Assembly: GCF_027319265.1 (NCBI RefSeq)
Contig: NZ_DAHVNP010000029.1
Coordinates: 1-64,000, forward strand
Length of the DNA stretch: 64,000 bases
Source of the DNA: Ferrimicrobium sp.
GTDB lineage: Bacteria > Actinomycetota > Acidimicrobiia > Acidimicrobiales > Acidimicrobiaceae
Direction: 5' to 3'
Positions within the stretch are counted from its first letter, which is position 1. Each line of letters opens with the position of its first letter. Made by a program: the position numbers and the translations under genes. Below, one piece after another: positions 1 through 64,000 of this stretch. The notes under the pieces are model-generated. The model saw nothing but the letters and a program-made list of their open reading frames with translations. It made no database searches and was not told where the DNA came from.

Positions 1-40
1 AGACCCCAGGAGCGGTATAGGTAGGCACGGTTGTACTCCT

Positions 41-107
41 CTCATTGGCACACGGTTCTCATTGGCACACGGTTCTCATTGGCACACGGTTCTCATTGGA
101 CGGTTCT
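41..107. repeat. 17-bp tandem repeat, 3 full copies plus a partial
   Basis: The unit CTCATTGGCACACGGTT occurs at 41-57, 58-74 and 75-91 without change. A shorter, altered copy follows at 92-107. The function is unknown. Such direct repeats occur at the ends of some insertion elements, but nothing else here supports that reading. Confidence 0.85.
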
Positions 108-188
108 CAATCTCAGCGAGATCGCTCGGGGTGTCGTTCTAGGGGAATCGGCTGACCGGCCCCCATAGTTCTGATCGCCGTGCATGCT

Positions 189-242
189 GTCTCGTTATTG
201 TTTAGTCTCGTTATTGTTTAGTCTCGTTGTTGCTTTGTCTCG
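189..242. repeat. 16-bp tandem repeat, 3 copies
   Basis: The unit GTCTCGTTATTGTTTA is present twice exactly (189-204, 205-220), then as a diverged copy (221-236) and a trailing GTCTCG. More isolated GTCTCRTT words follow up to about position 310. Read on the minus strand it encodes repeated N-E-T-K, which is most likely a by-product of the DNA repeat. Confidence 0.8.
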
Positions 243-762
243 TAGCTATTGTGTTGTGAATCTGTTTGGTCTCGTTCAGTCTTGGTGCTGCTGTCTTGGT
301 CTCATTGTTCTCAGGGGTACCGCCTAGGCGATACCGGTTATCTGGTACCTCACAGGAAGAGTGACCGTCTCCAGGTACGGAAGCATTGCCCACTCTTCGT
401 TCGGCGAGAACTTCGTCAAGAGCCCAATGCACTGAGTGGAAAGCGAGACCCCCCACGCGAGACCCATACACAAACCCCCGGCCGCTACATGAGTGTAGCC
501 GAGGAATGGGGAGGTGTCAAGTGTCTTTAGGGTGTACTTTGCAGCATGGAAAAACTCGTAGCGGTGAACGATTCCTTGTGTCTGGAGGGTCTATTTGGAC
601 GAGTCAGACACGTCTCGCCAGCGCTCAAGCGATATACCAAGCATCCTCGACGGGCGGTCAAAATACACTGGACCACGACGAGCCAACCCTTCACAACCTG
701 AGTCCGAAGGCGACCGGGTAGGTGCACTCGTCACAATGGGGGAGGGACCGCTACCTACTTAT

Positions 763-1578
763 TCAAAGCGGTCGCTGTGGCGCGACGATTACGCGACCCA
801 GGCCCGGTAGTTCAAGGTTATCCGCAGCCTGCTTCAAGGCACTCTTGGCAGTGATGAGGATCTCGGCTGGCTCGATCCCATGACTCGGGTAGCTTGCAAC
901 TCCGGCACAGACCTTCGCGATCGGAGAAGCTCCCTCGCGGGCGTGAGCGATTTGAATCCGTTCTGCGACCCAGGCGGCGCCATCCTCATCGGTGTCATCC
1001 AGGAGAAGGGCAAAACTGCGGCTACCCACGCGACAGGCTACATCGGCGGTCCGAATGGTCGCCGCGACCACCTCCGAGAAGGCGAGGATACCAGCATCGG
1101 TAGCCTCCTCCGTGACGTCAGGCTGCATGACCAACTGCAAGAGCACAATACTGAGCGGCCAGAGACGTCGACGAGCGGTCGCTACTTTGGTGCTGAGGAG
1201 ACCGGAGAAGAAGATCTCGTTCATGAGGCCAGTGAGTGGATCGGTTATCGGGTCAGTCGTGCCCATCGCCGGACTCGCCGCCGTTGCCTCTACGTCCGGT
1301 GCCTGACCCGTAGCTGCGTGATCGCCTGCCATTACAAGCTCGGGCTGCGAGACCACCTCTAGGCTCGTCTCTTCGGAACCTTCAACAGGGGTGTCACGCA
1401 GGGATCTGGATCCCAGCCCGATGATCACCGCAACGAAAGCGATACCAGCACCGATCACACCATCCTCAGCGCGACCAAAGCGCATACCGACGGCACTCAC
1501 CGCCACGCCTCCCAAACCCAGGATGATTGCCAAAAACCCACGCAGTCTCATGCGAGATGCTTCGGCGTAAAACGACAC
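763..1578 (-). CDS. Membrane-anchored protein with degenerate GGDEF domain
   Basis: This 271-residue protein begins with two hydrophobic segments (about residues 12-34 and 40-56). After a variable linker, residues ~108-265 resemble a diguanylate cyclase domain: the entry motif DPLTGLMN is present and the C-terminal part matches the GGDEF fold (VCAGVASYP, then a helix with SALKQAADN). The signature loop itself reads R-V-G-S-R-S-F, so the GG(D/E)EF residues needed to bind and cyclise GTP are missing. It is probably catalytically dead and may act as a c-di-GMP or GTP sensor or as a protein-interaction module. It is the last gene of a minus-strand string, 15 bases after the mutase gene. No c-di-GMP effector is visible nearby. 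Confidence 0.7.
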   Translation of the reverse strand: MSFYAEASRMRLRGFLAIILGLGGVAVSAVGMRFGRAEDGVIGAGIAFVAVIIGLGSRSLRDTPVEGSEETSLEVVSQPELVMAGDHAATGQAPDVEATAASPAMGTTDPITDPLTGLMNEIFFSGLLSTKVATARRRLWPLSIVLLQLVMQPDVTEEATDAGILAFSEVVAATIRTADVACRVGSRSFALLLDDTDEDGAAWVAERIQIAHAREGASPIAKVCAGVASYPSHGIEPAEILITAKSALKQAADNLELPGLGRVIVAPQRPL

Positions 1579-1593
1579 AAGCTGTACAAACTT

Positions 1594-3579
1594 TCAGGAA
1601 TGAATCGCTTCCCGTCGCGTCGCCACGATGTCGACCAACTTGGCCATGATCTGGGTGATCTGATAGTGCTTTGGGGTGAAGACTTGGCGGACTCCAAGCG
1701 CCATCAGTTGACCGATGTCGTCGTCAGGAATAATGCCACCCACAATCACGGGCACACTTACCCCACGCGATCTCAACTCCGCAAAGAGTGCGCCGACGAG
1801 TTCAAGATGCGAACCCGACAGGATCGAAAGGCCGATAAGGTCCACGTCCTCATCACGAGCGACACTCGCAATCTCGGCAGGGGTCTGGCGAATCCCCTGA
1901 TAGATCACCTCAAATCCTGCATCGCGTGCCGCAACCGCAATCTGTTCAGCTCCGTTGGAGTGCCCGTCAAGCCCGGGCTTTGCCACCAGGAGTCGCGCGG
2001 GGCCTCCAGGTAGATGCCGCAAGCGATCGACCAGCGCATCCATCTGGCCTCTGCGCACCCCAGCACCGCCTTGAATCCCAGTGGGTGCCCGAAACTCTCC
2101 GAAGGCCTCGCGCATGGTATCGGCCCAATCCTGAGTAGTGCCACCGGCTTTGGCAAGGGCTAACGTCGCCTCAATCAAGTTCTCGTCCGTTCTCGCCACC
2201 CTCAAGAGATGATCCCTTGCAGCCTGCACGGAGCGCTCGTCTCGGAGGCGTTTGAAGGCCACAAACTCCTCGATGAGCCGCGCGACCTCCGCCCCATCGG
2301 CGCTCAAATGCATCCTCGTGTCGACACCAGCGAGAATCGACTCCTGCGCCCCCTCAGCCCTGTCCTGGTAGAGATTGACGCCAACAACTCGCTGGGCGCC
2401 GGTCTCGATCGCAAGAGCGCGTTCGGTCTGCGCGCGAACTAGTGCCGCCTTCATCTCATCGATCTGGACAAAGACACCGCCGCCATCGATAATGCGATTG
2501 AGTTCATCGCGAGCAGCCTCGACGATCTCGGCGGTCAACCCCTCCATCACCTTCGACCCCTCAAAGATGTCTGGATACTCGAGCAGGTCAGTCTCGTAGG
2601 CAAGGATCTGTTGCGCTCGCAGCGACCACTGCTGATCGACCGGCCGTGGAAGGCCAATCGCCTCATTCCACGCCGGGAGCTGGAGTGCCCTGGCTCGTGC
2701 ATCCCGCGAAAGCGTGACCCCTAACGCCTCCAACATGATGCGGTAGACGTTGTTCTCGGGTTGGGACTCCGTGAGTCCAAGTGAGTTCACCTGCACGCCA
2801 TAACGAAATCGGCGAAGCTTTGGATCCTCTACTCCATAGCGGGTACGGGTGAGCTCGTCCCAAAGAGCGACAAAGGCTCGCATCTTCGCGATCTCCTCGA
2901 TCAGCCGAATCCCCGAGTTCACAAAGAACGACATCCTGCCCACCACTTTGGCGATACCATCCGCACCCAGACGACCCCGATCACGAACGGCATCGAGAAT
3001 GCCAACAGCGGTCGCGAGCGCATATGCCACCTCTTGGACCGGAGTCGCCCCCGCCTCCTGCAGGTGATAACTGCAGATATTGATCGGGTTCCACCTGGGG
3101 ACATGGGCTACAGAGAACTCAATAAGGTCTACCGTCAGCCTCTTGGAGGCCTCCGGTGTAAAGATAAACGTACCGCGCGAGAGGTACTCTTTGATGATGT
3201 CGTTCTGGGTGGTGCCAGAGAGCAGGTGGTAGGGAATGTCATGCTCATCCGCAAGGGCAAGATAGAGGCTAAAGAGCCACATCGCCGTTGCGTTGATGGT
3301 CATCGACGTATTCATCTTGTCAAGCTCGATGCCGTCAAAGAGCTGGCGGAGATGGGCGAGATGGGCGATGGGCACCCCCACCTTGCCTACCTCACCCGCA
3401 CTACGAGGATCATCAGGGTCAAGTCCCAGCTGAGTTGGAAGATCGAAGGCCACCGACAGGCCAGTCTGTCCGTTAGCAAGATTCGCACGAAAGAGTCGAT
3501 TCGAGGCAGCAGCCGAGGAGTGCCCCGCATAGGTACGCATCACCCACGGTGCATCAGGTCGCTGCAGGTGTGGCTCCAT
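1594..3579 (-). CDS. ecm: Ethylmalonyl-CoA mutase-type B12-dependent acyl-CoA mutase
   Basis: The 661-residue protein has the TIM-barrel domain of acyl-CoA mutases (RTYAGHS near residue 15, VAFDLPTQLG, NTSMTINATAMW, GTTQND, NICSYHLQEAGAT) and, from about residue 510, a cobalamin-binding domain with D-G-H-S-N-G, LSILSGSH and GGIIP. Both domains lie on one chain, as in MeaA/Ecm. The stretches GVQVNSLGLTE and LPAWNEAIGLPRP match Ecm better than methylmalonyl-CoA mutase as I remember the families. Ecm converts (2R)-ethylmalonyl-CoA to methylsuccinyl-CoA in the ethylmalonyl-CoA pathway for acetyl-CoA assimilation. The preceding gene is a 3-hydroxybutyryl-CoA dehydrogenase, another enzyme type of that route, with an 11-base gap. 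Methylmalonyl- or isobutyryl-CoA mutase activity remains possible. Confidence 0.82.
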   Translation of the reverse strand: MEPHLQRPDAPWVMRTYAGHSSAAASNRLFRANLANGQTGLSVAFDLPTQLGLDPDDPRSAGEVGKVGVPIAHLAHLRQLFDGIELDKMNTSMTINATAMWLFSLYLALADEHDIPYHLLSGTTQNDIIKEYLSRGTFIFTPEASKRLTVDLIEFSVAHVPRWNPINICSYHLQEAGATPVQEVAYALATAVGILDAVRDRGRLGADGIAKVVGRMSFFVNSGIRLIEEIAKMRAFVALWDELTRTRYGVEDPKLRRFRYGVQVNSLGLTESQPENNVYRIMLEALGVTLSRDARARALQLPAWNEAIGLPRPVDQQWSLRAQQILAYETDLLEYPDIFEGSKVMEGLTAEIVEAARDELNRIIDGGGVFVQIDEMKAALVRAQTERALAIETGAQRVVGVNLYQDRAEGAQESILAGVDTRMHLSADGAEVARLIEEFVAFKRLRDERSVQAARDHLLRVARTDENLIEATLALAKAGGTTQDWADTMREAFGEFRAPTGIQGGAGVRRGQMDALVDRLRHLPGGPARLLVAKPGLDGHSNGAEQIAVAARDAGFEVIYQGIRQTPAEIASVARDEDVDLIGLSILSGSHLELVGALFAELRSRGVSVPVIVGGIIPDDDIGQLMALGVRQVFTPKHYQITQIMAKLVDIVATRREAIHS

Positions 3580-3590
3580 CGGTAATCCCC

Positions 3591-4451
3591 TCAGGCCTTC
3601 GATTGATAGTCGTAGAAGCCTCGACCGGTCTTACGGCCCAAGTGACCGGCCTCTCGCATCCTACGCAGAGTGGGTGCCGCCAACATCGCCGGATCCCCAG
3701 TCTCTTCGTACAGCCGTTCAAGGATCGCGACCGCCACATCAAGCCCAACGAGGTCGAGCAAGGCGAGCGGCCCCATCGGATAGTTACATCCCAGCATCAT
3801 CGCACGGTCGATATCCTCTTTTGCTGCGACCCCTCGCTCGAGCAGTCGCACTGCGGTGTTCAAGTACGGAAACAGGAGCGCATTGACGACAAAGCCAGCC
3901 TCATCGTTGACGATCACTGGCTCCTTGCCAAGCGTCTGCACAAAGTGTCGCCCCGCCTCAAGAACTTCGGGTGCGACCACGAGTGATCGAACGACCTCCA
4001 CGAGGCGGAGACTGCCGACTGGATTAAAGAAGTGGAGACCGAGGACACGTTCGGGCCGCGTTGTCGTAGCAGCCAAGGCCATGATTGGGAGCGTCGAGGT
4101 ATTGGAAGCGATCATCGACCCCTCGATGAGCACACGATCTAACTGCGCAAAAAGATGCTTCTTCACCTCAATATCCTCGACCACCGATTCGATCACGAGA
4201 TGCCGATCGTAGAGATCGTCAATCTCGGTCGTGTAGCGAACCATGGACATCGCCACCTCGTAACGCTCATCGTCGATCTCGCTGCGCGCTATTCGTCGTC
4301 GCAGATGTCGTTCAAGTGCCACCTTGACCGAATGCGATGCCGCCTCAGACCGCGTGCGGACCACTACGTCATAGTCAGCCAGAATGCATGCCTCGACAAT
4401 CCCGGAGGCCATCGTCCCTCCACCAACCACGCCAATCCGTGAAAGCTGCAC
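3591..4451 (-). CDS. hbd: 3-hydroxybutyryl-CoA dehydrogenase
   Basis: This is an NAD(P)-dependent 3-hydroxyacyl-CoA dehydrogenase of about 286 residues. The Rossmann motif G-V-V-G-G-G-T-M-A-S-G-I starts within the first residues, followed by the family motifs SNTSTLPI, LHFFNPV (catalytic His) and EAGFVVNALL, and a C-terminal domain ending GRKTGRGFYDY. I chose the GTG at 4451 because a TACGCT hexamer lies 6 bases upstream, the same arrangement as the second dehydrogenase at 53181. An upstream TTG (4496) would add 15 residues that are not part of the fold. It probably forms an operon with the mutase gene and supplies 3-hydroxybutyryl-CoA chemistry for the ethylmalonyl-CoA pathway or for fatty acid or PHB turnover. 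Confidence 0.85.
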   Translation of the reverse strand: MQLSRIGVVGGGTMASGIVEACILADYDVVVRTRSEAASHSVKVALERHLRRRIARSEIDDERYEVAMSMVRYTTEIDDLYDRHLVIESVVEDIEVKKHLFAQLDRVLIEGSMIASNTSTLPIMALAATTTRPERVLGLHFFNPVGSLRLVEVVRSLVVAPEVLEAGRHFVQTLGKEPVIVNDEAGFVVNALLFPYLNTAVRLLERGVAAKEDIDRAMMLGCNYPMGPLALLDLVGLDVAVAILERLYEETGDPAMLAAPTLRRMREAGHLGRKTGRGFYDYQSKA

Positions 4452-4457
4452 ACACCC

Positions 4458-4463
4458 AGCGTA
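4458..4463 (-). promoter_or_regulatory. Probable -10 element of leaderless hbd promoter
   Basis: On the minus strand TACGCT is followed by six bases and then the GTG start. No Shine-Dalgarno site is present. No clear -35 is seen. Confidence 0.45.
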
Positions 4464-4515
4464 CCGGTTTTGCTCCGCATCGATGACGGCGACCAAGCAG
4501 GCTTCGGACAGTTAC

Positions 4516-4521
4516 TAGGCT
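4516..4521 (+). promoter_or_regulatory. Probable -10 element of leaderless S51-like gene
   Basis: TAGGCT lies exactly nine bases before the ATG at 4531, the same spacing as at several other starts in this window. There is no Shine-Dalgarno site. Confidence 0.5.
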
Positions 4522-4530
4522 TGGCTCACG

Positions 4531-5238
4531 ATGAAGACTCCACTCTATGGCACCATTGCGCTCGTCGGCGGGGACGAGTTCGGGCCGCTCTGCACCTTTG
4601 ATGAGGAGATCCTTACGCAAACCGGAGCTCAGCGTGTCAGCATCCTCCCCACGGCGGCGGCCTACGAGCGGCCAGACCGAGCCGTTGCGAACGGCACCCG
4701 CTACCTCGAAAACCTCGGCGTCGAGGTCGACGTGATCGAGATCTACAACCGCTCCGATGCCGAGGACGAAGAACTCGTGGCCCAGATCGGTCGTGCTGAG
4801 GTGCTGTACTGTATCGGCGGTTCGCCACTCCACCTTCGATCGGTGCTCGTCGGAACTCCGGCCCTGGAGGCACTTGGGAATGCATGGTCACGCGGAACCA
4901 CGCTGATCGCATCATCAGCCTCAGCGATGGTGCTCGGCGATCCGATGATCGACCCACGCGGTGGGGCGCTCACCATTGGTCTCGGCTTGATCCCGCATCT
5001 TGCGATCCTGCCACATGCCGATCAGCGGTCACTCTCGATTCGCGATCGCACGATCCATCTCGTTCATGCTCCCACCCTCATGGTCGAGATCGATGCCCAA
5101 ACAGCGCTGATCTACCACCGAACAGGCGGCATCCAAGTGCGAGGACCTGGCAGCGCTACCGCGTATCAGGACGGCCGGCAAACGGAACTCTCGCTCGTGA
5201 AAGATCTGCTAGACCAGCGTACGCTCCAGGTCAGCTAG
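4531..5238 (+). CDS. S51 (cyanophycinase/dipeptidase E)-like protein
   Basis: The 235-residue protein has the fold signatures of the S51 group. It begins with a strand and turn, IALVGGDEF. The motif YCIGGSPLHL near residue 93 stands where cyanophycinases have GGNQ, and IASSASAMVLGDPM near residue 130 stands where the family has its nucleophile elbow G-x-S-A-G. The serine is kept, but the flanking glycines are replaced. The substrate cannot be told. It may be a peptidase acting on isoaspartyl or acidic dipeptides, or an inactive relative. Its last 30 bases overlap the 3' end of the glycosyltransferase gene on the other strand. A second, longer S51-like protein lies at 44842-45999. Confidence 0.7.
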   Translation: MKTPLYGTIALVGGDEFGPLCTFDEEILTQTGAQRVSILPTAAAYERPDRAVANGTRYLENLGVEVDVIEIYNRSDAEDEELVAQIGRAEVLYCIGGSPLHLRSVLVGTPALEALGNAWSRGTTLIASSASAMVLGDPMIDPRGGALTIGLGLIPHLAILPHADQRSLSIRDRTIHLVHAPTLMVEIDAQTALIYHRTGGIQVRGPGSATAYQDGRQTELSLVKDLLDQRTLQVS

Positions 5239-7242
5239 TTCGTCGAGGACCACGCCCATCCCCTTTAGCCCAAGCGCGACCGCCTCCTTGGCCGCAGCCA
5301 AGCGAACCTCCAGCGTGACTTCGGCGTTGGTCGCCAGCCAAACCAAGGGTGCTTGCTGACCTAGCCCGTGTTCGATCAACACCTGCGACCAATGGGAGGC
5401 ACGCTCAAGTTCTAGGTGTCGACCGACCAAGGAGGCTGCCGCGAGAAGTGTGCGATCATCTGGACGTAATGCGATCAACTCGATGAGCAGACGATCGGCT
5501 AGTCGCGGATCCACTTGAAGGAGCTGGGCCGCCACTAACTGCTCTTTGTCATCAGGAAGCGCCGCCAAAAGCTCAGCAACATCAACGTGGCCGCGTTCCA
5601 TAAAACCCGCTAGTTCTACAAGATGGACATCCATGACACCTTGGGCAAGGCCAGCGATGATCACACGTGCAGCCTCGGCATCCCGACCAAGTGCACTTAG
5701 CGTGCGGGCCTTCAACCCCAACAGCGTGGTCGGGTTGACCGTGAGTCCGTCGCGGTCAACGACAAAGCCGCCGATAGCATCGATCCACTCCAGGGTCTTC
5801 TCAAAATTTCCCTGCGCATACGCAAGGTGTGCACGATCATGAAATCCAAAGTATTCGTGAAAACCCTGCTCGTCGAGTTGCTCAATCGCCCACTGGGCTT
5901 GTTCGAATCGGCCGAGCGTCCGATACCAGGATGAGAGCGCCAACATGCCAACCCGCTCCATGGAGGGTACCCCCGAACCGAGGACCCGTTCTTCGACCAA
6001 CGTCACCGCCTCCTCAAGGCGCCCACTCATCGTCATCGATCTCGCCTCATGGAGCGCAGCCTCGGCCTCGGAGGCGGCCGATCCATTGGTTTCGGAGATG
6101 CGAAGGTTCCGTTCGGCTTTGGACTTGCGCGTCATCTCCGTGTCGAGATAACCGATATGGCGGAGATGGATATCTGGCTGAAGGACCGAATAGGCACTAC
6201 GAAGGTCATCTCGGTACCAGACCGTCTCGTGAATCGCACCACGCCAATGACAGTCCTTACGACGGAAGAGTCGATTAGCGAAGTGATTGGTAAGCGAGAG
6301 TCCTCCACCCGTTTCGTTCTCTATCCGCACCGAGTACGACTCATACGGGGCAAATGGATCCTCGAGCCGGAGCCGAAGCGCCGAACGGTCACCGACAACA
6401 CGCTCATCCGCGTCGATCCAAAGAATCCATGCACCAGTCGCATACTTGAGGGTTTGATTTCGGGCCCAGGCAAAATCCTCGCGCCAGCTCCCCTCGATGA
6501 CGTGGGCACCATGCTCCTTGGCGATGGCTACGGTAGCATCCGTGGACCCAGTATCGAAGACGATCACCTCATCGGCAAGACCTCGAGCGGACAGAAGGGC
6601 CTCGGCCAAGCAGCTCTCTTCATCCTTGACGATCATACAAAGGGAGAGGAGCGGTGTACTCACCGGGGCTCCGGGGATGAGTTTGGACTTGACCTCAGAG
6701 GAGAAGGCGATCGAACCCTGGGCAAGCACAAGCGAACGGTCTCGGTAGAGTGAGGAAAACAGTGCAAAGCTCGTCGTTGGCCCAGCCGCAAGACTCTCGT
6801 GCACCCAGGCACCTGGTGCGCAGGCGACAAGATCACTACCAAAGGCAATGGGTTGCATCGTCCCCGCAAAGGTCCGACGCATATGGGATGCGTACTGGGT
6901 CTGTTGCACAAGGTTGACGATGAGTTGGCCCTCCTCAAGAACCTGACGCTGGGGACCATCGACGTTCGGAGAACCTGGGACGATGACCGCCTCAGGATAG
7001 TCTTCCGAAGCGACGAGAAGCTCATCAAGCCAGCCTGGTGTGAGTGAAGCAGCCGAAGACACCACCAACACTCGATGCGCTTGCGCAAGACGGTCAAGAT
7101 CGCGAGGGGCAAGGTGGCGTCCCTCCACCAAAAGAATGACGGGAAAGCTAGCCGGTACAATCGTCGATAGATAGCGTCGTGCGTTGCGGAGGGAACGCTC
7201 ATCGGCGAGCAATACCAGCACCACCACTCGTGTCTTGGTCAC
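5209..7242 (-). CDS. Family 2 glycosyltransferase with helical-repeat tail
   Basis: The 677-residue protein has three parts. Residues ~1-190 form a degenerate glycosyltransferase-like domain (VVVLVLLADERSLRNARRYL, then a PGSPNVDG loop). Residues ~195-400 are a canonical GT-A domain: LSLCMIVKDEE, VFDTGSTDAT, the metal-binding D-A-D-E, and WRGAIHETV further on. From about residue 410 there are TPR-like helices. GT2-TPR proteins of this type often glycosylate surface proteins. The position next to chemotaxis and flagellar genes makes flagellin or hook protein a plausible acceptor, but that is inference. Translation starts at a GTG preceded by AAAGGATG, the same ribosome-binding site type as cheA. 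Confidence 0.75.
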   Translation of the reverse strand: MTKTRVVVLVLLADERSLRNARRYLSTIVPASFPVILLVEGRHLAPRDLDRLAQAHRVLVVSSAASLTPGWLDELLVASEDYPEAVIVPGSPNVDGPQRQVLEEGQLIVNLVQQTQYASHMRRTFAGTMQPIAFGSDLVACAPGAWVHESLAAGPTTSFALFSSLYRDRSLVLAQGSIAFSSEVKSKLIPGAPVSTPLLSLCMIVKDEESCLAEALLSARGLADEVIVFDTGSTDATVAIAKEHGAHVIEGSWREDFAWARNQTLKYATGAWILWIDADERVVGDRSALRLRLEDPFAPYESYSVRIENETGGGLSLTNHFANRLFRRKDCHWRGAIHETVWYRDDLRSAYSVLQPDIHLRHIGYLDTEMTRKSKAERNLRISETNGSAASEAEAALHEARSMTMSGRLEEAVTLVEERVLGSGVPSMERVGMLALSSWYRTLGRFEQAQWAIEQLDEQGFHEYFGFHDRAHLAYAQGNFEKTLEWIDAIGGFVVDRDGLTVNPTTLLGLKARTLSALGRDAEAARVIIAGLAQGVMDVHLVELAGFMERGHVDVAELLAALPDDKEQLVAAQLLQVDPRLADRLLIELIALRPDDRTLLAAASLVGRHLELERASHWSQVLIEHGLGQQAPLVWLATNAEVTLEVRLAAAKEAVALGLKGMGVVLDELADLERTLV

Positions 7243-7368
7243 TTTTCATCCTTTCTCGTCAATCCATCCCCCAGAGATTTGCATCCGCACAGGTCCGACC
7301 GACCGCCAAGTTCTCTGATGATCGATCCGTACCACCTCTGCGAGCATCGCCACTCACGGCGGAGTCAC

Positions 7369-7899
7369 TTATGGTGGTGTCTCAGTGAGTAGCTTGGACA
7401 ACAATCGGATGGAGATGACACCCACCGGTCGTCGATCACGCCAAGAGATAGTCGCATCGATTCCTTGCAGATGAGGGTGACCTAAAAACGCCATTGCCTC
7501 GGCGGCTAACGCTGACACCTCGACCAACTGCGTGAGACGCGCTCGGGGTGCGTGCGGGCGCTGTTCGTTAAAGAGCAGGCCAAAGATATTCAGGATCTCG
7601 TGGACATTGGCCATCATGGTGTCGGTGAGTGTCCCCGCAGCCCTCGCCTCATCTATCATGCCCTTGGGAATCATCGAGAGGCCAGCACCAAAGGTAAGCG
7701 CGAAAGAGAAATCTACTGCAATGATCGATCGAAGCACATCATCTTGATCGTGGTAGAGACCCGCAAGGTAGAACGTCGGCAGCAGACTCCGTTGGGGATA
7801 GCGGTCAGCGCGAACTCCGGCATTCATGAGGTTCGAGAGCACCGACTCCATCTCGTCAAGGCTCGGCAGTAAGAGACGCGAGGATATCTCGGCGATCAT
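7369..7899 (-). CDS. Uncharacterised protein of the cheY-cheX string, possibly CheC/CheX-like
   Basis: This 176-residue protein belongs to no family I can name with certainty. Its start overlaps the stop of the CheX-like gene by four bases, so the two are translationally coupled. The segment around residues 65-110 (ALTFGAGLSMIP, then a helix with MMANVHEILNIFGLLFNE) resembles the helix of CheC/CheX phosphatases that carries E-x-x-N. A chemotaxis-related function, perhaps as partner of the neighbouring CheX-like protein, is inferred from this and from context. Confidence 0.5.
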   Translation of the reverse strand: MIAEISSRLLLPSLDEMESVLSNLMNAGVRADRYPQRSLLPTFYLAGLYHDQDDVLRSIIAVDFSFALTFGAGLSMIPKGMIDEARAAGTLTDTMMANVHEILNIFGLLFNEQRPHAPRARLTQLVEVSALAAEAMAFLGHPHLQGIDATISWRDRRPVGVISIRLLSKLLTETPP

Positions 7900-8366
7900 C
7901 CTTCATCGCCACTGTCGCTAATCGAGACGAGATGCATCTCGCCCAACTCGGTGGAGAGACGAAACACCTCGCTGGTGGTCCCCGTCGGCACCCGCAGGCG
8001 TCCAAAGAGGAACATTGGGAGGCCAGAACGCAGGCTAGGATCGGCCTCGATCACCAATCGCTTTGCTACCCCGCCGATGACATTCACTACCTCGGCCACT
8101 GCGTCAGTGATCTCAACGTCACTCAACTCCTCATGACGTCCTATCATGTTGGCCGTCAGAAGCTCTAAGGTCACAAACTCAGCGACAAGACCTAACTGCA
8201 ACGACAGTCTCTCGCCCACGAGGCCCACCCAGGCGCCCGGAAGGTTGGCCGGAATGCCCTGTGTCTGCAGTTGGGGTGTGGCAACGAGCGGGGGTAAGAT
8301 CCCACCCTCAAGTGCTCGCACACCATCGAGCAGCGCACTGGACCACTGGGTCATCTGCATCGTCAC
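7896..8366 (-). CDS. cheX: CheX-like CheY-P phosphatase
   Basis: The 156-residue protein has the CheX pattern. The segment LSDVEITDAVAEVVNVIGG at about residues 80-98 matches the family helix with an acidic residue and Asn (E-x-x-N) that reaches into the active site of phosphorylated CheY. The C-terminal strand region (FRLSTELGEMHLV) closes the fold. In species without CheZ, CheX/CheC proteins dephosphorylate CheY-P and so end the motor signal. The start codon overlaps the cheY stop (ATGA), so it should be made together with CheY. Confidence 0.7.
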   Translation of the reverse strand: MTMQMTQWSSALLDGVRALEGGILPPLVATPQLQTQGIPANLPGAWVGLVGERLSLQLGLVAEFVTLELLTANMIGRHEELSDVEITDAVAEVVNVIGGVAKRLVIEADPSLRSGLPMFLFGRLRVPTGTTSEVFRLSTELGEMHLVSISDSGDEG

Positions 8367-8728
8367 TGCACCCCCACTGCATCAAGTGCATCTCGGAAGT
8401 TGCCAGGCGTAAAGGGCTTTGAGATAAGAAATGACGCCCCGGACTCTCGAGCGAGTCGCACCATATCCGGGGTTCCCTCCGAGGTCACAAAGCCAAAAGG
8501 TATCCCCTCGTCTTGAGCTCGGAGTTCACGCAGGAACTCGAGCCCATTCATCTCAGGCATATTCCAATCAGAGAGCACCAGATCGACCTCGTTTTCTCGT
8601 AATCGCTGGAGTGCCTCTAGACCATCTTGTGCCTCGATAAACTCTGCGTCATCAAAGCCAGCCTGTCGTAGCTGGCGAATCACGATCATGCGCATCGCAC
8701 GCGAATCGTCAACCACCAAGATCCTCAT
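8363..8728 (-). CDS. cheY: Chemotaxis response regulator CheY
   Basis: This is a single receiver domain of about 121 residues. The acidic pair D7-D8, phospho-acceptor D54 (SDWNMPEMNG), the T in FVTSEGT and the K in ISKPF are all in place. No output domain is attached, so the protein is CheY-like: phosphorylated by CheA it should bind the flagellar switch. I chose the ATG at 8728 because GGAGG lies seven bases upstream; longer frames add non-family residues. It is the first gene of a three-gene string with the CheX-like pair. Confidence 0.85.
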   Translation of the reverse strand: MRILVVDDSRAMRMIVIRQLRQAGFDDAEFIEAQDGLEALQRLRENEVDLVLSDWNMPEMNGLEFLRELRAQDEGIPFGFVTSEGTPDMVRLARESGASFLISKPFTPGNFRDALDAVGVQ

Positions 8729-8785
8729 TCCACTACCTCCACGATCGGCCCCCATTCGGCCATATCGGCAGCTACGCAAGGAGCC

Positions 8786-9544
8786 TTAAGGTTCTTGGCG
8801 CGTTTCGCGCAGCCGGCGCAAACTCATGCGCGACTTGGGGCGAGGCACCACCAGGTGGCCAGAGGTCGTCGCGTTCTCCGCCTCCCGACCCTGCACCATG
8901 AGCTGGCTCAAGCGCTCAACGATGCGCATCCGGTGGCTCCTCGATAGGAGTGAAGCCGCCTGACTGTCCCCGAGCTCCATCGAGAGGATCAGGAGGCGAT
9001 GCTCGTTGATATGGTGGTCCTGTTCAGCTGCCGTTGGCGGTAGCATCAGTCGGGCGCGGTGCAGTTGATCGACCAAGAGCGAGTAGACCCCACCGCTCAA
9101 CGGATATTGGGCCGCCTCACCGAGGAGCACCCGGTGGAATTGATCATCGAGAAGGATAAACTCATCCGGTTCGCCGCGGTCGACTAATGATGAAACCAGC
9201 TGTTCGTTAAGTTCCCTCAAGACCGAAAACACAACAGCGTTCGGCGCCTTGGCCAGCCGGGTGGCCGCCGCTGCCTCAAGGCTGGCGATCATCTCAGATA
9301 TCTCAGGCAACTCCCCAAAGTCGATCAGGCGCACCCGATAACCTTTACGCGGTACCGACTCGAGCCATCCCTCAACCTCAAGTCGCGCCAACGCCTCTCG
9401 CACCGGGGTCCTTGAGGCCCCGACAAGATCGGCGATATCGCGGTCCAGCAGAAAGCTCCCCGGCTCGATCGCCAGCGAGACGATCGCCGAGCGGATACTG
9501 AGATAGGCGCTGTGTGACAACGGCACGGTATTCGACTTCACCAC
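8786..9544 (-). CDS. GntR-family regulator, FCD (FadR-like) subfamily
   Basis: The winged-helix N-terminus carries the GntR signature: a tyrosine-serine start helix, I-A-x-L-V-G-A-S-R-T-P-V-R-E-A-L and a wing with RKGYRV. Residues ~85-220 form the all-helical FCD ligand domain (FHRVLLGEA, then HHINEHRLLI with likely metal-binding histidines). These regulators usually bind organic acids. The start is uncertain: GTG at 9544 or 9541 gives a normal-length protein, while the frame runs further to a TTG at 9601. The gene separates the cheY string from cheR and is next to a transposase remnant, so it may be an insertion into the chemotaxis cluster. Confidence 0.75.
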   Translation of the reverse strand: MVKSNTVPLSHSAYLSIRSAIVSLAIEPGSFLLDRDIADLVGASRTPVREALARLEVEGWLESVPRKGYRVRLIDFGELPEISEMIASLEAAAATRLAKAPNAVVFSVLRELNEQLVSSLVDRGEPDEFILLDDQFHRVLLGEAAQYPLSGGVYSLLVDQLHRARLMLPPTAAEQDHHINEHRLLILSMELGDSQAASLLSRSHRMRIVERLSQLMVQGREAENATTSGHLVVPRPKSRMSLRRLRETRQEP

Positions 9545-9633
9545 GACTGCTAACTCATACCTCCCACCAACAGTATGACTAAGTTTGTCGAAAATTACCA
9601 ATGGTAGCCCAAGAGTTCTCCGTTCCGTAAATC

Positions 9634-10003
9634 TTACGCAAAGCTACTCACGTAGTTTCGCAGTTCACTTACTGCTTCATCGAAGCTAGTTGCACCGTCT
9701 AGCAAACCAAGGTTTGGTGTCAGGCCAGAGCTCTCTTCTCCACAGGCGTTACTGATGGCGGAGCTCGCCGTGGGGCAACGTAGGGTTGCCAGTCCTACTC
9801 TCTCAATGTTGATCGCAGCGTTGGTGTCTCGGTCATGGGTTGTTCCACAACCGTCGCACGTCCATTCACGGACGCTCAACGGCATGGACGCAGCTACTTG
9901 TCCGCACGCAGAACAGGTCTTCGAGCTCGGATACCAGCGGTCAATGACCACGAGCTGACTACCGAACTTGCCGCACTTGTATGAGAGCTGGCGCCTAAAC
10001 TTG
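9634..10003 (-). pseudogene. 3' remnant of an IS200/IS605-type tnpB (OrfB)
   Basis: Only the C-terminal part of a TnpB protein remains. In-frame residues from about 10003 read [13 protein letters not shown], then [17 protein letters not shown], a second zinc-ribbon pair CDGCG, and [10 protein letters not shown] with the last RuvC acidic residue. The upstream two thirds are missing, replaced by the end of cheR at 10048. No tnpA and no recognisable element ends are seen. It is a scar of an old insertion and cannot make a working nuclease. Confidence 0.75.
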
Positions 10004-10047
10004 AAAAACTCGTTACAAGAGGGCCAACACGGAGCAATAGAGCACCA

Positions 10048-10863
10048 TTAGCCACGAAAGCGCACAACGTGCGGCTCACTCGCTGTCACCTTTTCAAAGC
10101 GCCCGTCAGGGTCAGGTAACGACTCAGCTGCCGCCATCACGAGGACGCTCCCAGGGGCAAGATGGGCGATGAGTTGGGCCGCGATATCGGCCTTCACGGT
10201 GGGTGAAAAGTAAATGAGGATGTTACGCAGAAAGATGATATCAAAGGTTCCGAGCATCTGCCAGGGTCGAGCCAGGTTCATCTGGCGAGCACTGACCAAC
10301 GCTGCAACCTCTGGTCGGACTTTGTAACCGTTACGCTCAGGAATAAGAAAGCGTCGTGCAAGCGAATGAGGAAGTCCACGTTCGATCTCAAGTTGCGAGT
10401 ACCAACCCACGCGAGTCCGCTGCACCATTCGCATCGAGACATCGGTAGCGAGAATATTCGCCGTTCTCGCCAGTGCCGGAAATCGGTCGATCAGGAGCAT
10501 CGCGATCGAATATGCCTCCTGGCCTGAGGCGGCCGCACCCGACCAGATGCGAAGCGCCCGGCCCTGACGTTCCTCAAAGAGATGGCCGATGACCCGCGTC
10601 CGCAGGAGATCGAAGGTTCCGGGCTCGCGAAAGAAGGACGTCTCATTCGTCACCATCGCGTCGATCACCGCCTGAACCAGGGTCGATTCGCGTTCCCGGA
10701 TGAGCGAGTTGATGAGACCATCGAGATTGTCAAAGCCAAACCTCACGAGCAACGGGCTGAGCCGGTGTTCCACGAGATAACCACGCGCCTCCCCAAGTTG
10801 GAGTGCAATCTCTGCCTGGAGAAAGTCCGCCAGTCGGTCATAGGTCGCAAGAGCGATGGGCAC
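10048..10863 (-). CDS. cheR: Chemotaxis protein methyltransferase CheR
   Basis: The protein (about 271 residues) has the N-terminal helical CheR domain followed by the SAM-binding domain. VTNETSFFREPGTFDLL is a clear CheR motif, ATDVS binds the cofactor, and DIIFLRNILIYF matches the family motif. The first SAM motif reads WSGAAASGQEAYSIAM, where most CheR proteins have a Cys-Ser-Thr-Gly-Glu-Glu core, so it is slightly degenerate. CheR methylates glutamates on chemoreceptors. The GTG start at 10863 shares a base with the cheB stop codon (TAGTG), indicating coupling. No chemoreceptor gene is in the window. Confidence 0.88.
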   Translation of the reverse strand: MPIALATYDRLADFLQAEIALQLGEARGYLVEHRLSPLLVRFGFDNLDGLINSLIRERESTLVQAVIDAMVTNETSFFREPGTFDLLRTRVIGHLFEERQGRALRIWSGAAASGQEAYSIAMLLIDRFPALARTANILATDVSMRMVQRTRVGWYSQLEIERGLPHSLARRFLIPERNGYKVRPEVAALVSARQMNLARPWQMLGTFDIIFLRNILIYFSPTVKADIAAQLIAHLAPGSVLVMAAAESLPDPDGRFEKVTASEPHVVRFRG

Positions 10864-11912
10864 TAAGTTGCCTCCACTCTCGTTGGTCGCCCTGCTGCCA
10901 GGGTTCGCAACCGGGCACCAATGCTCGAGGGTGAGCCGACAGCGCGCGCAAGTCCTTGGCTCACCACCGCACCCGGCATCCCCCACACAGCGGAGCTCGC
11001 CTGATCCTGGGCAAAGACGAGACCTCCATGGGCGACGATGGCACTCGCTCCGGTAACGCCATCGGTGCCCATACCGCTTAACACCACACCAATCGTTCGA
11101 CGGCTGCGTACCGCAGCGGAGCCGAAGAGCACATCGGCCGATGGTTTACAGGAGTTCACCGGTGCCGCATCTGAATAGGCGAGCACCAACCGTCCATCCC
11201 GCCGCTGTAGCTCCAGATGGACACGACTTGGGGCGAAGCGAATAGTCCCAGCCCGTAGTATCTCGCCATCATTGGCGATCGCAACATCGGTACCAAGCAG
11301 TTCGCCGAGCTGATCGACCAGAAGCCTCAAAAAATGAGGAGCGATATGTTGAACCACGACAATCGGCAGATCAACACGACCCAATGCAGCGAGAAAGGCA
11401 CCCAGAGCCGCTGGTCCTCCCGTTGAGGCCGCCACCACGATCAGCTCCGGGGATGGTGACCCCGGGCGTTGCGGTGATGGCGTCACGGTCACCCTGGGTG
11501 CACGCTCGGCGCCAGCAGGACTTGGTCGTACCAGTGCCCGGATGCGCGCAAGTAACGTCTGGCGAATCTCATCCTCAACCTGAAAAGAGATCGGTTTTGG
11601 TACATAGTCGCTCGCGCCAGCCAACATGGAGGCGACGGTCATCCGACTTCCTGAGTCCGTCAGTGCCGAGAACATGATGATCGGCACATGTGGGTCGGTA
11701 GCGCGAATCTGGCCGAGGGTCGCCACACCATCGAGCCTAGGCATCTCGATATCGAGAACCACCACATCGGGGCGCAGCCTCTCAAAGAGCTCCAACGCCT
11801 GTAGCCCATCCTCGGCCTGCCCAACGAGCTCGAGATCGTCTTCTGCCGCGATCCATGCTGCAACCCGGGTGCGGATCACCCTCGAATCATCGGCGATCAG
11901 GATCCTCACCAC
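10863..11912 (-). CDS. cheB: Chemotaxis response regulator methylesterase CheB
   Basis: The 349-residue protein has an N-terminal receiver domain (D8-D9, phospho-acceptor D54, K in PKPISF) and a C-terminal methylesterase domain. The catalytic triad is visible: Ser in AASTGGP, His in VVVQHI and Asp in SGMGTDGV. CheB demethylates or deamidates receptors when phosphorylated by CheA and works against CheR. The GTG start overlaps the cheW stop codon by one base. Confidence 0.93.
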   Translation of the reverse strand: MVRILIADDSRVIRTRVAAWIAAEDDLELVGQAEDGLQALELFERLRPDVVVLDIEMPRLDGVATLGQIRATDPHVPIIMFSALTDSGSRMTVASMLAGASDYVPKPISFQVEDEIRQTLLARIRALVRPSPAGAERAPRVTVTPSPQRPGSPSPELIVVAASTGGPAALGAFLAALGRVDLPIVVVQHIAPHFLRLLVDQLGELLGTDVAIANDGEILRAGTIRFAPSRVHLELQRRDGRLVLAYSDAAPVNSCKPSADVLFGSAAVRSRRTIGVVLSGMGTDGVTGASAIVAHGGLVFAQDQASSAVWGMPGAVVSQGLARAVGSPSSIGARLRTLAAGRPTRVEAT

Positions 11913-12349
11913 TACGTCGGGACTCCTGCCTGCGCGATGCGCTCTGCGTCGAGGACGAGGGTGATGACGTCTCCCTGTCGGATCACCGCCGTGGTCAACC
12001 TGCGAAAAGGCACGGGTATCGTCTCTGGAGTCCCCAAGAGGTCCCCACTCGCTGCCCGTAGAACGTCTCCTATCGCATCGACAAGAAGAGCGAACAGCTG
12101 ATTGGCTCGTTCAAGTACCAGCACCATAGGCTCACTGCTCGACGGTGCTCCAAGACCGAGCAGTGAGGCACGCAGATCCAGAACGGTCAGAATCTGTCCG
12201 CGCAGATTGAGAAGGCCAGCGACGGTCGACGGGGCGATGGGGACAGGGGTAAGGTGCTGCGGGGCAAGGACCTCGGTGATGTGGTCCATCGGCACCGCAC
12301 AACGGTACTCGCCGATCAGAAAACTACAGAACTGCTCAGACTCACCCAT
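11912..12349 (-). CDS. cheW: Chemotaxis adaptor protein CheW
   Basis: This protein of about 145 residues is a single CheW domain (FLIGEYRCAVPMDHITEVL, LLNLRGQILTVLDLR, and a C-terminal RQGDVITLVLDAERI). CheW couples receptors to CheA. The ATG at 12349 overlaps the last eight bases of cheA (ATGGGTGA), which fits translational coupling. A longer frame upstream exists but would lie deep in cheA. Confidence 0.9.
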   Translation of the reverse strand: MGESEQFCSFLIGEYRCAVPMDHITEVLAPQHLTPVPIAPSTVAGLLNLRGQILTVLDLRASLLGLGAPSSSEPMVLVLERANQLFALLVDAIGDVLRAASGDLLGTPETIPVPFRRLTTAVIRQGDVITLVLDAERIAQAGVPT

Positions 12350-14498
12350 GAACAGCTCCGGACCTGGTCGCCACCAGCAACTCGGCGAGCGAGACGACTC
12401 GAACGATCTTGTCACCGATGATCGTTGAACCAGTGGCCCGGGCTCCTAGCGTGGTGATGTCAACGATTTCGCGGATCGCTATGACCCGGTCTGCCGCCCC
12501 AAAGCTAGGAATGAGTACCCGTACTGGTCCTACCGCCGGGAGGTCATTGACCTCTCCAAGCAACGATCCGATCGTGAGAATCTCCGCCACCGACTCCCGA
12601 TACTGAATGACCGGCACCACGCCTAGGTGTTCAATGGTGCTCGCATCGACCTCCTCGATACGCTCAATCTCAAAGATCGGCACCGCCACGAGACCAACTG
12701 ATCCCCCATCGATGAGCAACACGATCTCTTCCTCGGCGACCTCCTCCTTGGTCTCCTCACGCTCGGGCATCGAGATCTCATCGAGGACGAGCGCAGCGCG
12801 CGATGCAATGCCGGCCACGTCGAGGATCATGGCGACCTCGCCATCGCCAAGAATGGTCGCGCCTGCGTAGAGACCGATCGCCCCAATGAAGCTATCGAGT
12901 GGCTTGACAACGATCTCCTGGGTGTCCACTACCCGATCAACAATCAAGCCAAACTGTCGTCCACCGAGCTGCACTACGACGATGGTAAGCAATTGGAGCT
13001 GCGAGAGCACCCTGGTCGCTCTCAACGCCAGCAATGCACCAAGATCAACCACGGGTACCAGCTGAGAGTCGCGTCGCAGAAAAAGGCTCTCACCGATAAA
13101 AGCGAGTTCGTCTGCCATCGATTCGCGCTCGAGCCGGAGCAGTTCGACGACATTGAGCTGTGGCAGGGCAAAACGTTGGCCGGCGACCAGCAACATCAGT
13201 GAAGGGATGATCGCCAGTGTCAAAGGAATGCGCAAGACGACGGTGGTGCCCGCACCCTTCTGGGAGTTGATCTCAATCGTGCCGCTCACCTGCTCGATAT
13301 TGGTACGTACGACGTCCATCCCAACACCGCGGCCCGAGACGCTCGTCACCTCCTCAGAGGTGGAAAAACCCGGCAGAAAGATAAGATCCGAACGCTCGCG
13401 GGCTGACATGGAGCCAAGCGACTCGGCGGTGACAAGCCCAAGGCGCAGCGCCCGATCGGCGATGACGGAGGGATCGATTCCTGCGCCATCATCGGCGATT
13501 GTGATCATCACCGATCCACCTTCATGTCGGGCAAGGATCTCGATGTGGCCCACTGGTTCCTTGCCTGCCTTCTGGCGATCCTCGGCAGACTCGATCCCGT
13601 GGTCGACGGCATTGCGGAGCAAGTGGACCAACGGGTCCCGGAGCGCCTCAAGAATGCCACGATCGAGTTCGGTGTCACCCCCAGCGGTTCCAAGCACGAC
13701 CTGCTTACCAAGGGACCGAGCCAGATCGCGCACCAGACGTGGAAGTTTGGCAAAGAGCGACTCTAGCGGTTGCATCCGGGTCTGCATGACCCGTTCTTGG
13801 AGTTCCGTCGTGATGAGGTTTAGACGTTGTGCCAGGGCACCGAGGCTTGGGTCCTGGATCACCCCATCGATTTGCAGGGTTCGGTTGCGCACAAGTACGA
13901 GCTCCCCAACAAGATTGACCAGTTGATCCAGCAGTTCGACGTCGACGCGGATGGCCTGATCTAACAGGTTCACATGCGCTGGCAATGGTTCCTTCTCGGG
14001 AGGCGTCGCCTCTCCTGTCGCGGTAAAGACCACAATATTGGGGGCAAGCCGTACCTCTGCTACCGGGGAGTGTCGGGGGGTTAATGGGACGCCATCACCT
14101 GCCTCCAGCGCTTGACGCATGACCAGCAACGCGTCACAGAGGTCGGTCTCAACATTGTCACCGTCATCGCCCTGGGCCTCAATGATGGCAAAGTAACGAC
14201 GAAGTCCATCGAGAAGATCGAGCAACAGCTGGATGATGGCATCATTCATAGGGTGGCCGGCATCACGCAGAACGCCAAGAAGACTCTCACCCTCGTGTGC
14301 AAGTTGCGCAAGATGATCAAAAGCGAAGAAGCCACAGGCTCCCTTGATCGAATGAAGCGTCCGAAAGGTCGCCGCGACTACTTCAGTATGATCAGCGCGT
14401 AGATCCAGCCCAACAAGGTCCTGCTCCGTACGGTCGAGGTTTTCGTAGGACTCGATCAGAAACTCGCGAAGTTCATCGCCTAGGTCATCGCGAGCCAT
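12342..14498 (-). CDS. cheA: Chemotaxis histidine kinase CheA with an extra C-terminal CheW-like domain
   Basis: The 718-residue protein starts with an Hpt domain (phospho-acceptor H49 in TLHSIKGACGFF). It then has a dimerisation segment, a HATPase domain (LLRNAVDHGIE, IADDGAGID, SGRGVGMDVV) and a CheW-like regulatory domain. After about residue 560, behind a Glu-rich linker, comes a second, weaker CheW-like domain; most CheA proteins have one. No separate P2 CheY-docking domain is obvious: only a linker of about 70 residues lies between Hpt and dimerisation. The ATG at 14498 has AAAGGATG upstream. First gene of the cheA-cheW-cheB-cheR operon, divergent from csrA. Confidence 0.92.
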   Translation of the reverse strand: MARDDLGDELREFLIESYENLDRTEQDLVGLDLRADHTEVVAATFRTLHSIKGACGFFAFDHLAQLAHEGESLLGVLRDAGHPMNDAIIQLLLDLLDGLRRYFAIIEAQGDDGDNVETDLCDALLVMRQALEAGDGVPLTPRHSPVAEVRLAPNIVVFTATGEATPPEKEPLPAHVNLLDQAIRVDVELLDQLVNLVGELVLVRNRTLQIDGVIQDPSLGALAQRLNLITTELQERVMQTRMQPLESLFAKLPRLVRDLARSLGKQVVLGTAGGDTELDRGILEALRDPLVHLLRNAVDHGIESAEDRQKAGKEPVGHIEILARHEGGSVMITIADDGAGIDPSVIADRALRLGLVTAESLGSMSARERSDLIFLPGFSTSEEVTSVSGRGVGMDVVRTNIEQVSGTIEINSQKGAGTTVVLRIPLTLAIIPSLMLLVAGQRFALPQLNVVELLRLERESMADELAFIGESLFLRRDSQLVPVVDLGALLALRATRVLSQLQLLTIVVVQLGGRQFGLIVDRVVDTQEIVVKPLDSFIGAIGLYAGATILGDGEVAMILDVAGIASRAALVLDEISMPEREETKEEVAEEEIVLLIDGGSVGLVAVPIFEIERIEEVDASTIEHLGVVPVIQYRESVAEILTIGSLLGEVNDLPAVGPVRVLIPSFGAADRVIAIREIVDITTLGARATGSTIIGDKIVRVVSLAELLVATRSGAVHG

Positions 14499-14748
14499 CA
14501 GATCATCCTTTCTTCTCGCTCTACCTTCGGCGCACAACTGGCGCTGCTTGATAGCAACGTTCGTTGGAGCGGTTGAGAGTTCACCCAGGAAGTCCCCACT
14601 GAGAGGATTTGCACGACCACTCAATCGGTTCAACATTTGCTAAGTCTTTTTGACTAGTTCTTAATGGTAACGTTCAGCACCGTGATAAGATGGCGATAGC
14701 AGTGACGGAGTTGGGCATCTTTCCCCCAGAGGGCAGGTCCCAGGCAAA

Positions 14749-14760
14749 CGCCTTCGGGCG
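14749..14760 (+). promoter_or_regulatory. UUCG hairpin next to the csrA ribosome-binding site
   Basis: CGCC-TTCG-GGCG forms a small stable hairpin that ends just before CAAGGAGG, the csrA Shine-Dalgarno site. CsrA binds GGA motifs, so the layout could allow autoregulation. This is a suggestion from sequence only. Confidence 0.4.
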
Positions 14761-14772
14761 CAAGGAGGCGCA

Positions 14773-14991
14773 GTGCTGGTATTGACCAGAAAGGCCAGTC
14801 AGAGTATCGTGATCGGAAACGACATCGTCATCACGATCCTGGATGTCCATCGCGACCAGGTGCGTGTCGGCATCGAGGCGCCTCGTGATGTTGATGTCCA
14901 CCGCCAAGAGATATTCGATGCGCTTCAGGCATCAAATCGTGATGCAGCCCAGTCAGCTGAGAAGATTCAACCCTCCCAAGAGAAGGAGTAG
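14773..14991 (+). CDS. csrA: Carbon storage/translational regulator CsrA
   Basis: The 72-residue protein matches CsrA along its core: [15 protein letters not shown], then I-x-I-x-V-L-D-V-style strands, [18 protein letters not shown] and a short C-terminal tail. CsrA is an RNA-binding dimer that blocks translation of flagellin or other mRNAs at GGA motifs. Arg in the EAPRDV(x)VHR region, needed for RNA contact, is present. The GTG start has a strong GGAGG six bases upstream. In flagellated Gram-positive bacteria FliW binds and neutralises CsrA; fliW is the next gene here but on the opposite strand, 3' end to 3' end. Confidence 0.92.
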
Positions 14992-14992
14992 C

Positions 14993-15016
14993 CGACCTAC
15001 TCTAGGTCGACTTTCT
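14993..15016 (+). terminator. Hairpin after csrA
   Basis: Directly after the csrA stop, CGACCTA-CTC-TAGGTCG forms a perfect 7-bp stem with a 3-base loop, followed by ACTTTCTC. It probably ends csrA transcription before the convergent fliW gene. Confidence 0.6.
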
Positions 15017-15042
15017 CAACAGAACTGATCTGCGCAGCAGTG

Positions 15043-15516
15043 TCATTCATGAGGGTCATTCCCGTTGACGATCCGTGATCGGTCTCGCAAAGGTACCTCC
15101 ACCGCTTCGTGCATGCTATACGCCTGGTTGTTCTGGAGAATCTGCGCACTACGCCAGTTCGTCACGTTGATGACTAAGGGTGCCTGGGTATTCACCGTTG
15201 GGAGCCCACCTTCGGCATCAAGAGTCGCGATCAACATGACAAGTACCTCGCCGGCGTCCTTGATCCCCAGCAGCGACTGATGAAAGTCATCAATATCGAC
15301 GGCCATCTCGATCCCCAACTCACTCGGTTGTGCGATCACGAAACTTGGTCCGTCCTCCTGCGTTGAGCGCAGGCCAAGATACGGGCCATACTCTGGTCCG
15401 AGAGCGCCCAGCACAAAGCTATGGTGCCCTTCAAAGCCAGGTAGTCCTATTGGAAAACTCAGCGGCAAACTCAGCACCCGCTCAGTACGGGTTGTCTCTT
15501 CGGTGACTTGACTCAT
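15043..15516 (-). CDS. fliW: Flagellar assembly factor FliW
   Basis: The 157-residue protein carries the FliW pattern: an N-terminal strand rich in L-P-L-S-F, then GLPGFEGHHSFVLG, FVIAQP and the C-terminal APLVINVTNWRSAQILQ segment. FliW binds flagellin and CsrA in a partner switch that ties flagellin synthesis to secretion. The start has GAGGAGG nearby. It is the last gene of the minus-strand string flgN-flgK-flgL-fliW, 122 bases after flgL. Confidence 0.9.
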   Translation of the reverse strand: MSQVTEETTRTERVLSLPLSFPIGLPGFEGHHSFVLGALGPEYGPYLGLRSTQEDGPSFVIAQPSELGIEMAVDIDDFHQSLLGIKDAGEVLVMLIATLDAEGGLPTVNTQAPLVINVTNWRSAQILQNNQAYSMHEAVEVPLRDRSRIVNGNDPHE

Positions 15517-15638
15517 TGATCCTCCTCGATGTTGGGACTGATTGTTTGGTGAAAAACTGCTCTACTAGCGGGCAACCAAATCCTGGTGTCAGGATCTGGA
15601 CGGGTAAACATTGGCGGATGGTGCTGCACTAGAGATCA

Positions 15639-16541
15639 CTAGAGATAATGGGCAAGGGTTGGCTGGTTCAACTGCGAGGTCGCATAGAGGGCGACCTGGT
15701 AGTTATTGAGTTCCTGCTGGTACTGGGTCGTCAACTTTGCTGTGTCGATATTCTGAATCGCACCGACTTCGTTCGTCGCCTGGGTGACGGCACCAGTGAC
15801 CTGTTGGCTCATCACCTGGAACTGGTCGTAGTTCACACCAGCTTGGGCTGCCTTATTCTCCAGATTGGTAAGCTGGCCCTGAACACCACCGAGATCGCTG
15901 CCGGCTGCCGCTGAGATGTTTCCACTGTTAAGATCACTGATTGCCTGGTTGATCGCCGCGAAGATGCCACCGCCCGACGCAGCAGCGCCAAACGGGTCCG
16001 TCAGGCTGGTTGGAAGCGCCACACCTGGAGCTGCGGCCACCTGTGGCGCTGTTGAATTCCCTTGATAGGTCACAGTGGTTCCTACCCCTCCCGGTTGCGA
16101 GTAGGCTGTCGTGCCACCCGAGGTTCCGGCGAAGATCGCCTGACCGAGATACGTTGTGTTGGCTACACCGAGTAAGGACTGTTCGAGCCCACTGATCTGA
16201 CTAGCCAACCCCTGCGCGTTTGCAGTTGTGACTCCAGGACCACCCGCCTGCACCAACACACTCGAGATCTGTTGAACGATACTCACGGCTTGGGTCATAG
16301 ATGCATTGGCCAACGAGGCGACCGTCTGTCCCTCCTTGATATTGGTCTGGTACTGGTTGTAGGCCGAGAGCGATGCGTTCACGTTGATCAGGTTGGCTAC
16401 ACCCGTTGGGCTATCAGAGGGCTGCGAGATATTCTGGCCAGTGGTGAGGGTCTGTTCCAGTGAACTGAGCTGGGTCTGATACTGATCAAGCGAGGTCGTC
16501 ATCAGCGCGCTAAGGCTCATCTGCGTTGGGATCATCGACAT
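15639..16541 (-). CDS. flgL: Flagellar hook-associated protein 3 (FlgL)
   Basis: The 300-residue protein has flagellin-like coiled-coil ends. The N-terminus contains a long helix with SSLEQTLTTGQNISQPSDSPTG, the usual start of FlgL, and the C-terminus ends in a helix with LNNYQVALYATSQL. The middle is low in charge and rich in Gly, Thr and Ala, as expected of a surface domain. FlgL sits between hook-associated FlgK and the flagellin filament. It lies 21 bases after flgK in the same operon. Confidence 0.9.
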   Translation of the reverse strand: MSMIPTQMSLSALMTTSLDQYQTQLSSLEQTLTTGQNISQPSDSPTGVANLINVNASLSAYNQYQTNIKEGQTVASLANASMTQAVSIVQQISSVLVQAGGPGVTTANAQGLASQISGLEQSLLGVANTTYLGQAIFAGTSGGTTAYSQPGGVGTTVTYQGNSTAPQVAAAPGVALPTSLTDPFGAAASGGGIFAAINQAISDLNSGNISAAAGSDLGGVQGQLTNLENKAAQAGVNYDQFQVMSQQVTGAVTQATNEVGAIQNIDTAKLTTQYQQELNNYQVALYATSQLNQPTLAHYL

Positions 16542-16562
16542 CGTTATGTTCTCCTTCCTTGG

Positions 16563-17960
16563 CTAAACATCTTGTATGAGTGATTGCAGGGTCGCAGCTA
16601 CCGTTGAGATCACCTTGGCCGCTGCCTGGTACTGCTGTTGGTAGTTGACGAGGTTGACGAGTTGGGAGTTGACCGACACCCCAGAGACCGATTGTTCCGC
16701 ACTGTAGGCTTGGTTATAGACGTTGGTCGCATTGGTCGCGTTCGCGGTAGCGTTTTGGACGTCCAGCCCCGCCTGTGCAACCGACGTTGCCCACTCTCCA
16801 GTAGGACCAGTTGTGGCGGTCTGAAGATTGGCGATCTGCTGAAACGTGGTACCATCACCTGCCAGTGAGCTCGTGCCAGAGGCTAGGTAGCTCGACGCAA
16901 ACTGAGGATTAACCATAAAGGTCGATGCATTGACCTGAGCTGAGGTAGTCGGAGTCGTTGGTGCCGAGAAAGAGGCCCCTTGACCGTATCCAAAGAGCGG
17001 TGTCGTGAGACCAGTAGTTGAGGATCCTCCGTTGCTGGTGGAGTTATTGACCCTCACTACCAGGCTGCTTGCTAATTGGTTCAAGGAATTCATGTACTTT
17101 GGTAGATTGGAATTAAGGGCAGCAAGCGTTGCACCAAGTGTGCCACTACTGACCGGCACCGACGTGCCAGAGGAGGCCAAGGTGACGGTTGCATCACCAG
17201 TAGTAGATCCAGTTGCGAGACCCGAGCCTGGCGTAAAAGTGATTTGAGATGCCTGTCCACCCTGCACCAACGCCACTCCACCGATAAGAAGAGTGGTCTG
17301 GCCTGCATGCCCAGGGATCGAGGTGACGCCAAGCTCACTGGCAAGTTTGTCGATCACCTGGTTTTGTTGATCAACAAGAGTGTTAGAGGCACCGGGTGTC
17401 AGCGAGGTACTAGCGAGTTGGGTGTTGATGGAGGCAACCTGCTGGAGCTGGGAGTTGATCGTGCCAACTAACGTCGTTGCCGCAGTTGAAGCCTGATTGT
17501 AGGTAGCGGTGAGATTTGCCGCTGCCTGGTGGATGGCGGTGGCCACGTTCTGTGCAGAAGCTTGCAGCTGCAGATAGGCGGCAGGCTGCGACGGTGTATC
17601 AGCAACATTGGAGAAATCATTGAACATCGTATTCATCTGTTCAGCGATCCCGTTCGAACTCGGCTCGTTGAAGGAGGCTTGGGCGCTCGTCAACAGTGAC
17701 TGCATCTGATTCGCATAACTCTGGGAACCATTAGCCGAGAGCTCGAGTTGCCGGTTGAAGCTATTGGAGGATTGGAGGATACCGGTGACCGTTACGCCGT
17801 TACCAATGGGATCCCCAGGGGTCTGCTGGTTCGCAAACGATGCTGTTTCTTTGAGATAGCCAGGGGTGTTGGCGTTGGAGATATTCTCACTGACGGTGTC
17901 GAGGCCGGTCTGTGCGGCATCGAGGCCAGAGAGCGCAATGGAGAGCGAACCGCCACTCAT
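16563..17960 (-). CDS. flgK: Flagellar hook-associated protein 1 (FlgK)
   Basis: The 465-residue protein starts with the rod/hook-family signature (SLSIALSGLDAAQTGLDTVSENISNANTPGY) within its first 36 residues and ends with the matching C-terminal coiled coil (VNLVNYQQQYQAAAKVIST). FlgK forms the junction between hook and filament. Its ATG overlaps the stop of the preceding FlgN-like gene by four bases. The protein is on the short side for FlgK because the central domain is reduced. Confidence 0.92.
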   Translation of the reverse strand: MSGGSLSIALSGLDAAQTGLDTVSENISNANTPGYLKETASFANQQTPGDPIGNGVTVTGILQSSNSFNRQLELSANGSQSYANQMQSLLTSAQASFNEPSSNGIAEQMNTMFNDFSNVADTPSQPAAYLQLQASAQNVATAIHQAAANLTATYNQASTAATTLVGTINSQLQQVASINTQLASTSLTPGASNTLVDQQNQVIDKLASELGVTSIPGHAGQTTLLIGGVALVQGGQASQITFTPGSGLATGSTTGDATVTLASSGTSVPVSSGTLGATLAALNSNLPKYMNSLNQLASSLVVRVNNSTSNGGSSTTGLTTPLFGYGQGASFSAPTTPTTSAQVNASTFMVNPQFASSYLASGTSSLAGDGTTFQQIANLQTATTGPTGEWATSVAQAGLDVQNATANATNATNVYNQAYSAEQSVSGVSVNSQLVNLVNYQQQYQAAAKVISTVAATLQSLIQDV

Positions 17961-18352
17961 GCGCGGTGACTCATCGACTCAGGCTTTAAGAGCTCGATGT
18001 CTCCGTCGCCACGGTAAAGACCGATGTCAAGTCCCAAGTCACGCATTAGGTTGGCTACGACCATCGAACGCCAGAAACACCCGACCATCACGACATTCGC
18101 TTTGGTTGCCAACTGTTGGTACCGACTCCTAAAGGCGCCAGGTTCCAGCTCTCCTGATTGCACCTCTTCCACCAGGCAGCCAATCAGCTCATTGAGGCTC
18201 ACTGCTCGCAGGGCGAGCTCCTCATCGGCGTTCTGGGTCATCAAGTCGCTCATCGCGCTCAACTCATGATCGAGCTGCGCAAGAAGCTCTTCGATACGGT
18301 TCACATTCACTACGTGATCATCCATGGTGGGACCATCGGCACTGATACTCAC
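17957..18352 (-). CDS. flgN: Probable FlgN-type flagellar chaperone
   Basis: The 131-residue acidic protein has two or three long amphipathic helices (RIEELLAQLDHELSAMSDLM; LRAVSLNELIGCLVEEV). It lies directly before flgK, where FlgN usually sits, and overlaps flgK by four bases. FlgN chaperones FlgK and FlgL and delivers them to the export gate. Sequence similarity is weak, so the call rests mainly on position and helical character. The GTG start lies only three bases after the stop of the VirD4/TraG-like gene; an ATG at 18325 is an alternative. Confidence 0.6.
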   Translation of the reverse strand: MSISADGPTMDDHVVNVNRIEELLAQLDHELSAMSDLMTQNADEELALRAVSLNELIGCLVEEVQSGELEPGAFRSRYQQLATKANVVMVGCFWRSMVVANLMRDLGLDIGLYRGDGDIELLKPESMSHRA

Positions 18353-18355
18353 AAC

Positions 18356-19603
18356 CTAAGTTCTCGTTTTCGAGCGTGTGAAGAGCCGTGTCATCCGGTG
18401 TGACCCCTCCATGAGGATCGGGTAACGAGACGCCAACGCTGCCGGGGACAAATCGCGCAGATAGCTGCGCGTAATGGGATCCGAGGTCGAGCTCATAAAG
18501 AGCTTGCTCGCATGGTTGTTGATGATCGAGTTCGCCGAGCGTCCATAACGGTGTTCAAGCTGGGCAAGGTCCTGCACGATCGAGATCAAGCGCACTCCTT
18601 GCCCAATACCGATTGCCGCCAGGCGATCTAAGTTCGGAATCGGTGCGAGGTTGGCGAGTTCGTCCAAGCACAACAGCATCGGCTGTGCGTGTCCTCCCTC
18701 AAGCGCTGTCACGACGATACGCGAGAGCATCAATGCAAAGAGCAGAGAATGGAACTCCTGTTCTCCCGCACTGGCCACTAGGAACATTGAGCTGGGCACT
18801 CCATCGAAGAGATCGAGGACCCGAAAGCCAGGTAAGGTTGTGTCCTCACGGGCCAGCGGTCCAAGCAGTCCTCGTGCGGTGAGGAGGACCGAGTCACGTT
18901 GGCGATCCTCCAAGGCACACGTCGCCAACACCTGCTCAGCCAATCCACGCTCCCCTTGGGCACAGAGACTCCGATAGAGCTCCCCTGGATCGTCAAGCCA
19001 ACCGAGCATTGGCGCTCCGGTGTCATGTGAGGCGCGCAGCACACCAGCCACCACGGGCTCTGCCAGCTGATACCAAAAGTGTGTATCCCCGCTTGTCAAG
19101 GCGTACGAGGGTTGAGCGAGCACGAGCGCATGCGCCATCGAAGCGGCTTCACGCCTACCGGGTGTCTCACCGACCAGATCCCAACGATGGGTCGCACGCT
19201 CGGGATCACCGATAATGATCAGCCGTCCCTTCGCTGCTCGACTGGCGAGTACGCCCGGGGTAAGCAGATCCGCCTTCACCGACGTCGCGACCAGTGATCC
19301 GGGAAATGACAAGAGATTGGGGACCACGACGCCAGTCGTCTTCCCGCTCCTCGTTGGACCGACCACGAGCAAGGAGTGGTCGTCGACGATCGAAACCCGC
19401 CGATGCCGAGAGAGCTGGATCCGAAGGCGATTCGCCGGTATCCCAACAGGACTGCCGACGCGTAGCCTAAGGCCGGATTCTGGCCGTTGTAGCCGCCGAT
19501 ACCCACCACGCAGCTGACCCGATGAGGGTGGGGTCCGCTCTCCCCGCTGAGAACCAAAGAGCCAAAGCGCGATGGCCACCGCAAGCACAAGGACCGTCTT
19601 CAC
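18356..19603 (-). CDS. VirD4/TraG-like coupling ATPase
   Basis: The protein (about 415 residues) has one N-terminal membrane segment (VKTVLVLAVAIALWLF), then a TraG/VirD4 ATPase domain: Walker A GPTRSGKTTG, Walker B MLLCLDELANL and the arginine-rich end of the RecA-like core. Coupling proteins bring substrates to a type IV secretion channel. The start is taken as the GTG at 19603, one base after the stop of the preceding ATPase gene. It is shorter than typical conjugative TraG proteins. No relaxase gene is present anywhere in the window, so DNA conjugation as its function is doubtful. Confidence 0.8.
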   Translation of the reverse strand: MKTVLVLAVAIALWLFGSQRGERTPPSSGQLRGGYRRLQRPESGLRLRVGSPVGIPANRLRIQLSRHRRVSIVDDHSLLVVGPTRSGKTTGVVVPNLLSFPGSLVATSVKADLLTPGVLASRAAKGRLIIIGDPERATHRWDLVGETPGRREAASMAHALVLAQPSYALTSGDTHFWYQLAEPVVAGVLRASHDTGAPMLGWLDDPGELYRSLCAQGERGLAEQVLATCALEDRQRDSVLLTARGLLGPLAREDTTLPGFRVLDLFDGVPSSMFLVASAGEQEFHSLLFALMLSRIVVTALEGGHAQPMLLCLDELANLAPIPNLDRLAAIGIGQGVRLISIVQDLAQLEHRYGRSANSIINNHASKLFMSSTSDPITRSYLRDLSPAALASRYPILMEGSHRMTRLFTRSKTRT

Positions 19604-19604
19604 G

Positions 19605-20759
19605 CTAACCTCGCATAGCCTTATCAGTGTCGACAAGTCCGAATTCTTCCGCAAGAAGTCGGTGGCTCACGAGAAACTGATGGGTACCGATACTCCAGAG
19701 CGCCTCGCCCCTGGCGAGGGTAGCGAGTGTCTCGCCCACCATGGGGCTAAGCCCAAGGGTCGCCGTGAGCTGAGTCACCTCCTCGCGGGCTTGGCGAAAG
19801 ATAACGCGGGTCTCGACATCTTTGACCAATTCAGCGGCCCCAGCGTCCAAATCCGAGATCCGGTGCGTAACGGCGATCACCGACGCTCCATAGCTACGAG
19901 CGAGCTTGAACAGACCCCGCATCTCCCGTACTGCATCCGCATGTTGAAGCACCGACCAGGCCTCATCGATGACGACAAAACCTGGGGAGAGTTCTGACTT
20001 GGCGAACTGTGCGATACGTGCCCGGAGCAGACAGCTGATAGCGAAGGCCGTCAACCGAGGATCCACGAGCGAGCGAAGGTCCACCACAACGCGTTCCCGA
20101 AGGGCGACACTTTGGCCATCCACCGCAAAGACACCGGCGAGATCGCCATCGATGAGGCGGGTGAACTGAGCACGCAATTCGCGACGAAGTCGCCCCTCCT
20201 CTCGATCAGCGTGCGCCCCAACGGACCCTCGGTCAACAAGATCGACGAGGTGAGCCAGGGTGATCGTACCGGGATCGACCATGAGCTGCGCGGTGATCTC
20301 CTGGAGCAACTGGTACTCCAGCGGTAAGGGTGATCGGCCATAGAGTACGACAAAGATACCCACCAATACCCCGGCGAGGACCCGCTGCGAAGTACCGACT
20401 CCTGCAAAGGGGTCCAACCCGGCACCGTCGGCTAGACCCAATTGCTTCGCGCCCAAACTTGTCGCTGCAGGCGCATACTCCCCTTTTGGATCGAGAATCA
20501 AGATTGAAGTTGTCGGCGTAGCCTCCCGAACCAACAGGGTCTTGACAAAGGCACTCTTACCACGACCGATCTCTCCAAGCACAAGCATGTTGGGACTCGT
20601 CAAATAGCCTGCTTGGTAAAGCTCGAATGGGTCAAAGCAAAAGACACCACCGAGACGGGAAACCCCGACGGGACGAAGGCGAGTGGGAGGCAACGGACTT
20701 GAGGCCAGGAGCGGCAGTCGCCCCAGGGTTCGCGTGCTGTCCTGGAAGCTCAACTCCAT
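19605..20759 (-). CDS. VirB4/TraC-like secretion ATPase (short form)
   Basis: The 384-residue protein contains the ATPase half of a VirB4-type protein: Walker A GEIGRGKSAF near residue 65, ILDPKGEYAP, Walker B GFVVIDEAW, and SVIAVTHRISDL with the sensor region. VirB4 proteins usually have 500-900 residues with an N-terminal domain contacting the channel; here that domain is missing, so it may be supplied by the SCO6880-like neighbour. It overlaps the upstream gene by ten bases and is followed after one base by the VirD4-like gene. Confidence 0.8.
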   Translation of the reverse strand: MELSFQDSTRTLGRLPLLASSPLPPTRLRPVGVSRLGGVFCFDPFELYQAGYLTSPNMLVLGEIGRGKSAFVKTLLVREATPTTSILILDPKGEYAPAATSLGAKQLGLADGAGLDPFAGVGTSQRVLAGVLVGIFVVLYGRSPLPLEYQLLQEITAQLMVDPGTITLAHLVDLVDRGSVGAHADREEGRLRRELRAQFTRLIDGDLAGVFAVDGQSVALRERVVVDLRSLVDPRLTAFAISCLLRARIAQFAKSELSPGFVVIDEAWSVLQHADAVREMRGLFKLARSYGASVIAVTHRISDLDAGAAELVKDVETRVIFRQAREEVTQLTATLGLSPMVGETLATLARGEALWSIGTHQFLVSHRLLAEEFGLVDTDKAMRG

Positions 20760-21997
20760 CCAGTCACCCCCAGAAGCGCCCGCTCGAAGAGGGTGCGCTG
20801 CTCCCCAAGGACAAGCTTTAGCCGAAGCTGCGCGCTCGCCGCTAACTCCTCCAGCCCAGCGCGGCTCGCCACCAATCGTTGCGCGCTCGGAGCCAAGAGT
20901 ACCACCAGCACCTGGTAACGACAGAGCCGGTACCCAGCCAGGAGCTCCTCCTCTTGCGTGAGCGAGGTAGCCTCACGGTAGTCATCTCGGGCTCGATCCA
21001 GATAACCTCGCTCTCGACGAAGTCGACGATCGGCGGCCATCTCAGTCCGGTGACGCGCCACCTCCCGTTGAGCCCGTCGCGCCTCGACTGGGTGCACAAT
21101 GAGGGAGACCACACGGCTTGGGGAGCCCGGGGCAAAGAGGCCGAGGAGCATCCCTGGGTCTACGCTCCGACCTGGCCAACCTTCGATACGATAGGTCGAG
21201 GCTACGAACCCGTCGCCAACGAGCATCTCTACCCGTTCACTGGCTTGCGCACCGGCCTTAGAGAAGGAGCTGCTAATGGCGCCACACGCCCTGTCGACCA
21301 AGTCGTTGGGTACCTCCGGCGATGCCAAGGTGATGCCTTCGATGTGGTTCGTCGTACCAAGTCCCGTCATCGTTCTAATCAGGGCAGTACGGTGTCGACG
21401 CAAAGACCCGGGTGGCCCGGTCACGAGCAACGACGTCTGGACCCCATAGGTGGTGAGCGCCAACTCCCGATAACTCTTGGAGCACTCCGACAGGTCCTCA
21501 AAGAGGGTCTGTGGCAGGATCGTGCTACGGAGCACCAGCCCGCCATGTGGCACCAACCGGTTTGACGCCTCGGTCAGGAGGTGTGCCCAGGCGTCGCCGT
21601 ACTCCCGCTTGGCACGCAGTATCGCTGCTGGGGTCTCATCGGTGACCACGAAGCCCCCGATCAGCTGGCGCGAACCGACACTCATCAGCAGTTGCGCGTC
21701 GGTAGAGACCCCTGGGGTACGGCGCGTGAGCCTTGCCCCCACGAACATCTTGATCGATGCAAAGGGGTGGATCTTGAACCAGAGTGTTGCTCCAAGGAGC
21801 GCGGCCCCTCCCACGATTCCCCCGATGACCAAGGCGAGGCGCATCATCGGGTTCGCCAGACCAAGGACGCCAATGACGACTACCACCGCAAGAGCAAACC
21901 GTGCCACCACGGTGACGCGAAGACCCAACATCTGCGTCCCTGACACGGGGGTGCCAAAATAGACGAGATCATGCTGATCGACGTCATCGCTGTTCAT
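20750..21997 (-). CDS. SCO6880-like type IV secretion component
   Basis: The 415-residue protein has two membrane segments near the N-terminus (about residues 33-50 and 53-70, like the PrgI family), followed by a large soluble domain. The C-terminal part (EELAASAQLRLKLVLGEQ, then FERALLGVTG) matches what I know of the actinobacterial SCO6880 family, found between TrbL-like and VirB4-like genes in actinobacterial integrative elements and chromosomal clusters. Its exact role is unknown. It may hold the domain that the short VirB4-like protein lacks. It overlaps neighbours on both sides by 4 and 10 bases. Confidence 0.65.
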   Translation of the reverse strand: MNSDDVDQHDLVYFGTPVSGTQMLGLRVTVVARFALAVVVVIGVLGLANPMMRLALVIGGIVGGAALLGATLWFKIHPFASIKMFVGARLTRRTPGVSTDAQLLMSVGSRQLIGGFVVTDETPAAILRAKREYGDAWAHLLTEASNRLVPHGGLVLRSTILPQTLFEDLSECSKSYRELALTTYGVQTSLLVTGPPGSLRRHRTALIRTMTGLGTTNHIEGITLASPEVPNDLVDRACGAISSSFSKAGAQASERVEMLVGDGFVASTYRIEGWPGRSVDPGMLLGLFAPGSPSRVVSLIVHPVEARRAQREVARHRTEMAADRRLRRERGYLDRARDDYREATSLTQEEELLAGYRLCRYQVLVVLLAPSAQRLVASRAGLEELAASAQLRLKLVLGEQRTLFERALLGVTGWS

Positions 21998-23070
21998 CCT
22001 CGTCTCCCTTTTCGTTGGTGTCCGTAGAGAAATTCATCGACCCATGGGTCGGTCTTCGCCATTTCAGCGATCGCCGCTGGCACCGGGTGCCCCTGATACT
22101 GGGGCAGGGTCGACTTCGTCTGTTTGGACCAGGGCGCCGCCAAGACGATGCTCGCCATGTACCCCTGATCAGCAAGGGCTCCGGCACGAGAGAGTGCCAT
22201 GGATCGCGCACTCGAAAAGGCCTCGAGCGCAACCGCCTCACTGAAGGCGACCGAGCGCAGAATCGCGATCGGAGCAAAGCAGACAACCAGCAACAAGGCC
22301 ACCCCCGAGAAGGCGAGCGAAAGAAGGCTGCCAATGCCAGAGGGACCCGTCCCTTCGACAAGGAGCGCAGCACCCAACCCGACCCCGATAGCGAGAACGA
22401 GTTTGGAGATCACAAGCCCAAACAGGGAACGCAGCGCCGTGGTAAACCAGTGACGACCCATCGGAAGGACAATGCCAATGCAGGCCAGCGGAAAGAGCGC
22501 GAGTACGAGGTAGATCCCGGCATCACGCATGAGTAACTCCAAAAAGAGGGCAACGGCGCCAAGCAGTGCGATCGCCGCTAGCACCCCTGCCACGATCGGC
22601 CCAACCCCAGGAACGGCACGCCCCCAAGAGAAGAGGAGGGCGAGCCGAGGAAGTGCGGCGATGTCCCCAAGCGGCCCCTTTGCGAGTGCATCCACCACGG
22701 ATGCGAGATCGGCGGTCAAGGTCGGTGCCAGCAGCACTGCACACACCGCGATGGGTACGCGAGCGACCAACTCGACAAGAGACCCGATACTCTGACGCCA
22801 CAGCGCCGCGACCACCCCGATGAGGAGCGCAGGAACCAACACAATCGCTAGGAGTTCGACCTGCTGACGATAGACCGCCTGCACGGCGTGTGCCCCAATG
22901 TCGAGTCGATCCGCCGCGTCGAGCAGCTTGACGACCTCGCGGAGAAACCAACTCAGTGCCCCAGTGAGGAGGTGACCGGCAAAACCGGCGAGCGCGGTCG
23001 CCAGGTACCGAACGATCGCATGTGCGATCGCATCGACTGGGGCTGAAATAAGCGACCCGATCACCACCAC
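21994..23070 (-). CDS. TrbL/VirB6-like polytopic membrane protein
   Basis: The 358-residue protein has about seven to eight hydrophobic segments between residues 15 and 285 and a soluble, charged C-terminal tail ending near KGRRG. Length, topology and position (after a VirB2-like gene and before the SCO6880-like gene) fit the TrbL/VirB6 inner channel component. Sequence identity among such proteins is low, so the call depends on context. It overlaps the next gene by four bases. Confidence 0.65.
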   Translation of the reverse strand: MVVIGSLISAPVDAIAHAIVRYLATALAGFAGHLLTGALSWFLREVVKLLDAADRLDIGAHAVQAVYRQQVELLAIVLVPALLIGVVAALWRQSIGSLVELVARVPIAVCAVLLAPTLTADLASVVDALAKGPLGDIAALPRLALLFSWGRAVPGVGPIVAGVLAAIALLGAVALFLELLMRDAGIYLVLALFPLACIGIVLPMGRHWFTTALRSLFGLVISKLVLAIGVGLGAALLVEGTGPSGIGSLLSLAFSGVALLLVVCFAPIAILRSVAFSEAVALEAFSSARSMALSRAGALADQGYMASIVLAAPWSKQTKSTLPQYQGHPVPAAIAEMAKTDPWVDEFLYGHQRKGRRG

Positions 23071-23072
23071 CG

Positions 23073-23360
23073 TTAGACACCAAGTCCCAGGTGAAAGAAG
23101 AAGTTGATGATCGCTGGCGCTGCACCGATGATGAGCGCGGCTGCCCCCGCCGCCAGAACCGCCCGGCGACCAAAGTAGGACTGCTGGTAGTTCTGGCTAT
23201 GCGCGCCCAATGCCCAGGTCGCCGCTCCGATAATCAGGCCAATCAGTGCCAAAATGAGCGCCCAACCGCCGATCCCATTGGCGAGCTGTTGAATCACCGC
23301 TCCGCCCGGCAACGCCGAGGGATCAGGGTTGAGCGCTACATTGAGAAGCATCCATGCCAT
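23073..23360 (-). CDS. DUF6112-type small membrane protein, VirB2/TrbC-like
   Basis: The 95-residue protein has two membrane segments (about 29-49 and 66-84) flanking a short loop GAHSQNYQQSYFGRR. The order of motifs (ALPGGAVIQQLANGIGGWAL, WALGAHS-NYQ, GAAPAIINFFFHLG) agrees with the DUF6112 family of actinobacterial mobile elements as I recall it. The two-helix layout resembles the pilin VirB2/TrbC. The ATG at 23360 has AGGAGG seven bases upstream; the open frame extends further without support. It is the first gene of the long minus-strand string that runs into the flagellar genes. Confidence 0.7.
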   Translation of the reverse strand: MAWMLLNVALNPDPSALPGGAVIQQLANGIGGWALILALIGLIIGAATWALGAHSQNYQQSYFGRRAVLAAGAAALIIGAAPAIINFFFHLGLGV

Positions 23361-23388
23361 CTGTTCCTCCTTCCGTGGAGATTTTAAG

Positions 23389-23421
23389 CATATCATCCTT
23401 TTCTATGATGTTTCATATCAT
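23389..23421 (-). promoter_or_regulatory. Paired CATATCAT repeats upstream of the secretion operon
   Basis: CATATCAT occurs at 23389-23396 and again at 23414-23421, 25 bp apart, in an AT-rich pocket between the secretion operon and the divergent kinase gene. The spacing is about two and a half helical turns. They may be binding sites of a regulator; which one is unknown. Confidence 0.35.
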
Positions 23422-23517
23422 TCCATTAAAAAATATTCTCAAGGGGCCCGCTGCACCATGACACCCACCCGAGGGGCGATTCCCTCCTAGTATGGAGGAG
23501 TAAAGGAGAGCACAACG

Positions 23518-24540
23518 GTGGAGGACAGAACAAGTACACGCGTCGAGGACGCCGAACTTTGGAGTCGCGCAGCGGCGAGCCTCTCGATCGGTGTGGTGCT
23601 CGTCGACGCTGACTACCACACCGTCTACTCCGACTACGCCGATAAAATTCCCACGGGTGGCTTCGCCGAGCGTATACTGCTCGAACGCGCCATCTCTGCT
23701 CTGAAACACGATGCTCGCCTTGAGCTCTACCGTTCACAGACCCTTGAGGTCTTTGGCCCTCCAAAGAGCTACTTCCAACTCGTCACCACGCCCCTTGGCA
23801 GCGATCCTCACCCTCCCTTTATCATCACCGTTGAGAACATCACCGAACGCAAGCGGCTTGAGGAGGTGCGTCGTGACTTCGTCGCCAACGTCTCCCATGA
23901 ACTCAAAACCCCAGTCGGTGGTATCGTACTCCTCGCCGATGCCCTCAGCCAGGAGTCCGATCCCGCCACCGTCCTGCGTCTCTCTCGTCGAATCCTCGAC
24001 GAGGGGGATCGACTCGCCCGCCTCGTCACCGACCTCCTCGACCTCTCAAAGCTTGAGGAGACAGAACTCCACCAGATCCATGATGTCAACCTCAATGAGA
24101 TCGCCTCAGAGTGCGTGGATCGTTATCGACTCGGAGCAGAGGCGCGTGGGATCGGACTTGAGGTGACCTTTGCACCCGACCCCCCGATTGTGAGTGGCGA
24201 TCGTTGGCAGCTCAGCTCCGCCCTCTCCAACCTCATCGACAACGCCATCAAGTATTCCGAACCAGGAACCGAGGTGCGAGTCACGATCGCCATCTCAGCC
24301 GATAGCGTCGAGGCCATCATCGCTGACCGAGGCATCGGTATTCCTGCTCGCGACCTCTCACGTATTTTCGAGCGCTTTTACCGAGTCGATGCTGATCGCT
24401 CTCGCGCAACGGGAGGTACCGGCCTCGGACTCTCTATAGTGAGACATGTGATAGAAAATCATCAAGGCAAGATCGACGTCACCTCCACCGAGGGTGTCGG
24501 GACGACGTTTACGATCTCGCTCCCGCGGGTCCCCGCATGA
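23518..24540 (+). CDS. senX3: Sensor histidine kinase, SenX3/PhoR type
   Basis: The 340-residue protein has a PAS-like sensor part (about residues 15-110), a HisKA domain with the phospho-acceptor His in FVANVSHELKTP, and a HATPase domain with N-box LIDNAIKYSEPG, ADRGIGIP and GGTGLGLSIV. No membrane segment is seen at the N-terminus, so it may be soluble; typical SenX3 proteins have two. GTG start with GGAGAG upstream. It overlaps the response regulator gene by four bases. In actinobacteria this pair usually controls phosphate starvation genes, but no pst or phoU gene is nearby. Confidence 0.82.
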   Translation: MEDRTSTRVEDAELWSRAAASLSIGVVLVDADYHTVYSDYADKIPTGGFAERILLERAISALKHDARLELYRSQTLEVFGPPKSYFQLVTTPLGSDPHPPFIITVENITERKRLEEVRRDFVANVSHELKTPVGGIVLLADALSQESDPATVLRLSRRILDEGDRLARLVTDLLDLSKLEETELHQIHDVNLNEIASECVDRYRLGAEARGIGLEVTFAPDPPIVSGDRWQLSSALSNLIDNAIKYSEPGTEVRVTIAISADSVEAIIADRGIGIPARDLSRIFERFYRVDADRSRATGGTGLGLSIVRHVIENHQGKIDVTSTEGVGTTFTISLPRVPA

Positions 24541-25247
24541 GCCCGGATAAAGAACGCATCCTCATCGCCGAGGATGAGGAGAGTTTCATCGACGCGATGA
24601 CCCTTGGCCTCAGCCGCGAAGGCTTCGAACCCATCGTCGCCAGCGATGGCCAGCGGGCACTCGATCTCTTCCATGAGACAAACCCTGACTGCATCCTGCT
24701 CGATGTGATGCTACCCAAAATCTCCGGTCTCGACGTCTGCCGTCAGATTCGCAAGGAATCCAAGGTGCCGATCATCATGGTCACCGCTCGTGCTACCGAG
24801 CTCGACACCGTTCTCGGTCTCGAACTCGGAGCCGATGATTACGTCGCCAAACCATTTCGGATGGCCGAATTAGTCGCCCGTATCCGCGCGCTCTTACGTC
24901 GGACCACTGAGAGTGCAGAGCGACCGCGCACCGACGAGGAGGTGCTACGCTACCAGGGACTTACCGCCTTCGTCGATCGACATCAGGTGGTTGTGGGCGA
25001 GAACGAGATCAAACTTCCCCCGAAAGAGTTTGAGCTCCTCATCCTCTTCCTCCGTAATCCTGGCAAAGTGCTGACCCGCGATCTGCTTGTTGATCGAGTT
25101 TGGGGTCATGATTACTACGGAGACACCAAGACGCTCGACGTTCACATCAAACGCCTGAGAACCAAGATTGAACCCGACCCCAACAATCCCACGGTGTTGA
25201 CCACCATTCGGGGAGTAGGATATCGGCTTGATCTCGGACGAGAATGA
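24537..25247 (+). CDS. regX3: OmpR-family response regulator, RegX3-like
   Basis: The 236-residue protein has an N-terminal receiver domain (E12-D13, phospho-acceptor D56 in LLDVMLP, T in VTARATE, K in AKPFRM) and a C-terminal winged-helix DNA-binding domain (PPKEFELLILFLRNPGKVLTR, then KTLDVHIKRLRTKI). It is the partner of the preceding kinase. Its last 20 bases overlap the start of the Fur-family gene, which suggests that the three are transcribed together. Confidence 0.88.
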   Translation: MSPDKERILIAEDEESFIDAMTLGLSREGFEPIVASDGQRALDLFHETNPDCILLDVMLPKISGLDVCRQIRKESKVPIIMVTARATELDTVLGLELGADDYVAKPFRMAELVARIRALLRRTTESAERPRTDEEVLRYQGLTAFVDRHQVVVGENEIKLPPKEFELLILFLRNPGKVLTRDLLVDRVWGHDYYGDTKTLDVHIKRLRTKIEPDPNNPTVLTTIRGVGYRLDLGRE

Positions 25248-25722
25248 GGATACGAGGGTCGCGCACGTCCTCGAACGACTCGCCTCCTCTGGCCATCGCA
25301 TTACCAGCCCAAGGCGCCATATAGTGACCGCACTCGTGGCAGCCGGTGGACACCTGACGGCGGAAGAGGTCGCCACCGCCGTGCAAGCGCGGGATCCGTC
25401 AGTGCATCTTGCGACCGTCTACCGCACGCTTGAAGCACTCGAACACTCAGGGGTGGTGATCCACATCCATCTAGGACATGGTCGTGCCATCTATCATCTC
25501 GCCGACAGCTCCCATTATCACCTCTATTGCCAAGAGTGCGGTGCGGTTCAAGAGATCCCCCAGTCCGAGCTGGACAGTCTCTTTACCACGATCGCCCGTT
25601 CCTATGATTTTGCACCAAGTCTTGGCCATTTCGCAATCATCGGCACCTGCGGTCGCTGTAGGGATCGCAATGGATCGAAGGGACGCAGCTCCGGCGACAC
25701 TTCACCCGAGTCGATCACCTGA
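25228..25722 (+). CDS. Fur-family metal-responsive repressor
   Basis: The 164-residue protein has the Fur winged helix (ITSPRRHIVTALVAAGGHLTAEEV; HLATVYRTLEALEHSG) and the dimerisation domain with HYHLYCQECG and a second Cys pair GTCGRC, which together form the structural zinc site. The specific metal cannot be told; lacking an obvious perR or zur signature it is left as Fur family. The frame offers only a TTG start at 25228, inside regX3. The last 121 bases overlap dadA on the other strand, so the C-terminal zinc motif is encoded antisense to the dadA tail. Confidence 0.8.
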   Translation: MISDENEDTRVAHVLERLASSGHRITSPRRHIVTALVAAGGHLTAEEVATAVQARDPSVHLATVYRTLEALEHSGVVIHIHLGHGRAIYHLADSSHYHLYCQECGAVQEIPQSELDSLFTTIARSYDFAPSLGHFAIIGTCGRCRDRNGSKGRSSGDTSPESIT

Positions 25723-26897
25723 GCCAACAGTTGACCCGTGATCGGGCCCTGCGTCACTCCCCACATGCCATGCCCAGCGGCGACATAGACCCCCGGTTGC
25801 GTCGTGGGTCCAATCAGAGGAAGCCCGTCAGCGCTTACCGGTCGAGGGCCCACCCAACGGTCGTGGGGATGGTCGATATCGATCCCGGTCAACAGATCCC
25901 GTGTCGATCGCGTGATCGCTGCGAGCCGTTGCGGATCAAGTGGGTCATCGGGGCGACGAAACTCCATCGTCCCCGCTACCCGTAGGCCACCGTCGATCGG
26001 CGTACAGGCCACCCGTGCCGCTGGAAGATAGATCGGTGTCGTGGCCGGCTCCTCGGTATCACAGATCATCGAATATCCTCTCCCCGCTCGCACCGGGATG
26101 TGGACACCGAGATCTCGAGCAAGCCGATTGACCCAGGCTCCCGTCGCAACGACCGCTACATCGGAGCGGATCGGCTCTAAACCCGAGCGCGTGCGAACCT
26201 GCACCTCACGCCCCGTGCCTCTGATCCGGGTCACCTCCTGCTCCATCATGAAGGTCGCACCTCTTGCGCGTAGCGCGTCCGCAAGTGCATGGGTATAGCG
26301 ATTGGGATTCAGATACCGCTGATCGTGGATATCGATGACACAACCGATTGCCCGTGAGAAGAGTGGTGACCGATCCTCGGCCGCCTTGCCTTCGAGGAGA
26401 TCGTAGTGCAACTCCCCACCCGCGTCTCGGATCAACGCAAACTCACTCAACAAGCCCTCGGCCTCACGTCGATCTCGAAATCCTGCGAGGATGGGGGCCC
26501 CGGTCGTTGGTTCTTCCACAGAGAGGCTCAGCTGATCGAAGGCCTCCAGCGCACGAGCATTCAAGATGGCTAGCTTATCCATCATCTGGGCAAAGGCACC
26601 TCGCGTGCACTGACTGGCAAAAAGTACCAAGAACCTCCAGAGTTCCGGATCGAACCGTAAAGGAACATAGAGCGGTGAATCTGAACGCAGCAAGGAAAGC
26701 AGGCCACTCGTGACCAGGGAGGGCTCATTCAAGGGAATCGCCAGCGCCGGCGAAAGCCAACCAGCATTACCCCAACTCGACCCCTCAGCCACGTCAGCGC
26801 CGCGGTCTAGGATCGTTACGTCGTAGCCCTGCTCCTGGAGATGCCACCCACACGCGAGGCCCACGATGCCCGCACCGATGACTACCGCTCGTTTCAC
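25602..26897 (-). CDS. dadA: D-amino acid dehydrogenase-type FAD oxidoreductase
   Basis: The 431-residue protein begins with a Rossmann FAD-binding motif (VVIGAGIVGLACGWHL) and has the DadA/DAO landmarks SSWGNAGWLSP, VVATGAWVNRLA, GPRPVSADGLPLIG and YVAAGHGMWGVTQGP. It should deaminate D-amino acids to keto acids, passing electrons to the membrane. The family normally ends shortly after PFDPLR; here about 20 more residues follow, and this extension is encoded opposite the Fur-family gene. GTG start with GGGGGG upstream. Confidence 0.85.
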   Translation of the reverse strand: MKRAVVIGAGIVGLACGWHLQEQGYDVTILDRGADVAEGSSWGNAGWLSPALAIPLNEPSLVTSGLLSLLRSDSPLYVPLRFDPELWRFLVLFASQCTRGAFAQMMDKLAILNARALEAFDQLSLSVEEPTTGAPILAGFRDRREAEGLLSEFALIRDAGGELHYDLLEGKAAEDRSPLFSRAIGCVIDIHDQRYLNPNRYTHALADALRARGATFMMEQEVTRIRGTGREVQVRTRSGLEPIRSDVAVVATGAWVNRLARDLGVHIPVRAGRGYSMICDTEEPATTPIYLPAARVACTPIDGGLRVAGTMEFRRPDDPLDPQRLAAITRSTRDLLTGIDIDHPHDRWVGPRPVSADGLPLIGPTTQPGVYVAAGHGMWGVTQGPITGQLLAQVIDSGEVSPELRPFDPLRSLQRPQVPMIAKWPRLGAKS

Positions 26898-27003
26898 CCT
26901 TTTACCCCCCTTCCAAGACTAAGCTAACTGCCCAAAGAGACCAAACCGGCAAACCCCATGACGGGAAAAACCTCTGGGGATGCTACGAATATTGGAGGTC
27001 AGC

Positions 27004-27960
27004 GTGAAGGCAGTCGTCGTCGAATCACATGGAGGACCCGATCAGCTTCTGGTCAAAGAGATCGCAGAGCCTGAGCCAAAGGCCAACGAGATCAAAATCC
27101 GTCTTCGCGCCGCGGGGGTGAATTTTATCGACATCTACCACCGCGAGGGTGTCTATCCGTTGGCACTCCCTACGGTACTCGGCAACGAGGGCGCAGGAGA
27201 GGTGATCGAAGTTGGCGAAGAGGTCACGGAGTTCAGCGTGGGTGATCGGGTCGCCTACACCGGAGTGCTTGGGAGCTTCGCCGAACATGCGGTTGTACCC
27301 GCCTTGCGAGCCGTGAAGATCCCCAACGAGGTCTCCTTCGACCAGGCAGCCGCCGCCATGCTCCAGGGGATGACGGCCCAGTTTCTCGCCGACAGCTGTT
27401 TCCCACTTAAGGAGCATCAGCTTGCCGTTGTCCACGCCGCAGCAGGTGGAGTTGGTTCCCTCCTCACTCAACTCGCCAGTCACAAGCATCACGCGACCGT
27501 GGTCGCCACCACCTCCACCCCTGAGAAGGCAGCCCAAGCGACGCGCAATGGCGCCACGCACTCCATCGACTACGATCACTTTGCAGACCTCGTCCATGAG
27601 CTCGGAGGCGCTGATGTCGTCTACGATGGCGTTGGGCAGGCGACCTTTGATCGAAGTTTGGCCTCGCTCAAACCTCGCGGCATGTTGGTCCTCTACGGAG
27701 CCGCGAGCGGGCAGGTACCACCTTTTGATCTCCAACGCCTGAACCAAGCTGGTTCGGTCTATGTCACGCGACCGTCACTGGTTCACTATATTGCAACCCG
27801 TCAAGAGCTGCTCACAAGGGCGACCACCCTGTTCGCTGACATCGCCTCGGGAATGCTACGCGTCGACATTGGCGGCCGTTACCCACTCGACCACGTCGGT
27901 CAGGCCCAACTCGACCTCGCCAGTCGGAACACGACCGGCAAGCTCATTATCACCATCTAG
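27004..27960 (+). CDS. qor: Quinone oxidoreductase (zinc-less MDR family)
   Basis: The 318-residue protein is a medium-chain dehydrogenase without catalytic zinc ligands: it has AAGVNFIDIYHREG (the family's QOR signature), GNEGAGEV, VVHAAAGGVGSLLTQLA for NADPH binding, and ends with the usual LASRNTTGKLIIT. QOR reduces quinones or enones with NADPH. I chose the GTG at 27004 because GGAGG lies six bases upstream; the frame opens 24 bases earlier. It is divergent from dadA. Confidence 0.88.
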   Translation: MKAVVVESHGGPDQLLVKEIAEPEPKANEIKIRLRAAGVNFIDIYHREGVYPLALPTVLGNEGAGEVIEVGEEVTEFSVGDRVAYTGVLGSFAEHAVVPALRAVKIPNEVSFDQAAAAMLQGMTAQFLADSCFPLKEHQLAVVHAAAGGVGSLLTQLASHKHHATVVATTSTPEKAAQATRNGATHSIDYDHFADLVHELGGADVVYDGVGQATFDRSLASLKPRGMLVLYGAASGQVPPFDLQRLNQAGSVYVTRPSLVHYIATRQELLTRATTLFADIASGMLRVDIGGRYPLDHVGQAQLDLASRNTTGKLIITI

Positions 27961-28088
27961 CTTCCAGCAGCCGGTGGGCCCAGTGCCCTCCCCGAGGTCG
28001 CGCACTCGCCACTGGGGCATGGTCACGCCATCAGCAGATCACACCTCAACGGGACAAAGGTGTAACGCAGAGCACCCACGATCGGTTG

Positions 28089-28550
28089 TTACCCGAGATC
28101 GGCGGAGAGGGCCTCGAGCAGCGAGCTGAGTAGATAGCCAAGGAAGTTGTAGAGATCCTCAGCAAACTTAGGGGTGAGTTTGGCCTCGTTAATCGAGGTC
28201 TGTGCCTCCGAAAGGACAAGACGACAGTAGTTCAATAGGGTAGCGAGTTCGTCAGATTGCTGCAAGCTGAGTTGGGAGGCATCGAGCATACCTTCGCCCA
28301 TCCGGAGACGAGTGACGATATCACCGATGCCGCTCTCACCACCTTTGACGGCCTCCTCCGCCTCAAGGAGCGGATCATCGTACATCGGTGGAGAAAGTCG
28401 CCACGCCTCCTGCCCACCTGAGGCGGCAATCTTGGCGACGAGCAGCATCGACTGTTTGGTGACGTCTCGTTGTTGGGCTGGCAAGGAGACAACAATCGCG
28501 TCCCCTTGACGGACAAAGGGCTCCTTCACGCTCGGCCTACTGTCGCCCAA
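28089..28550 (-). CDS. DUF2017-family protein
   Basis: The 153-residue protein lies downstream of clpS and overlaps it by 25 bases, the same order as clpS and the DUF2017 gene in mycobacteria (Rv1331-Rv1332). The C-terminal helices (LATLLNYCRLVLSEAQTSI) and the MYDDP motif near the middle fit that family. Its function is unknown; the conserved pairing suggests a link to ClpS-dependent proteolysis. Confidence 0.65.
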   Translation of the reverse strand: MGDSRPSVKEPFVRQGDAIVVSLPAQQRDVTKQSMLLVAKIAASGGQEAWRLSPPMYDDPLLEAEEAVKGGESGIGDIVTRLRMGEGMLDASQLSLQQSDELATLLNYCRLVLSEAQTSINEAKLTPKFAEDLYNFLGYLLSSLLEALSADLG

Positions 28551-28813
28551 AGGCCATACCGATGGAGGCTCGCGACGTTGTTCTCCATGTCTTCACGGGC
28601 GCCCGCCGCAACAATGGCCTTGCCATCACGGTGGACTTGCATGGTAAGCTCCGTTGCCTTCACCTTCGAGAAGGCAAAAAGCATCTGCAGTACATAGATC
28701 ACGTAGGGGATGAGGTTGACCGGGTCATCCCAGAGAATCGTGACCCAGCTCTCCTCTGCGAGTGTCTCTTCTTGTTTTTCCTCAGTCGGCGAGAGTAATG
28801 GTGCTGTAGGCAA
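28526..28813 (-). CDS. clpS: ATP-dependent Clp protease adaptor ClpS
   Basis: The 95-residue protein has an acidic, flexible N-terminus and the ClpS core: WVTILWDDPVN, in which the DDPVN loop forms part of the N-degron pocket, then TELTMQVHRDGKAIV and a final strand. ClpS hands N-end-rule substrates to ClpAP/ClpCP. The frame offers a TTG start at 28813 with GAGGAGG about 12 bases upstream. Confidence 0.88.
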   Translation of the reverse strand: MPTAPLLSPTEEKQEETLAEESWVTILWDDPVNLIPYVIYVLQMLFAFSKVKATELTMQVHRDGKAIVAAGAREDMENNVASLHRYGLWATVGRA

Positions 28814-28851
28814 TCGAACGCAATCCTCCTCACCCCAATTCTAACGGGGTG

Positions 28852-29823
28852 CTACGAGGCGTAGGATGGACCAGGCAGAGAACTCACCTTCGACTCTACG
28901 GTACCTACCTCGCCGCGGGCCTCCCGAGAGACATGGAAAAGGGAGAGATAGTACCAGGTCATCGCGATCCACGTCAGCGTTGCCCCGGCAATATGGATAC
29001 CGATGAGCCCCGCTGGAAGCCCAGAGAAGTACGTGGTGTAACCAATAATCGCCTGAATAGCACCCACCCAGAGCAACAGACGGGCCCGCCGCTGCACCAC
29101 CTCCGGTGCGCGTGCTTGATGAAGGAGGAACAGATTCGCCAGGATTAAGGCGACAAGAATGATGGCAAAGTCCGCATGAAGGTAGGCCACTTGGCGCAGG
29201 TTGAACGGGAGTCGCGATGAGATCGGAGATCCTGAGTAGGGGCCAGTGCCCGCCACCGCAGTCCCAACCACAATGACCGCTCCGAGGTTCAAGAACATCA
29301 GCCGACCAAGCCAAACGGTCTCTTTGCCGACAACGGGTTTTGCCTTACCGCCGGCGGAGATCGCATGCTTGTAGAGCACGAGCGAGTTCCAGAGGACGAT
29401 GATGGCGAGGACGAAGTGTGCCATCACAAAGGGAGGGGCCAGCTTCTCTAACACCGTGATGCCTCCGAGTACGCTTTCGGCCACCACCTCAACAAAAAGC
29501 CCTAACGACAGCCACATGATATCCTTGCGAAACGGCTTGCGGAAGAAGGCAAAGACCGCGTTCACACTCATACCAAGCGCGGCAAAGAAGGTAACCACGC
29601 GGTTGACAAACTCAATCATCGGGTGGTAATTGAAGGACGATGTGAAGTGACCGGTCGTGCAATCAGGCCAGGTCGGGCAGCCGAGTCCTGACTGGGTGAG
29701 CCGGACGATGCCACCGGTCACGATGATGACGGCGCAAAACACCAGCGTCGCATAGGAGATACGACGGAAGAGGGCAGGAGAGACATCCCAAACCTGCTGT
29801 AGGCGTTGTAGGCGTTGCTTCAT
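28852..29823 (-). CDS. ctaA: Heme A synthase (CtaA/Cox15)
   Basis: The 323-residue membrane protein has about eight hydrophobic helices. The motif VTGGIVRLTQSGLGCPTWPDC carries the paired cysteines of the extracytoplasmic loop, and heme-ligand histidines are seen in HPMIEFVNR, AHFVLA, LHADFA and IHIAGA. CtaA oxidises heme O to heme A for aa3-type oxidases. A TAGCAT hexamer nine bases before the ATG suggests leaderless transcription. The ABC exporter genes lie just upstream, as in other actinobacteria. Confidence 0.92.
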   Translation of the reverse strand: MKQRLQRLQQVWDVSPALFRRISYATLVFCAVIIVTGGIVRLTQSGLGCPTWPDCTTGHFTSSFNYHPMIEFVNRVVTFFAALGMSVNAVFAFFRKPFRKDIMWLSLGLFVEVVAESVLGGITVLEKLAPPFVMAHFVLAIIVLWNSLVLYKHAISAGGKAKPVVGKETVWLGRLMFLNLGAVIVVGTAVAGTGPYSGSPISSRLPFNLRQVAYLHADFAIILVALILANLFLLHQARAPEVVQRRARLLLWVGAIQAIIGYTTYFSGLPAGLIGIHIAGATLTWIAMTWYYLSLFHVSREARGEVGTVESKVSSLPGPSYAS

Positions 29824-29884
29824 TACTTGCCCATGCTACCGTGAGACACGAAATTTGGCGCAATCGAGTGCCGTTGGCATCTCA

Positions 29885-30616
29885 TCAACTCCATCGGAAG
29901 AATCGAACGGCAAGCAATGGCGCACCGATACCCCAAACCAGCAGGTTGATGATCGCCCATGCTGGCACCGGTCCAGCCATCGCTAGGCCATGGAGAATGA
30001 GCTCAGAGGCTCCTGCAGCAGGCAGAAACTTGGCGATCACCTCCAGGAAACCAGGCAGGCTGGTCAGAGGAACGGCCATCGATCCCAAGCCGAGCAGAAC
30101 GAGCCAGAGCAGTGTTGAGAGACCGAGCACCAGTTCGGCCTTCAGCGTCCCACCGATGAGGAGTCCAAGACCAGTGAAGGCGGCCGTGGCGAGCACCCAA
30201 CCGAGGATGAAGTAGAGAGGATTCCCCTCCGGGTGATAGCCCATCAATACGCCGATCACGACGAGGACCACCAGCTGAATCACCTCGAGAACAACCACCT
30301 GCGCCAACTTCGCCATGATGATGCCACGGCGGCCAAGCGGCGTGACTCCAAGACGCTTGAGTACTCCGTAGTTACGGTCAAAGGCGACGGTGATGGACTG
30401 CGAAACCATGCCCGAGGCCATGATGCCAAAGGCGATGGCACCAGCAAGAATGAAGTTCACGCGGCTTGGCACCCCAGGTGGCAACGGCAGGAAGGTTACC
30501 GACCCAAACACAAGGAGCCCGAGCACGGGAATAACGAGCGTCAAGAGTGCCGCTTCACCCTGTTGAAGAGTCATCTTGATCTCTGATGAGGCTTGCGCCA
30601 GTATGGGCCTAGCCAC
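29885..30616 (-). CDS. ABC-2 type exporter permease
   Basis: The 243-residue protein has six hydrophobic helices and the ABC-2 pattern (GIMASGMVSQSITVAFDRNYGVLKRLGVTPL before the second helix pair). The GTG start overlaps the stop of the ATPase gene by eight bases, so the two proteins form one exporter. The substrate is unknown; the place next to ctaA in actinobacteria hints at a role in respiratory chain assembly. Confidence 0.82.
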   Translation of the reverse strand: MARPILAQASSEIKMTLQQGEAALLTLVIPVLGLLVFGSVTFLPLPPGVPSRVNFILAGAIAFGIMASGMVSQSITVAFDRNYGVLKRLGVTPLGRRGIIMAKLAQVVVLEVIQLVVLVVIGVLMGYHPEGNPLYFILGWVLATAAFTGLGLLIGGTLKAELVLGLSTLLWLVLLGLGSMAVPLTSLPGFLEVIAKFLPAAGASELILHGLAMAGPVPAWAIINLLVWGIGAPLLAVRFFRWS

Positions 30617-31637
30617 GCGTCTCCTCCGTCGATGTTTGGATGTGATGGTCGGTACGCGTCTGTGCTGGGGGTATCGGAGGAGCTGTCGTACTCGATTCGT
30701 GGCTAGCAGGATTCAGCGAACCGGTTCCCGGCGATGTCGCTGCGATCAGCGACAGATAGATCTCCTCCAACGAAGGGCTGACCGTGGCGACATCCTGGGC
30801 CTCAACACCCAGATCGGTCAACGTCTGCACCAGAAGCCCCAACAACTCGGTCGTTGGCTCTGCCTCGACGCGATAACGATCCACCCGCACCGGACGGACA
30901 TGAGCACCCAGTCGAGTACCGAGCATCACACAATCGATACGATCATGCGCCGTAAACTCAACTCCTTCACCGCCATAGGCCTCACGGAGTCCGGCAGGGC
31001 TGCCCATCGCTCGTTCCTTACCTCGATCGATGATGAGGACTCGATCGACCATCCGATCGATCTCCTCGAGCTCGTGTCCCGTCATAAGAATCGCGACCGA
31101 GGCTGCGCGTAGTTCAGTGATCAAATCACGGATGGCTGCTTTCCCCTCGGGATCGACTCCAGCTGTTGGCTCATCGAGCAGCAGCACGCGCGGCTGCCCG
31201 ATGAGAGCAAGTGCGAGCGAAAGTCGCTGCTTCTCACCACCCGAGAGTCGACGGTAAGGTGTCTTCAGCACGGAAGCGAGGCTGAGTTGGGCAACGAGGT
31301 CGGCGATGGATCGAGGATGGTCATAAAAACGCGAGTACAGCTCCAAGGCGGCCTTGACGGTCATTCGCGCCGGGATCCCACCCTCTTGCAGCATGACCCC
31401 CATCTGGCGGGAGAGTTGTGCCTGCTTGGCGGCTGGTTCGATCCCTAACACTCGAACCGATCCCTCAGTTGGACGTCGATAGCCCTCGATCGTCTCCAAC
31501 GTAGAGGTCTTGCCCGCGCCATTGGGGCCAAGCAGTCCAAGAACTTCGCCAAAGCCCACCCCGAACGAGAGCGCATCGACCGCAACGGTGGCACCGTAGG
31601 TGACGGTGAGTTCCTTAACCTCGATTGCATCGTTCAT
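30609..31637 (-). CDS. ABC exporter ATP-binding protein
   Basis: The 342-residue protein has Walker A GPNGAGKTS, signature LSGGEKQRLSLALAL, Walker B VLLLDEPTAGVD and the H-loop in MTGHELEE. About 90 C-terminal residues form the extra domain seen in drug/heme-type ABC-2 ATPases. The ATG at 31637 is only 23 bases from the divergent serS start and lies nine bases after a TAGGCT hexamer that overlaps the serS -10 element. Confidence 0.9.
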   Translation of the reverse strand: MNDAIEVKELTVTYGATVAVDALSFGVGFGEVLGLLGPNGAGKTSTLETIEGYRRPTEGSVRVLGIEPAAKQAQLSRQMGVMLQEGGIPARMTVKAALELYSRFYDHPRSIADLVAQLSLASVLKTPYRRLSGGEKQRLSLALALIGQPRVLLLDEPTAGVDPEGKAAIRDLITELRAASVAILMTGHELEEIDRMVDRVLIIDRGKERAMGSPAGLREAYGGEGVEFTAHDRIDCVMLGTRLGAHVRPVRVDRYRVEAEPTTELLGLLVQTLTDLGVEAQDVATVSPSLEEIYLSLIAATSPGTGSLNPASHESSTTAPPIPPAQTRTDHHIQTSTEETRG

Positions 31638-31645
31638 ATGGGTAC

Positions 31646-31652
31646 TAGCCTA
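31646..31652. promoter_or_regulatory. Shared -10 element of divergent leaderless serS and ABC genes
   Basis: The 7-bp word TAGCCTA is read as TAGCCT toward serS (31646-31651) and as TAGGCT toward the ABC ATPase (31652-31647). Each hexamer stands exactly nine bases from its start codon. Neither gene has a Shine-Dalgarno site in the 23-bp gap. Confidence 0.6.
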
Positions 31653-31660
31653 GAGAGTCT

Positions 31661-33004
31661 ATGATCGATCTGCGAATTTTGCGAGAAAACCCTGACCGAG
31701 TCGCCAGGTTGCTCGGTACCCGAAACGTCCCCTCCGATGAGGTTGCTAAGCTCCTCGAACTCGATACCGAGCTGCGACGGACCTTGGCTGAGCGTGATGA
31801 GATTCGCGCCTCGATCAACCAGCTCTCCAAAAGCGTAGGCGAACTCCGTCGTGCCGGCCAGACCGATGCGGCGACCCAAGCCCAAGAGCGCTCCCGCACC
31901 CTCGGTGAACAGGTCAAGGAGTTAGAGACGCGCGCCAGCGAACTCACTGAGGCTCGCGATGCGATCTGGCTGGTTACGCCGAACTTACCCGCCAAGGAGG
32001 CGCCGATCGGCGAGGACGAGCGTGATAATCGGGTGGTGCGCTACTGGTCCCCTGAGGATGGTCATCGCGGGGTAGAGGACTTCGAGCTGCCCACCTTCGC
32101 CGACTATCAGCGGGTCCCCCATTGGGAGACCGGCACTGAATTGGGTATCCTCGACTTCGAACGCGCCACCAAAATATCTGGATCGATGTTCTCCATGTAT
32201 CGAGGCCCTGGGGCACGGCTGCTGCGCTCACTGACCAGCTTGGCACTCGACATGCACGCCGAGGCCTTCGAGGAGATTCGTCCACCCACCCTGGTCAAGC
32301 GAGAGACCATGCAGGCAACCGGCCATCTCCCGAAGTTCGTCGATGAAGCCTATGCGATCGAACGCGACGATCTCTATCTGATTCCCACCGCCGAGGTACC
32401 GCTCACCTCGCTGGGGCGTAATGAGATTCTCGACGAGGCCCAACTCCCACTTCGCTTCGCCGCCTACACTCCATGCTTCCGTCGTGAGGCCGGTGCTGCT
32501 GGTCGCGACACGCGAGGCCTGCTACGCCTGCACGAATTCGACAAGGTTGAGCTCCTCTCCTACTGCACCCCCGACCAGGGTCATGACCTCTTCCTCGAAG
32601 TACTCCGACGAGCAGAACTCCTGTTACAGGCGTTGGGGCTCACTTACCGCGTGCTCGACCTGTGCACCGGCGACCTCGGCCAATCCTCAGCACGAACCTT
32701 TGACCTTGAGGTCTTCTCCCCAGGAACGGACAAGTGGCTCGAGGTGAGTTCAGTCAGCCTCTTCACCGATTATCAAGCACGGCGAGCTAATATCCGCTAT
32801 CGTTCAAGCGACGGATCCGTGAACTACGTCTACACGGTCAATGGATCGGCCCTGGCCTGGGGGAGAGTCATCGCGGCGATGCTCGAGGTTGGTCGCCAGC
32901 CTGATGGAAGCGTCCTCCTTGCCGAGGTGTTGGCTCCGTACTTCCGTGGAACCACCATCACAAAATCGGAGAAATCTCTCCCGCCGATTTCCAAAAACCG
33001 CTGA
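31661..33004 (+). CDS. serS: Seryl-tRNA synthetase
   Basis: The 447-residue protein has the N-terminal coiled-coil tRNA-binding arm (about residues 30-100) and the class II core: motif 2 in TPCFRREAGAAGRDTRGLLRLHEF and motif 3 NGSALAWGRVIAAMLE. SerRS charges tRNA-Ser. Length is normal. A leaderless start is indicated by the -10 element nine bases upstream. Confidence 0.96.
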   Translation: MIDLRILRENPDRVARLLGTRNVPSDEVAKLLELDTELRRTLAERDEIRASINQLSKSVGELRRAGQTDAATQAQERSRTLGEQVKELETRASELTEARDAIWLVTPNLPAKEAPIGEDERDNRVVRYWSPEDGHRGVEDFELPTFADYQRVPHWETGTELGILDFERATKISGSMFSMYRGPGARLLRSLTSLALDMHAEAFEEIRPPTLVKRETMQATGHLPKFVDEAYAIERDDLYLIPTAEVPLTSLGRNEILDEAQLPLRFAAYTPCFRREAGAAGRDTRGLLRLHEFDKVELLSYCTPDQGHDLFLEVLRRAELLLQALGLTYRVLDLCTGDLGQSSARTFDLEVFSPGTDKWLEVSSVSLFTDYQARRANIRYRSSDGSVNYVYTVNGSALAWGRVIAAMLEVGRQPDGSVLLAEVLAPYFRGTTITKSEKSLPPISKNR

Positions 33005-33012
33005 TTCCTTGC

Positions 33013-33018
33013 TAGCGT
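33013..33018 (+). promoter_or_regulatory. Probable -10 element of the sdhCD operon
   Basis: TAGCGT ends seven bases before the GTG start of the small membrane protein that opens the operon. There is no Shine-Dalgarno site. Confidence 0.45.
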
Positions 33019-33025
33019 AACTCAT

Positions 33026-33151
33026 GTGAGTACTGCACAAGTTATCTTTGCTACGGCGCTGGGCATCATTGCCCTCGGTATTGTTGGGTTTGCAATCTAT
33101 GTTTTCTCCACCACCATGTGGGGGAATCGCTGGGTGAGGAGGGTCCGGTGA
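33026..33151 (+). CDS. 41-residue single-pass membrane protein ahead of sdhC
   Basis: The short frame begins with GTG at 33026 and ends at the TGA at 33151, which overlaps the sdhC start (GTGA). The protein has one hydrophobic helix (VIFATALGIIALGIVGFAIY, residues 6-25) and a basic C-terminus with WVRRVR. Coupling to sdhC, a leaderless-type -10 element just upstream, and the coherent membrane segment all support a real gene. I do not recognise a family. It may be an accessory subunit of the succinate dehydrogenase membrane anchor. Confidence 0.6.
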   Translation: MSTAQVIFATALGIIALGIVGFAIYVFSTTMWGNRWVRRVR

Positions 33152-33522
33152 GTAAAGGGGCTACGGTCTACAAGGGCAAGAGCGGGCAATGGGCCTTTGT
33201 CCTGCATCGAGTCACCGGGTTCTTGGTGTTTCTCTTCCTGCTGCTCCATATCGTCGACGTTTCAACACTCAACGATCCCCATGTCTATAACCAGATCCAC
33301 CAACTCTACGGCAACATCTTTCTCCGCCTCTTCGAGGTCGGGCTGCTGTTCGCACTGCTCTATCACGCACTGAACGGCTTACGCGTGATTATGATCGACT
33401 TCTGGCCCGGCGTCATCAAGAATGAAAAGGGCGTCTTTAACTTCATGCTTTCGCTTGCGATCGTCTTGACCATCATTGGTGGTTGGTTCATCGTCAAGCC
33501 ATTCTTTCTAGGAGCGCACTGA
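33148..33522 (+). CDS. sdhC: Succinate dehydrogenase cytochrome b556 subunit
   Basis: The 124-residue protein has three membrane helices. It has the SdhC motif HRVTGFLVFLFLLLH, in which the last His is a likely heme ligand, and LLYHALNGLRVIMID in the second helix pair. It anchors succinate dehydrogenase in the membrane and takes electrons to quinone. GTG start at 33148 with GAGGAGG upstream, overlapping the stop of the 41-residue protein; the stop overlaps the sdhD start (TGATG). Confidence 0.85.
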   Translation: MSKGATVYKGKSGQWAFVLHRVTGFLVFLFLLLHIVDVSTLNDPHVYNQIHQLYGNIFLRLFEVGLLFALLYHALNGLRVIMIDFWPGVIKNEKGVFNFMLSLAIVLTIIGGWFIVKPFFLGAH

Positions 33523-33908
33523 TGGCAGCCGCACTGACCAGGGGACAGGGCAGAGGGCAACGGAGTTCTCGTCAGAACTTTGAGACATGGGCGTGGTTTT
33601 TCATGCGCGTCTCCGGGATCATCCTCTTCTTCCTCGCACTCATCCACATGTACATCATGCACATTGAGAACGATGTCACCCACACCACTGTCAGCTTTGT
33701 GGCCCGACGATGGGCGAATCCATGGTGGAAGCTCTTTGACTGGTGGTTGCTCGTCCTTGGACTGCTCCACGGTGGTAATGGTCTACGAACGATCATCGAC
33801 GACTATGTCAAGAAGCCCCTGAAGCGTACCCTAACGAAAGCGTTGCTCTACGTGGTCGGCAGTGGTCTGTTCCTGCTCGGCACCATCACTGTCTTGACCT
33901 TCAAGTAG
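33522..33908 (+). CDS. sdhD: Succinate dehydrogenase membrane anchor subunit
   Basis: The 128-residue protein has three membrane helices with FFMRVSGIILFFLALIHMYIMH, giving His ligands, and LLHGGNGLRTIIDDY. Both match the SdhD of actinobacteria with two separate anchor subunits. The genes sdhA and sdhB, which normally follow, are absent: the next gene is an acetyltransferase. The catalytic subunits must be encoded elsewhere. Confidence 0.82.
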   Translation: MAAALTRGQGRGQRSSRQNFETWAWFFMRVSGIILFFLALIHMYIMHIENDVTHTTVSFVARRWANPWWKLFDWWLLVLGLLHGGNGLRTIIDDYVKKPLKRTLTKALLYVVGSGLFLLGTITVLTFK

Positions 33909-33927
33909 CGCTTCAGCAGACAATCAC

Positions 33928-34416
33928 GTGACGGCAGACAACCACGTGACGGCAGAGCATACCCTGGTCCACCTCACTCCCCTGAGTATCGCCCACTGCA
34001 CGGCGATCGCAGCGGGAGAGCGTCAGTCCAACTGGGCAGGCGATTACCCCTCGGCCGGCGACCGCTTCATCGCCCTTGGTACGCTCGAACGACCAGAGGA
34101 GCCATTTCCGTGGTGCCATTACCAGGTACTCCTCGCAAGCGGTCTCCTCATCGGTGGAGCCGGGTTCCACGGCGCGCCCGTCAATGAAACGGTCGAGATC
34201 GGTTACGGTATCGTCGGTTCCCAACGCGGGCGCGGATGCGCCACCCAAGCGGTTGCACTGCTTCTCCAGATTGCACAGGAGGCGAGAGAGGTGGCGGTGG
34301 TGCGGGCAACCACGCTGCCCACCAACCGCGCCTCACAGCGGGTGTTAGAGCATCTGAACTTCTCACGCATCCAAGATGCAGGGGAGGAGTTTGTCTACCT
34401 CAAGAGTGTTGAGTAG
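33928..34416 (+). CDS. GNAT-family N-acetyltransferase
   Basis: The 162-residue protein has the GNAT core: VEIGYGIVGSQRGRGCATQAV contains the R/Q-x-x-G-x-G/A acetyl-CoA site, followed by RATTLPTNRASQRVLEHLNF. It resembles the RimJ/RimL group. The substrate is unknown. The 5' end carries an 18-bp direct repeat, so two in-frame GTG starts (33928 and 33946) are equally good; the longer is given. Its last 17 bases overlap the ATPase gene on the other strand. Confidence 0.78.
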   Translation: MTADNHVTAEHTLVHLTPLSIAHCTAIAAGERQSNWAGDYPSAGDRFIALGTLERPEEPFPWCHYQVLLASGLLIGGAGFHGAPVNETVEIGYGIVGSQRGRGCATQAVALLLQIAQEAREVAVVRATTLPTNRASQRVLEHLNFSRIQDAGEEFVYLKSVE

Positions 34417-37057
34417 CACCAAGGTCGTAACTTCGCACGCCGACCAGATCAGAGAAGAGCTCAGGCCGACAGGTAAAGAGCAGAATCTGGTAACGATGGG
34501 CGGCACGACTGAGGATGGACTTTAGCCGCATCAATCGTACGCCATCGGCGTTGAGCATCGCATCATCGAGCATCAAGAAGAGCGGTACTCCTCGTTCCGC
34601 CATCAGATCGGCGACGCTGAGCCGGGTGAGAAGGGCTATCTGCTCACGGGTTCCCCAGGACAGCCGGTCCACCGACTCCCATCGATGCCCACGGAGCAAC
34701 TGTTGCGGTGCAAATGCTTCGCCGAGTTCGACCGTGGCATCCGAGAAGAGCTGTCTCGCGTACGCATCGAGCCGTTCCTTCATCGGGGCATTGAGATCCT
34801 GTTGGACATCGGCGACGATGCCTTCGGCGATGTCGATCAGCACCCCAAGAGCGTCACGGCGCTCCTCCAGCGAGGCGACCAGCATGCGTGCGCGTTCGCA
34901 CTCCACCTCTGCGGCAACCAGCTCCTCCTCGGAGAAGGGATCCGCTCGGATTTGACCGAGTACCCCTTGGCGCTCTTCACGACATTGCTGTACCTGTCGT
35001 CGATGTTGATTGAGGCGATCCTCAAGGTCAGTGATACGTTCGCCAACCTCCTCGAGGGTCTCTGCCCCAATCACTTGCTCGAGCGTCCCGAGCTCTGTCT
35101 CCGACGCGACTTTTTTGGCAAGCAGTTCCGCACGCAGCACCCGCAGGTCGTCTATCCCTTGCTCATCGCCTTGACGGAGCACGGATGCCCCAAGCCATCG
35201 TATCGCCTCGCCATGGCGAAGGCGCTCCTCCTGGAGCTGGTGCAGTTCGCCTTCGAGCCGATCGATCTCCGCCGCGTGAAACGAGATCGTCGCAGCTAGT
35301 TCATCACCCTCCTCGATGGATAGATCCTCACCATCTGCCCCATCCAGCTCCCCGAGTTCTGCCTCAATCACCTCACGTCGGGTCCACTGGAGCGAGCGGC
35401 GACGCGCCAAGGTCGCCAAGCGCTCGGCGAGACTCTCACCCTCTCCCTCCAATCGCATCCTCTCGCGCGTCAGGTTTTGGAGCGAGAGCGTGAGCTCCCG
35501 ATGTTCGCGCTCGCGTGCCCGAAGATCGGCGACGTTCTCGACCGCAAGTGCCCCGAGCCTTCGCTCGAGTTCCTTCTCGGCATCGTGAAGCTCTTGTCGC
35601 AACATCGCTGCACTCTGCTGAGGAGTTAAGGAGACCCTCGCAACGCCAGGCACCGTGAGCAGCATCTCCTCGTCGAGCATGACGGTCTGCGAGCTCGATA
35701 CCGGCTCTCCATTGATGTAGAGACGATTGATGTGAAGACCATTGGCGTCGAGGCCCTCGGTCTCTTCGATCTCGATCGCGACTACCGTGCTGAGCGTCTG
35801 AAGCCGTGCTCGCAGGTTAGCGACACTCGTCTCAAGCTCACCAAGCGCCTCGCTCCCTTCCCCGAGTGCGAGGCCCGCCAGTTGATCCTGGAGGGCACTG
35901 ATTTCTCCAGTGAGCGCCTCTAGTTGATCCAACGTTGCGCGTATTTGACGCTCCTGTTCATCGATGGAATCGAGTTCTTCCTGGCGCTCCTGTTGGTCAC
36001 GGATGAGCTCACGAACCCTCGCCTTCGTCGCCATCGCCTCCTCCTTTGCCCCGAGCATGGCTCGACGCTCTTGATGGAACCGCAGCGATCCTTGGCACTC
36101 ATCGATGGCCTCCTCCACCGTGGTGATAGCCAGTTGGGCCTCAGCGAGTTGGGCTTGTTCCTGGGTCAGTTGGGCCAACCGATTGTCAGTATCTTCGATC
36201 CGATCGGCCAAGCCCAACAACACTGACTCTACACGCGCGCGGTCCTCTAGGGCGCGTCGGAGCTCCTCTTTACGCTGCTGTTGTGCAGTACGCTCATCGT
36301 GCAATATCCTCTCCGTGCCCTGGGCCTCGAGTACGTCGAGCGTGGCCTGCAGCTGCTCCAGTCGCCCGCGTAGACCCTCAGAGTTTGCCCGGAGCTGTTT
36401 TTGCTGTGCATAGGCAATCTCACTCGCTTCAAGCGCCCGCTTGGCTGCCGCAAGGGGACCTCCTCTTCCCGTGGGGCTCATCACCTCACTACGGATGCGT
36501 TCCAACCGCGAGATCAAGGCATCGGCCGCAGTCTCTCGTGCCGATCCGATCTCCTCGCCGATCTCGCGGACAAAAAAACTCCGTGCGTTCTCCATTGCCG
36601 TCTCGGCACCGAGTGACTTGCCTTGGGGGACCCAAAACACACCGGGGAGTCCAAGCTGGCTCTCCGTGATCACGCGAGCCTGTGGTGCCTCGAAGCGAAA
36701 GAGTTCGACGAGGCGCATCACCGCCTCGTCCCCACTCAACACCGTCGAACCCGAACGCAACACGCAGGTTCCGCCTCGTCGGAAGAACTCCTTCGTCAGC
36801 TCATAGGTTGTACCCTCATGGAGAAAGGTCACCCGCACCAAGGGACGCGCATCAGGCTGATCGTTAGGGGCGAGGTCCTGCTGGGGAGCCTGCGAACTGT
36901 AACGCTCCATGAAGACGGCGGCGATCGCGGCCTGGATCGTGCTCTTTCCCGCCTCGTTGGGGCCATGAATGAGATTGATACCCTCGACAAGGCCGTCGAG
37001 CACAAAAGGCTCGCGAAACTTTCTCACTCTCTCAAGCTGTACGGAGATGAGCTGCAT
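34400..37057 (-). CDS. SbcC/YhaN-like SMC-type ATPase
   Basis: The 885-residue protein has an N-terminal ATPase half (Walker A GPNEAGKSTI near residue 32), two long coiled-coil arms (about 175-410 and 480-760), and a C-terminal half with signature SWGTREQIALLTRLS and Walker B LFLMLDDAML. At the tip of the coiled coil, where SbcC/Rad50 has a CxxC zinc hook, there is instead a short strand-rich insert (residues ~425-475, with VSSSQTVMLDEEMLL and LTVPGVARVSL). With the adjoining nuclease it should process DNA ends. The start follows the sbcD-like stop directly (TAGATG). Confidence 0.78.
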   Translation of the reverse strand: MQLISVQLERVRKFREPFVLDGLVEGINLIHGPNEAGKSTIQAAIAAVFMERYSSQAPQQDLAPNDQPDARPLVRVTFLHEGTTYELTKEFFRRGGTCVLRSGSTVLSGDEAVMRLVELFRFEAPQARVITESQLGLPGVFWVPQGKSLGAETAMENARSFFVREIGEEIGSARETAADALISRLERIRSEVMSPTGRGGPLAAAKRALEASEIAYAQQKQLRANSEGLRGRLEQLQATLDVLEAQGTERILHDERTAQQQRKEELRRALEDRARVESVLLGLADRIEDTDNRLAQLTQEQAQLAEAQLAITTVEEAIDECQGSLRFHQERRAMLGAKEEAMATKARVRELIRDQQERQEELDSIDEQERQIRATLDQLEALTGEISALQDQLAGLALGEGSEALGELETSVANLRARLQTLSTVVAIEIEETEGLDANGLHINRLYINGEPVSSSQTVMLDEEMLLTVPGVARVSLTPQQSAAMLRQELHDAEKELERRLGALAVENVADLRAREREHRELTLSLQNLTRERMRLEGEGESLAERLATLARRRSLQWTRREVIEAELGELDGADGEDLSIEEGDELAATISFHAAEIDRLEGELHQLQEERLRHGEAIRWLGASVLRQGDEQGIDDLRVLRAELLAKKVASETELGTLEQVIGAETLEEVGERITDLEDRLNQHRRQVQQCREERQGVLGQIRADPFSEEELVAAEVECERARMLVASLEERRDALGVLIDIAEGIVADVQQDLNAPMKERLDAYARQLFSDATVELGEAFAPQQLLRGHRWESVDRLSWGTREQIALLTRLSVADLMAERGVPLFLMLDDAMLNADGVRLMRLKSILSRAAHRYQILLFTCRPELFSDLVGVRSYDLGATQHS

Positions 37058-38155
37058 CTACTGCCTCTCGTCAAGAGCGAGGAGTTCGAGCACGGCACGA
37101 CGAAAGACACCAGCGTCGATACCATCTCGCCGTTGGAACAGGCGCTCCAAGACAAGGCCATTCACACCCCCCAGCGCGAGCGAGGCGATCTCCTCATCGG
37201 TGGGCAGAATCTCGACCGCAGCCGCCTCCCAATCAAGGGCTTGGACGCGAGCGCGCAGCACCTCCTCTAGCGTATTGAGCGTCTCGAGATCCTCCAGGTC
37301 CACATAGCCTCGAATCGTCAACTTCACCACATCAGTGTCATGAAACTGCTCAAGTTCCTGTTTGAAGCGGTCAAGATCCATCTGGGTCCCAAGCTCCACC
37401 GTCTCCTCATGCCAATCAAAGCGACCCGTCCGATGCGCCGAGATGACTGGTGGTGCCCCCGGACTCGCAATCTCGACGAGCACCACTGAACCAGAATCGT
37501 TCTGGGTGAATCGATCCGTCTCCGGAGTACCGCTGTAATAGGTCCGCTCATCGACACGGTACAGACCATGCCAGTCCCCCAGAGCGAGATAATCAAGGCG
37601 TGCCCGGGTCGCTCGATCGAACGCGATCGGATTGTTGGCCTCAGCCATCTCCGGCAGGATACCCGTTACTGCGCCGTGGGCAACGCCGATCCGCAGGTAA
37701 CCAGGAGGCGACTCCATATGATCGAGTTCGGCGGTAAGGTCGCGCCCAGCATAGCGTGCCTGTAGTGGAGCCGGGAGAACCGCCGTCGCGCACCCATCGA
37801 GCAGGATCGGTGAGGGAGTCGTCATGAGGACAACACCGGGACCAAAGATCAACCCATCGGCCAGCTGGTCCCAGATCCCATGAGGAACCGCCGCATCGTG
37901 GTTACCAGGAAGGAGCAGCCAAGGACCTTCGAAGGCCTGCATCGCCCGCGCAAGCCGCTGCAAGGAGACCCGATCCGGACGGGCAAACTCAAACACATCA
38001 CCCGCAACCAGAATAAAATCGACCGCCTCGTCGGTCGCTAGCTGGGCAATGCGCTCCACTGCTTGATGGCGTGCATCCTTGAGATAGACGGATCGCTCTC
38101 CAAAAAAGCGAAAAGTCTCCCCAATCTGCCAGTCAGCCGTGTGTAAGAACTTCAC
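37058..38155 (-). CDS. SbcD/Mre11-like metallophosphoesterase
   Basis: The 365-residue protein has calcineurin-type metal-binding motifs: LHTADWQIG, LVAGDVFE, LLPGNHDA and GVAHGAV, and the ALGDWHG motif near residue 195. These are the five motifs of Mre11/SbcD nucleases. It forms a gene pair with the ATPase that follows without a gap. The ATG at 38155 has GGGAGG seven bases upstream, while the frame opens eight codons earlier. It probably acts in double-strand break or hairpin processing. Confidence 0.85.
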   Translation of the reverse strand: MKFLHTADWQIGETFRFFGERSVYLKDARHQAVERIAQLATDEAVDFILVAGDVFEFARPDRVSLQRLARAMQAFEGPWLLLPGNHDAAVPHGIWDQLADGLIFGPGVVLMTTPSPILLDGCATAVLPAPLQARYAGRDLTAELDHMESPPGYLRIGVAHGAVTGILPEMAEANNPIAFDRATRARLDYLALGDWHGLYRVDERTYYSGTPETDRFTQNDSGSVVLVEIASPGAPPVISAHRTGRFDWHEETVELGTQMDLDRFKQELEQFHDTDVVKLTIRGYVDLEDLETLNTLEEVLRARVQALDWEAAAVEILPTDEEIASLALGGVNGLVLERLFQRRDGIDAGVFRRAVLELLALDERQ

Positions 38156-38285
38156 CATGAGGGTCCTCCCAAGCGTCATGGGGCGGTGTCCAGGCTAACC
38201 GCGCCTCACGCTCTGTTGATGATCCTACCGCCACACAACCCGTGTACTCAATCGCACCCAGAGCGAAGCCGACCACTGTCATCCC

Positions 38286-38741
38286 TTACGGCCCGTTGAG
38301 GTTGTGAAGGATCCTGGAGAGTGCCACCAGCAACCCTTGGCGCTCCACGGGTGAAAAGCCGGCTGTGACCGCCTCCTCGTGACGCCAGGCGAGCGCGGTT
38401 GCCCGATCGATCACCTCACGCCCGTGCGTGGTCAAGAGCACCTGATGGGCACGCCGATCACCCGGATGAGGACTACGCGCGATGAGGCCGTCAGCCTCGA
38501 GATCATCGAGCAGGGCGACCAGGGTACTCGCCGGGACGTGGGCGTGCTCAGCAAGGCGATGCTGGGTGAGCGGCCCGACCTCGGCGAGGACGCGAAGGAC
38601 ACCAAAGCTGCGAGGTTCCAGGGAGAGGGAGGTCATCAAGGAGTGAAAGCGCTGCGTCTCCATGGCTCCGAGAAACGACAACATAAAAGCGACACTCTCA
38701 CCAAAGGGGCGCAGTTCGTCACGATCACGGTTGGTCACCAT
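38286..38741 (-). CDS. MarR-family transcriptional regulator
   Basis: The protein (about 151 residues from the ATG at 38741) has the winged helix of MarR regulators: LTQHRLAEHAHVPASTLVALLDDLEADGLI as recognition helix and DRRAHQVLLTTHG as wing. The gene is divergent from the MMPL exporter, and an inverted repeat lies over the exporter start, so it probably represses that gene until a toxic ligand appears. The frame runs up to 38783, but a longer protein would overlap the exporter start. Confidence 0.82.
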   Translation of the reverse strand: MVTNRDRDELRPFGESVAFMLSFLGAMETQRFHSLMTSLSLEPRSFGVLRVLAEVGPLTQHRLAEHAHVPASTLVALLDDLEADGLIARSPHPGDRRAHQVLLTTHGREVIDRATALAWRHEEAVTAGFSPVERQGLLVALSRILHNLNGP

Positions 38742-38768
38742 AGCTACACTAGTGGCCCAGTGAGCAAC

Positions 38769-38798
38769 TATATTGAACTGCAATGAATAATTCAGTTC
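38769..38798 (+). promoter_or_regulatory. Exporter promoter with MarR-type operator over the start
   Basis: TATATT at 38769-38774 lies eight bases before the ATG at 38783, without a Shine-Dalgarno site. The inverted repeat GAACTG-N12-CAGTTC (38775-38798) covers the expected transcription start and the first codons. Its inner bases are partly symmetrical too, giving arms of ten with eight matches. Confidence 0.55.
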
Positions 38799-40915
38799 CG
38801 AATAATTTCTTTAGCAAACTGGGCCGCGGCGTGCTCGCCCATCGCCGCCTGGTGGTCATCATCTGGGTTCTGCTCTTCCTCGCTGGCGGTGTTGCCGCCG
38901 GCAAAGTGGTCAACCGACTGAGTTACAACTTTGCCACTCCCGGTCAACCTGGCTACGTGGCCTCGCAGAAGATCCTGCGCCACTTTGGCAACGGTGGCCA
39001 GAATCCACCAGCGATCGCCGTGATCACCGGCGTGGACAACGCCAACACAGCCACCGTTTTGCACGCCCTCACCACAGTCGCCCAACAGTACCCAAGCATT
39101 CGTTTTGTCGACTCCTTTAACGCGCCCCGCCTCGATCTGCTTCAGCACGGGGATGAGGTCGTCTACCTTTTCGGAGGGCCTCCCACCTCACTCGCCCCCT
39201 CCACAGTGCCGAATCAGATCACCGCTGGGCTCAGCCACGACCTCCCCACCCTGCACGTCGCACTCACCGGAGAGGCCCAACTCGCCTCCGCGGGTAAGAG
39301 TTCCGGGTTTGGCGTCTTAGCCGAGACGATCATCGCGGGGATCGGGGCACTGGCTATCCTCGCCTTCGTCTTTGCCTCGGTGCTGGCGATTATTCCCTTG
39401 GTGATCGCTGCGGTCTCCATCTTGGCCACTTTTCTCATCCTCCTCGGCCTTAGCTACCTCACTTCGGTGGCGTTTGTGGTCGAGTTTCTCGTCTCGCTCA
39501 TCGGTCTCGGTATCGCCATCGACTACTCGCTGCTCATCGTCACGCGCTGGCGCGAAGAACGAGGCAATGGTCTTGCCAATCGAGACGCGATCTTGATGTC
39601 GATGGCGACTGCTGGACGGTCCGTCGCACTCTCTGGCATCACCGTCGCGGTGGGCCTCCTTGCGCTGATCGTGCTGCCAGTGCCACTGTTGCGGTCCACA
39701 GGGATCGGTGGAGTGTTGATCCCGATCATCTCGATCGCCGTGGTGCTTACCCTGTTACCGGTACTCCTCTCGCTTGTCGGTGAACGCCTCGACTGGCCCC
39801 ATCGAAAGATCGCCAAAGGAGGCTCTCCTGCGTGGCATCGAATCGGCACCTTCATCACTGGCCATGCCTGGCCCTCGTTAATCTTCGCCGGTGTGCTCAT
39901 CATCGTCTTTGCACTGCCAATCTTTAGCATTCGACTGGGACAGGATCAGGCGGGGAGCCAATCGAGCTCAACTCCTGCCGCTCGTACCTATCATGCACTC
40001 CTGCGTGCAGGGTATACGCCGGGCATCCTGTCGCCGATGGAGGTCATCGAAGGACCGAGTCAGGCCGCGCATGTGACCTCCATGGTGCGATCGACCCCCG
40101 GGATCGTTGGAGCCGCGCATCCAACTGGCCTATCAGGCACCCGGAGCGGACTCGCCGATGTCATTGCCATTCCGAACGTCGAAACCGTCAACTCCGCCAA
40201 CTTCGCTCCCGTCAATGCACTGGACTCACTCGCCCAGCACCACCCCTCCATTATCGGAGTGGCCGGGCTCGGGCCCAACGACCTCGACTCCACCAACGCC
40301 ATCTATGGGCAAACACCACTGATGCTCGGCATCATCGCCATTTTGACGTTCGTCTTACTTTCGACAGCGCTCAAGAGTGTCATCCTTGCCATCAAGGCAG
40401 TGATCGTCAACCTCTTCTCGCTTGCGGCCACCTTCGGCATTCTCACCTGGTTCTGGCAATCCGGTCATCTCTCCAAACTCATCTTTGGTATTCCCGCCAC
40501 CGGTGCCATCACCTTTTGGATCCCGATCTCGACCTTTGCCTTCCTCTTCGGCCTTTCGATGGACTACGAGGTCTTCATTCTCACGCGCATCCGAGAAGAG
40601 TACGATGTGACCAAATCAACACGAACAGCGATCATCAACGGTCTCTCAAGGACAGGCAAACTGGTGACGAGCGCTGCACTCATCCTGTTCCTCGCCTTCG
40701 CCTCCCTGGCCTCCGCACCCATCACCGATATCCGCGTGCTGGCCACTGGTCTTGGGATCGGCATCCTCGTCGATGCCACCATCATCAGAGGGATCGCTGT
40801 CCCCGCATTGATTCAGCTCTTTGGGCGCCTCAACTGGTGGATACCGTCTTGGTGGCCACACCGCGAAGCCAGTACTACCTCGTCGCCCCTGGTTGACGTG
40901 TCCGCAACCCACTAA
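38783..40915 (+). CDS. MMPL/RND-family exporter
   Basis: The 710-residue protein has the MMPL layout: one N-terminal helix, an extracytoplasmic domain, five helices, a second extracytoplasmic domain and five or six more helices. The motifs GIAIDYSLLIVTRWREER and GLSMDYEVFILTRIREEY (first and second halves) are the proton-relay segments with the conserved Asp-Tyr pair. Such exporters move lipids or drugs at the expense of the proton gradient. The divergent MarR gene and shared operator indicate drug- or acid-induced control. Confidence 0.88.
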   Translation: MNNSVPNNFFSKLGRGVLAHRRLVVIIWVLLFLAGGVAAGKVVNRLSYNFATPGQPGYVASQKILRHFGNGGQNPPAIAVITGVDNANTATVLHALTTVAQQYPSIRFVDSFNAPRLDLLQHGDEVVYLFGGPPTSLAPSTVPNQITAGLSHDLPTLHVALTGEAQLASAGKSSGFGVLAETIIAGIGALAILAFVFASVLAIIPLVIAAVSILATFLILLGLSYLTSVAFVVEFLVSLIGLGIAIDYSLLIVTRWREERGNGLANRDAILMSMATAGRSVALSGITVAVGLLALIVLPVPLLRSTGIGGVLIPIISIAVVLTLLPVLLSLVGERLDWPHRKIAKGGSPAWHRIGTFITGHAWPSLIFAGVLIIVFALPIFSIRLGQDQAGSQSSSTPAARTYHALLRAGYTPGILSPMEVIEGPSQAAHVTSMVRSTPGIVGAAHPTGLSGTRSGLADVIAIPNVETVNSANFAPVNALDSLAQHHPSIIGVAGLGPNDLDSTNAIYGQTPLMLGIIAILTFVLLSTALKSVILAIKAVIVNLFSLAATFGILTWFWQSGHLSKLIFGIPATGAITFWIPISTFAFLFGLSMDYEVFILTRIREEYDVTKSTRTAIINGLSRTGKLVTSAALILFLAFASLASAPITDIRVLATGLGIGILVDATIIRGIAVPALIQLFGRLNWWIPSWWPHREASTTSSPLVDVSATH

Positions 40916-41433
40916 ACGCAATCACGCCACGCTTCTCGCGTTCGCGTACAAAGAGCGACGCCTGAGTCGTCCCAACGGTTAGCGTGCCAGCAGCGAGTTC
41001 TCCCGTTTCACCGAGATACACGTACGTATCACCCCTGGACAGAGAGCACCGATACACTCGTCCTGGGGCCGAGGAGGTCAACCCTGCACCTCGAACAACG
41101 GGTACAAGCGAGTGATGCAACGCCTCGCGCCCCTTTTGACCCCCTCATCGAGTAGCTCGACTCGATGTGGTCACGCAAACCCCTCGGCCAGCAGCACTGT
41201 GCCCTGGTACGAATGATTTCAGCCGAGAGCGGTTGGTCATAAACCACTTTGCGTGTTGTTTCTCATTGCCTTCCCACCCCAGCATGCAGCTCCCCGCCTC
41301 TTCGGTACATTTCCCAATAATTATCACTCTACCCCATTAAGTTATAAGGTATTTTTCTCCGATAATTCTCACTGTAGGCGTTTTCTCCCAATTCGGAGTC
41401 GCATTAAGACGCTTACAAGGAGGATGGATCGAA
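40916..41433. other. Intergenic region without a recognisable gene
   Basis: This 518-base stretch separates the exporter from the secreted repeat protein. An 81-codon minus-strand frame (to 41120) has no family resemblance and a poor start. The last 120 bases are AT-rich and hold the promoter region of the next gene; AAGGAGG sits 10-16 bases before its ATG. Confidence 0.5.
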
Positions 41434-43302
41434 ATGGCGCCAAAGATGGCAGTACGGTTGCTCGGAACTCTCGCGATATCTGGAGGCTTGAGTCTCGTCG
41501 GAGTGGGGGCAACCAGCACGATGATCACAACAGCTGCACGGGCCACACATCCCGCAGCAGTCAAAACGGTGAAGACTCGCGTCACCGCGGCTTGGCCCAT
41601 CACGGCCATCGCCGCCAGCGCAAGCGGAAAGGGCTACCTCGTCGCTGCACAAGATGGGGGCATCTTCAACTTCGGCGACGCAGCCTTCGACGGCAACACC
41701 TACACGGATGGTCTCACCGGGCTCTCCGGCGCACACCCGCTCGCTGCGCCGATCGTCGGGATGGCCGCGAATCCCACCGGCACCGGTTACTGGCTCGTTG
41801 CCAAGGATGGGGGCGTCTTCAACTTTGGAGGCGCAAAGTTCTCTGGTTCCACCTACACCTATGGCATCACCGGCCTCTCGGGAGCGCATGCACTTGCTGC
41901 GCCGATCGTCGGGATGGCCGCGAATCCCACCGGGGCTGGTTACTGGCTCGTGGCGGCCGATGGTGGGGTCTTTGACTTTGGAGGCGCGCCCTTTAAGGGT
42001 TCCACCTACACCTATGGCATCACCGGCCTCTCTGGAGCGCATCCGCTCTCCGCGCCGATCGTCGCGATCATACCGACGCCAGATGGCGGTGGCTACTGGC
42101 TCGTGGCGGCCGATGGTGGGGTCTTTGACTTTGGTAACGCTAAGTTTTTCGGATCGACCTACACGCAGGGCTACACCGGATTAAACGGCAATCACCCGAT
42201 CAGCGGTCGAATCGTCGGTGGTGCTGCCGCGCCGAACGGCACTGGCTACTGGCTCGTCTCCTCAACCGGAACGGTCTATAACTTTGGTAGTGCACCCAAC
42301 GAGGGTGACACCATGACGAAGGGCTACACCGGCCTCAGCGGAAATCACCCACTCCCCGCCCCGGTCGTCTCGATCGCGGCCGATCCAGCTGGTACTGGCT
42401 ACTGGCTTGCCGGCAGCGACGGTGCGGTCTATAACTTTGGTAGTGCACCCAACGAGGGTGACGTGCCAAGCCTGCCAACACCGGGTAACACTTCGTCAGG
42501 CAGCGGAGGTGGCCAGGCCACAACAACGACGCAGGCTCCAAATGCGAATACTCCCAATGTCAATACTTCACACCAGAATTCACCTCCTACCAGCGCACTG
42601 GTGAATCCTGCCGCTAACATCGCGCCAAGCCCGAACTACTACGCCAGCTGCACCAGCGCTGCCAACGCGGGACAGGTCGCCAATAGCGTCGCCTGTGAAC
42701 AGAGCGCCGTAGCAGCCCTTGACAACGGTCGTGCCGATCAGGGGCTCCCCGCCATGACTCTGCCCAACAACTTCTACCAACTTCCCGCCATCGATCAACT
42801 CTTTGTGCTGGTCAATGAGGAGCGGGTCTCACGAGGTCTGACGCCGGTCTACGGGCTCGTCAACTCACTGAACGCGCTAGCGGCACAGGGTTCTACCGCC
42901 AACACCGACCCCCCGATCTCGCAAGCGACCTTCTCCACCGGTCCATGGGCACTCGGGCTCTACGCCAACTGGGCAGAGGACTTCTCCACCGCCGGCAGTA
43001 TGTATGACTGGATGTATAACGACGGATGGGGTGGCGCCGGCAACACGAGCAACTTGGCGTGCACCAGTCCGACATCGTCTGGTTGTTGGGGACACCGGAG
43101 TAACATTCTCGTCCCCAACAGCACTGGCTACACTCCGGTCATGGGAGCTGCCTCCGTAAACGAGTCATCACTCGGCGGCTGGGCTGGTTTCGAGTCGGAT
43201 GCAACCATCCTCACAGAGGTTGCAAACTCCCAGATCAACACCGTCTCCTACAGCTACACCTGGGCACAGGCAGTAGCCGCGGGCGCCAACCCCCAAACCT
43301 AA
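41434..43302 (+). CDS. Secreted GYWLVA-repeat protein with C-terminal CAP domain
   Basis: The 622-residue protein has a signal peptide (hydrophobic stretch about residues 8-28), then six to seven repeats of about 50 residues with the core GYWLVAxDGGVFxFG and G-S-T-Y-T-Y-G. After a Thr/Asn/Gln-rich linker (about 345-385) follows a CAP/SCP-like domain: LVNEERVSRGLTPV, the GWGGAGN segment, paired cysteines, and GHRSNIL with the His of the CAP cavity. The repeats probably form a propeller-like binding module. CAP proteins act outside the cell, often on lipids or the envelope. The repeat module is shared with the G1 peptidase at 51363. Confidence 0.75.
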   Translation: MAPKMAVRLLGTLAISGGLSLVGVGATSTMITTAARATHPAAVKTVKTRVTAAWPITAIAASASGKGYLVAAQDGGIFNFGDAAFDGNTYTDGLTGLSGAHPLAAPIVGMAANPTGTGYWLVAKDGGVFNFGGAKFSGSTYTYGITGLSGAHALAAPIVGMAANPTGAGYWLVAADGGVFDFGGAPFKGSTYTYGITGLSGAHPLSAPIVAIIPTPDGGGYWLVAADGGVFDFGNAKFFGSTYTQGYTGLNGNHPISGRIVGGAAAPNGTGYWLVSSTGTVYNFGSAPNEGDTMTKGYTGLSGNHPLPAPVVSIAADPAGTGYWLAGSDGAVYNFGSAPNEGDVPSLPTPGNTSSGSGGGQATTTTQAPNANTPNVNTSHQNSPPTSALVNPAANIAPSPNYYASCTSAANAGQVANSVACEQSAVAALDNGRADQGLPAMTLPNNFYQLPAIDQLFVLVNEERVSRGLTPVYGLVNSLNALAAQGSTANTDPPISQATFSTGPWALGLYANWAEDFSTAGSMYDWMYNDGWGGAGNTSNLACTSPTSSGCWGHRSNILVPNSTGYTPVMGAASVNESSLGGWAGFESDATILTEVANSQINTVSYSYTWAQAVAAGANPQT

Positions 43303-43317
43303 ACCATGCGACTCCAC

Positions 43318-43350
43318 AAGGGCCGTTGTCTTGTTAGACGACGGCCCTTT
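43318..43350. terminator. Bidirectional hairpin between convergent genes
   Basis: AAGGGCCGTTGTC, a 6-base loop and GACGACGGCCCTT form a 13-bp stem with one G-T pair, followed by TTT on the plus strand and GGAGTC on the other. It lies 15 bases after the repeat/CAP gene. Its loop holds the stop codon of the radical SAM gene. Confidence 0.75.
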
Positions 43351-44470
43351 GGTCGTTTTCGTCGACCATCAAACAGGCTGGATCGGAGGAAAGAGGATCT
43401 CCAAACGTGGCAAAGGCCCGCGACCGTGAGCCACCGCAGAGGTCGCGATAGTCACAACTACCACAGCTCCCATGGAACCGGGCTCCCCGTATGTCCCCTA
43501 ACAGCGGGTTATCGCGATAGATCGACACGAGCGACTGCTCACGCACCGAACCAAGGGTAACCGGGAGGAAGCCGGACGGATACACATCACCGTTGTGAGC
43601 GACAAAGATAATACCTTTACCGTCGCGAGTACTGGCCAAGGCGACACGGTTGGCGTGCACAGGAGCGCCGAGGAGGCGTCGCGCCTCTGTGATGAGTTCT
43701 CTATAGAGAGGACCGGTCGTTGCGTTCCCCTCTTGACGTTCGCGAACCACCCTCCGAAAGAAGGGGGCCTCAACGGTACGAACCACCAGTCCATAGCCGC
43801 TCATGTCATAGAGAAAGTTGGCGACATCCTCATTCTCCTGGGGAGACAACGAGAGCATCGAGACACCACGACCCACCTCGATCACAAAAAAGACTTCCCA
43901 GATCTTGATACCCTTCGAGACAAGAAACGCAACGATCTGCGGCAGCTCATGAACGGTATCCACCATGACGGTCGAGTTGATCTGTACCGTAAATCCCCAC
44001 CGAGTGAGACGGTCGATTGCCTCCGCCGTCTGCGCGAAGTGGCCATCGACCCCTCGAATCGAATCATGAACCGCACCAACCCCATCGAGCGAGATGGAGA
44101 CCGATCGGACACCCAACCCTCGCAACTCTTCGGCCCGTTCCTCTGAGAGCAGGTGGCTCACCGCAGGGGCGAGGGCAACACGCACGCCACGAGTCTTGGC
44201 AGCGACGATCAGTTCATCGAGATCTGTCCGCATCAAGACATCGCCACCGGTCATGATCAAGATAGGACTCGGCTGGCCAAAACTAGCGATCTGATCGATA
44301 AGGTCGATACCCTCCTCGGTGGTGAGCTGATCGGGCAGGCCACAAGAGATCGCATCCGCTCGACAGTGTCGACAAGCCAGCGGGCACGCCTTCGTGGTCT
44401 CCCAAAAGACCAGTTGTGGCGTCTGATCGTAACGAGCATCTCGTGCAGTTTTCATCGTGGATAGCACCAT
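43334..44470 (-). CDS. Radical SAM/SPASM enzyme, AhbD/NirJ-like
   Basis: The 378-residue protein has the radical SAM cluster motif C29-x3-C33-x2-C36 in KACPLACRHC, the glycine-rich MTGGDVL, and SISLDG. Its C-terminal SPASM part has cysteines in CGSCDYRDLCGGS and a final one near residue 365. The opening LVFWETTKACPLACRHCRADA resembles the group containing heme-modifying AhbD and NirJ and the TIGR04053 proteins. The substrate could be a tetrapyrrole or a peptide; no peptide precursor gene is seen next to it. GGAGG lies four bases before the ATG. Confidence 0.75.
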   Translation of the reverse strand: MVLSTMKTARDARYDQTPQLVFWETTKACPLACRHCRADAISCGLPDQLTTEEGIDLIDQIASFGQPSPILIMTGGDVLMRTDLDELIVAAKTRGVRVALAPAVSHLLSEERAEELRGLGVRSVSISLDGVGAVHDSIRGVDGHFAQTAEAIDRLTRWGFTVQINSTVMVDTVHELPQIVAFLVSKGIKIWEVFFVIEVGRGVSMLSLSPQENEDVANFLYDMSGYGLVVRTVEAPFFRRVVRERQEGNATTGPLYRELITEARRLLGAPVHANRVALASTRDGKGIIFVAHNGDVYPSGFLPVTLGSVREQSLVSIYRDNPLLGDIRGARFHGSCGSCDYRDLCGGSRSRAFATFGDPLSSDPACLMVDENDQRAVV

Positions 44471-44752
44471 CCACCTCCATCCCGTAGCGGTGATCTAGCG
44501 GATTGGATCACCCCAGTTGGTGATCGAACCCCATAGGTTATGGTAAACCTGGTCTCCAGCGCTTCAAGAGGATCAGTGCAGAAAATGGACCTTTGGCCCT
44601 ACGAGCTCTCATCCTTTGCCACAGGCCAGGCGGTGATGACGAAGCCGCTTGGACATGCCTTCGCCTATCCTCGATGGCCGAAAAGGGCCAGGAGGACCGA
44701 CCAGCCTACGGCCACACCTCGGTCGTTCGGTGATTGCTGTACGCGAGCGAAG

Positions 44753-44825
<73 letters not shown>

Positions 44826-44841
44826 TCGGGACCCAACTACT

Positions 44842-45999
44842 CTAGTCGGAGGTCGCGAATCTCCAGGTTGTACCCTCGGCACTATCCTCAAGGAGAATGC
44901 CACACGCCGCCACCCCGTCACGAATCTTGTCAGAGGCCGCGAAATCCTTGGCCGCGCGTGCGCTGGCCCGAAGCTCGATGACGAGTTGAAGGAGCGGATC
45001 GAGCAACGCTTTGCGATCAACGAACCCGTCCACCAGTGCGGCATCGAGTTCCCCAACCATCGACATCGCCTCCTCGGTCTGCCCCGCTGCGATCGTGGCC
45101 GCCAACTCAGTCATGGCTTGGTCGACACGATAGGCGCCCAGGGCCTCTCGAAAGCGCTGCTGTGCCGAGTTTGTCTCTTGCACCACTGTCCGCTGGGATA
45201 ACGGTGTATCTTGGCGGTGAGCGAGTCCGAGGGAGTCGACATCAAGCACCGAACCGGATGGATACTCCTGGACCTGGCCATCACGGCGAAGCGTTAAGAG
45301 TCCCTTTCCGAGCACCTCCACGCGGCCCGTCGCGTCGATCGTGACACAGGTATGCTCATCGATACCGATGACCGGTACTCCATCGGGCAACTCTGCTTCA
45401 AGCATCCGCAGGCGACGATCGCCGATATAACAAAAGCGCGTGTCGTGGGTCGCCCCTTCATGGTTATCAAAGTGGGGCACAACGGCTGCCTCGATCCCAA
45501 AGACGCTCAAAAGATCGAGTCCATCCTGCCAAAAGGGATCGCTCCCTGCCTTGTAGATCTCATAGACCGGGATGGAGTAACGCCCGGTGGTCACCGCCGC
45601 CGCACTAGCAAAACAGAGGGTCACATCGCGAGCTAACTGCTCCTGCAAAATCTTTGCCGCACCGACCTGGTGCAAGTTCCCGAGCGCATAGCTAGGGCTA
45701 CCAGGTCCAGCAAAGATGTAGTTCGCCGACTCTAACTCCCGGCGAAAACGCGTTACCTCCAACGCATCTGCATCCTTCGCACGTCGCAACGAAGCGACTC
45801 CAAGGTCCGTGAGAAGACTCTCAGCAAAGAAGCTCTGTGCCTTCTCGGTTAACTCATCGGCGTTCTCCTGGAACCCATAGGTGGTATCAATCAGGACCGC
45901 GCGTGCCGGCGTCTCGAGCGAGTCAAGAAGGGCGCGGTGAACCTTGACCATCGAAGGAGCGGTCTCTCCAGATCCCATCAGTGCAATGCGGGCTGACAA
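44842..45999 (-). CDS. S51-like domain fused to a CysS C-terminal-type tail
   Basis: The 385-residue protein has two parts. Residues ~1-265 resemble cyanophycinase-like S51 proteins (IALMGSGETAPSM, FAGPGSPSYAL, and CFASAAAVTTG at the nucleophile position). The C-terminal ~60 residues (RASARAAKDFAASDKIRDGV, then GILLEDSAEGTTWR) match the anticodon-side tail of cysteinyl-tRNA synthetase. No synthetase core is present. The first codon appears to be TTG. The gene lies 16 bases upstream of tRNA-Glu on the same strand, so the two may be one transcript. The function is unknown. Confidence 0.7.
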   Translation of the reverse strand: MSARIALMGSGETAPSMVKVHRALLDSLETPARAVLIDTTYGFQENADELTEKAQSFFAESLLTDLGVASLRRAKDADALEVTRFRRELESANYIFAGPGSPSYALGNLHQVGAAKILQEQLARDVTLCFASAAAVTTGRYSIPVYEIYKAGSDPFWQDGLDLLSVFGIEAAVVPHFDNHEGATHDTRFCYIGDRRLRMLEAELPDGVPVIGIDEHTCVTIDATGRVEVLGKGLLTLRRDGQVQEYPSGSVLDVDSLGLAHRQDTPLSQRTVVQETNSAQQRFREALGAYRVDQAMTELAATIAAGQTEEAMSMVGELDAALVDGFVDRKALLDPLLQLVIELRASARAAKDFAASDKIRDGVAACGILLEDSAEGTTWRFATSD

Positions 46000-46213
46000 T
46001 GTTTCCTACTCTTTCTTTACGGTGGCTTTGCCTCTACCCTAACGAATTTGAGCCCTGCCTCATTCCGTCATGGGCACCACGCCCTGGGATCCGCGCTCTG
46101 ATTCCGATGTTGTCAGAGCCAACGACTAGGTGTAATGATCGACGTCGGTTACGTCTTCGCCCTTGGTGGCCTCTCGAAGCACACAACTTCCAAGGATACA
46201 AAAGGGAAGAGGA

Positions 46214-46996
46214 ATGCCGATCACCGTCACACTACTCGAAGATGCGCTACGCGCACTGGCCATCGAAGGCGAATGGGAAAGATACCTCAAGATACAGGCA
46301 CGCTTTCGTACCTACAGTGCTCGTAATGCACTCCTCATTGCACGACAGTGCCCCGGTGCCACGCACGTCGCCGGTTACCGCACCTGGCAATCTCTCGGCC
46401 GCCAGGTGATGAAGGGTTCTCGAGCCATCAAGATCGTCGCACCCATCAAACACGAGGATGGCAACGTGGGTTTTCGCACCGTCTCAGTCTTTGACCTCAG
46501 CCAGACAGCGGGAGCCGCCTTGCCCGCAACCCCTCAGCTCCTCGTCGGTGAGGACCAGGCTGGGATCTTCGACGCCCTGGTGGCTGTGGCCAAGAGTCAG
46601 GGTTTCGTAGCGTCACGAGGGGACCTACCTGATGGCATCAATGGGCTCTGCTCCCATCTCGCCCGAACGATTACGATCTCAGCGACCCTCCCGGCGCGCC
46701 ACCAGGCCAAAACGCTCGCTCATGAACTCGGGCATGCTCTCTTACACGGAGAAGTGGGGGTAACCCGGGCAATCGCAGAATTCGAGGCCGAATCCGTCGC
46801 CTATCTAGTCTGTCATGCCTTTGGCATCGAGAGTGCGAGTTATACCTTTGGCTACATCATGCAGTGGGCTGGTGGACCCACCCAAGCACTCGAGGCAATC
46901 CTCACCTCAGGTGAGCGCATCCGCACCGCCGCCGAGGTCATCGTCGACGCAGCCCAGCATCACCTCGATCGCTCGATCTCACAACAGGTCGCCTAG
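46214..46996 (+). CDS. ArdC-like protein with zinc metallopeptidase domain
   Basis: The protein (about 260 residues) has an N-terminal ssDNA-binding domain like ArdC (FRTYSARNALLIARQCPGATHVAGYRTW, then GRQVMKGSRAIKI) and a C-terminal metallopeptidase domain with AHELGHALLH and a downstream Glu in EAESVAYLV. ArdC proteins protect incoming mobile DNA from restriction. They are usually carried by plasmids or conjugative elements. The ATG at 46214 has AAGAGG upstream. No relaxase or integrase is near, so it may be a relic of an element or a domesticated gene. Confidence 0.8.
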   Translation: MPITVTLLEDALRALAIEGEWERYLKIQARFRTYSARNALLIARQCPGATHVAGYRTWQSLGRQVMKGSRAIKIVAPIKHEDGNVGFRTVSVFDLSQTAGAALPATPQLLVGEDQAGIFDALVAVAKSQGFVASRGDLPDGINGLCSHLARTITISATLPARHQAKTLAHELGHALLHGEVGVTRAIAEFEAESVAYLVCHAFGIESASYTFGYIMQWAGGPTQALEAILTSGERIRTAAEVIVDAAQHHLDRSISQQVA

Positions 46997-47057
46997 CCGA
47001 CTCGACTCTGCGATGATCACCCTTTGCACTACTCCCATAGATACCGATGGACGGTTA

Positions 47058-48236
47058 CTATCGCCTTCCCATATCCTTACGCCAGAGTGAACGAGCAAGG
47101 ATTTTCGAGTCATCCACTCGGAAGGCATACTTGCCAGCCACTTCGCGCACCTCTGCCATCAGCCCATCCGAGAGTGTCGTCGGATTCAGACCCAGTTCAA
47201 GGAAGGTATGGTTATCCACACGAAGGGTATTCTCGTCAGCCTCAAGCCTCGGATTCGCAAGGTACTCGATCTCAACCCCGGTGCGCTCAGCCACCAAGGC
47301 CGCGAGATCGCGAACCCGGTGGGTCTCGGTGACTTGGTTGAGAATACGGGGTCGCTCGCCCGCCTCCGGCGGATTGTCGATCGCCAACTCGATGCAGCGA
47401 ACGGTGTCGGTGATGTGAATAAAGGCCCGTGTCTGACCACCGGTACCGTGCACAGTCAGCGGATGCCCGATCGCCGCTTGCATCAAGAAGCGATTCAAGA
47501 CCGTTCCGTAGTCACCGTCGTAGTCAAAGCGATTGATCAGGCGCTCATCCACAGTCGTCTGTGGTGTCTGCGTCCCCCACACGATCCCTTGGTGTAAATC
47601 CGTGACACGAAGACGATCATTCTTCGCGTAGAAGGCAAACATCAGCTGATCGAGGGTCTTGGTCATGTGATACACCGACCCGGGGCTCGCGGGATGGAGG
47701 ATATCACGCTTGACGACTCCACTCGGCGTCTCAAGCATCACCTCAAGGTAGCCCTCCGGGATGAGAGAATCATCTGACCAACCGTACCCATAGACCCCCA
47801 TGGTGCCGAGATGGACGAGATGCACGGGCAGCTCAGTATCGGCGATCGCCGCTAAGAGGTTATGGGTCGCGCGAATATTGTTGTCAACGGTGTAACGCTT
47901 GGCGTCGATCGAGCGCATCGAGTAGGGCGCGGAGCGCTGCTCAGCGAAGTGGACGACCGCATCCGGTCGCTCCTCGAGAAGGAAGGCACGCAGACGATCA
48001 AACTCCGTGGCGAGGTCCATAAAATGGGTGCGAATAACCTTGCCGGAGATCTCTTCCCATGCACTGGTTCGCACGCTCAACGGAGAGATCGGGGTGAGTG
48101 ACTCGGTCTCCATCTCGACATCGATCTTGCGACGGGAGAGGTTGTCGACGATAATCACCTCGTGATCACGAGAAGAGAGGTGAAGTGCAGTCGGCCAACC
48201 GCAGAAGCCATCGCCACCAAATACCACTATTTTCAT
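47058..48236 (-). CDS. sqdB: UDP-sulfoquinovose synthase
   Basis: The 392-residue protein is an extended short-chain dehydrogenase with the SQD1/SqdB hallmarks: GGDGFCGWPTALHLS for NAD, VDNLSRRKID, the RSAPYSM loop, Y-x-x-x-K in VYHMTKTLDQ, and GTGGQTRAFIHI. The enzyme adds sulfite to UDP-glucose to make UDP-sulfoquinovose, the precursor of sulfolipid and of sulfoquinovose in archaeal glycoproteins (Agl3). No sulfolipid synthase gene (sqdX/sqdD) follows, so the acceptor is unknown. GGAAGTGAG stands before the start. Confidence 0.9.
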   Translation of the reverse strand: MKIVVFGGDGFCGWPTALHLSSRDHEVIIVDNLSRRKIDVEMETESLTPISPLSVRTSAWEEISGKVIRTHFMDLATEFDRLRAFLLEERPDAVVHFAEQRSAPYSMRSIDAKRYTVDNNIRATHNLLAAIADTELPVHLVHLGTMGVYGYGWSDDSLIPEGYLEVMLETPSGVVKRDILHPASPGSVYHMTKTLDQLMFAFYAKNDRLRVTDLHQGIVWGTQTPQTTVDERLINRFDYDGDYGTVLNRFLMQAAIGHPLTVHGTGGQTRAFIHITDTVRCIELAIDNPPEAGERPRILNQVTETHRVRDLAALVAERTGVEIEYLANPRLEADENTLRVDNHTFLELGLNPTTLSDGLMAEVREVAGKYAFRVDDSKILARSLWRKDMGRR

Positions 48237-48913
48237 GTCTGCTCACTTCCATTACTCGATGGGCATTACCAGCCCCAAAGCAGTTCGGTCTTTCGTGCCT
48301 TCAAGTACGAAAGCTCGATTCGGCAATGCGCCACCGTCTCCTAGCAAGGATAGTGTCCATCTTGACTCGATAACCCGCAAACATAGGTTTCTTGTCGCCT
48401 TAGATCGCCATCGGACGAATACTATCACTTGTCATCGAGCGTTGAGTCGATGAACATGTTAGGAGTTTGTGGTTGCACAGACGGCAGACGCCGAGGACCG
48501 GGTCGTCAACTGCAGCCTGGACACCAATGGGGCAGAAGAGCGATCGGGTCCCATCCGACTCTGCTGCTACCAACAGCGTCAATCAAGGCGAAAACTTTTT
48601 GAGCAATACTCGCTAAGTGAGCAAATCGGCTCGCCCCATACACCTAAGGTCAGATTTGGCAAACAGTGCCAGTAACGTGTTCCAATGGAAGAGTTGTAGC
48701 TCGCACCTCGCATACGAATCGCCTCGCCTAACCAATACCATAGTGAACCAGTCAGCACAGATGGGTTCCGGCAGGCATCAATCGACACCCGTTACGGTCC
48801 ATCTCCTGGGACAGCCACTTCCCTATCCATCTTGGGCGCTAGAATACGTAGTGGGGAACCAGGTATTAGTGTCATCACACGAGCCAGTGTCTACCATGGC
48901 GTGAAGGGAAGCG
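48237..48913. other. Intergenic region without a recognisable gene
   Basis: The 677 bases between the diverging sqdB and AbiEii-like genes contain only short overlapping frames (60-95 codons) without recognisable motifs. The stretch has no obvious repeats or hairpins; it may hold decayed sequence next to the broken AbiEii-like gene. Confidence 0.45.
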
Positions 48914-49615
48914 ATGCGGCCGTGCACCATAGATGAGTCGGTTTTGCCAGAGGGTGTTGCTGATGTCGCCTCTACTCTGTCTCGGTGGTCTCCTTCGGAA
49001 GCGTTTTATCTCTCGGAAGGCACTGCGCTCGCCCTGCAACTAGGCCACCGGCAGTCGAGAGACTTAGACTTCTTCACCAGGGCTCCACTTCAGCGACTTC
49101 CCCAGCTGGCAGATCTCGAACGTAGTATAAGGACAAATTATTCGTTCGAATAGATCCTTCGAACCCCTGAACAGCAAGAGTTCCGAGTTGACGGAATAGC
49201 CACCACCTTGTTGGCTTATCCGTTCCAGCATCGCGATGGTTTCTGTAGTTGGCGTGGATTGTGGGTTGCAGACCCACGTGATATCGCCATTCAAAAAGCC
49301 TATACCACCGGGCGTCGGGCCGTAGCTCGGGACTATGTCGACCTACACGCGCTACTCTGCATGGCGCAGACTATATCGCTTGGCGACCTCTTACAGGCTG
49401 CACAGATTGTCTACGGCGGAAGCTTTTCTTCGCGACTATTTCTACGACAACTGACTGACGAGAGTGATCTTATCGACGTTGATGACGCGATCCCTCTGCT
49501 GATCTCACCGTACCCTTTCAGGGCCATCATGGACGACTTGCAATCGCTCATTCGCGACTGGTTAAACGCCGAACTTGGCGAAACCGCCCCATCGAATTCG
49601 GACGATACGCAATGA
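48914..49615 (+). pseudogene. AbiEii-type nucleotidyltransferase with in-frame TAG
   Basis: The reading frame of 233 codons is intact except for one TAG at 49151-49153 (codon 80). Before it lies the nucleotidyltransferase core: SEGTALALQLGHRQSRDLDFF resembles the G-T-A-L-x(n)-H-R-x-S-x-D-L-D-F site of AbiEii/AbiGii toxins. After it the frame continues with the second half of the family (VDGIATTLLAYPF, then DPRDIAIQKAYTTGRRAVARDYVDLHAL). Such toxins modify tRNA or other targets in abortive infection. Without readthrough the product would lack the second half. GGGAAG precedes the ATG. Confidence 0.75.
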
Positions 49616-50022
49616 GACTTCCCAAAGCACTCGGTTACCCTTTTTATCGCTATCGAACCGACAATATCGATACCAAGAGACACTTCAACCTCATCGTGAT
49701 GACGGTCCTCAACGATGGGTCGCTCGATGATTGGCGATGGTTGTTTGCCTGCTACGGCTGGCAACAGATTCGAGACTGGGTTGCCGACTCCCAAAACTCC
49801 CGCTCTCTCAGTCCCGAGATGGAGACGTTCTGGACTCGCATGCTACTTGCTACACCACGCAAGCGAGATCGCTGGGCAGGCGGAAACGGCGTGCGCGTCC
49901 CCAATCCGCAGGTAGCTACCTGGTTGGAGGAGGCTGAGAATGCCCTCACAGCGTGTGCCGACAACAACGCCGAGTCGATCATCTCAATGCCCACATCGAA
50001 TGCCAAGGTTAATGACCTCTGA
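49612..50022 (+). CDS. Small protein coupled to the AbiEii-like gene, possible antitoxin
   Basis: The 136-residue protein overlaps the end of the AbiEii-like gene by four bases (ATGA). Its middle part (YGWQQIRDWVADSQNSRSLSPEMETFWTRML) and size resemble DUF6922-like proteins often paired with AbiEii nucleotidyltransferases. It may be the antitoxin. This call is inferred mainly from position. Confidence 0.55.
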   Translation: MRLPKALGYPFYRYRTDNIDTKRHFNLIVMTVLNDGSLDDWRWLFACYGWQQIRDWVADSQNSRSLSPEMETFWTRMLLATPRKRDRWAGGNGVRVPNPQVATWLEEAENALTACADNNAESIISMPTSNAKVNDL

Positions 50023-50109
50023 CCTCATGCTGCATCCAATACGGTGAGCCGAACTCAATTGTCTAGAGAACCGTTGCGCCGATCCACAGATGCAACTGGG
50101 TATCATACT

Positions 50110-50138
50110 TCGACAAATCTCGTGTTCTGCGTTAGGCT
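50110..50138 (+). promoter_or_regulatory. Promoter of the lipoprotein gene
   Basis: TCGACA (50110-50115) and TAGGCT (50133-50138) are separated by 17 bases, and TAGGCT stands nine bases before the ATG. This is the only site of the TAGGCT group here with a good -35 element, and it indicates a leaderless mRNA. Confidence 0.6.
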
Positions 50139-50147
50139 AGCCAAGCA

Positions 50148-50558
50148 ATGAGACGAATTCTCCTTGTGGTAGCCGCGTCCCTCTTGCTGAGCGCCTGTGG
50201 CTCAGTCAGCGTCGCCAGCCACGAGCTCCCAGCGAACCACGGCTGGGTTCTCTCCTGCTCGAAGCAGAGACTCAGCGAGCCTTCCTTCTTCATCCTTGAC
50301 TGCGCAACCTCGTCTCTTCTCATGGCCGACACCACTTGGACGAGTTGGGGCGCTCGCACCGCCACAGGAGTTGGCAGACTTGGTGTCGTGCCCTGTACTC
50401 CAGTCTGCAAAGTGGCTTCGATGGACTTCTATCCGCACACCGACGTCACCCTTTCGGACCCCATCACCGTCGACGGTGACGCAAGAATCTTCCACCATGT
50501 CACCCTCAGCTATACATTCGAAGGTAAGCACTACACCTTAAGCCGATCGCTTTCTTAG
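50148..50558 (+). CDS. Putative lipoprotein
   Basis: The 136-residue protein has a lipoprotein signal peptide: MRRILLVVAASLLLSAC with the lipobox L-L-S-A-C at residue 17. The mature part is a small domain with several cysteines (positions in WVLSCSKQ, LDCATS, VPCTPVC), which may form disulfides outside the cell. No family is recognised. The gene ends just before three tandem palindromes. Confidence 0.65.
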   Translation: MRRILLVVAASLLLSACGSVSVASHELPANHGWVLSCSKQRLSEPSFFILDCATSSLLMADTTWTSWGARTATGVGRLGVVPCTPVCKVASMDFYPHTDVTLSDPITVDGDARIFHHVTLSYTFEGKHYTLSRSLS

Positions 50559-50565
50559 GGCTCTT

Positions 50566-50635
50566 CGTTGGTCGTTACGACCAGTATCAACGTTGGTCGT
50601 TACGACCAGTAGCAACGTTGGTCGTTACGACCAGT
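50566..50635. repeat. Three tandem 25-bp units, each with a 15-bp palindrome
   Basis: Units start at 50566, 50591 and 50616. Each contains TGGTCGTTACGACCA, a perfect palindrome with arms of seven around a central T (50569-50583, 50594-50608, 50619-50633). The third copy contains the stop codon of the minus-strand kinase gene. No T-run follows, so plain terminators are not the only reading. Confidence 0.9.
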
Positions 50636-51179
50636 CAACTGAGCCGTCGACCACGATGTCTGCACGCACATCGGGGCGTTCCGCATCAAAATAGCGGTCC
50701 TCGTCACGCATCCATTGCACCCAGTAATCACGCGCATCTTCCCCATCGCGAGCAAGACCGCGCCTCAGCCGCTCCGCACGAGGAGTCTCCACCCAAATCG
50801 TCACGGCAAGAGCATCGCGAAACTGATGGCGTGAAGACGCTACCCCTTCAAGAATCACGTACTCAGCAGGAGGGACCGTTATCCACTCAGCGAGCTCCCG
50901 TGCCAACCAGTCGTATCGCTGGTAGCACGCCGGCATGTCCAGCATCAGAGGTTCTAGTACCTGTTCCCGTAGACGCTGCCACCAATCGAGGCTGTTTTCC
51001 CACGAGGCGAAATCATCCGTGTGAATCACTGCACAGTCATCAAGGACCGCCGAGATAACGGCCGCCAATGTCGTCTTACCTGCTCCACCGAGACCATCGA
51101 TGGCAATAATACGGGTCTCGAACGTGGCCGGTGAGTTGGAATGCTCAATCAATTCGATCAGCCGCTCTAACTGTGACAT
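50625..51179 (-). CDS. Uridine kinase-like P-loop protein
   Basis: The 184-residue protein has Walker A AIDGLGGAGKTTLA near residue 28, a DDFASWENSLDWW segment that fits the substrate loop of uridine kinase-like proteins, and ILEGVASSRHQF with the downstream Arg-rich lid. Such proteins phosphorylate nucleosides or related small molecules; the substrate here is not certain. GAGGTAGG precedes the ATG. The stop lies inside the third tandem palindrome. Confidence 0.72.
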   Translation of the reverse strand: MSQLERLIELIEHSNSPATFETRIIAIDGLGGAGKTTLAAVISAVLDDCAVIHTDDFASWENSLDWWQRLREQVLEPLMLDMPACYQRYDWLARELAEWITVPPAEYVILEGVASSRHQFRDALAVTIWVETPRAERLRRGLARDGEDARDYWVQWMRDEDRYFDAERPDVRADIVVDGSVDWS

Positions 51180-51362
51180 CCTACCTCTTCCATCCTTGCA
51201 TCAGCTTGCCTGCGCATCCAAGTGTAACTCGCTAGCTTCGGCACAGAAGGTCCCGTCGGTCCAAGAAGCATGCGATAGTCGCGTGGGACGACCTCTCAAC
51301 ACGACGGTCAATCTGAGAGCTCCGAGCGACAAGGAGAGAATGTCAGCCGAACAGATGCGAAC

Positions 51363-53168
51363 ATGAGCACTAGAATGGCCCACAGCAGCGGGGGCTCGGG
51401 TAGCCAATTTCAACAAAAGGGAAACAGGTCCATGGCGGGTCAACCGAGACAGAGCGAGAAAATGCGTCGTACCTTCCTGGCTATGGTTCTTCTTATCGCA
51501 CTGTTTGCACTGCTGAGTCTCTCGAATTCCTCTACATCGACGATGCCCAGGGGGACGATGCCCAGGGGGACGAAACTCAGCGCCAGTACCACCACCGCAG
51601 GACCGGGCTACTACCTTGCCGGTAGTGGTGGGGCGACTTACGCCTTCGGGGCACCGTCCTATGGCTCCACTTACACCTATGGACTCACTGGTCTTGGTGG
51701 AGCACATCCACTCGCTGCTCCGATCGTGGCAATCATCCCGACTCCAAACGGCAAGGGCTATTGGCTGATCGCCAAAGACGGTGGGGTCTTTGACTTTGGC
51801 GATGCAAACTTCTATGGCTCCACCTACACCTATGGACTCACTGGTCTTGGTGGAGCACATCCACTCGCTGCTCCGATCGTGGGCGGTGTCGCCACCAAGG
51901 ATGGTCGAGGGTATTGGCTCGTGGCGGCCGATGGTGGGGTCTTTGACTTTGGCGATGCAAACTTCTATGGCTCCACCTACACCTATGGAATCACTGGTCT
52001 TGGTGGAGCACATCCACTCGCTGCTCCGATCGTGGGGATGGCGGCAGTCCCGAATGGTGGCGGGTATTGGCTCGTGGCGGCCGATGGTGGGGTCTTTGAC
52101 TTTGGCGATGCAAACTTCTATGGCAGCCTCGGAGGGCAGAAAATCTCTGCCCCCATTGTTGCCGTTGCCGTCGCCGGGCAATCCAGTCCCACGGTCTCCA
52201 CCACAGCATTGCCAGGTGCGATCGTCGGTCAACCTTACACGAGTTCGATCGACGTGAGCGGCGGGGATGGCACCGTGACGGTTGCAGCAACTGGCCTACC
52301 GGCGGGACTCTCGATCACCCCGAATGGCACCCTTGAGGGGACACCGGACGTCGCCGGGCTGGCATCTGTTACTATTACCGCCACCGATTCCCATGGCACT
52401 ACCACCACCCAATCGATTGAACTCTCCGTCACCAATCCCCTCCAGGGCCAGTTGTCAAGCGCCACCCCACAGGCATCCTCCAACTGGGCTGGCTACTACG
52501 TCGAGCCTGGTAGCTTCGACGCCATCACCGGCACCTTTACCGTGCCTTCGCTCGCGGCGAATCAGCCAGCATACTGCGACAGCGGACAACCGACCCCTGG
52601 TTGCTCACTCTCGGAGTGGGTGGGAATCGATGGAGCGACCAACAGTTCACTGATTCAAGCTGGCGTTGAGCTGACACCACAAGGTGATGGTACTACCTAC
52701 CAGATCTACCCATGGTGGGAGATTCTGCCCAACGTCCAGACCAATGTCAACTCTCTCTCTGTCGCCGCTGGCAACCAAGTCACGGTGAATATCTTTAAGA
52801 CCATGAACGCGAACAACTGGGAGATTCAGATCATCAATGACACCACCGGTGCGAGCTTCACCACCACGCAACCCTACAACGGTCCGGGTGCATCAGCCGA
52901 GTGGATCACTGAGGCCCCCTCAACCACTAGCGACACAATCCTTAATGTCCCTACGCTGAACTCTCCAGTCAACTTCACCAACCTTGGCATAGGCACCACC
53001 GGCTCAATCTCGGATGAGGTACAGACCTATCTCTGCCAAGTACTCCCTGTTCAGCCGGGGACGCTCGCCGGTGATAGTTTCCAAGTCACCCAACTCGCTG
53101 GTACTCCCCAGAGTGGCCCCTGTTCCAACGGAGCACTCGTGAACTCCACCGCTGTTCTTCATGAGTAG
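51363..53168 (+). CDS. Secreted G1-family (glutamic) acid peptidase with GYWLVA repeats
   Basis: The 601-residue protein has a hydrophobic segment near residues 37-52 (signal peptide or anchor), four GYWLVAxDGGVF repeats of 52 residues up to about 265, an Ig-like putative binding domain (about 275-365), and a C-terminal G1 peptidase domain. In the latter SNWAGY, EWVGIDG, LIQAGVEL and SAEWITEAP are visible; Gln of IQAG and Glu of AEW are the expected catalytic pair. G1 peptidases work at low pH, which suits an acidophile. The start is uncertain: ATG at 51363 is given, while an ATG at 51432 would still include the signal region. Confidence 0.8.
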   Translation: MSTRMAHSSGGSGSQFQQKGNRSMAGQPRQSEKMRRTFLAMVLLIALFALLSLSNSSTSTMPRGTMPRGTKLSASTTTAGPGYYLAGSGGATYAFGAPSYGSTYTYGLTGLGGAHPLAAPIVAIIPTPNGKGYWLIAKDGGVFDFGDANFYGSTYTYGLTGLGGAHPLAAPIVGGVATKDGRGYWLVAADGGVFDFGDANFYGSTYTYGITGLGGAHPLAAPIVGMAAVPNGGGYWLVAADGGVFDFGDANFYGSLGGQKISAPIVAVAVAGQSSPTVSTTALPGAIVGQPYTSSIDVSGGDGTVTVAATGLPAGLSITPNGTLEGTPDVAGLASVTITATDSHGTTTTQSIELSVTNPLQGQLSSATPQASSNWAGYYVEPGSFDAITGTFTVPSLAANQPAYCDSGQPTPGCSLSEWVGIDGATNSSLIQAGVELTPQGDGTTYQIYPWWEILPNVQTNVNSLSVAAGNQVTVNIFKTMNANNWEIQIINDTTGASFTTTQPYNGPGASAEWITEAPSTTSDTILNVPTLNSPVNFTNLGIGTTGSISDEVQTYLCQVLPVQPGTLAGDSFQVTQLAGTPQSGPCSNGALVNSTAVLHE

Positions 53169-53174
53169 TACGCT
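53169..53174 (+). promoter_or_regulatory. Probable -10 element of the second dehydrogenase gene
   Basis: TACGCT starts directly after the TAG stop of the peptidase gene and ends six bases before the ATG at 53181, just as TACGCT stands six bases before the hbd GTG at 4451. Confidence 0.45.
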
Positions 53175-53180
53175 TGGCCT

Positions 53181-54050
53181 ATGAAGTCTTTTACACACGT
53201 GATGGTCGCTGGTCTTGGGGTATTGGGTGCACAGATCGCCTACCAGGTCGCCTATTCAGGAGCAAGCGTCACCGGCTATGACATCAATGCCAAGGCCTTG
53301 GCTGCTGGTCGCCAACGTCTCGAACAGCTACGAGACCGCTATGCTCGCAACCCTGGTACGCATGGTGCAGATGCTGCTGGAGTTGCCTTCGATCGGATCA
53401 AGCTCACCAGCGAGCTCAAGGAGGCTGCGACCGGCGCTGAACTCGTGATCGAGGCGGTGCCTGAGAGTCTAGAACTCAAGTGCAGCTTCTACCGGCAACT
53501 TGCCCCGCTCCTCTCGCCTACGACCGTCATTGCGACCAACACCTCGACGCTGTTGCCAAGTGACCTTGCCGAATCGACGGGGCGGCCTGATAAGTTTCTC
53601 GCGTTGCATTTTGCCAACGAGGTCTGGATTCACAACACGGCCGAGGTCATGGGGACATCGGCGACCGATCTGACCATCTATCAACGAGTCGTCCAGTTTG
53701 CCACCGAGATCGGGATGGTCCCCATCGAGATCAAGAAGGAGCAGGCTGGCTATCTCCTCAATTCGTTGCTCGTCCCCTGGCTACAGGCTGCCAGCAGTCT
53801 CTTTATGCGGGGCATCGCCGAACCCGAGATGATCGATATGACCTGGCGAACCGCGACCGGTGCGCCAAGCGGACCCTTCCAGATCTTTGATGTGATCGGC
53901 ATCCGAACCGCCTATGCGGTCTCGATCGCCGGTGATCAGACGCAACAAGAGTTTGCTACCTATCTGAAGGAACACCTTCTCGATCAGGGAAAACTTGGGA
54001 AGGAATCTGGTGAGGGCTTCTACCACTACCCTCCAAAGGCCGAAGACTAA
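53181..54050 (+). CDS. 3-hydroxyacyl-CoA dehydrogenase
   Basis: The 289-residue protein starts with the Rossmann motif VAGLGVLGAQIAYQVAYSGASV and has the family motifs TNTSTLLPSD, LHFANEVW (catalytic His) and KKEQAGYLLNSLLVPWL, then a C-terminal domain ending ESGEGFYHYP. It is a second member of the family in this window besides hbd and diverges in the motif after the His (NEV for NPV), so its substrate may differ from short-chain 3-hydroxybutyryl-CoA. Confidence 0.82.
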   Translation: MKSFTHVMVAGLGVLGAQIAYQVAYSGASVTGYDINAKALAAGRQRLEQLRDRYARNPGTHGADAAGVAFDRIKLTSELKEAATGAELVIEAVPESLELKCSFYRQLAPLLSPTTVIATNTSTLLPSDLAESTGRPDKFLALHFANEVWIHNTAEVMGTSATDLTIYQRVVQFATEIGMVPIEIKKEQAGYLLNSLLVPWLQAASSLFMRGIAEPEMIDMTWRTATGAPSGPFQIFDVIGIRTAYAVSIAGDQTQQEFATYLKEHLLDQGKLGKESGEGFYHYPPKAED

Positions 54051-54091
54051 CCGAATGCGCCGACGCAAGAGTGCCGTGTCTGAACCGCGCT

Positions 54092-54925
54092 ATGTCTGAA
54101 CCGCGCCGTCCCCGTCGAGTCGATCATCACTACTTGAACGACCATGCCTATGTGGATTCGAGTCGACTTGGGGCCCGGATCGCCATCTATGACTACCAGA
54201 GCCCAAAAATCGACCTCGAATACGAGGTGCTCAACGCATGTGCTCCCGTAGAGAACCTTCGCATCCTCGACGTAGGAAGTGGCAATGGACGCCACGGGCG
54301 GGCCCTGACCCGAGCCGGTGCTCATGTCCTTGCCACCGATCTCTCGAAGGGAATGCTAGGAGGCGTGGATGGCGTCTGGGCCAGAGCCCAGTCGGATGCA
54401 GAGGCGCTACCCATCGCGACTGGCTCCGTTGACCGAGTGCTCGCCGCCCATATGCTCTATCATCTTCCCCGCCCTCGAAACGCGATCGCGGAGTTTGCAC
54501 GGGTGCTCAACTCGGCGGGGCGACTCATCGTCACCTCCAACACCGAATCACATCTGATCGAAGCACGGCTGCTCTGGGGCGAGCTCCTCGACGACCGCGG
54601 ACTTGACACGACCAATTCGGATCTGTCACTGATGAATCTCGAGTTACCCACCGACCGCCTCCTGGCAGAGGTGCAGGAGAGTTTTATCGACGTCGACTAT
54701 CGCCTACTCGCCGGTTCCATCACCCTATCCGAGCCAGCAGCGCTCGTCAGTTATGCCGCCTCAACAACGGCGGCGATGGCGACCAATGAACTTGGCTACG
54801 ACCTCTTACCAGCCTTCGGTGAACGGATCCGCGAACACATCGTGCGCGAGGGCGAGTATCGGCTCACCACCGAGGTCATTCTCGTGACCGCGGCCACAAA
54901 GCGCACGTCCATCGCCTCCAACTAG
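54092..54925 (+). CDS. SAM-dependent methyltransferase (type 11)
   Basis: The protein of about 277 residues has a class I methyltransferase core: LDVGSGNGRHGRALTRAG (motif I), VLATDLSKGML (motif II), DAEALPIATGSVDRVLAAHMLYHL (motifs IV-V), and NSAGRLIVTSN. The substrate is unknown. It lies 41 bases after the dehydrogenase gene. The frame allows an earlier GTG at 54071; the ATG at 54092 is given because the added residues do not belong to the fold. Confidence 0.78.
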   Translation: MSEPRRPRRVDHHYLNDHAYVDSSRLGARIAIYDYQSPKIDLEYEVLNACAPVENLRILDVGSGNGRHGRALTRAGAHVLATDLSKGMLGGVDGVWARAQSDAEALPIATGSVDRVLAAHMLYHLPRPRNAIAEFARVLNSAGRLIVTSNTESHLIEARLLWGELLDDRGLDTTNSDLSLMNLELPTDRLLAEVQESFIDVDYRLLAGSITLSEPAALVSYAASTTAAMATNELGYDLLPAFGERIREHIVREGEYRLTTEVILVTAATKRTSIASN

Positions 54926-55037
54926 CAAAATTGATGGGACCGCTACGATTCGCTCCACGCCGATCTTCACAACGAACTCATTCGCTGTCGATCACAACCC
55001 ACCAAGAGAAGGACCAGCTCCGGGCCGTGGCCGAATA

Positions 55038-55739
55038 CTAGACACCGAGCAGATGACGCGCCTCATCACTCGAGCGAAGGTCAACAGCCGTCGCCTCAAG
55101 ACGGATCCTTCCCTTCTCAAGGACATAGCCTCGGTCGATGATGGAGAGGGCAAAACCCATGTTCTGCTCACTGATCAGCATCGACATACCAAGGTCCTTG
55201 AGTTCATGGAGCTGTCGCCCGACCTCTTCCACAATGGTGGGGGCAAGGCCTTCAGAGGGCTCGTCGAGGAGCAGGAGCTGAGGATTGCCGAGCAGGGCCC
55301 TCCCCAGCTTGACCATCTGCGCCTCTCCACCCGAGAGTACGCCAGCCCGACGATCCATCAGCATTGCAAGCTTTGGAAAGGCCGCGACGACACGGTCGAT
55401 ATCCCAGGCGGTCTCGCTCTTGCGCGCAGCCTTAGCGGCCAAGACCAAGTTCTGTCGCACCGTGAGATCTCCAAAGACCCGCCTCCCACTCGGGACCAGT
55501 CCCACTCCCATATTCGCGATCCGATACGCCGGCTTTCCCTGGATCTGGGTACCTTCAAAACTCACCGTTCCCGAGCGAGGTGGGGTCAGACCCGTCACGC
55601 TGCGAAGAGTCGTCGTCTTTCCTGCCCCATTACGACCCAAGAGTCCAACCACTTCACCCGCCTCGATCGCGAGAGAGACGCCTTGCAGGACATGGCTGCG
55701 GTCATAGTAGGTGTTGATGGAGTTCAGTTCTAAGATCAC
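55038..55739 (-). CDS. livF: Branched-chain amino acid-type ABC ATPase LivF
   Basis: The 233-residue protein has the LivF pattern: SINTYYDRSHVLQGVSL, Walker A GLLGRNGAGKTT, GVGLVPSGRRVFGDLTV, signature LSGGEAQMVKLGRALL and Walker B LLLLDEPSEGL. It forms the second ATPase of the Liv transporter. The start overlaps the end of the LivM-LivG gene by four bases. It is the last gene of the operon and is intact. Confidence 0.88.
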   Translation of the reverse strand: MILELNSINTYYDRSHVLQGVSLAIEAGEVVGLLGRNGAGKTTTLRSVTGLTPPRSGTVSFEGTQIQGKPAYRIANMGVGLVPSGRRVFGDLTVRQNLVLAAKAARKSETAWDIDRVVAAFPKLAMLMDRRAGVLSGGEAQMVKLGRALLGNPQLLLLDEPSEGLAPTIVEEVGRQLHELKDLGMSMLISEQNMGFALSIIDRGYVLEKGRIRLEATAVDLRSSDEARHLLGV

Positions 55740-57607
55740 GAAAGCCCCTTACTAAACTCAGACGTACCCAGATACACCTCAACTACGGTTGGGTTCTTGC
55801 GGATCTCATCCGGCGACCCCTCAGCAATCGTCTGTCCCTGGTGCATGACCGTCACGACATCGGCGAGCGAGAAGACAACGCTGACATCATGTTCCACAAT
55901 GAGCACCGTAATGCCGTTCGTCTCCACAAGTTCCCTGACCAAGTTCACCGCTCGCGAAGTCTCCGACGGAGACATCCCTGCCGTTGGCTCGTCGAGCAGC
56001 AACACCTTGGGTTTCATCGCCAACGCCAGAGCGACCTCCAAGGCACGCTGGTCACCATGGGAGAGATCACGTGAAGTTGCCTGCGCGAGCCCCGACAGTC
56101 CCACCTGATCAAGGAGGGAGGCCACTTCCTCGTCGACGTCACGAGCAAACTTGCCAAAGAGCTTCTCGGAATGTCGCCGTCGCGACGTGACCGCCACCTC
56201 AAGGCACTCACGCACACTCAATCGCCAAAAGACATTGGTGGCTTGAAAGGCACAACCGAGCCCACGCATCATCAGCTTGTGGGTCGACAGACCCGTGATG
56301 TCGCGTCCATCGAGGGTGACCTTTCCGGATGTTGGACGTAACTCACCGATGATCAGGGAAAATAGCGTCGACTTCCCTGCCCCATTTGGGCCGATGACGG
56401 CACGAATCTCACCAGGCATGACTGCGAACGAAACGCCATCAACTGCTCGAAAACCGTCAAACTCTTTAACCAGGGAGTCCACAGCGAGGATCGGCTCCAC
56501 CATCTCAGTCCCCCCATTCTCGTCAACGGGTCTGTCATCAACGGCGTTATCGTCAAAGATCTTCTCATCGAAGACGTCATGCGCGGCTAACCCCTCGGCA
56601 TCTTCCGGAACAGGAGTCCTGCGTCCAAGCCTGGTCAACACAAACCGTTTGATCGGGCTCCCTAGTCCAATGAGCCCGTCTGGGGCAAGTAGGACGACAC
56701 CGACGAGCACGATTCCGAGCACCAACTCCCACTGCGAGGTGTATTGGCTGATCTCAAGCTTGCCGACCTCGAAGATGACGGCCCCGATGACGGGACCCAT
56801 AAAACTCCCAATGCCGCCAACTAAGGCTGCCAGTAAGGGGTTGCCCGCCTCGAGCCAGTTGAACAGGTGTGGATACGCCGAGGAGTTTTGGACAACCAAC
56901 AGAGCCCCGGCGATCCCCGCGCCAGCACCGGAGATCACAAAACCGATCAGCTGGTGTTTGTACACATTGACCCCCACCGCAGCCGCTCTTCGCCGGTTCT
57001 CGCGAATCGACTTCAACGTCACCCCAAAGGGGGAGATCATGATGAAGTACATGATCGCTATCGCGATGAGCGCGATGAAGAGGTAGCCAGAGGTCACTCC
57101 CGAGATATTCTGTGGCACCATATTCCCAAAGATCCCCGTTGCCCCTTGGGTGTAGCTATAGGCCTGTTCGACGATGGTATGTACTAACTACGTGAAGGCC
57201 AAGGTCACCAGTGCAAAGAACCACCGCCGCGTACGCAGGGCAATGAGACCAACCGGAACCGCCGCTATCGCTCCCAGAATGGGGGCGAGAATGAAGAGCA
57301 TCCAGAACGGTAACTTATAGTGGTACCAGCCAAGGGCAAGGGTATAGGCACCGACTCCATAAAACAGAGACTGTCCAAAGGTCACCAGGCCGCTGTAGCC
57401 GACCACGATATTGGTAGATACAGCGAACACTGCCATGATGAGCACCGACTCCAAGATCGAGATCTGCCCTGAGCTCAGCACGAAGGTGGCGACGATTAAC
57501 AGGCCAATCCCAATGAGGGCCCAGACTAAGGGTCCCCGATCGACCTTGGCCGTTCCAGCGATGCCACCTGCTGGGGCCGCTGGCTTGCGTGATCGAACAA
57601 TCGCCAT
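55736..57607 (-). pseudogene. livMG: Fused LivM-LivG (permease + ATPase) with in-frame TAG
   Basis: The frame of 623 codons runs from the ATG at 57607 to 55736 and is intact except for one TAG at 57190-57188 (codon 140). It encodes a LivM permease (about residues 1-330, with several membrane helices) joined to a LivG ATPase (Walker A AVIGPNGAGKST, signature LSHGDQRALEVALALA). The stop falls in LVTLAF-T-stop-L-V, where LivM proteins usually have Gln, so CAG to TAG is the likely change. If real, only the first 139 residues would be made; a restart at ATG 57121 could still give the rest of the permease plus the ATPase. Confidence 0.82.
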
Positions 57608-57611
57608 CGTG

Positions 57612-58490
57612 TTAGTCTCCTGTTCCGGCACGGCCAAAGATGCCACTCGGCCGCACCACGAGCACCACAATCATCACGACATAGACGCTGATGGGAGCGA
57701 GAGGCGGCAGATAACGAGCACCAAAGGCATCGACGAGTCCGATCAAAACAGCAGCCACCGCAGCACCCGAGATCGAACCCAGGCCGCCGATGACCGAAAT
57801 AATAAAGGCATCGATGAGAATGGACTGGTCGAGACCTGCGGAGATCGAGATCTGCGGAGCCGCGATTGCACCAGCGATCCCAGCGAGAAGCGCTCCAAAG
57901 GTAAAGACAAAGAGGTAGATCCGCGAGACATTCACCCCGGTCGAGGCCAACAACTCGTTGTCCTCCACCGCAGCTCGGATCTTCCACCCGAGCGTCGTGA
58001 AGCGCAACAGTGCAAACATCACGAAACCCACCGCGAGTGCGACCACGATAATAACTACCGAGTACTTCGGGAACGACTGCCCAAAGACGGAGAGGCTGCC
58101 CGCAACCGACGGAGCAGCCGACACCGTGCGATCCGATGATCCCCAAATCAGGAGACCGAGATCTGCAAAGACATAGAACAACCCAAAGGTCGCCAGCATC
58201 TGCGAGAGATGTTCACGACGATAAAGGCGTCGCATGACGGTGACCTCGACGAGAACACCTAACGCGGCAATCACAAGGGGCGCGATAATCAACGCACCCC
58301 AAAAGTGCAGCTCGGAGCTTGACGCCCCGACCACGGTAGAGACAACAAACGCCGAATACATGTAGAAGCTGCCATGAGCGACATTGATGAGACGAAGCGA
58401 ACCAAAGATGAGCGTCAGTCCTGCACCAACGAGGAACAGGGTCCCAGCCTCAGCAAGTCCGGTCAAGATGGTAACCAATACACTTCCCAA
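57612..58490 (-). CDS. livH: Branched-chain amino acid-type ABC permease LivH
   Basis: The 292-residue membrane protein has about eight helices and the LivH motifs AGLTLIFGSLRLINVAHGSFYM near the start and AGIAGAIAAPQISISAG with SVIGGLGSISGAAVAAVLIG in the second half. It pairs with LivM in the membrane channel. The reading frame is intact. It lies 5 bases before the LivM-LivG gene and about 80 bases after livK, separated by a strong hairpin. Confidence 0.88.
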   Translation of the reverse strand: MGSVLVTILTGLAEAGTLFLVGAGLTLIFGSLRLINVAHGSFYMYSAFVVSTVVGASSSELHFWGALIIAPLVIAALGVLVEVTVMRRLYRREHLSQMLATFGLFYVFADLGLLIWGSSDRTVSAAPSVAGSLSVFGQSFPKYSVVIIVVALAVGFVMFALLRFTTLGWKIRAAVEDNELLASTGVNVSRIYLFVFTFGALLAGIAGAIAAPQISISAGLDQSILIDAFIISVIGGLGSISGAAVAAVLIGLVDAFGARYLPPLAPISVYVVMIVVLVVRPSGIFGRAGTGD

Positions 58491-58516
58491 GTAGCGTGTC
58501 CCCCTTCATGTTCACA

Positions 58517-58556
58517 CAGGTGATGGAGCGCACCAAGCTGCACGCTCCATCACCTG
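58517..58556 (-). promoter_or_regulatory. Strong hairpin between livK and livH
   Basis: CAGGTGATGGAGCG and CGCTCCATCACCTG form a perfect 14-bp stem around a 12-base loop. No T-run follows in the direction of transcription, so it is more likely an mRNA-stabilising or partial-attenuation hairpin that lets the binding protein be made in excess. Confidence 0.65.
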
Positions 58557-58570
58557 GGATTTCCGGTCCG

Positions 58571-59848
58571 TTAACCTCGGAGCTTAAGCGCCTGTGAACA
58601 GGACATCAGGGTCTTGGTTGGGCTCGACACGAACAGGTCGGTCAACAACGGGAAGCCATACTTTGCTGAGACCGTACTGGCCACCTTCCCAAAGTAATCC
58701 GGTACGACCGCCTGGTTATCACAGGCCTGGAACTGGAAGCTGCCTTTGAGGGTATGAACCGTATCACCCTTCAACGCCGCCGAGACCGCATTGCCGGTAA
58801 AGGACTTTGCCTTCTCTACCCCCTGCGCCCAACTCTGCACCGCCGAATACCCCAACACGCCCCACTCTGAAGGCCACGAGCCATACAAGGTATGGAACTG
58901 ATTGGTAAAGGTCTTCATCGCCGCCGTCTTGATAGCGAAGAACGGAGCTCGGTCATTGAGGTAGAGGTTCTTCGTCGGCGTTGACTTGCCCAAGGCCAGC
59001 AGCGTATCGGTACCCGTTGGGCCAAACACCGCCGTCTTCGAGAAGAGATTGTAGCTCTCCGCCTGTTTGATGAACGTGACCTCATCTCCACCGAAGATCC
59101 CCAGGAAGATCATCTGCGGATGCGTGGCTAACGCAGCGGAGATCGCTGAAGTGAAGCTCGGCTGACCGATCTGGGTATAACTCGTTCCAAGGTTATCGAG
59201 CTTGATACCAAGACTCTTCATCGAAGCCTGAAACGAATCAATGTCGTCCCGGCCAAAGGAATAATCAGGCGTAATGAAGTAGTACCGGCGGTATGGCAAT
59301 TTCGATAAGTACTGGGCAGCACCCAACGGCTCCATGTAGGTATTCGGCTGCAACTGGAATGCATACTTTGAATAATCGGTGGTCACAGTAGCGATATCGT
59401 TACCATTCCAGATCATCAATGGTAATTGATACTTTGTTGCCAACGACTCCATGGCACCGACGGTTGAACTGGTAGACGCGCCGAAGAGCGCGGACACATG
59501 GTCATCCTGAATAAGGCTCTGGGTATTTGAGATGGCGGTCGGTACCGATGCGTTATCGTTACGAAAATCGACCAACACCTTTTTGCCGAGGAGACCCCCG
59601 CTCTTGTTGATCGCGTTAACCGCCATCGTCATGCCATCATCACCGTCGACACCGGACTCACCAAAGAATCCACTGGTCGCGGTATCGACACCAATGGTGA
59701 CCGTCTCAGTGAACTTGCTCTTCGAACTCGATGAGCTTGTAGAGCTGCTAGAGCTGCTCGAACCTCAAGCGGCGAGTAGCGCAGCGGCCATGGCTACACC
59801 GGCGATTGCAACGACGCGTTGACGTGACTTCTTGAACTTCTTCGTCAT
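58571..59848 (-). pseudogene. livK: LivK-type binding lipoprotein with TGA at the lipobox Cys
   Basis: The frame has 425 codons from the ATG at 59848. It begins MTKKFKKSRQRVV, then a hydrophobic stretch ending A-L-L-A-A, where the next codon (28, at 59767-59765) is TGA instead of the lipobox Cys codon. A Ser-rich linker follows, then a complete periplasmic-type ligand-binding domain (TVTIGVDTATSGFFG, GASTSSTVGAMESL, YFITPDYSFGRDD, VFGPTGTDTLLAL). Everything but that codon fits a LivK lipoprotein. A start within the frame at ATG 59632 would lack signal and first strand. Nonsense mutation, assembly error or recoding are possible. Confidence 0.85.
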
Positions 59849-60017
59849 ACTGACTTTTCCCCCTACAGCTATCCACAAAGGCCATGAATCGTTAGATTCT
59901 GCATCCTTTGCGATCATCCCCATGATCAATAGAGCCGTTTTACTCGCCTCATTGCGAATCTCGCGAACGCCAGTGAGCGATCAACATCAAGCTCGGTTCC
60001 CCACTTGGTTATCATTA

Positions 60018-60046
60018 CAGATACTTGCCCGTAACACAATTGTCAA
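60018..60046 (-). promoter_or_regulatory. Promoter upstream of livK
   Basis: On the minus strand TTGACA (60046-60041), 17 bases and TATCTG (60023-60018) form a sigma-70-like promoter. It lies about 170 bases before the livK ATG, leaving a long 5' leader. A GGGGGA ribosome-binding site precedes livK, in contrast to the leaderless genes. Confidence 0.5.
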
Positions 60047-60498
60047 CTTCTGCCAACAAAAGTGTAATAAAGAAAACGATTCATAGATTACCAAACAGTA
60101 ACTTTACGCCATGACTGCAGTCTTATTTAGTACAATTAGTACAAACTAGCCAAAGCTGCCTTGGAGTAAAATCGCCGGATTTGGGTCTGCGATCGGCTTC
60201 CCCATAACCGTCATCGTTTGAGGAGAAGCGAGGCCTTTTTGGCCACGCTCAGTGCCAGCAGCGACCGGGAACCGGAGCTTCAGCTGGTGAGGCGCGTCAT
60301 TGTGTCAACTTAGAACAGCCGCAACGGCCAACGTATCGGACCCTGTCAGCACGCGCGCAGCAGATTCTGAGCTCGTGGGCACTCCAATGTACCCGAGCGG
60401 AATGGAGAGTGACCACGCTCGATGTGAGCATGCCGTAGACCGGAAAGAGCTCAGGGAATGCCCTCGCCCCAATCCAGGAGCACAGGCACCAACACGAA
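60047..60498. other. Intergenic region without a recognisable gene
   Basis: This stretch lies between the livK promoter and the 3' end of the TetR gene. The left part is AT-rich with repeated TTAGTACAA words near 60127-60145, and no frame looks like a protein. GGCCTTTTTGGCC near 60231 is a small inverted repeat around a T-run. No RNA gene could be recognised. Confidence 0.4.
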
Positions 60499-61113
60499 TC
60501 AGGAAGTTCCAGCCTCGGCTCGGACCAAGCTTTCGAGCAGTGGCGCTAACAGATTTGCCGCCTCATCTAAAAAGGGATACTCGTCTGGTTCTACCATGAC
60601 ACGACTCAACATGAGCCCCCGGATGGTGGCCAAAATCAAGTGCGCAACGCTTCGAGCCCGATCCTCAGGGATCTCTATACGCCCAACCAGCTCGACAGAG
60701 ATAAAATCAATCCAGTCATTCATGGCATGAGAGAGAAACTCGCCATAGAGTTCACGCTCTCGCGCGCTCGCCCCGACGAGCTCGAAGAAGAGCTGATCCG
60801 CGCCCTCGTTCTCAGGCTTTGCGATATCGACCATCGCCGCTCGGAAGTAACGAGATACGAGTTCAGGTCCGGCCTCGTTCTCAGTCAGCGTCGCTTGCAA
60901 TCCACCGCGCTGTTCATCCGCAAGGCGTGCAAGCAACTGCTCAAGGAGCTTGTCCTTGGTGCCAAAGTGGTGTTCAAGTGTGTTCGGTGCCACACCGAGT
61001 TCCTCGGCGAGCTTGCGATAGGTCAGCGAGGCAAGGCCGTTCGTCTTGAGATATTCGGCCGCCTGTTCGGTCAATTGCTCACGCCGAGGGTTACCTTTGT
61101 CACTAGATTCCAT
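60499..61113 (-). CDS. TetR-family transcriptional regulator
   Basis: The 204-residue protein has the TetR DNA-binding helices near the N-terminus: LTEQAAEYLKTNGLASLTYRKLAEELGV, then NTLEHHFGTKDKLLEQLL, and an all-helical C-terminal ligand domain without recognisable specificity. A TAAGCT hexamer six bases before the ATG suggests a leaderless mRNA. It may control itself or the liv operon downstream on the same strand, but no operator was identified. Confidence 0.8.
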   Translation of the reverse strand: MESSDKGNPRREQLTEQAAEYLKTNGLASLTYRKLAEELGVAPNTLEHHFGTKDKLLEQLLARLADEQRGGLQATLTENEAGPELVSRYFRAAMVDIAKPENEGADQLFFELVGASARERELYGEFLSHAMNDWIDFISVELVGRIEIPEDRARSVAHLILATIRGLMLSRVMVEPDEYPFLDEAANLLAPLLESLVRAEAGTS

Positions 61114-61275
61114 CGCCTCAGCTTAGAAGGTCTCGCAGGAAATCAGCTGCACCACACGCGCCCTGTTATTCCAAGCTCCATGTCGTAGGTCTATCCCGAA
61201 AACGCCCCACATGGACTGCTCTTCAACGGGACAGACGGCTAAACAGCTCGTACCCGAACATGGGGTATAAGCTAC

Positions 61276-61351
61276 TGGTGGTCGGAACCGGCGTCGATCC
61301 GGTGACCTCACGCTTTTCAGGCGTGCGCTCTACCTGCTGAGCTATCCGACC
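61276..61351 (-). tRNA. tRNA-Phe (GAA)
   Basis: On the minus strand the 76-base sequence has acceptor GGTCGGA/TCCGACC, anticodon stem CACGC/GCGTG with loop CTGAAAA (anticodon GAA), and an encoded 3' CCA. The D-arm AGCTCAGCAGGTAGAGC is standard. Confidence 0.93.
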
Positions 61352-61365
61352 ATAACGAGCGATAG

Positions 61366-61443
61366 TGGCGGACCCGACGGGATTTGAACCCGCGACCTCC
61401 GGCTTGACAGGCCGGCGTGCACTCCGAGCTGCACCACGGGTCC
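61366..61443 (-). tRNA. tRNA-Asp (GTC)
   Basis: On the minus strand the 78-base sequence has acceptor GGACCCG/CGGGTCC with G as discriminator base, anticodon stem CCGGC/GCCGG with loop CTGTCAA (anticodon GTC), T-loop GTTCAAATC and an encoded 3' CCA. It lies 14 bases upstream of tRNA-Phe on the same strand, so both are probably cut from one transcript. Confidence 0.92.
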
Positions 61444-61513
61444 CTACGCAATCGCTTGCAAGTAGATCAGTATATAAGACCCGTTCTCTCTGTCACTGCA
61501 GCGAGCAGAAAAC

Positions 61514-62371
61514 TCAAGGACGGTTCAGTGACTCGAGCAGTCGATCGCCGACCTCAGCTGGGACGACCAAGTCACCGAAGCCCATCAATGGTTCAAGTCC
61601 TGGCTTGAAGGTGCCGTGATAATCAGAGCCGCCGGTGACCAGCAGACCTGCGTCTTGGGCGATCTGGGTGAGTTCTGCACGTTGGTCTGGTGTATATCCT
61701 GCATAGAGGCATTCCAGTCCGACGAGCCCTAACCGACGGAAGCCAACCAAGGTGGTAACCAACGAAGCGAGGGGCAGACCAAGACTGAGGGGGTGTGCGA
61801 CAACCGGCACCAACCCGAGATCGGCACAGAGTGGTCCAATCTCATCGAAGCCAAACAACGTCTTTGGGCTGTAGAGGGGCCTCCCCTTTGCCAAGTACCG
61901 GTCGAAGGCATCCTGGATACTCTCGGCATAACCATGGTCCACCAGCACCCTCGCAAAATGAGGACGGCCCACACTCTTGGCTTCAAAGTCCGTTGTTCCC
62001 GCCGCCGCGAGCACCTCCTCCTCGGTGATCGCAAGCCCATGCTGATTGGCACGATCCAACAGTTCAAGATTACGATTTCGACGCGCTATTGCCAGTGCAT
62101 CGATCCTCGCCGCGAGCTCGGTGCGAGCGAGTGAATACCCGTAGACAAGAAGATGAAAGGTGCCACCATCCCATCGCAACGAGAGCTCAACGCCATCGGG
62201 AGGTGGGAGCTCTGAATCGATCACCTTCGCGAAAGCCGCGCTCCCGGCAAGAGTATCGTGATCGGTCAATATTGCTAGATGGACATGTCCAAGACTCGCC
62301 GCCAGTTGATCAGGAGGCACCGACCCGTCCGAGGCGTCCGAGTGAAGATGAAGGTCGCAACGAGCTTGCAT
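61514..62371 (-). CDS. PHP-domain phosphoesterase (YciV/RnaAM type)
   Basis: The 285-residue protein has the PHP metal-binding motifs DLHLHSDASDGS, ILTDHDTLAG, GRPHFARVL, PVVAHPLSL, and GGSDYHG near the C-terminus. Family members of this size hydrolyse 3'-phosphoadenosine 5'-phosphate-like nucleotides or trim RNA 5' ends. The ATG at 62371 is preferred over an upstream start because TAGACT stands seven bases upstream and the fold starts right after it. Confidence 0.85.
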   Translation of the reverse strand: MQARCDLHLHSDASDGSVPPDQLAASLGHVHLAILTDHDTLAGSAAFAKVIDSELPPPDGVELSLRWDGGTFHLLVYGYSLARTELAARIDALAIARRNRNLELLDRANQHGLAITEEEVLAAAGTTDFEAKSVGRPHFARVLVDHGYAESIQDAFDRYLAKGRPLYSPKTLFGFDEIGPLCADLGLVPVVAHPLSLGLPLASLVTTLVGFRRLGLVGLECLYAGYTPDQRAELTQIAQDAGLLVTGGSDYHGTFKPGLEPLMGFGDLVVPAEVGDRLLESLNRP

Positions 62372-63084
62372 AGAGGTAAGTCTAGCCTTCGCTCTCAAAG
62401 CCGTCGGGAAGCAACGACTCTTGCTACAACCGGAGGTCCTCCACGAATCGTGCAGTGCTGTTTGGCACGATCAGATCGCCTAACGCGGAGGTCATCTCCT
62501 TCGGCGGCCGACCGGCGAGCTCGGAGCAGATCGCAACGCACGCCAGCTGCGCGTGAGCACAACGATCCATGGAGCACGGGGTCTGCACAAAGCGACGCAC
62601 CGCCCTTTGCCTTGTAGGTACCCGGCACCTGTGACAAGGCCACTGAGGTCAAGCTCGCTGGGGGCTTGGGTCGCTGACGCGACCACCGACATCTGAAACG
62701 AGAATCAACACCCGAAGTTTGACCCCAAGGAGTAACCCATCTATCGATGCGCGGTGCGTCACCACCAAGGTGACCCTCACCAGGATCGTCCCAGTCCGGA
62801 TCGTCCCAGTCCGGATCGTCCCAGCCAGGATCGTCCCATTCAGGATCGTCCCATTCAGGATCATGTTGTCAACACTGCTCTCGGATGAGTCACCACGGTG
62901 TCGATTGGGCCTGCTGGCGCGACAGGCACGTCGAACATCAAACCGACCGCATCGTTGACGCTGCGCGGCGATCGAGCTCCTTACCAAGAACCACCTCAGT
63001 GAGATCACTCGTGTTAGAACGAGATTTTGCTCCACAAAGGTGCCAGAAAAGAGCGCGACCCATCGTGAGGTGGTCGAGAGATGC
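62372..63084. other. Intergenic region without a recognisable gene
   Basis: About 710 bases between the PHP gene and purF carry only short overlapping frames. The frames that look longest owe their length to the 15-bp minisatellite inside the region. No RNA gene or protein motif was recognised. Confidence 0.5.
62776..62865. repeat. 15-bp minisatellite, about six copies
   Basis: Units of the form CCAGTCCGGATCGTC run without gaps at 62791-62805, 62806-62820, 62821-62835, 62836-62850 and 62851-62865, with a partial copy before. Since 15 is a multiple of three, both strands read as five-residue repeats (R-I-V-P-x and L-x-G-T-I). Confidence 0.9.
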
Positions 63085-63090
63085 TAGGCT
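63085..63090 (+). promoter_or_regulatory. Probable -10 element of purF
   Basis: TAGGCT stands exactly nine bases before the GTG start of purF. No Shine-Dalgarno site is present in between. Confidence 0.5.
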
Positions 63091-63099
63091 TAACATACC

Positions 63100-64000
63100 G
63101 TGATCGAAGATCCCCAGAACGACAATCCGGAGCACGATCAACTCGAACGTGACCATCCGGAGGAGGCTTGTGGGGTCTTCGGTATCTCGTTGCCAAACGA
63201 AGCCGTCTCCTACCTAACCTTCGACGGCATCTACGCACTCCAGCATCGCGGTCAGGAGTCCGCCGGCATGGCGGTCGCTGACAACGGAGAGATCACCGTA
63301 GTCAAGAACCTCGGCCTCGTCAGTGCGGTCTTTGATGACTCAACGCTCGCGTCCTTGCCGGGAGACATGGCGATCGGACACACACGCTACGCCACCGCCG
63401 GGGACCGCAGTTGGCATAACGCACAGCCCATCTTCCGAGCCAGCGGTGAGTACGGTGTGGCCGTTGCGCATAACGGCAACCTCACGAACTCCTTCGAGCT
63501 CGCTGATCGCCTCTTCGACACCATCGCCCGACAGCCCTCCGACACCGAAATAATCGCTCAACTCATCTCGGTCTCCGTCGCGCGATCACGGCCGACTTCG
63601 GTCCAAGACTATGCGGATGCCGTGCGTGGGGCTCTCATCGAACTGCGTGGAGCTTACTCCCTTGCCATGCTCGATGGTGAACGCATCATCGGTGCACGCG
63701 ACCCCGATGGTTTTAGACCTCTTTGCCTCGGCACCATTGCACCGAATGGATGGGTCATCGCCTCAGAGTCTCCGGCCCTGGACGTCATTGGCGCTGAGTT
63801 CGTTCGCGAGATCGAGCCAGGCGAGGTCGTGATCATCGACGCAGATGGCGCCCACAGTTTCCCCTCGCCCGAGGCTTCGCCCTCTCACCTTTGCATCTTT
63901 GAGTTCGTCTACTTTGCTCGTCCCGACACCAAGCTCCTTGGCAAGGAGGTACACGGCACCCGACGGGCGATGGGCGAGTATCTCGCTCATACCCTCCCAG
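63100..64000 (+). CDS. purF: Amidophosphoribosyltransferase PurF, 5' part
   Basis: The gene runs off the right end after 300 codons. A propeptide of 23 residues precedes Cys24 (EEACGVFG), the N-terminal nucleophile of the glutaminase domain freed by self-cleavage. The family motifs LQHRGQESAGM, GHTRYAT, VAHNGNLTN, SDTEIIAQLI, GARDPDGFRPLCLG and ASESPALD follow. PurF makes phosphoribosylamine from PRPP and glutamine, the first step of purine synthesis. The GTG start is leaderless by the TAGGCT rule seen elsewhere here. The phosphoribosyltransferase half is beyond the window. Confidence 0.95.
   Translation, partial: MIEDPQNDNPEHDQLERDHPEEACGVFGISLPNEAVSYLTFDGIYALQHRGQESAGMAVADNGEITVVKNLGLVSAVFDDSTLASLPGDMAIGHTRYATAGDRSWHNAQPIFRASGEYGVAVAHNGNLTNSFELADRLFDTIARQPSDTEIIAQLISVSVARSRPTSVQDYADAVRGALIELRGAYSLAMLDGERIIGARDPDGFRPLCLGTIAPNGWVIASESPALDVIGAEFVREIEPGEVVIIDADGAHSFPSPEASPSHLCIFEFVYFARPDTKLLGKEVHGTRRAMGEYLAHTLP

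Follow-up and report, generated by a model that had tools for sequence, protein, structure and literature searches.

A relaxase-less type IV secretion-like cassette abuts a flagellar operon behind a sigma-28-type promoter motif in the Acidimicrobiaceae

In a Ferrimicrobium genome, genes resembling those of a type IV secretion system (T4SS) run directly into flagellar hook-associated genes on the same strand, an arrangement that raises the question of whether the two sets form one coupled system or lie side by side. The stretch analysed here (64,000 nucleotides, hereafter the window) had been examined previously from its sequence alone, and that reading proposed transcriptional and translational coupling of the two halves, arising either by recruitment of a conjugation module into a flagellum-timed system or by a deletion that joined two operons. 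The reading preferred here, with a probability of roughly 0.78, is that of two abutting, separately promoted units, a domesticated, relaxase-less cmd-like T4SS and a sigma-28 flagellar operon. The secretion and flagellar halves probably adjoin one another without forming a single hybrid machine.

Composition of the gene string

Nine tightly packed minus-strand genes occupy positions 15043-23360, and all of the open reading frames are found at the places and on the strand given by the sequence-only reading, with Pfam and NCBIfam names that agree with it. The secretion half begins with a small, pilin-like protein of the DUF6112/TrbC-VirB2 type with two transmembrane (TM) segments (23073..23360, ATG start at 23360; PF19607 1.1e-7, PF04956 1.1e-3). 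It is followed by a TrbL/VirB6-like polytopic membrane protein resembling SCO6881 (21994..23070), the profile matches of which are weak (PF19597, TrbL_4, 8.7e-4; SCO6881_fam 7e-7, below its own cut-off). Next come a SCO6880-family protein (20750..21997; NF042935, 84.6 bits against a SCO6880_fam cut-off of 60 bits), a CmdB-like VirB4 ATPase domain (19605..20759; AAA_10 1.8e-10, DUF87) with Walker A and B motifs intact in the alignment, and a VirD4/TraG-like coupling ATPase with one N-terminal TM helix (18356..19603, GTG start at 19603; PF02534, T4SS-DNA_transf, 9.1e-25). The last two supply features of monoderm T4SSs, a VirB4 ATPase and a VirD4 coupling protein. A second, stand-alone VirD4-like ATPase with no evident N-terminal TM helix is encoded elsewhere (L064:9626-10840, on contig C18 of G000; also L069, L070, L072 and L074), beside CaiB-like, alpha/beta hydrolase-like and Ddl-like genes as judged by eye in the family genomes looked at.

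The flagellar half, also on the minus strand, comprises a FlgN-family chaperone of 122 amino acids (17957..18325), FlgK (HAP1; 16563..17960; TIGR02492, 257 bits), FlgL (HAP3; 15639..16541; TIGR02550, 127.6 bits), and FliW (15043..15516; PF02623 1.8e-22). The FlgN protein has no Pfam match itself; its assignment rests on positional homologues, 12 of 19 of which match PF05130 when aligned (best 2.2e-18). Just past fliW and convergent with it lies csrA (14773..14991, plus strand; 126 bits with a profile HMM built for this analysis).

At the other end of the string, a divergent intergenic region (23361..23517, read on the minus strand) is the likely site of the cassette's own promoter. It holds a conserved block upstream of the DUF6112 gene with a TATGCT -10-like element and a GGAGG ribosome site, and no sigma-28 motif was found in it. 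Beyond this region, on the plus strand, are the genes for a SenX3-like histidine kinase (23518..24540) and a RegX3-like response regulator (24537..25247), which serve as syntenic markers of the cassette by comparison of neighbour genes across loci, and a Fur-family regulator assigned by eye (25228..25722), a marker in many loci but not all. As the sequence-only reading had held, profile searches find no relaxase or integrase in the scanned genes, which lie between 8.4 and 25.2 kb. A TnpB-like fragment (Cas12f1-like_TNB 9e-17) is present at 9634-9951, flanked by a GntR-type regulator gene and by cheR.

The earlier observation that both ATPases are short is not supported as a sign of reduction, because VirB4 is split rather than truncated. 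An AF2 model of the SCO6880 protein (built from 17 homologues; pLDDT 69.6) matches the N-terminal region of R388 TrwK/VirB4 (7o42_A) with an E-value of 2.1e-11, and two TM-like, VirB3-like helices precede this VirB4-N fold. On the strength of the model, the SCO6880 protein and the separate ATPase together are predicted to make up a complete, split VirB4. The other actinobacterial loci that were read also have VirB4 divided between two genes. The word 'split' occurs nowhere in a T4SS review (PMC12857230), and the passages of it that were covered make no mention of the SCO6880/VirB4 layout. A candidate VirB8-like gene, its VirB8 identity putative, lies between the pilin and TrbL genes in some other loci of the phylum; a three-sequence profile, weak as a negative, finds no match to it in the genome of the window.

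A sigma-28-type motif at the VirD4 stop codon

The two halves meet at a putative sigma-28 (FliA/WhiG)-type promoter, TTAGGTT-N12-GCCGAT (18335..18359, minus strand), which is followed after nine nucleotides by an ATG. The TAG of the motif is the VirD4 stop codon, such that the -35 element overlaps the stop. With the spacer allowed to vary from 9 to 13, the motif occurs once in the 64-kb window and in 0 of 100 shuffles, and the junction pattern occurs three times in the whole genome. An exact TTAGGTT-N12-GCCGAT site is also present 72 bases before a 476-amino-acid open reading frame of no known function (L174; G000 contig C24, 5274-5298) and is possibly a further sigma-28 target, to judge from the sequence match. 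The genome encodes a FliA/WhiG-family sigma factor (268 bits).

The position of the motif bears on the start of flgN. The tight packing described in the sequence-only reading stands, except for the gap of three bases between VirD4 and flgN. The start codon is most likely the conserved ATG at 18325, 27 bases beyond the one at 18352, and this placement makes the gap 30 bp, as in relatives. The short distance from promoter to ATG suggests that the flgN mRNA is probably leaderless.

VirD4, flgN, and flgK follow one another on the same strand in all genomes of the genus and in six further genera of the Acidimicrobiaceae, seven genera in total; in those loci with a clear flgN start, 1 to 63 bp lie between VirD4 and flgN. 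The search of relatives for VirD4-like genes directly before flgN and flgK, proposed with the sequence-only reading, thus bears the arrangement out. The promoter-like geometry is conserved along with the gene order. In 12 loci from genera g1, g4, g5, and g7, the window included, TTAGGTT-N12-GCCGAT is followed by a start codon 9 nucleotides on (10 in one locus). Three loci of g2 and g3 have a TCA-type -35 with the same N12 and N9 spacings, and two more relatives (G006 and G018) carry the exact junction pattern. In all, the geometry is seen in 14 relatives of six genera and weakly in a seventh. Four genomes of genus g8 have TTACTTT-N12-GACGAA-N8-ATG, a weak sigma-28 match, and with so weak a site the two halves could be transcriptionally coupled in that genus.

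Late flagellar operons of the sigma-28 class have a sigma-28-type promoter, and FliW lies near CsrA. The flgN-flgK-flgL-fliW unit resembles them in gene content, promoter type and the proximity of FliW to CsrA. It differs in its position directly behind a T4SS gene, in having its -35 over the VirD4 stop, and in its probably leaderless flgN. The flagellin genes of relatives, with sequences read by eye, have similar sites with TCAAG- or TAAAG-type -35 elements and variants of GCCGAT; the flagellin site of the window's own genome is degenerate, and an automatic strict-motif scan for sigma-28 sites before flagellins, which had a poor anchor, returned 0 sites. In an outgroup genome (G050), where flgN and VirD4 are not adjacent, flgN has a similar sigma-28-type site, as would follow had flgN brought the promoter with it.

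Other signals at the junction are few. A terminator scan gives 12 terminator-like sites in the window (7.4 ± 2.9 in shuffles), none of them at the junction, and a sigma-70 scan gives two promoter-like sites, no more than in shuffles (2.4). Thus, of the promoter and terminator that would separate the halves, a promoter-like motif is present and a terminator was not found. Some read-through from the secretion half into flgN is likely, given that no terminator is seen between the halves and that the gap is only 1 to 63 bp. Transcription of all nine genes as one coupled unit, as first proposed, is nonetheless not supported, because a conserved sigma-28-type promoter motif stands at the junction.

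Age of the cassette and alternative explanations

The secretion cassette is older than the VirD4-flgN junction. By the present count it lies divergent from SenX3-RegX3 in 14 families of the order Acidimicrobiales, and Fur, serS, and an ABC transporter often follow further out; among these families flagellar genes adjoin it only in the Acidimicrobiaceae. Its distribution within that family also extends beyond flagellated members. Two genomes without flgK (G022 and G033) have convergent csrA immediately after VirD4, and two others (G015 and G025) retain no more than a flgN-like remnant. As csrA follows fliW in flagellated relatives, these four loci are best read, from their gene order, as having lost the flagellar block and kept the cassette. 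Recruitment into a flagellum-timed system, one of the two origins suggested earlier, is therefore not supported: the cassette predates the junction and is kept in 7 of the 11 family members that lack flgK. In genus g6 (L101 and L102, from G017 and G029), flgN-flgK-flgL-fliW-csrA is not at the T4SS cassette but next to genes resembling flhF/flhA/flhB and fliPQR, and FlgK is divergent (32-34% identity); this block is possibly a re-acquisition or a relocation.

Functional coupling is an unlikely alternative. The cassette would then operate together with the flagellum or during motility, as in DNA or protein export by swarmers, and adjacency would co-ordinate both, partly by read-through. The adjacency is indeed kept in seven genera and has no terminator within it, and the two gene sets co-occur. 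By statistics that ignore phylogeny and genome completeness, all 25 Acidimicrobiaceae genomes with FlgK carry the cassette VirB4, versus 7 of 11 without (36 genomes; p 0.006). In the two order-wide counts, which include some ICE-like VirB4 matches, VirB4 is present in 26 of 33 Acidimicrobiales genomes with FlgK versus 41 of 115 without (148 genomes, 7 with FlgK only and 74 with neither; Fisher p 2e-5), and a cassette-like VirB4, tallied by hand, in about 14 of 19 flagellate families versus about 22 of 61 overall (p 7e-5; the family numbering supplies the figure of 61). Co-occurrence above chance is the single observation in favour of a functional link, and it leaves room for a weaker one. Set against coupling itself are retention of the cassette after flagellar loss, its presence in many lineages without flagella, the separate flagellar-type promoter, and the usual lack of linkage between cassette and flagellar genes outside the family.

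It is far less probable that the cassette is a decaying remnant of an integrated conjugative element (ICE) that landed by chance beside flagellar genes. Homology to ICE transfer genes, the missing relaxase nearby, and an ICE-like T4SS on contig C37 of the same genome would fit such an origin, but dN/dS values of 0.05-0.21 show purifying selection on every cassette gene, as on the adjoining flagellar and chemotaxis genes, no integrase lies among the genes scanned, the Walker motifs are intact, and synteny with SenX3-RegX3, often with serS, is order-wide. As a recent event, a decaying ICE is ruled out by selection, intact motifs, and synteny.

An assembly or deletion artefact has next to no probability, for although the window comes from a draft genome of 82 contigs, it is refuted by 19 assemblies that show the same junction, including a genome assembled as one contig of 2,158,157 bp. 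Neither an artefact nor a deletion of recent date explains the VirD4-flgN adjacency, and the suggestion that a deletion had lately joined two operons falls with the family-wide distribution of the junction. The literature searched yielded no paper on a VirD4-flgN arrangement, in line with the earlier remark that no such system has been described. The arrangement is real, conserved, under selection, and under-described.

Relation to known systems and implications

The closest parallel in gene order is the cmdABCDEF cluster of Streptomyces coelicolor (SCO4126-4131; PMC2782261), likewise a chromosomal T4SS-like cluster with the same order except for cmdE. Deletions in cmd disturb sporulation and chromosome segregation and leave plasmid transfer unaffected, as reported by Xie et al. 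(PMC2782261), and SCO6878, SCO6880, and SCO6881 resemble cmdB, C and D (PMC2782261). The comparison was made with presumed Streptomyces genomes (7-10 Mb, one genus), which have pilin-like, cmdE-like, TrbL, SCO6880, VirB4, and VirD4 genes; the window has no cmdE-like gene between pilin and TrbL, and Streptomyces cmd has no flagellar neighbours. The Walker A lysine of the presumed Streptomyces VirB4 is residue 90, as in CmdB K90 (PMC2782261), and the K404 reported for CmdB is not seen in it. Tests of cmd function are confined to Streptomyces, and the window's VirB4 is distant from that of cmd. In the VirB4 tree, a long branch unites the presumed cmd sequences with two more rows from the phylum, apart from the Acidimicrobiales cassettes, and long branches leave this clade without firm placement. 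Branches look longer within the Acidimicrobiaceae than in the rest of the order, which suggests faster VirB4 evolution in the family, with long-branch effects as the alternative. A single-protein search with the window's VirB4 gives 17 loci. VirB4-like proteins on Micrarchaeota contigs (L217-L222) are 23-25% identical to it, with E-values relative to candidate stretches only.

Actinobacterial T4SS-ICE modules of the SCO6878-6881 type share DUF6112, TrbL, SCO6880, VirB4, and VirD4 with the window. Unlike them, the window's cassette has no nearby relaxase, integrase, or extra transfer genes, and its position is fixed through the order. Patescibacteria also have chromosomal T4SSs, mostly without relaxase, for which co-option to other work has been proposed (PMC12102498); that lineage is a different one, and the window has a VirB3-like/VirB4-N protein separate from the VirB4 ATPase domain. 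In Streptomyces, sporulation is under the control of WhiG, a sigma factor related to FliA that is discussed in PMC4255298. A cellular export role for the relaxase-less cmd-like T4SS, tied to the motile or dispersal phase, is a speculative and rather improbable extension, prompted by co-occurrence with flagella, by physical joining to a sigma-28 operon in one family, and by a Streptomyces homologue active in spore formation.

Under the preferred reading of two abutting units, the first would be an inner-membrane translocase of T4SS-like type, chromosomal and inherited vertically, with pilin-like, VirB6-like, VirB3/VirB4-N, VirB4 ATPase, and VirD4 components but no relaxase or local VirB8-like gene; it is homologous to Streptomyces cmd and actinobacterial ICE transfer modules and matches them in gene order. 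Rather than serving conjugation, it may carry DNA or protein through the membrane for housekeeping or development, the kind of role suggested for cmd. The second unit, placed behind the first presumably in the family ancestor, would be the late operon flgN-flgK-flgL-fliW, with an active sigma-28 promoter at the VirD4 stop through which the flagellar sigma factor turns it on. Its FliW probably acts with the CsrA encoded just beyond, and read-through between the units would be minor.

The locus offers a clean case of two operons so closely set that a stop codon overlaps a promoter element, and a warning that tight spacing is not to be read as co-transcription. It also points to a T4SS-like machine without conjugation genes that has long been fixed in the chromosomes of many Acidimicrobiales, one family of which has species in culture, such that the role of Streptomyces cmd-type systems becomes testable in simple unicellular relatives.
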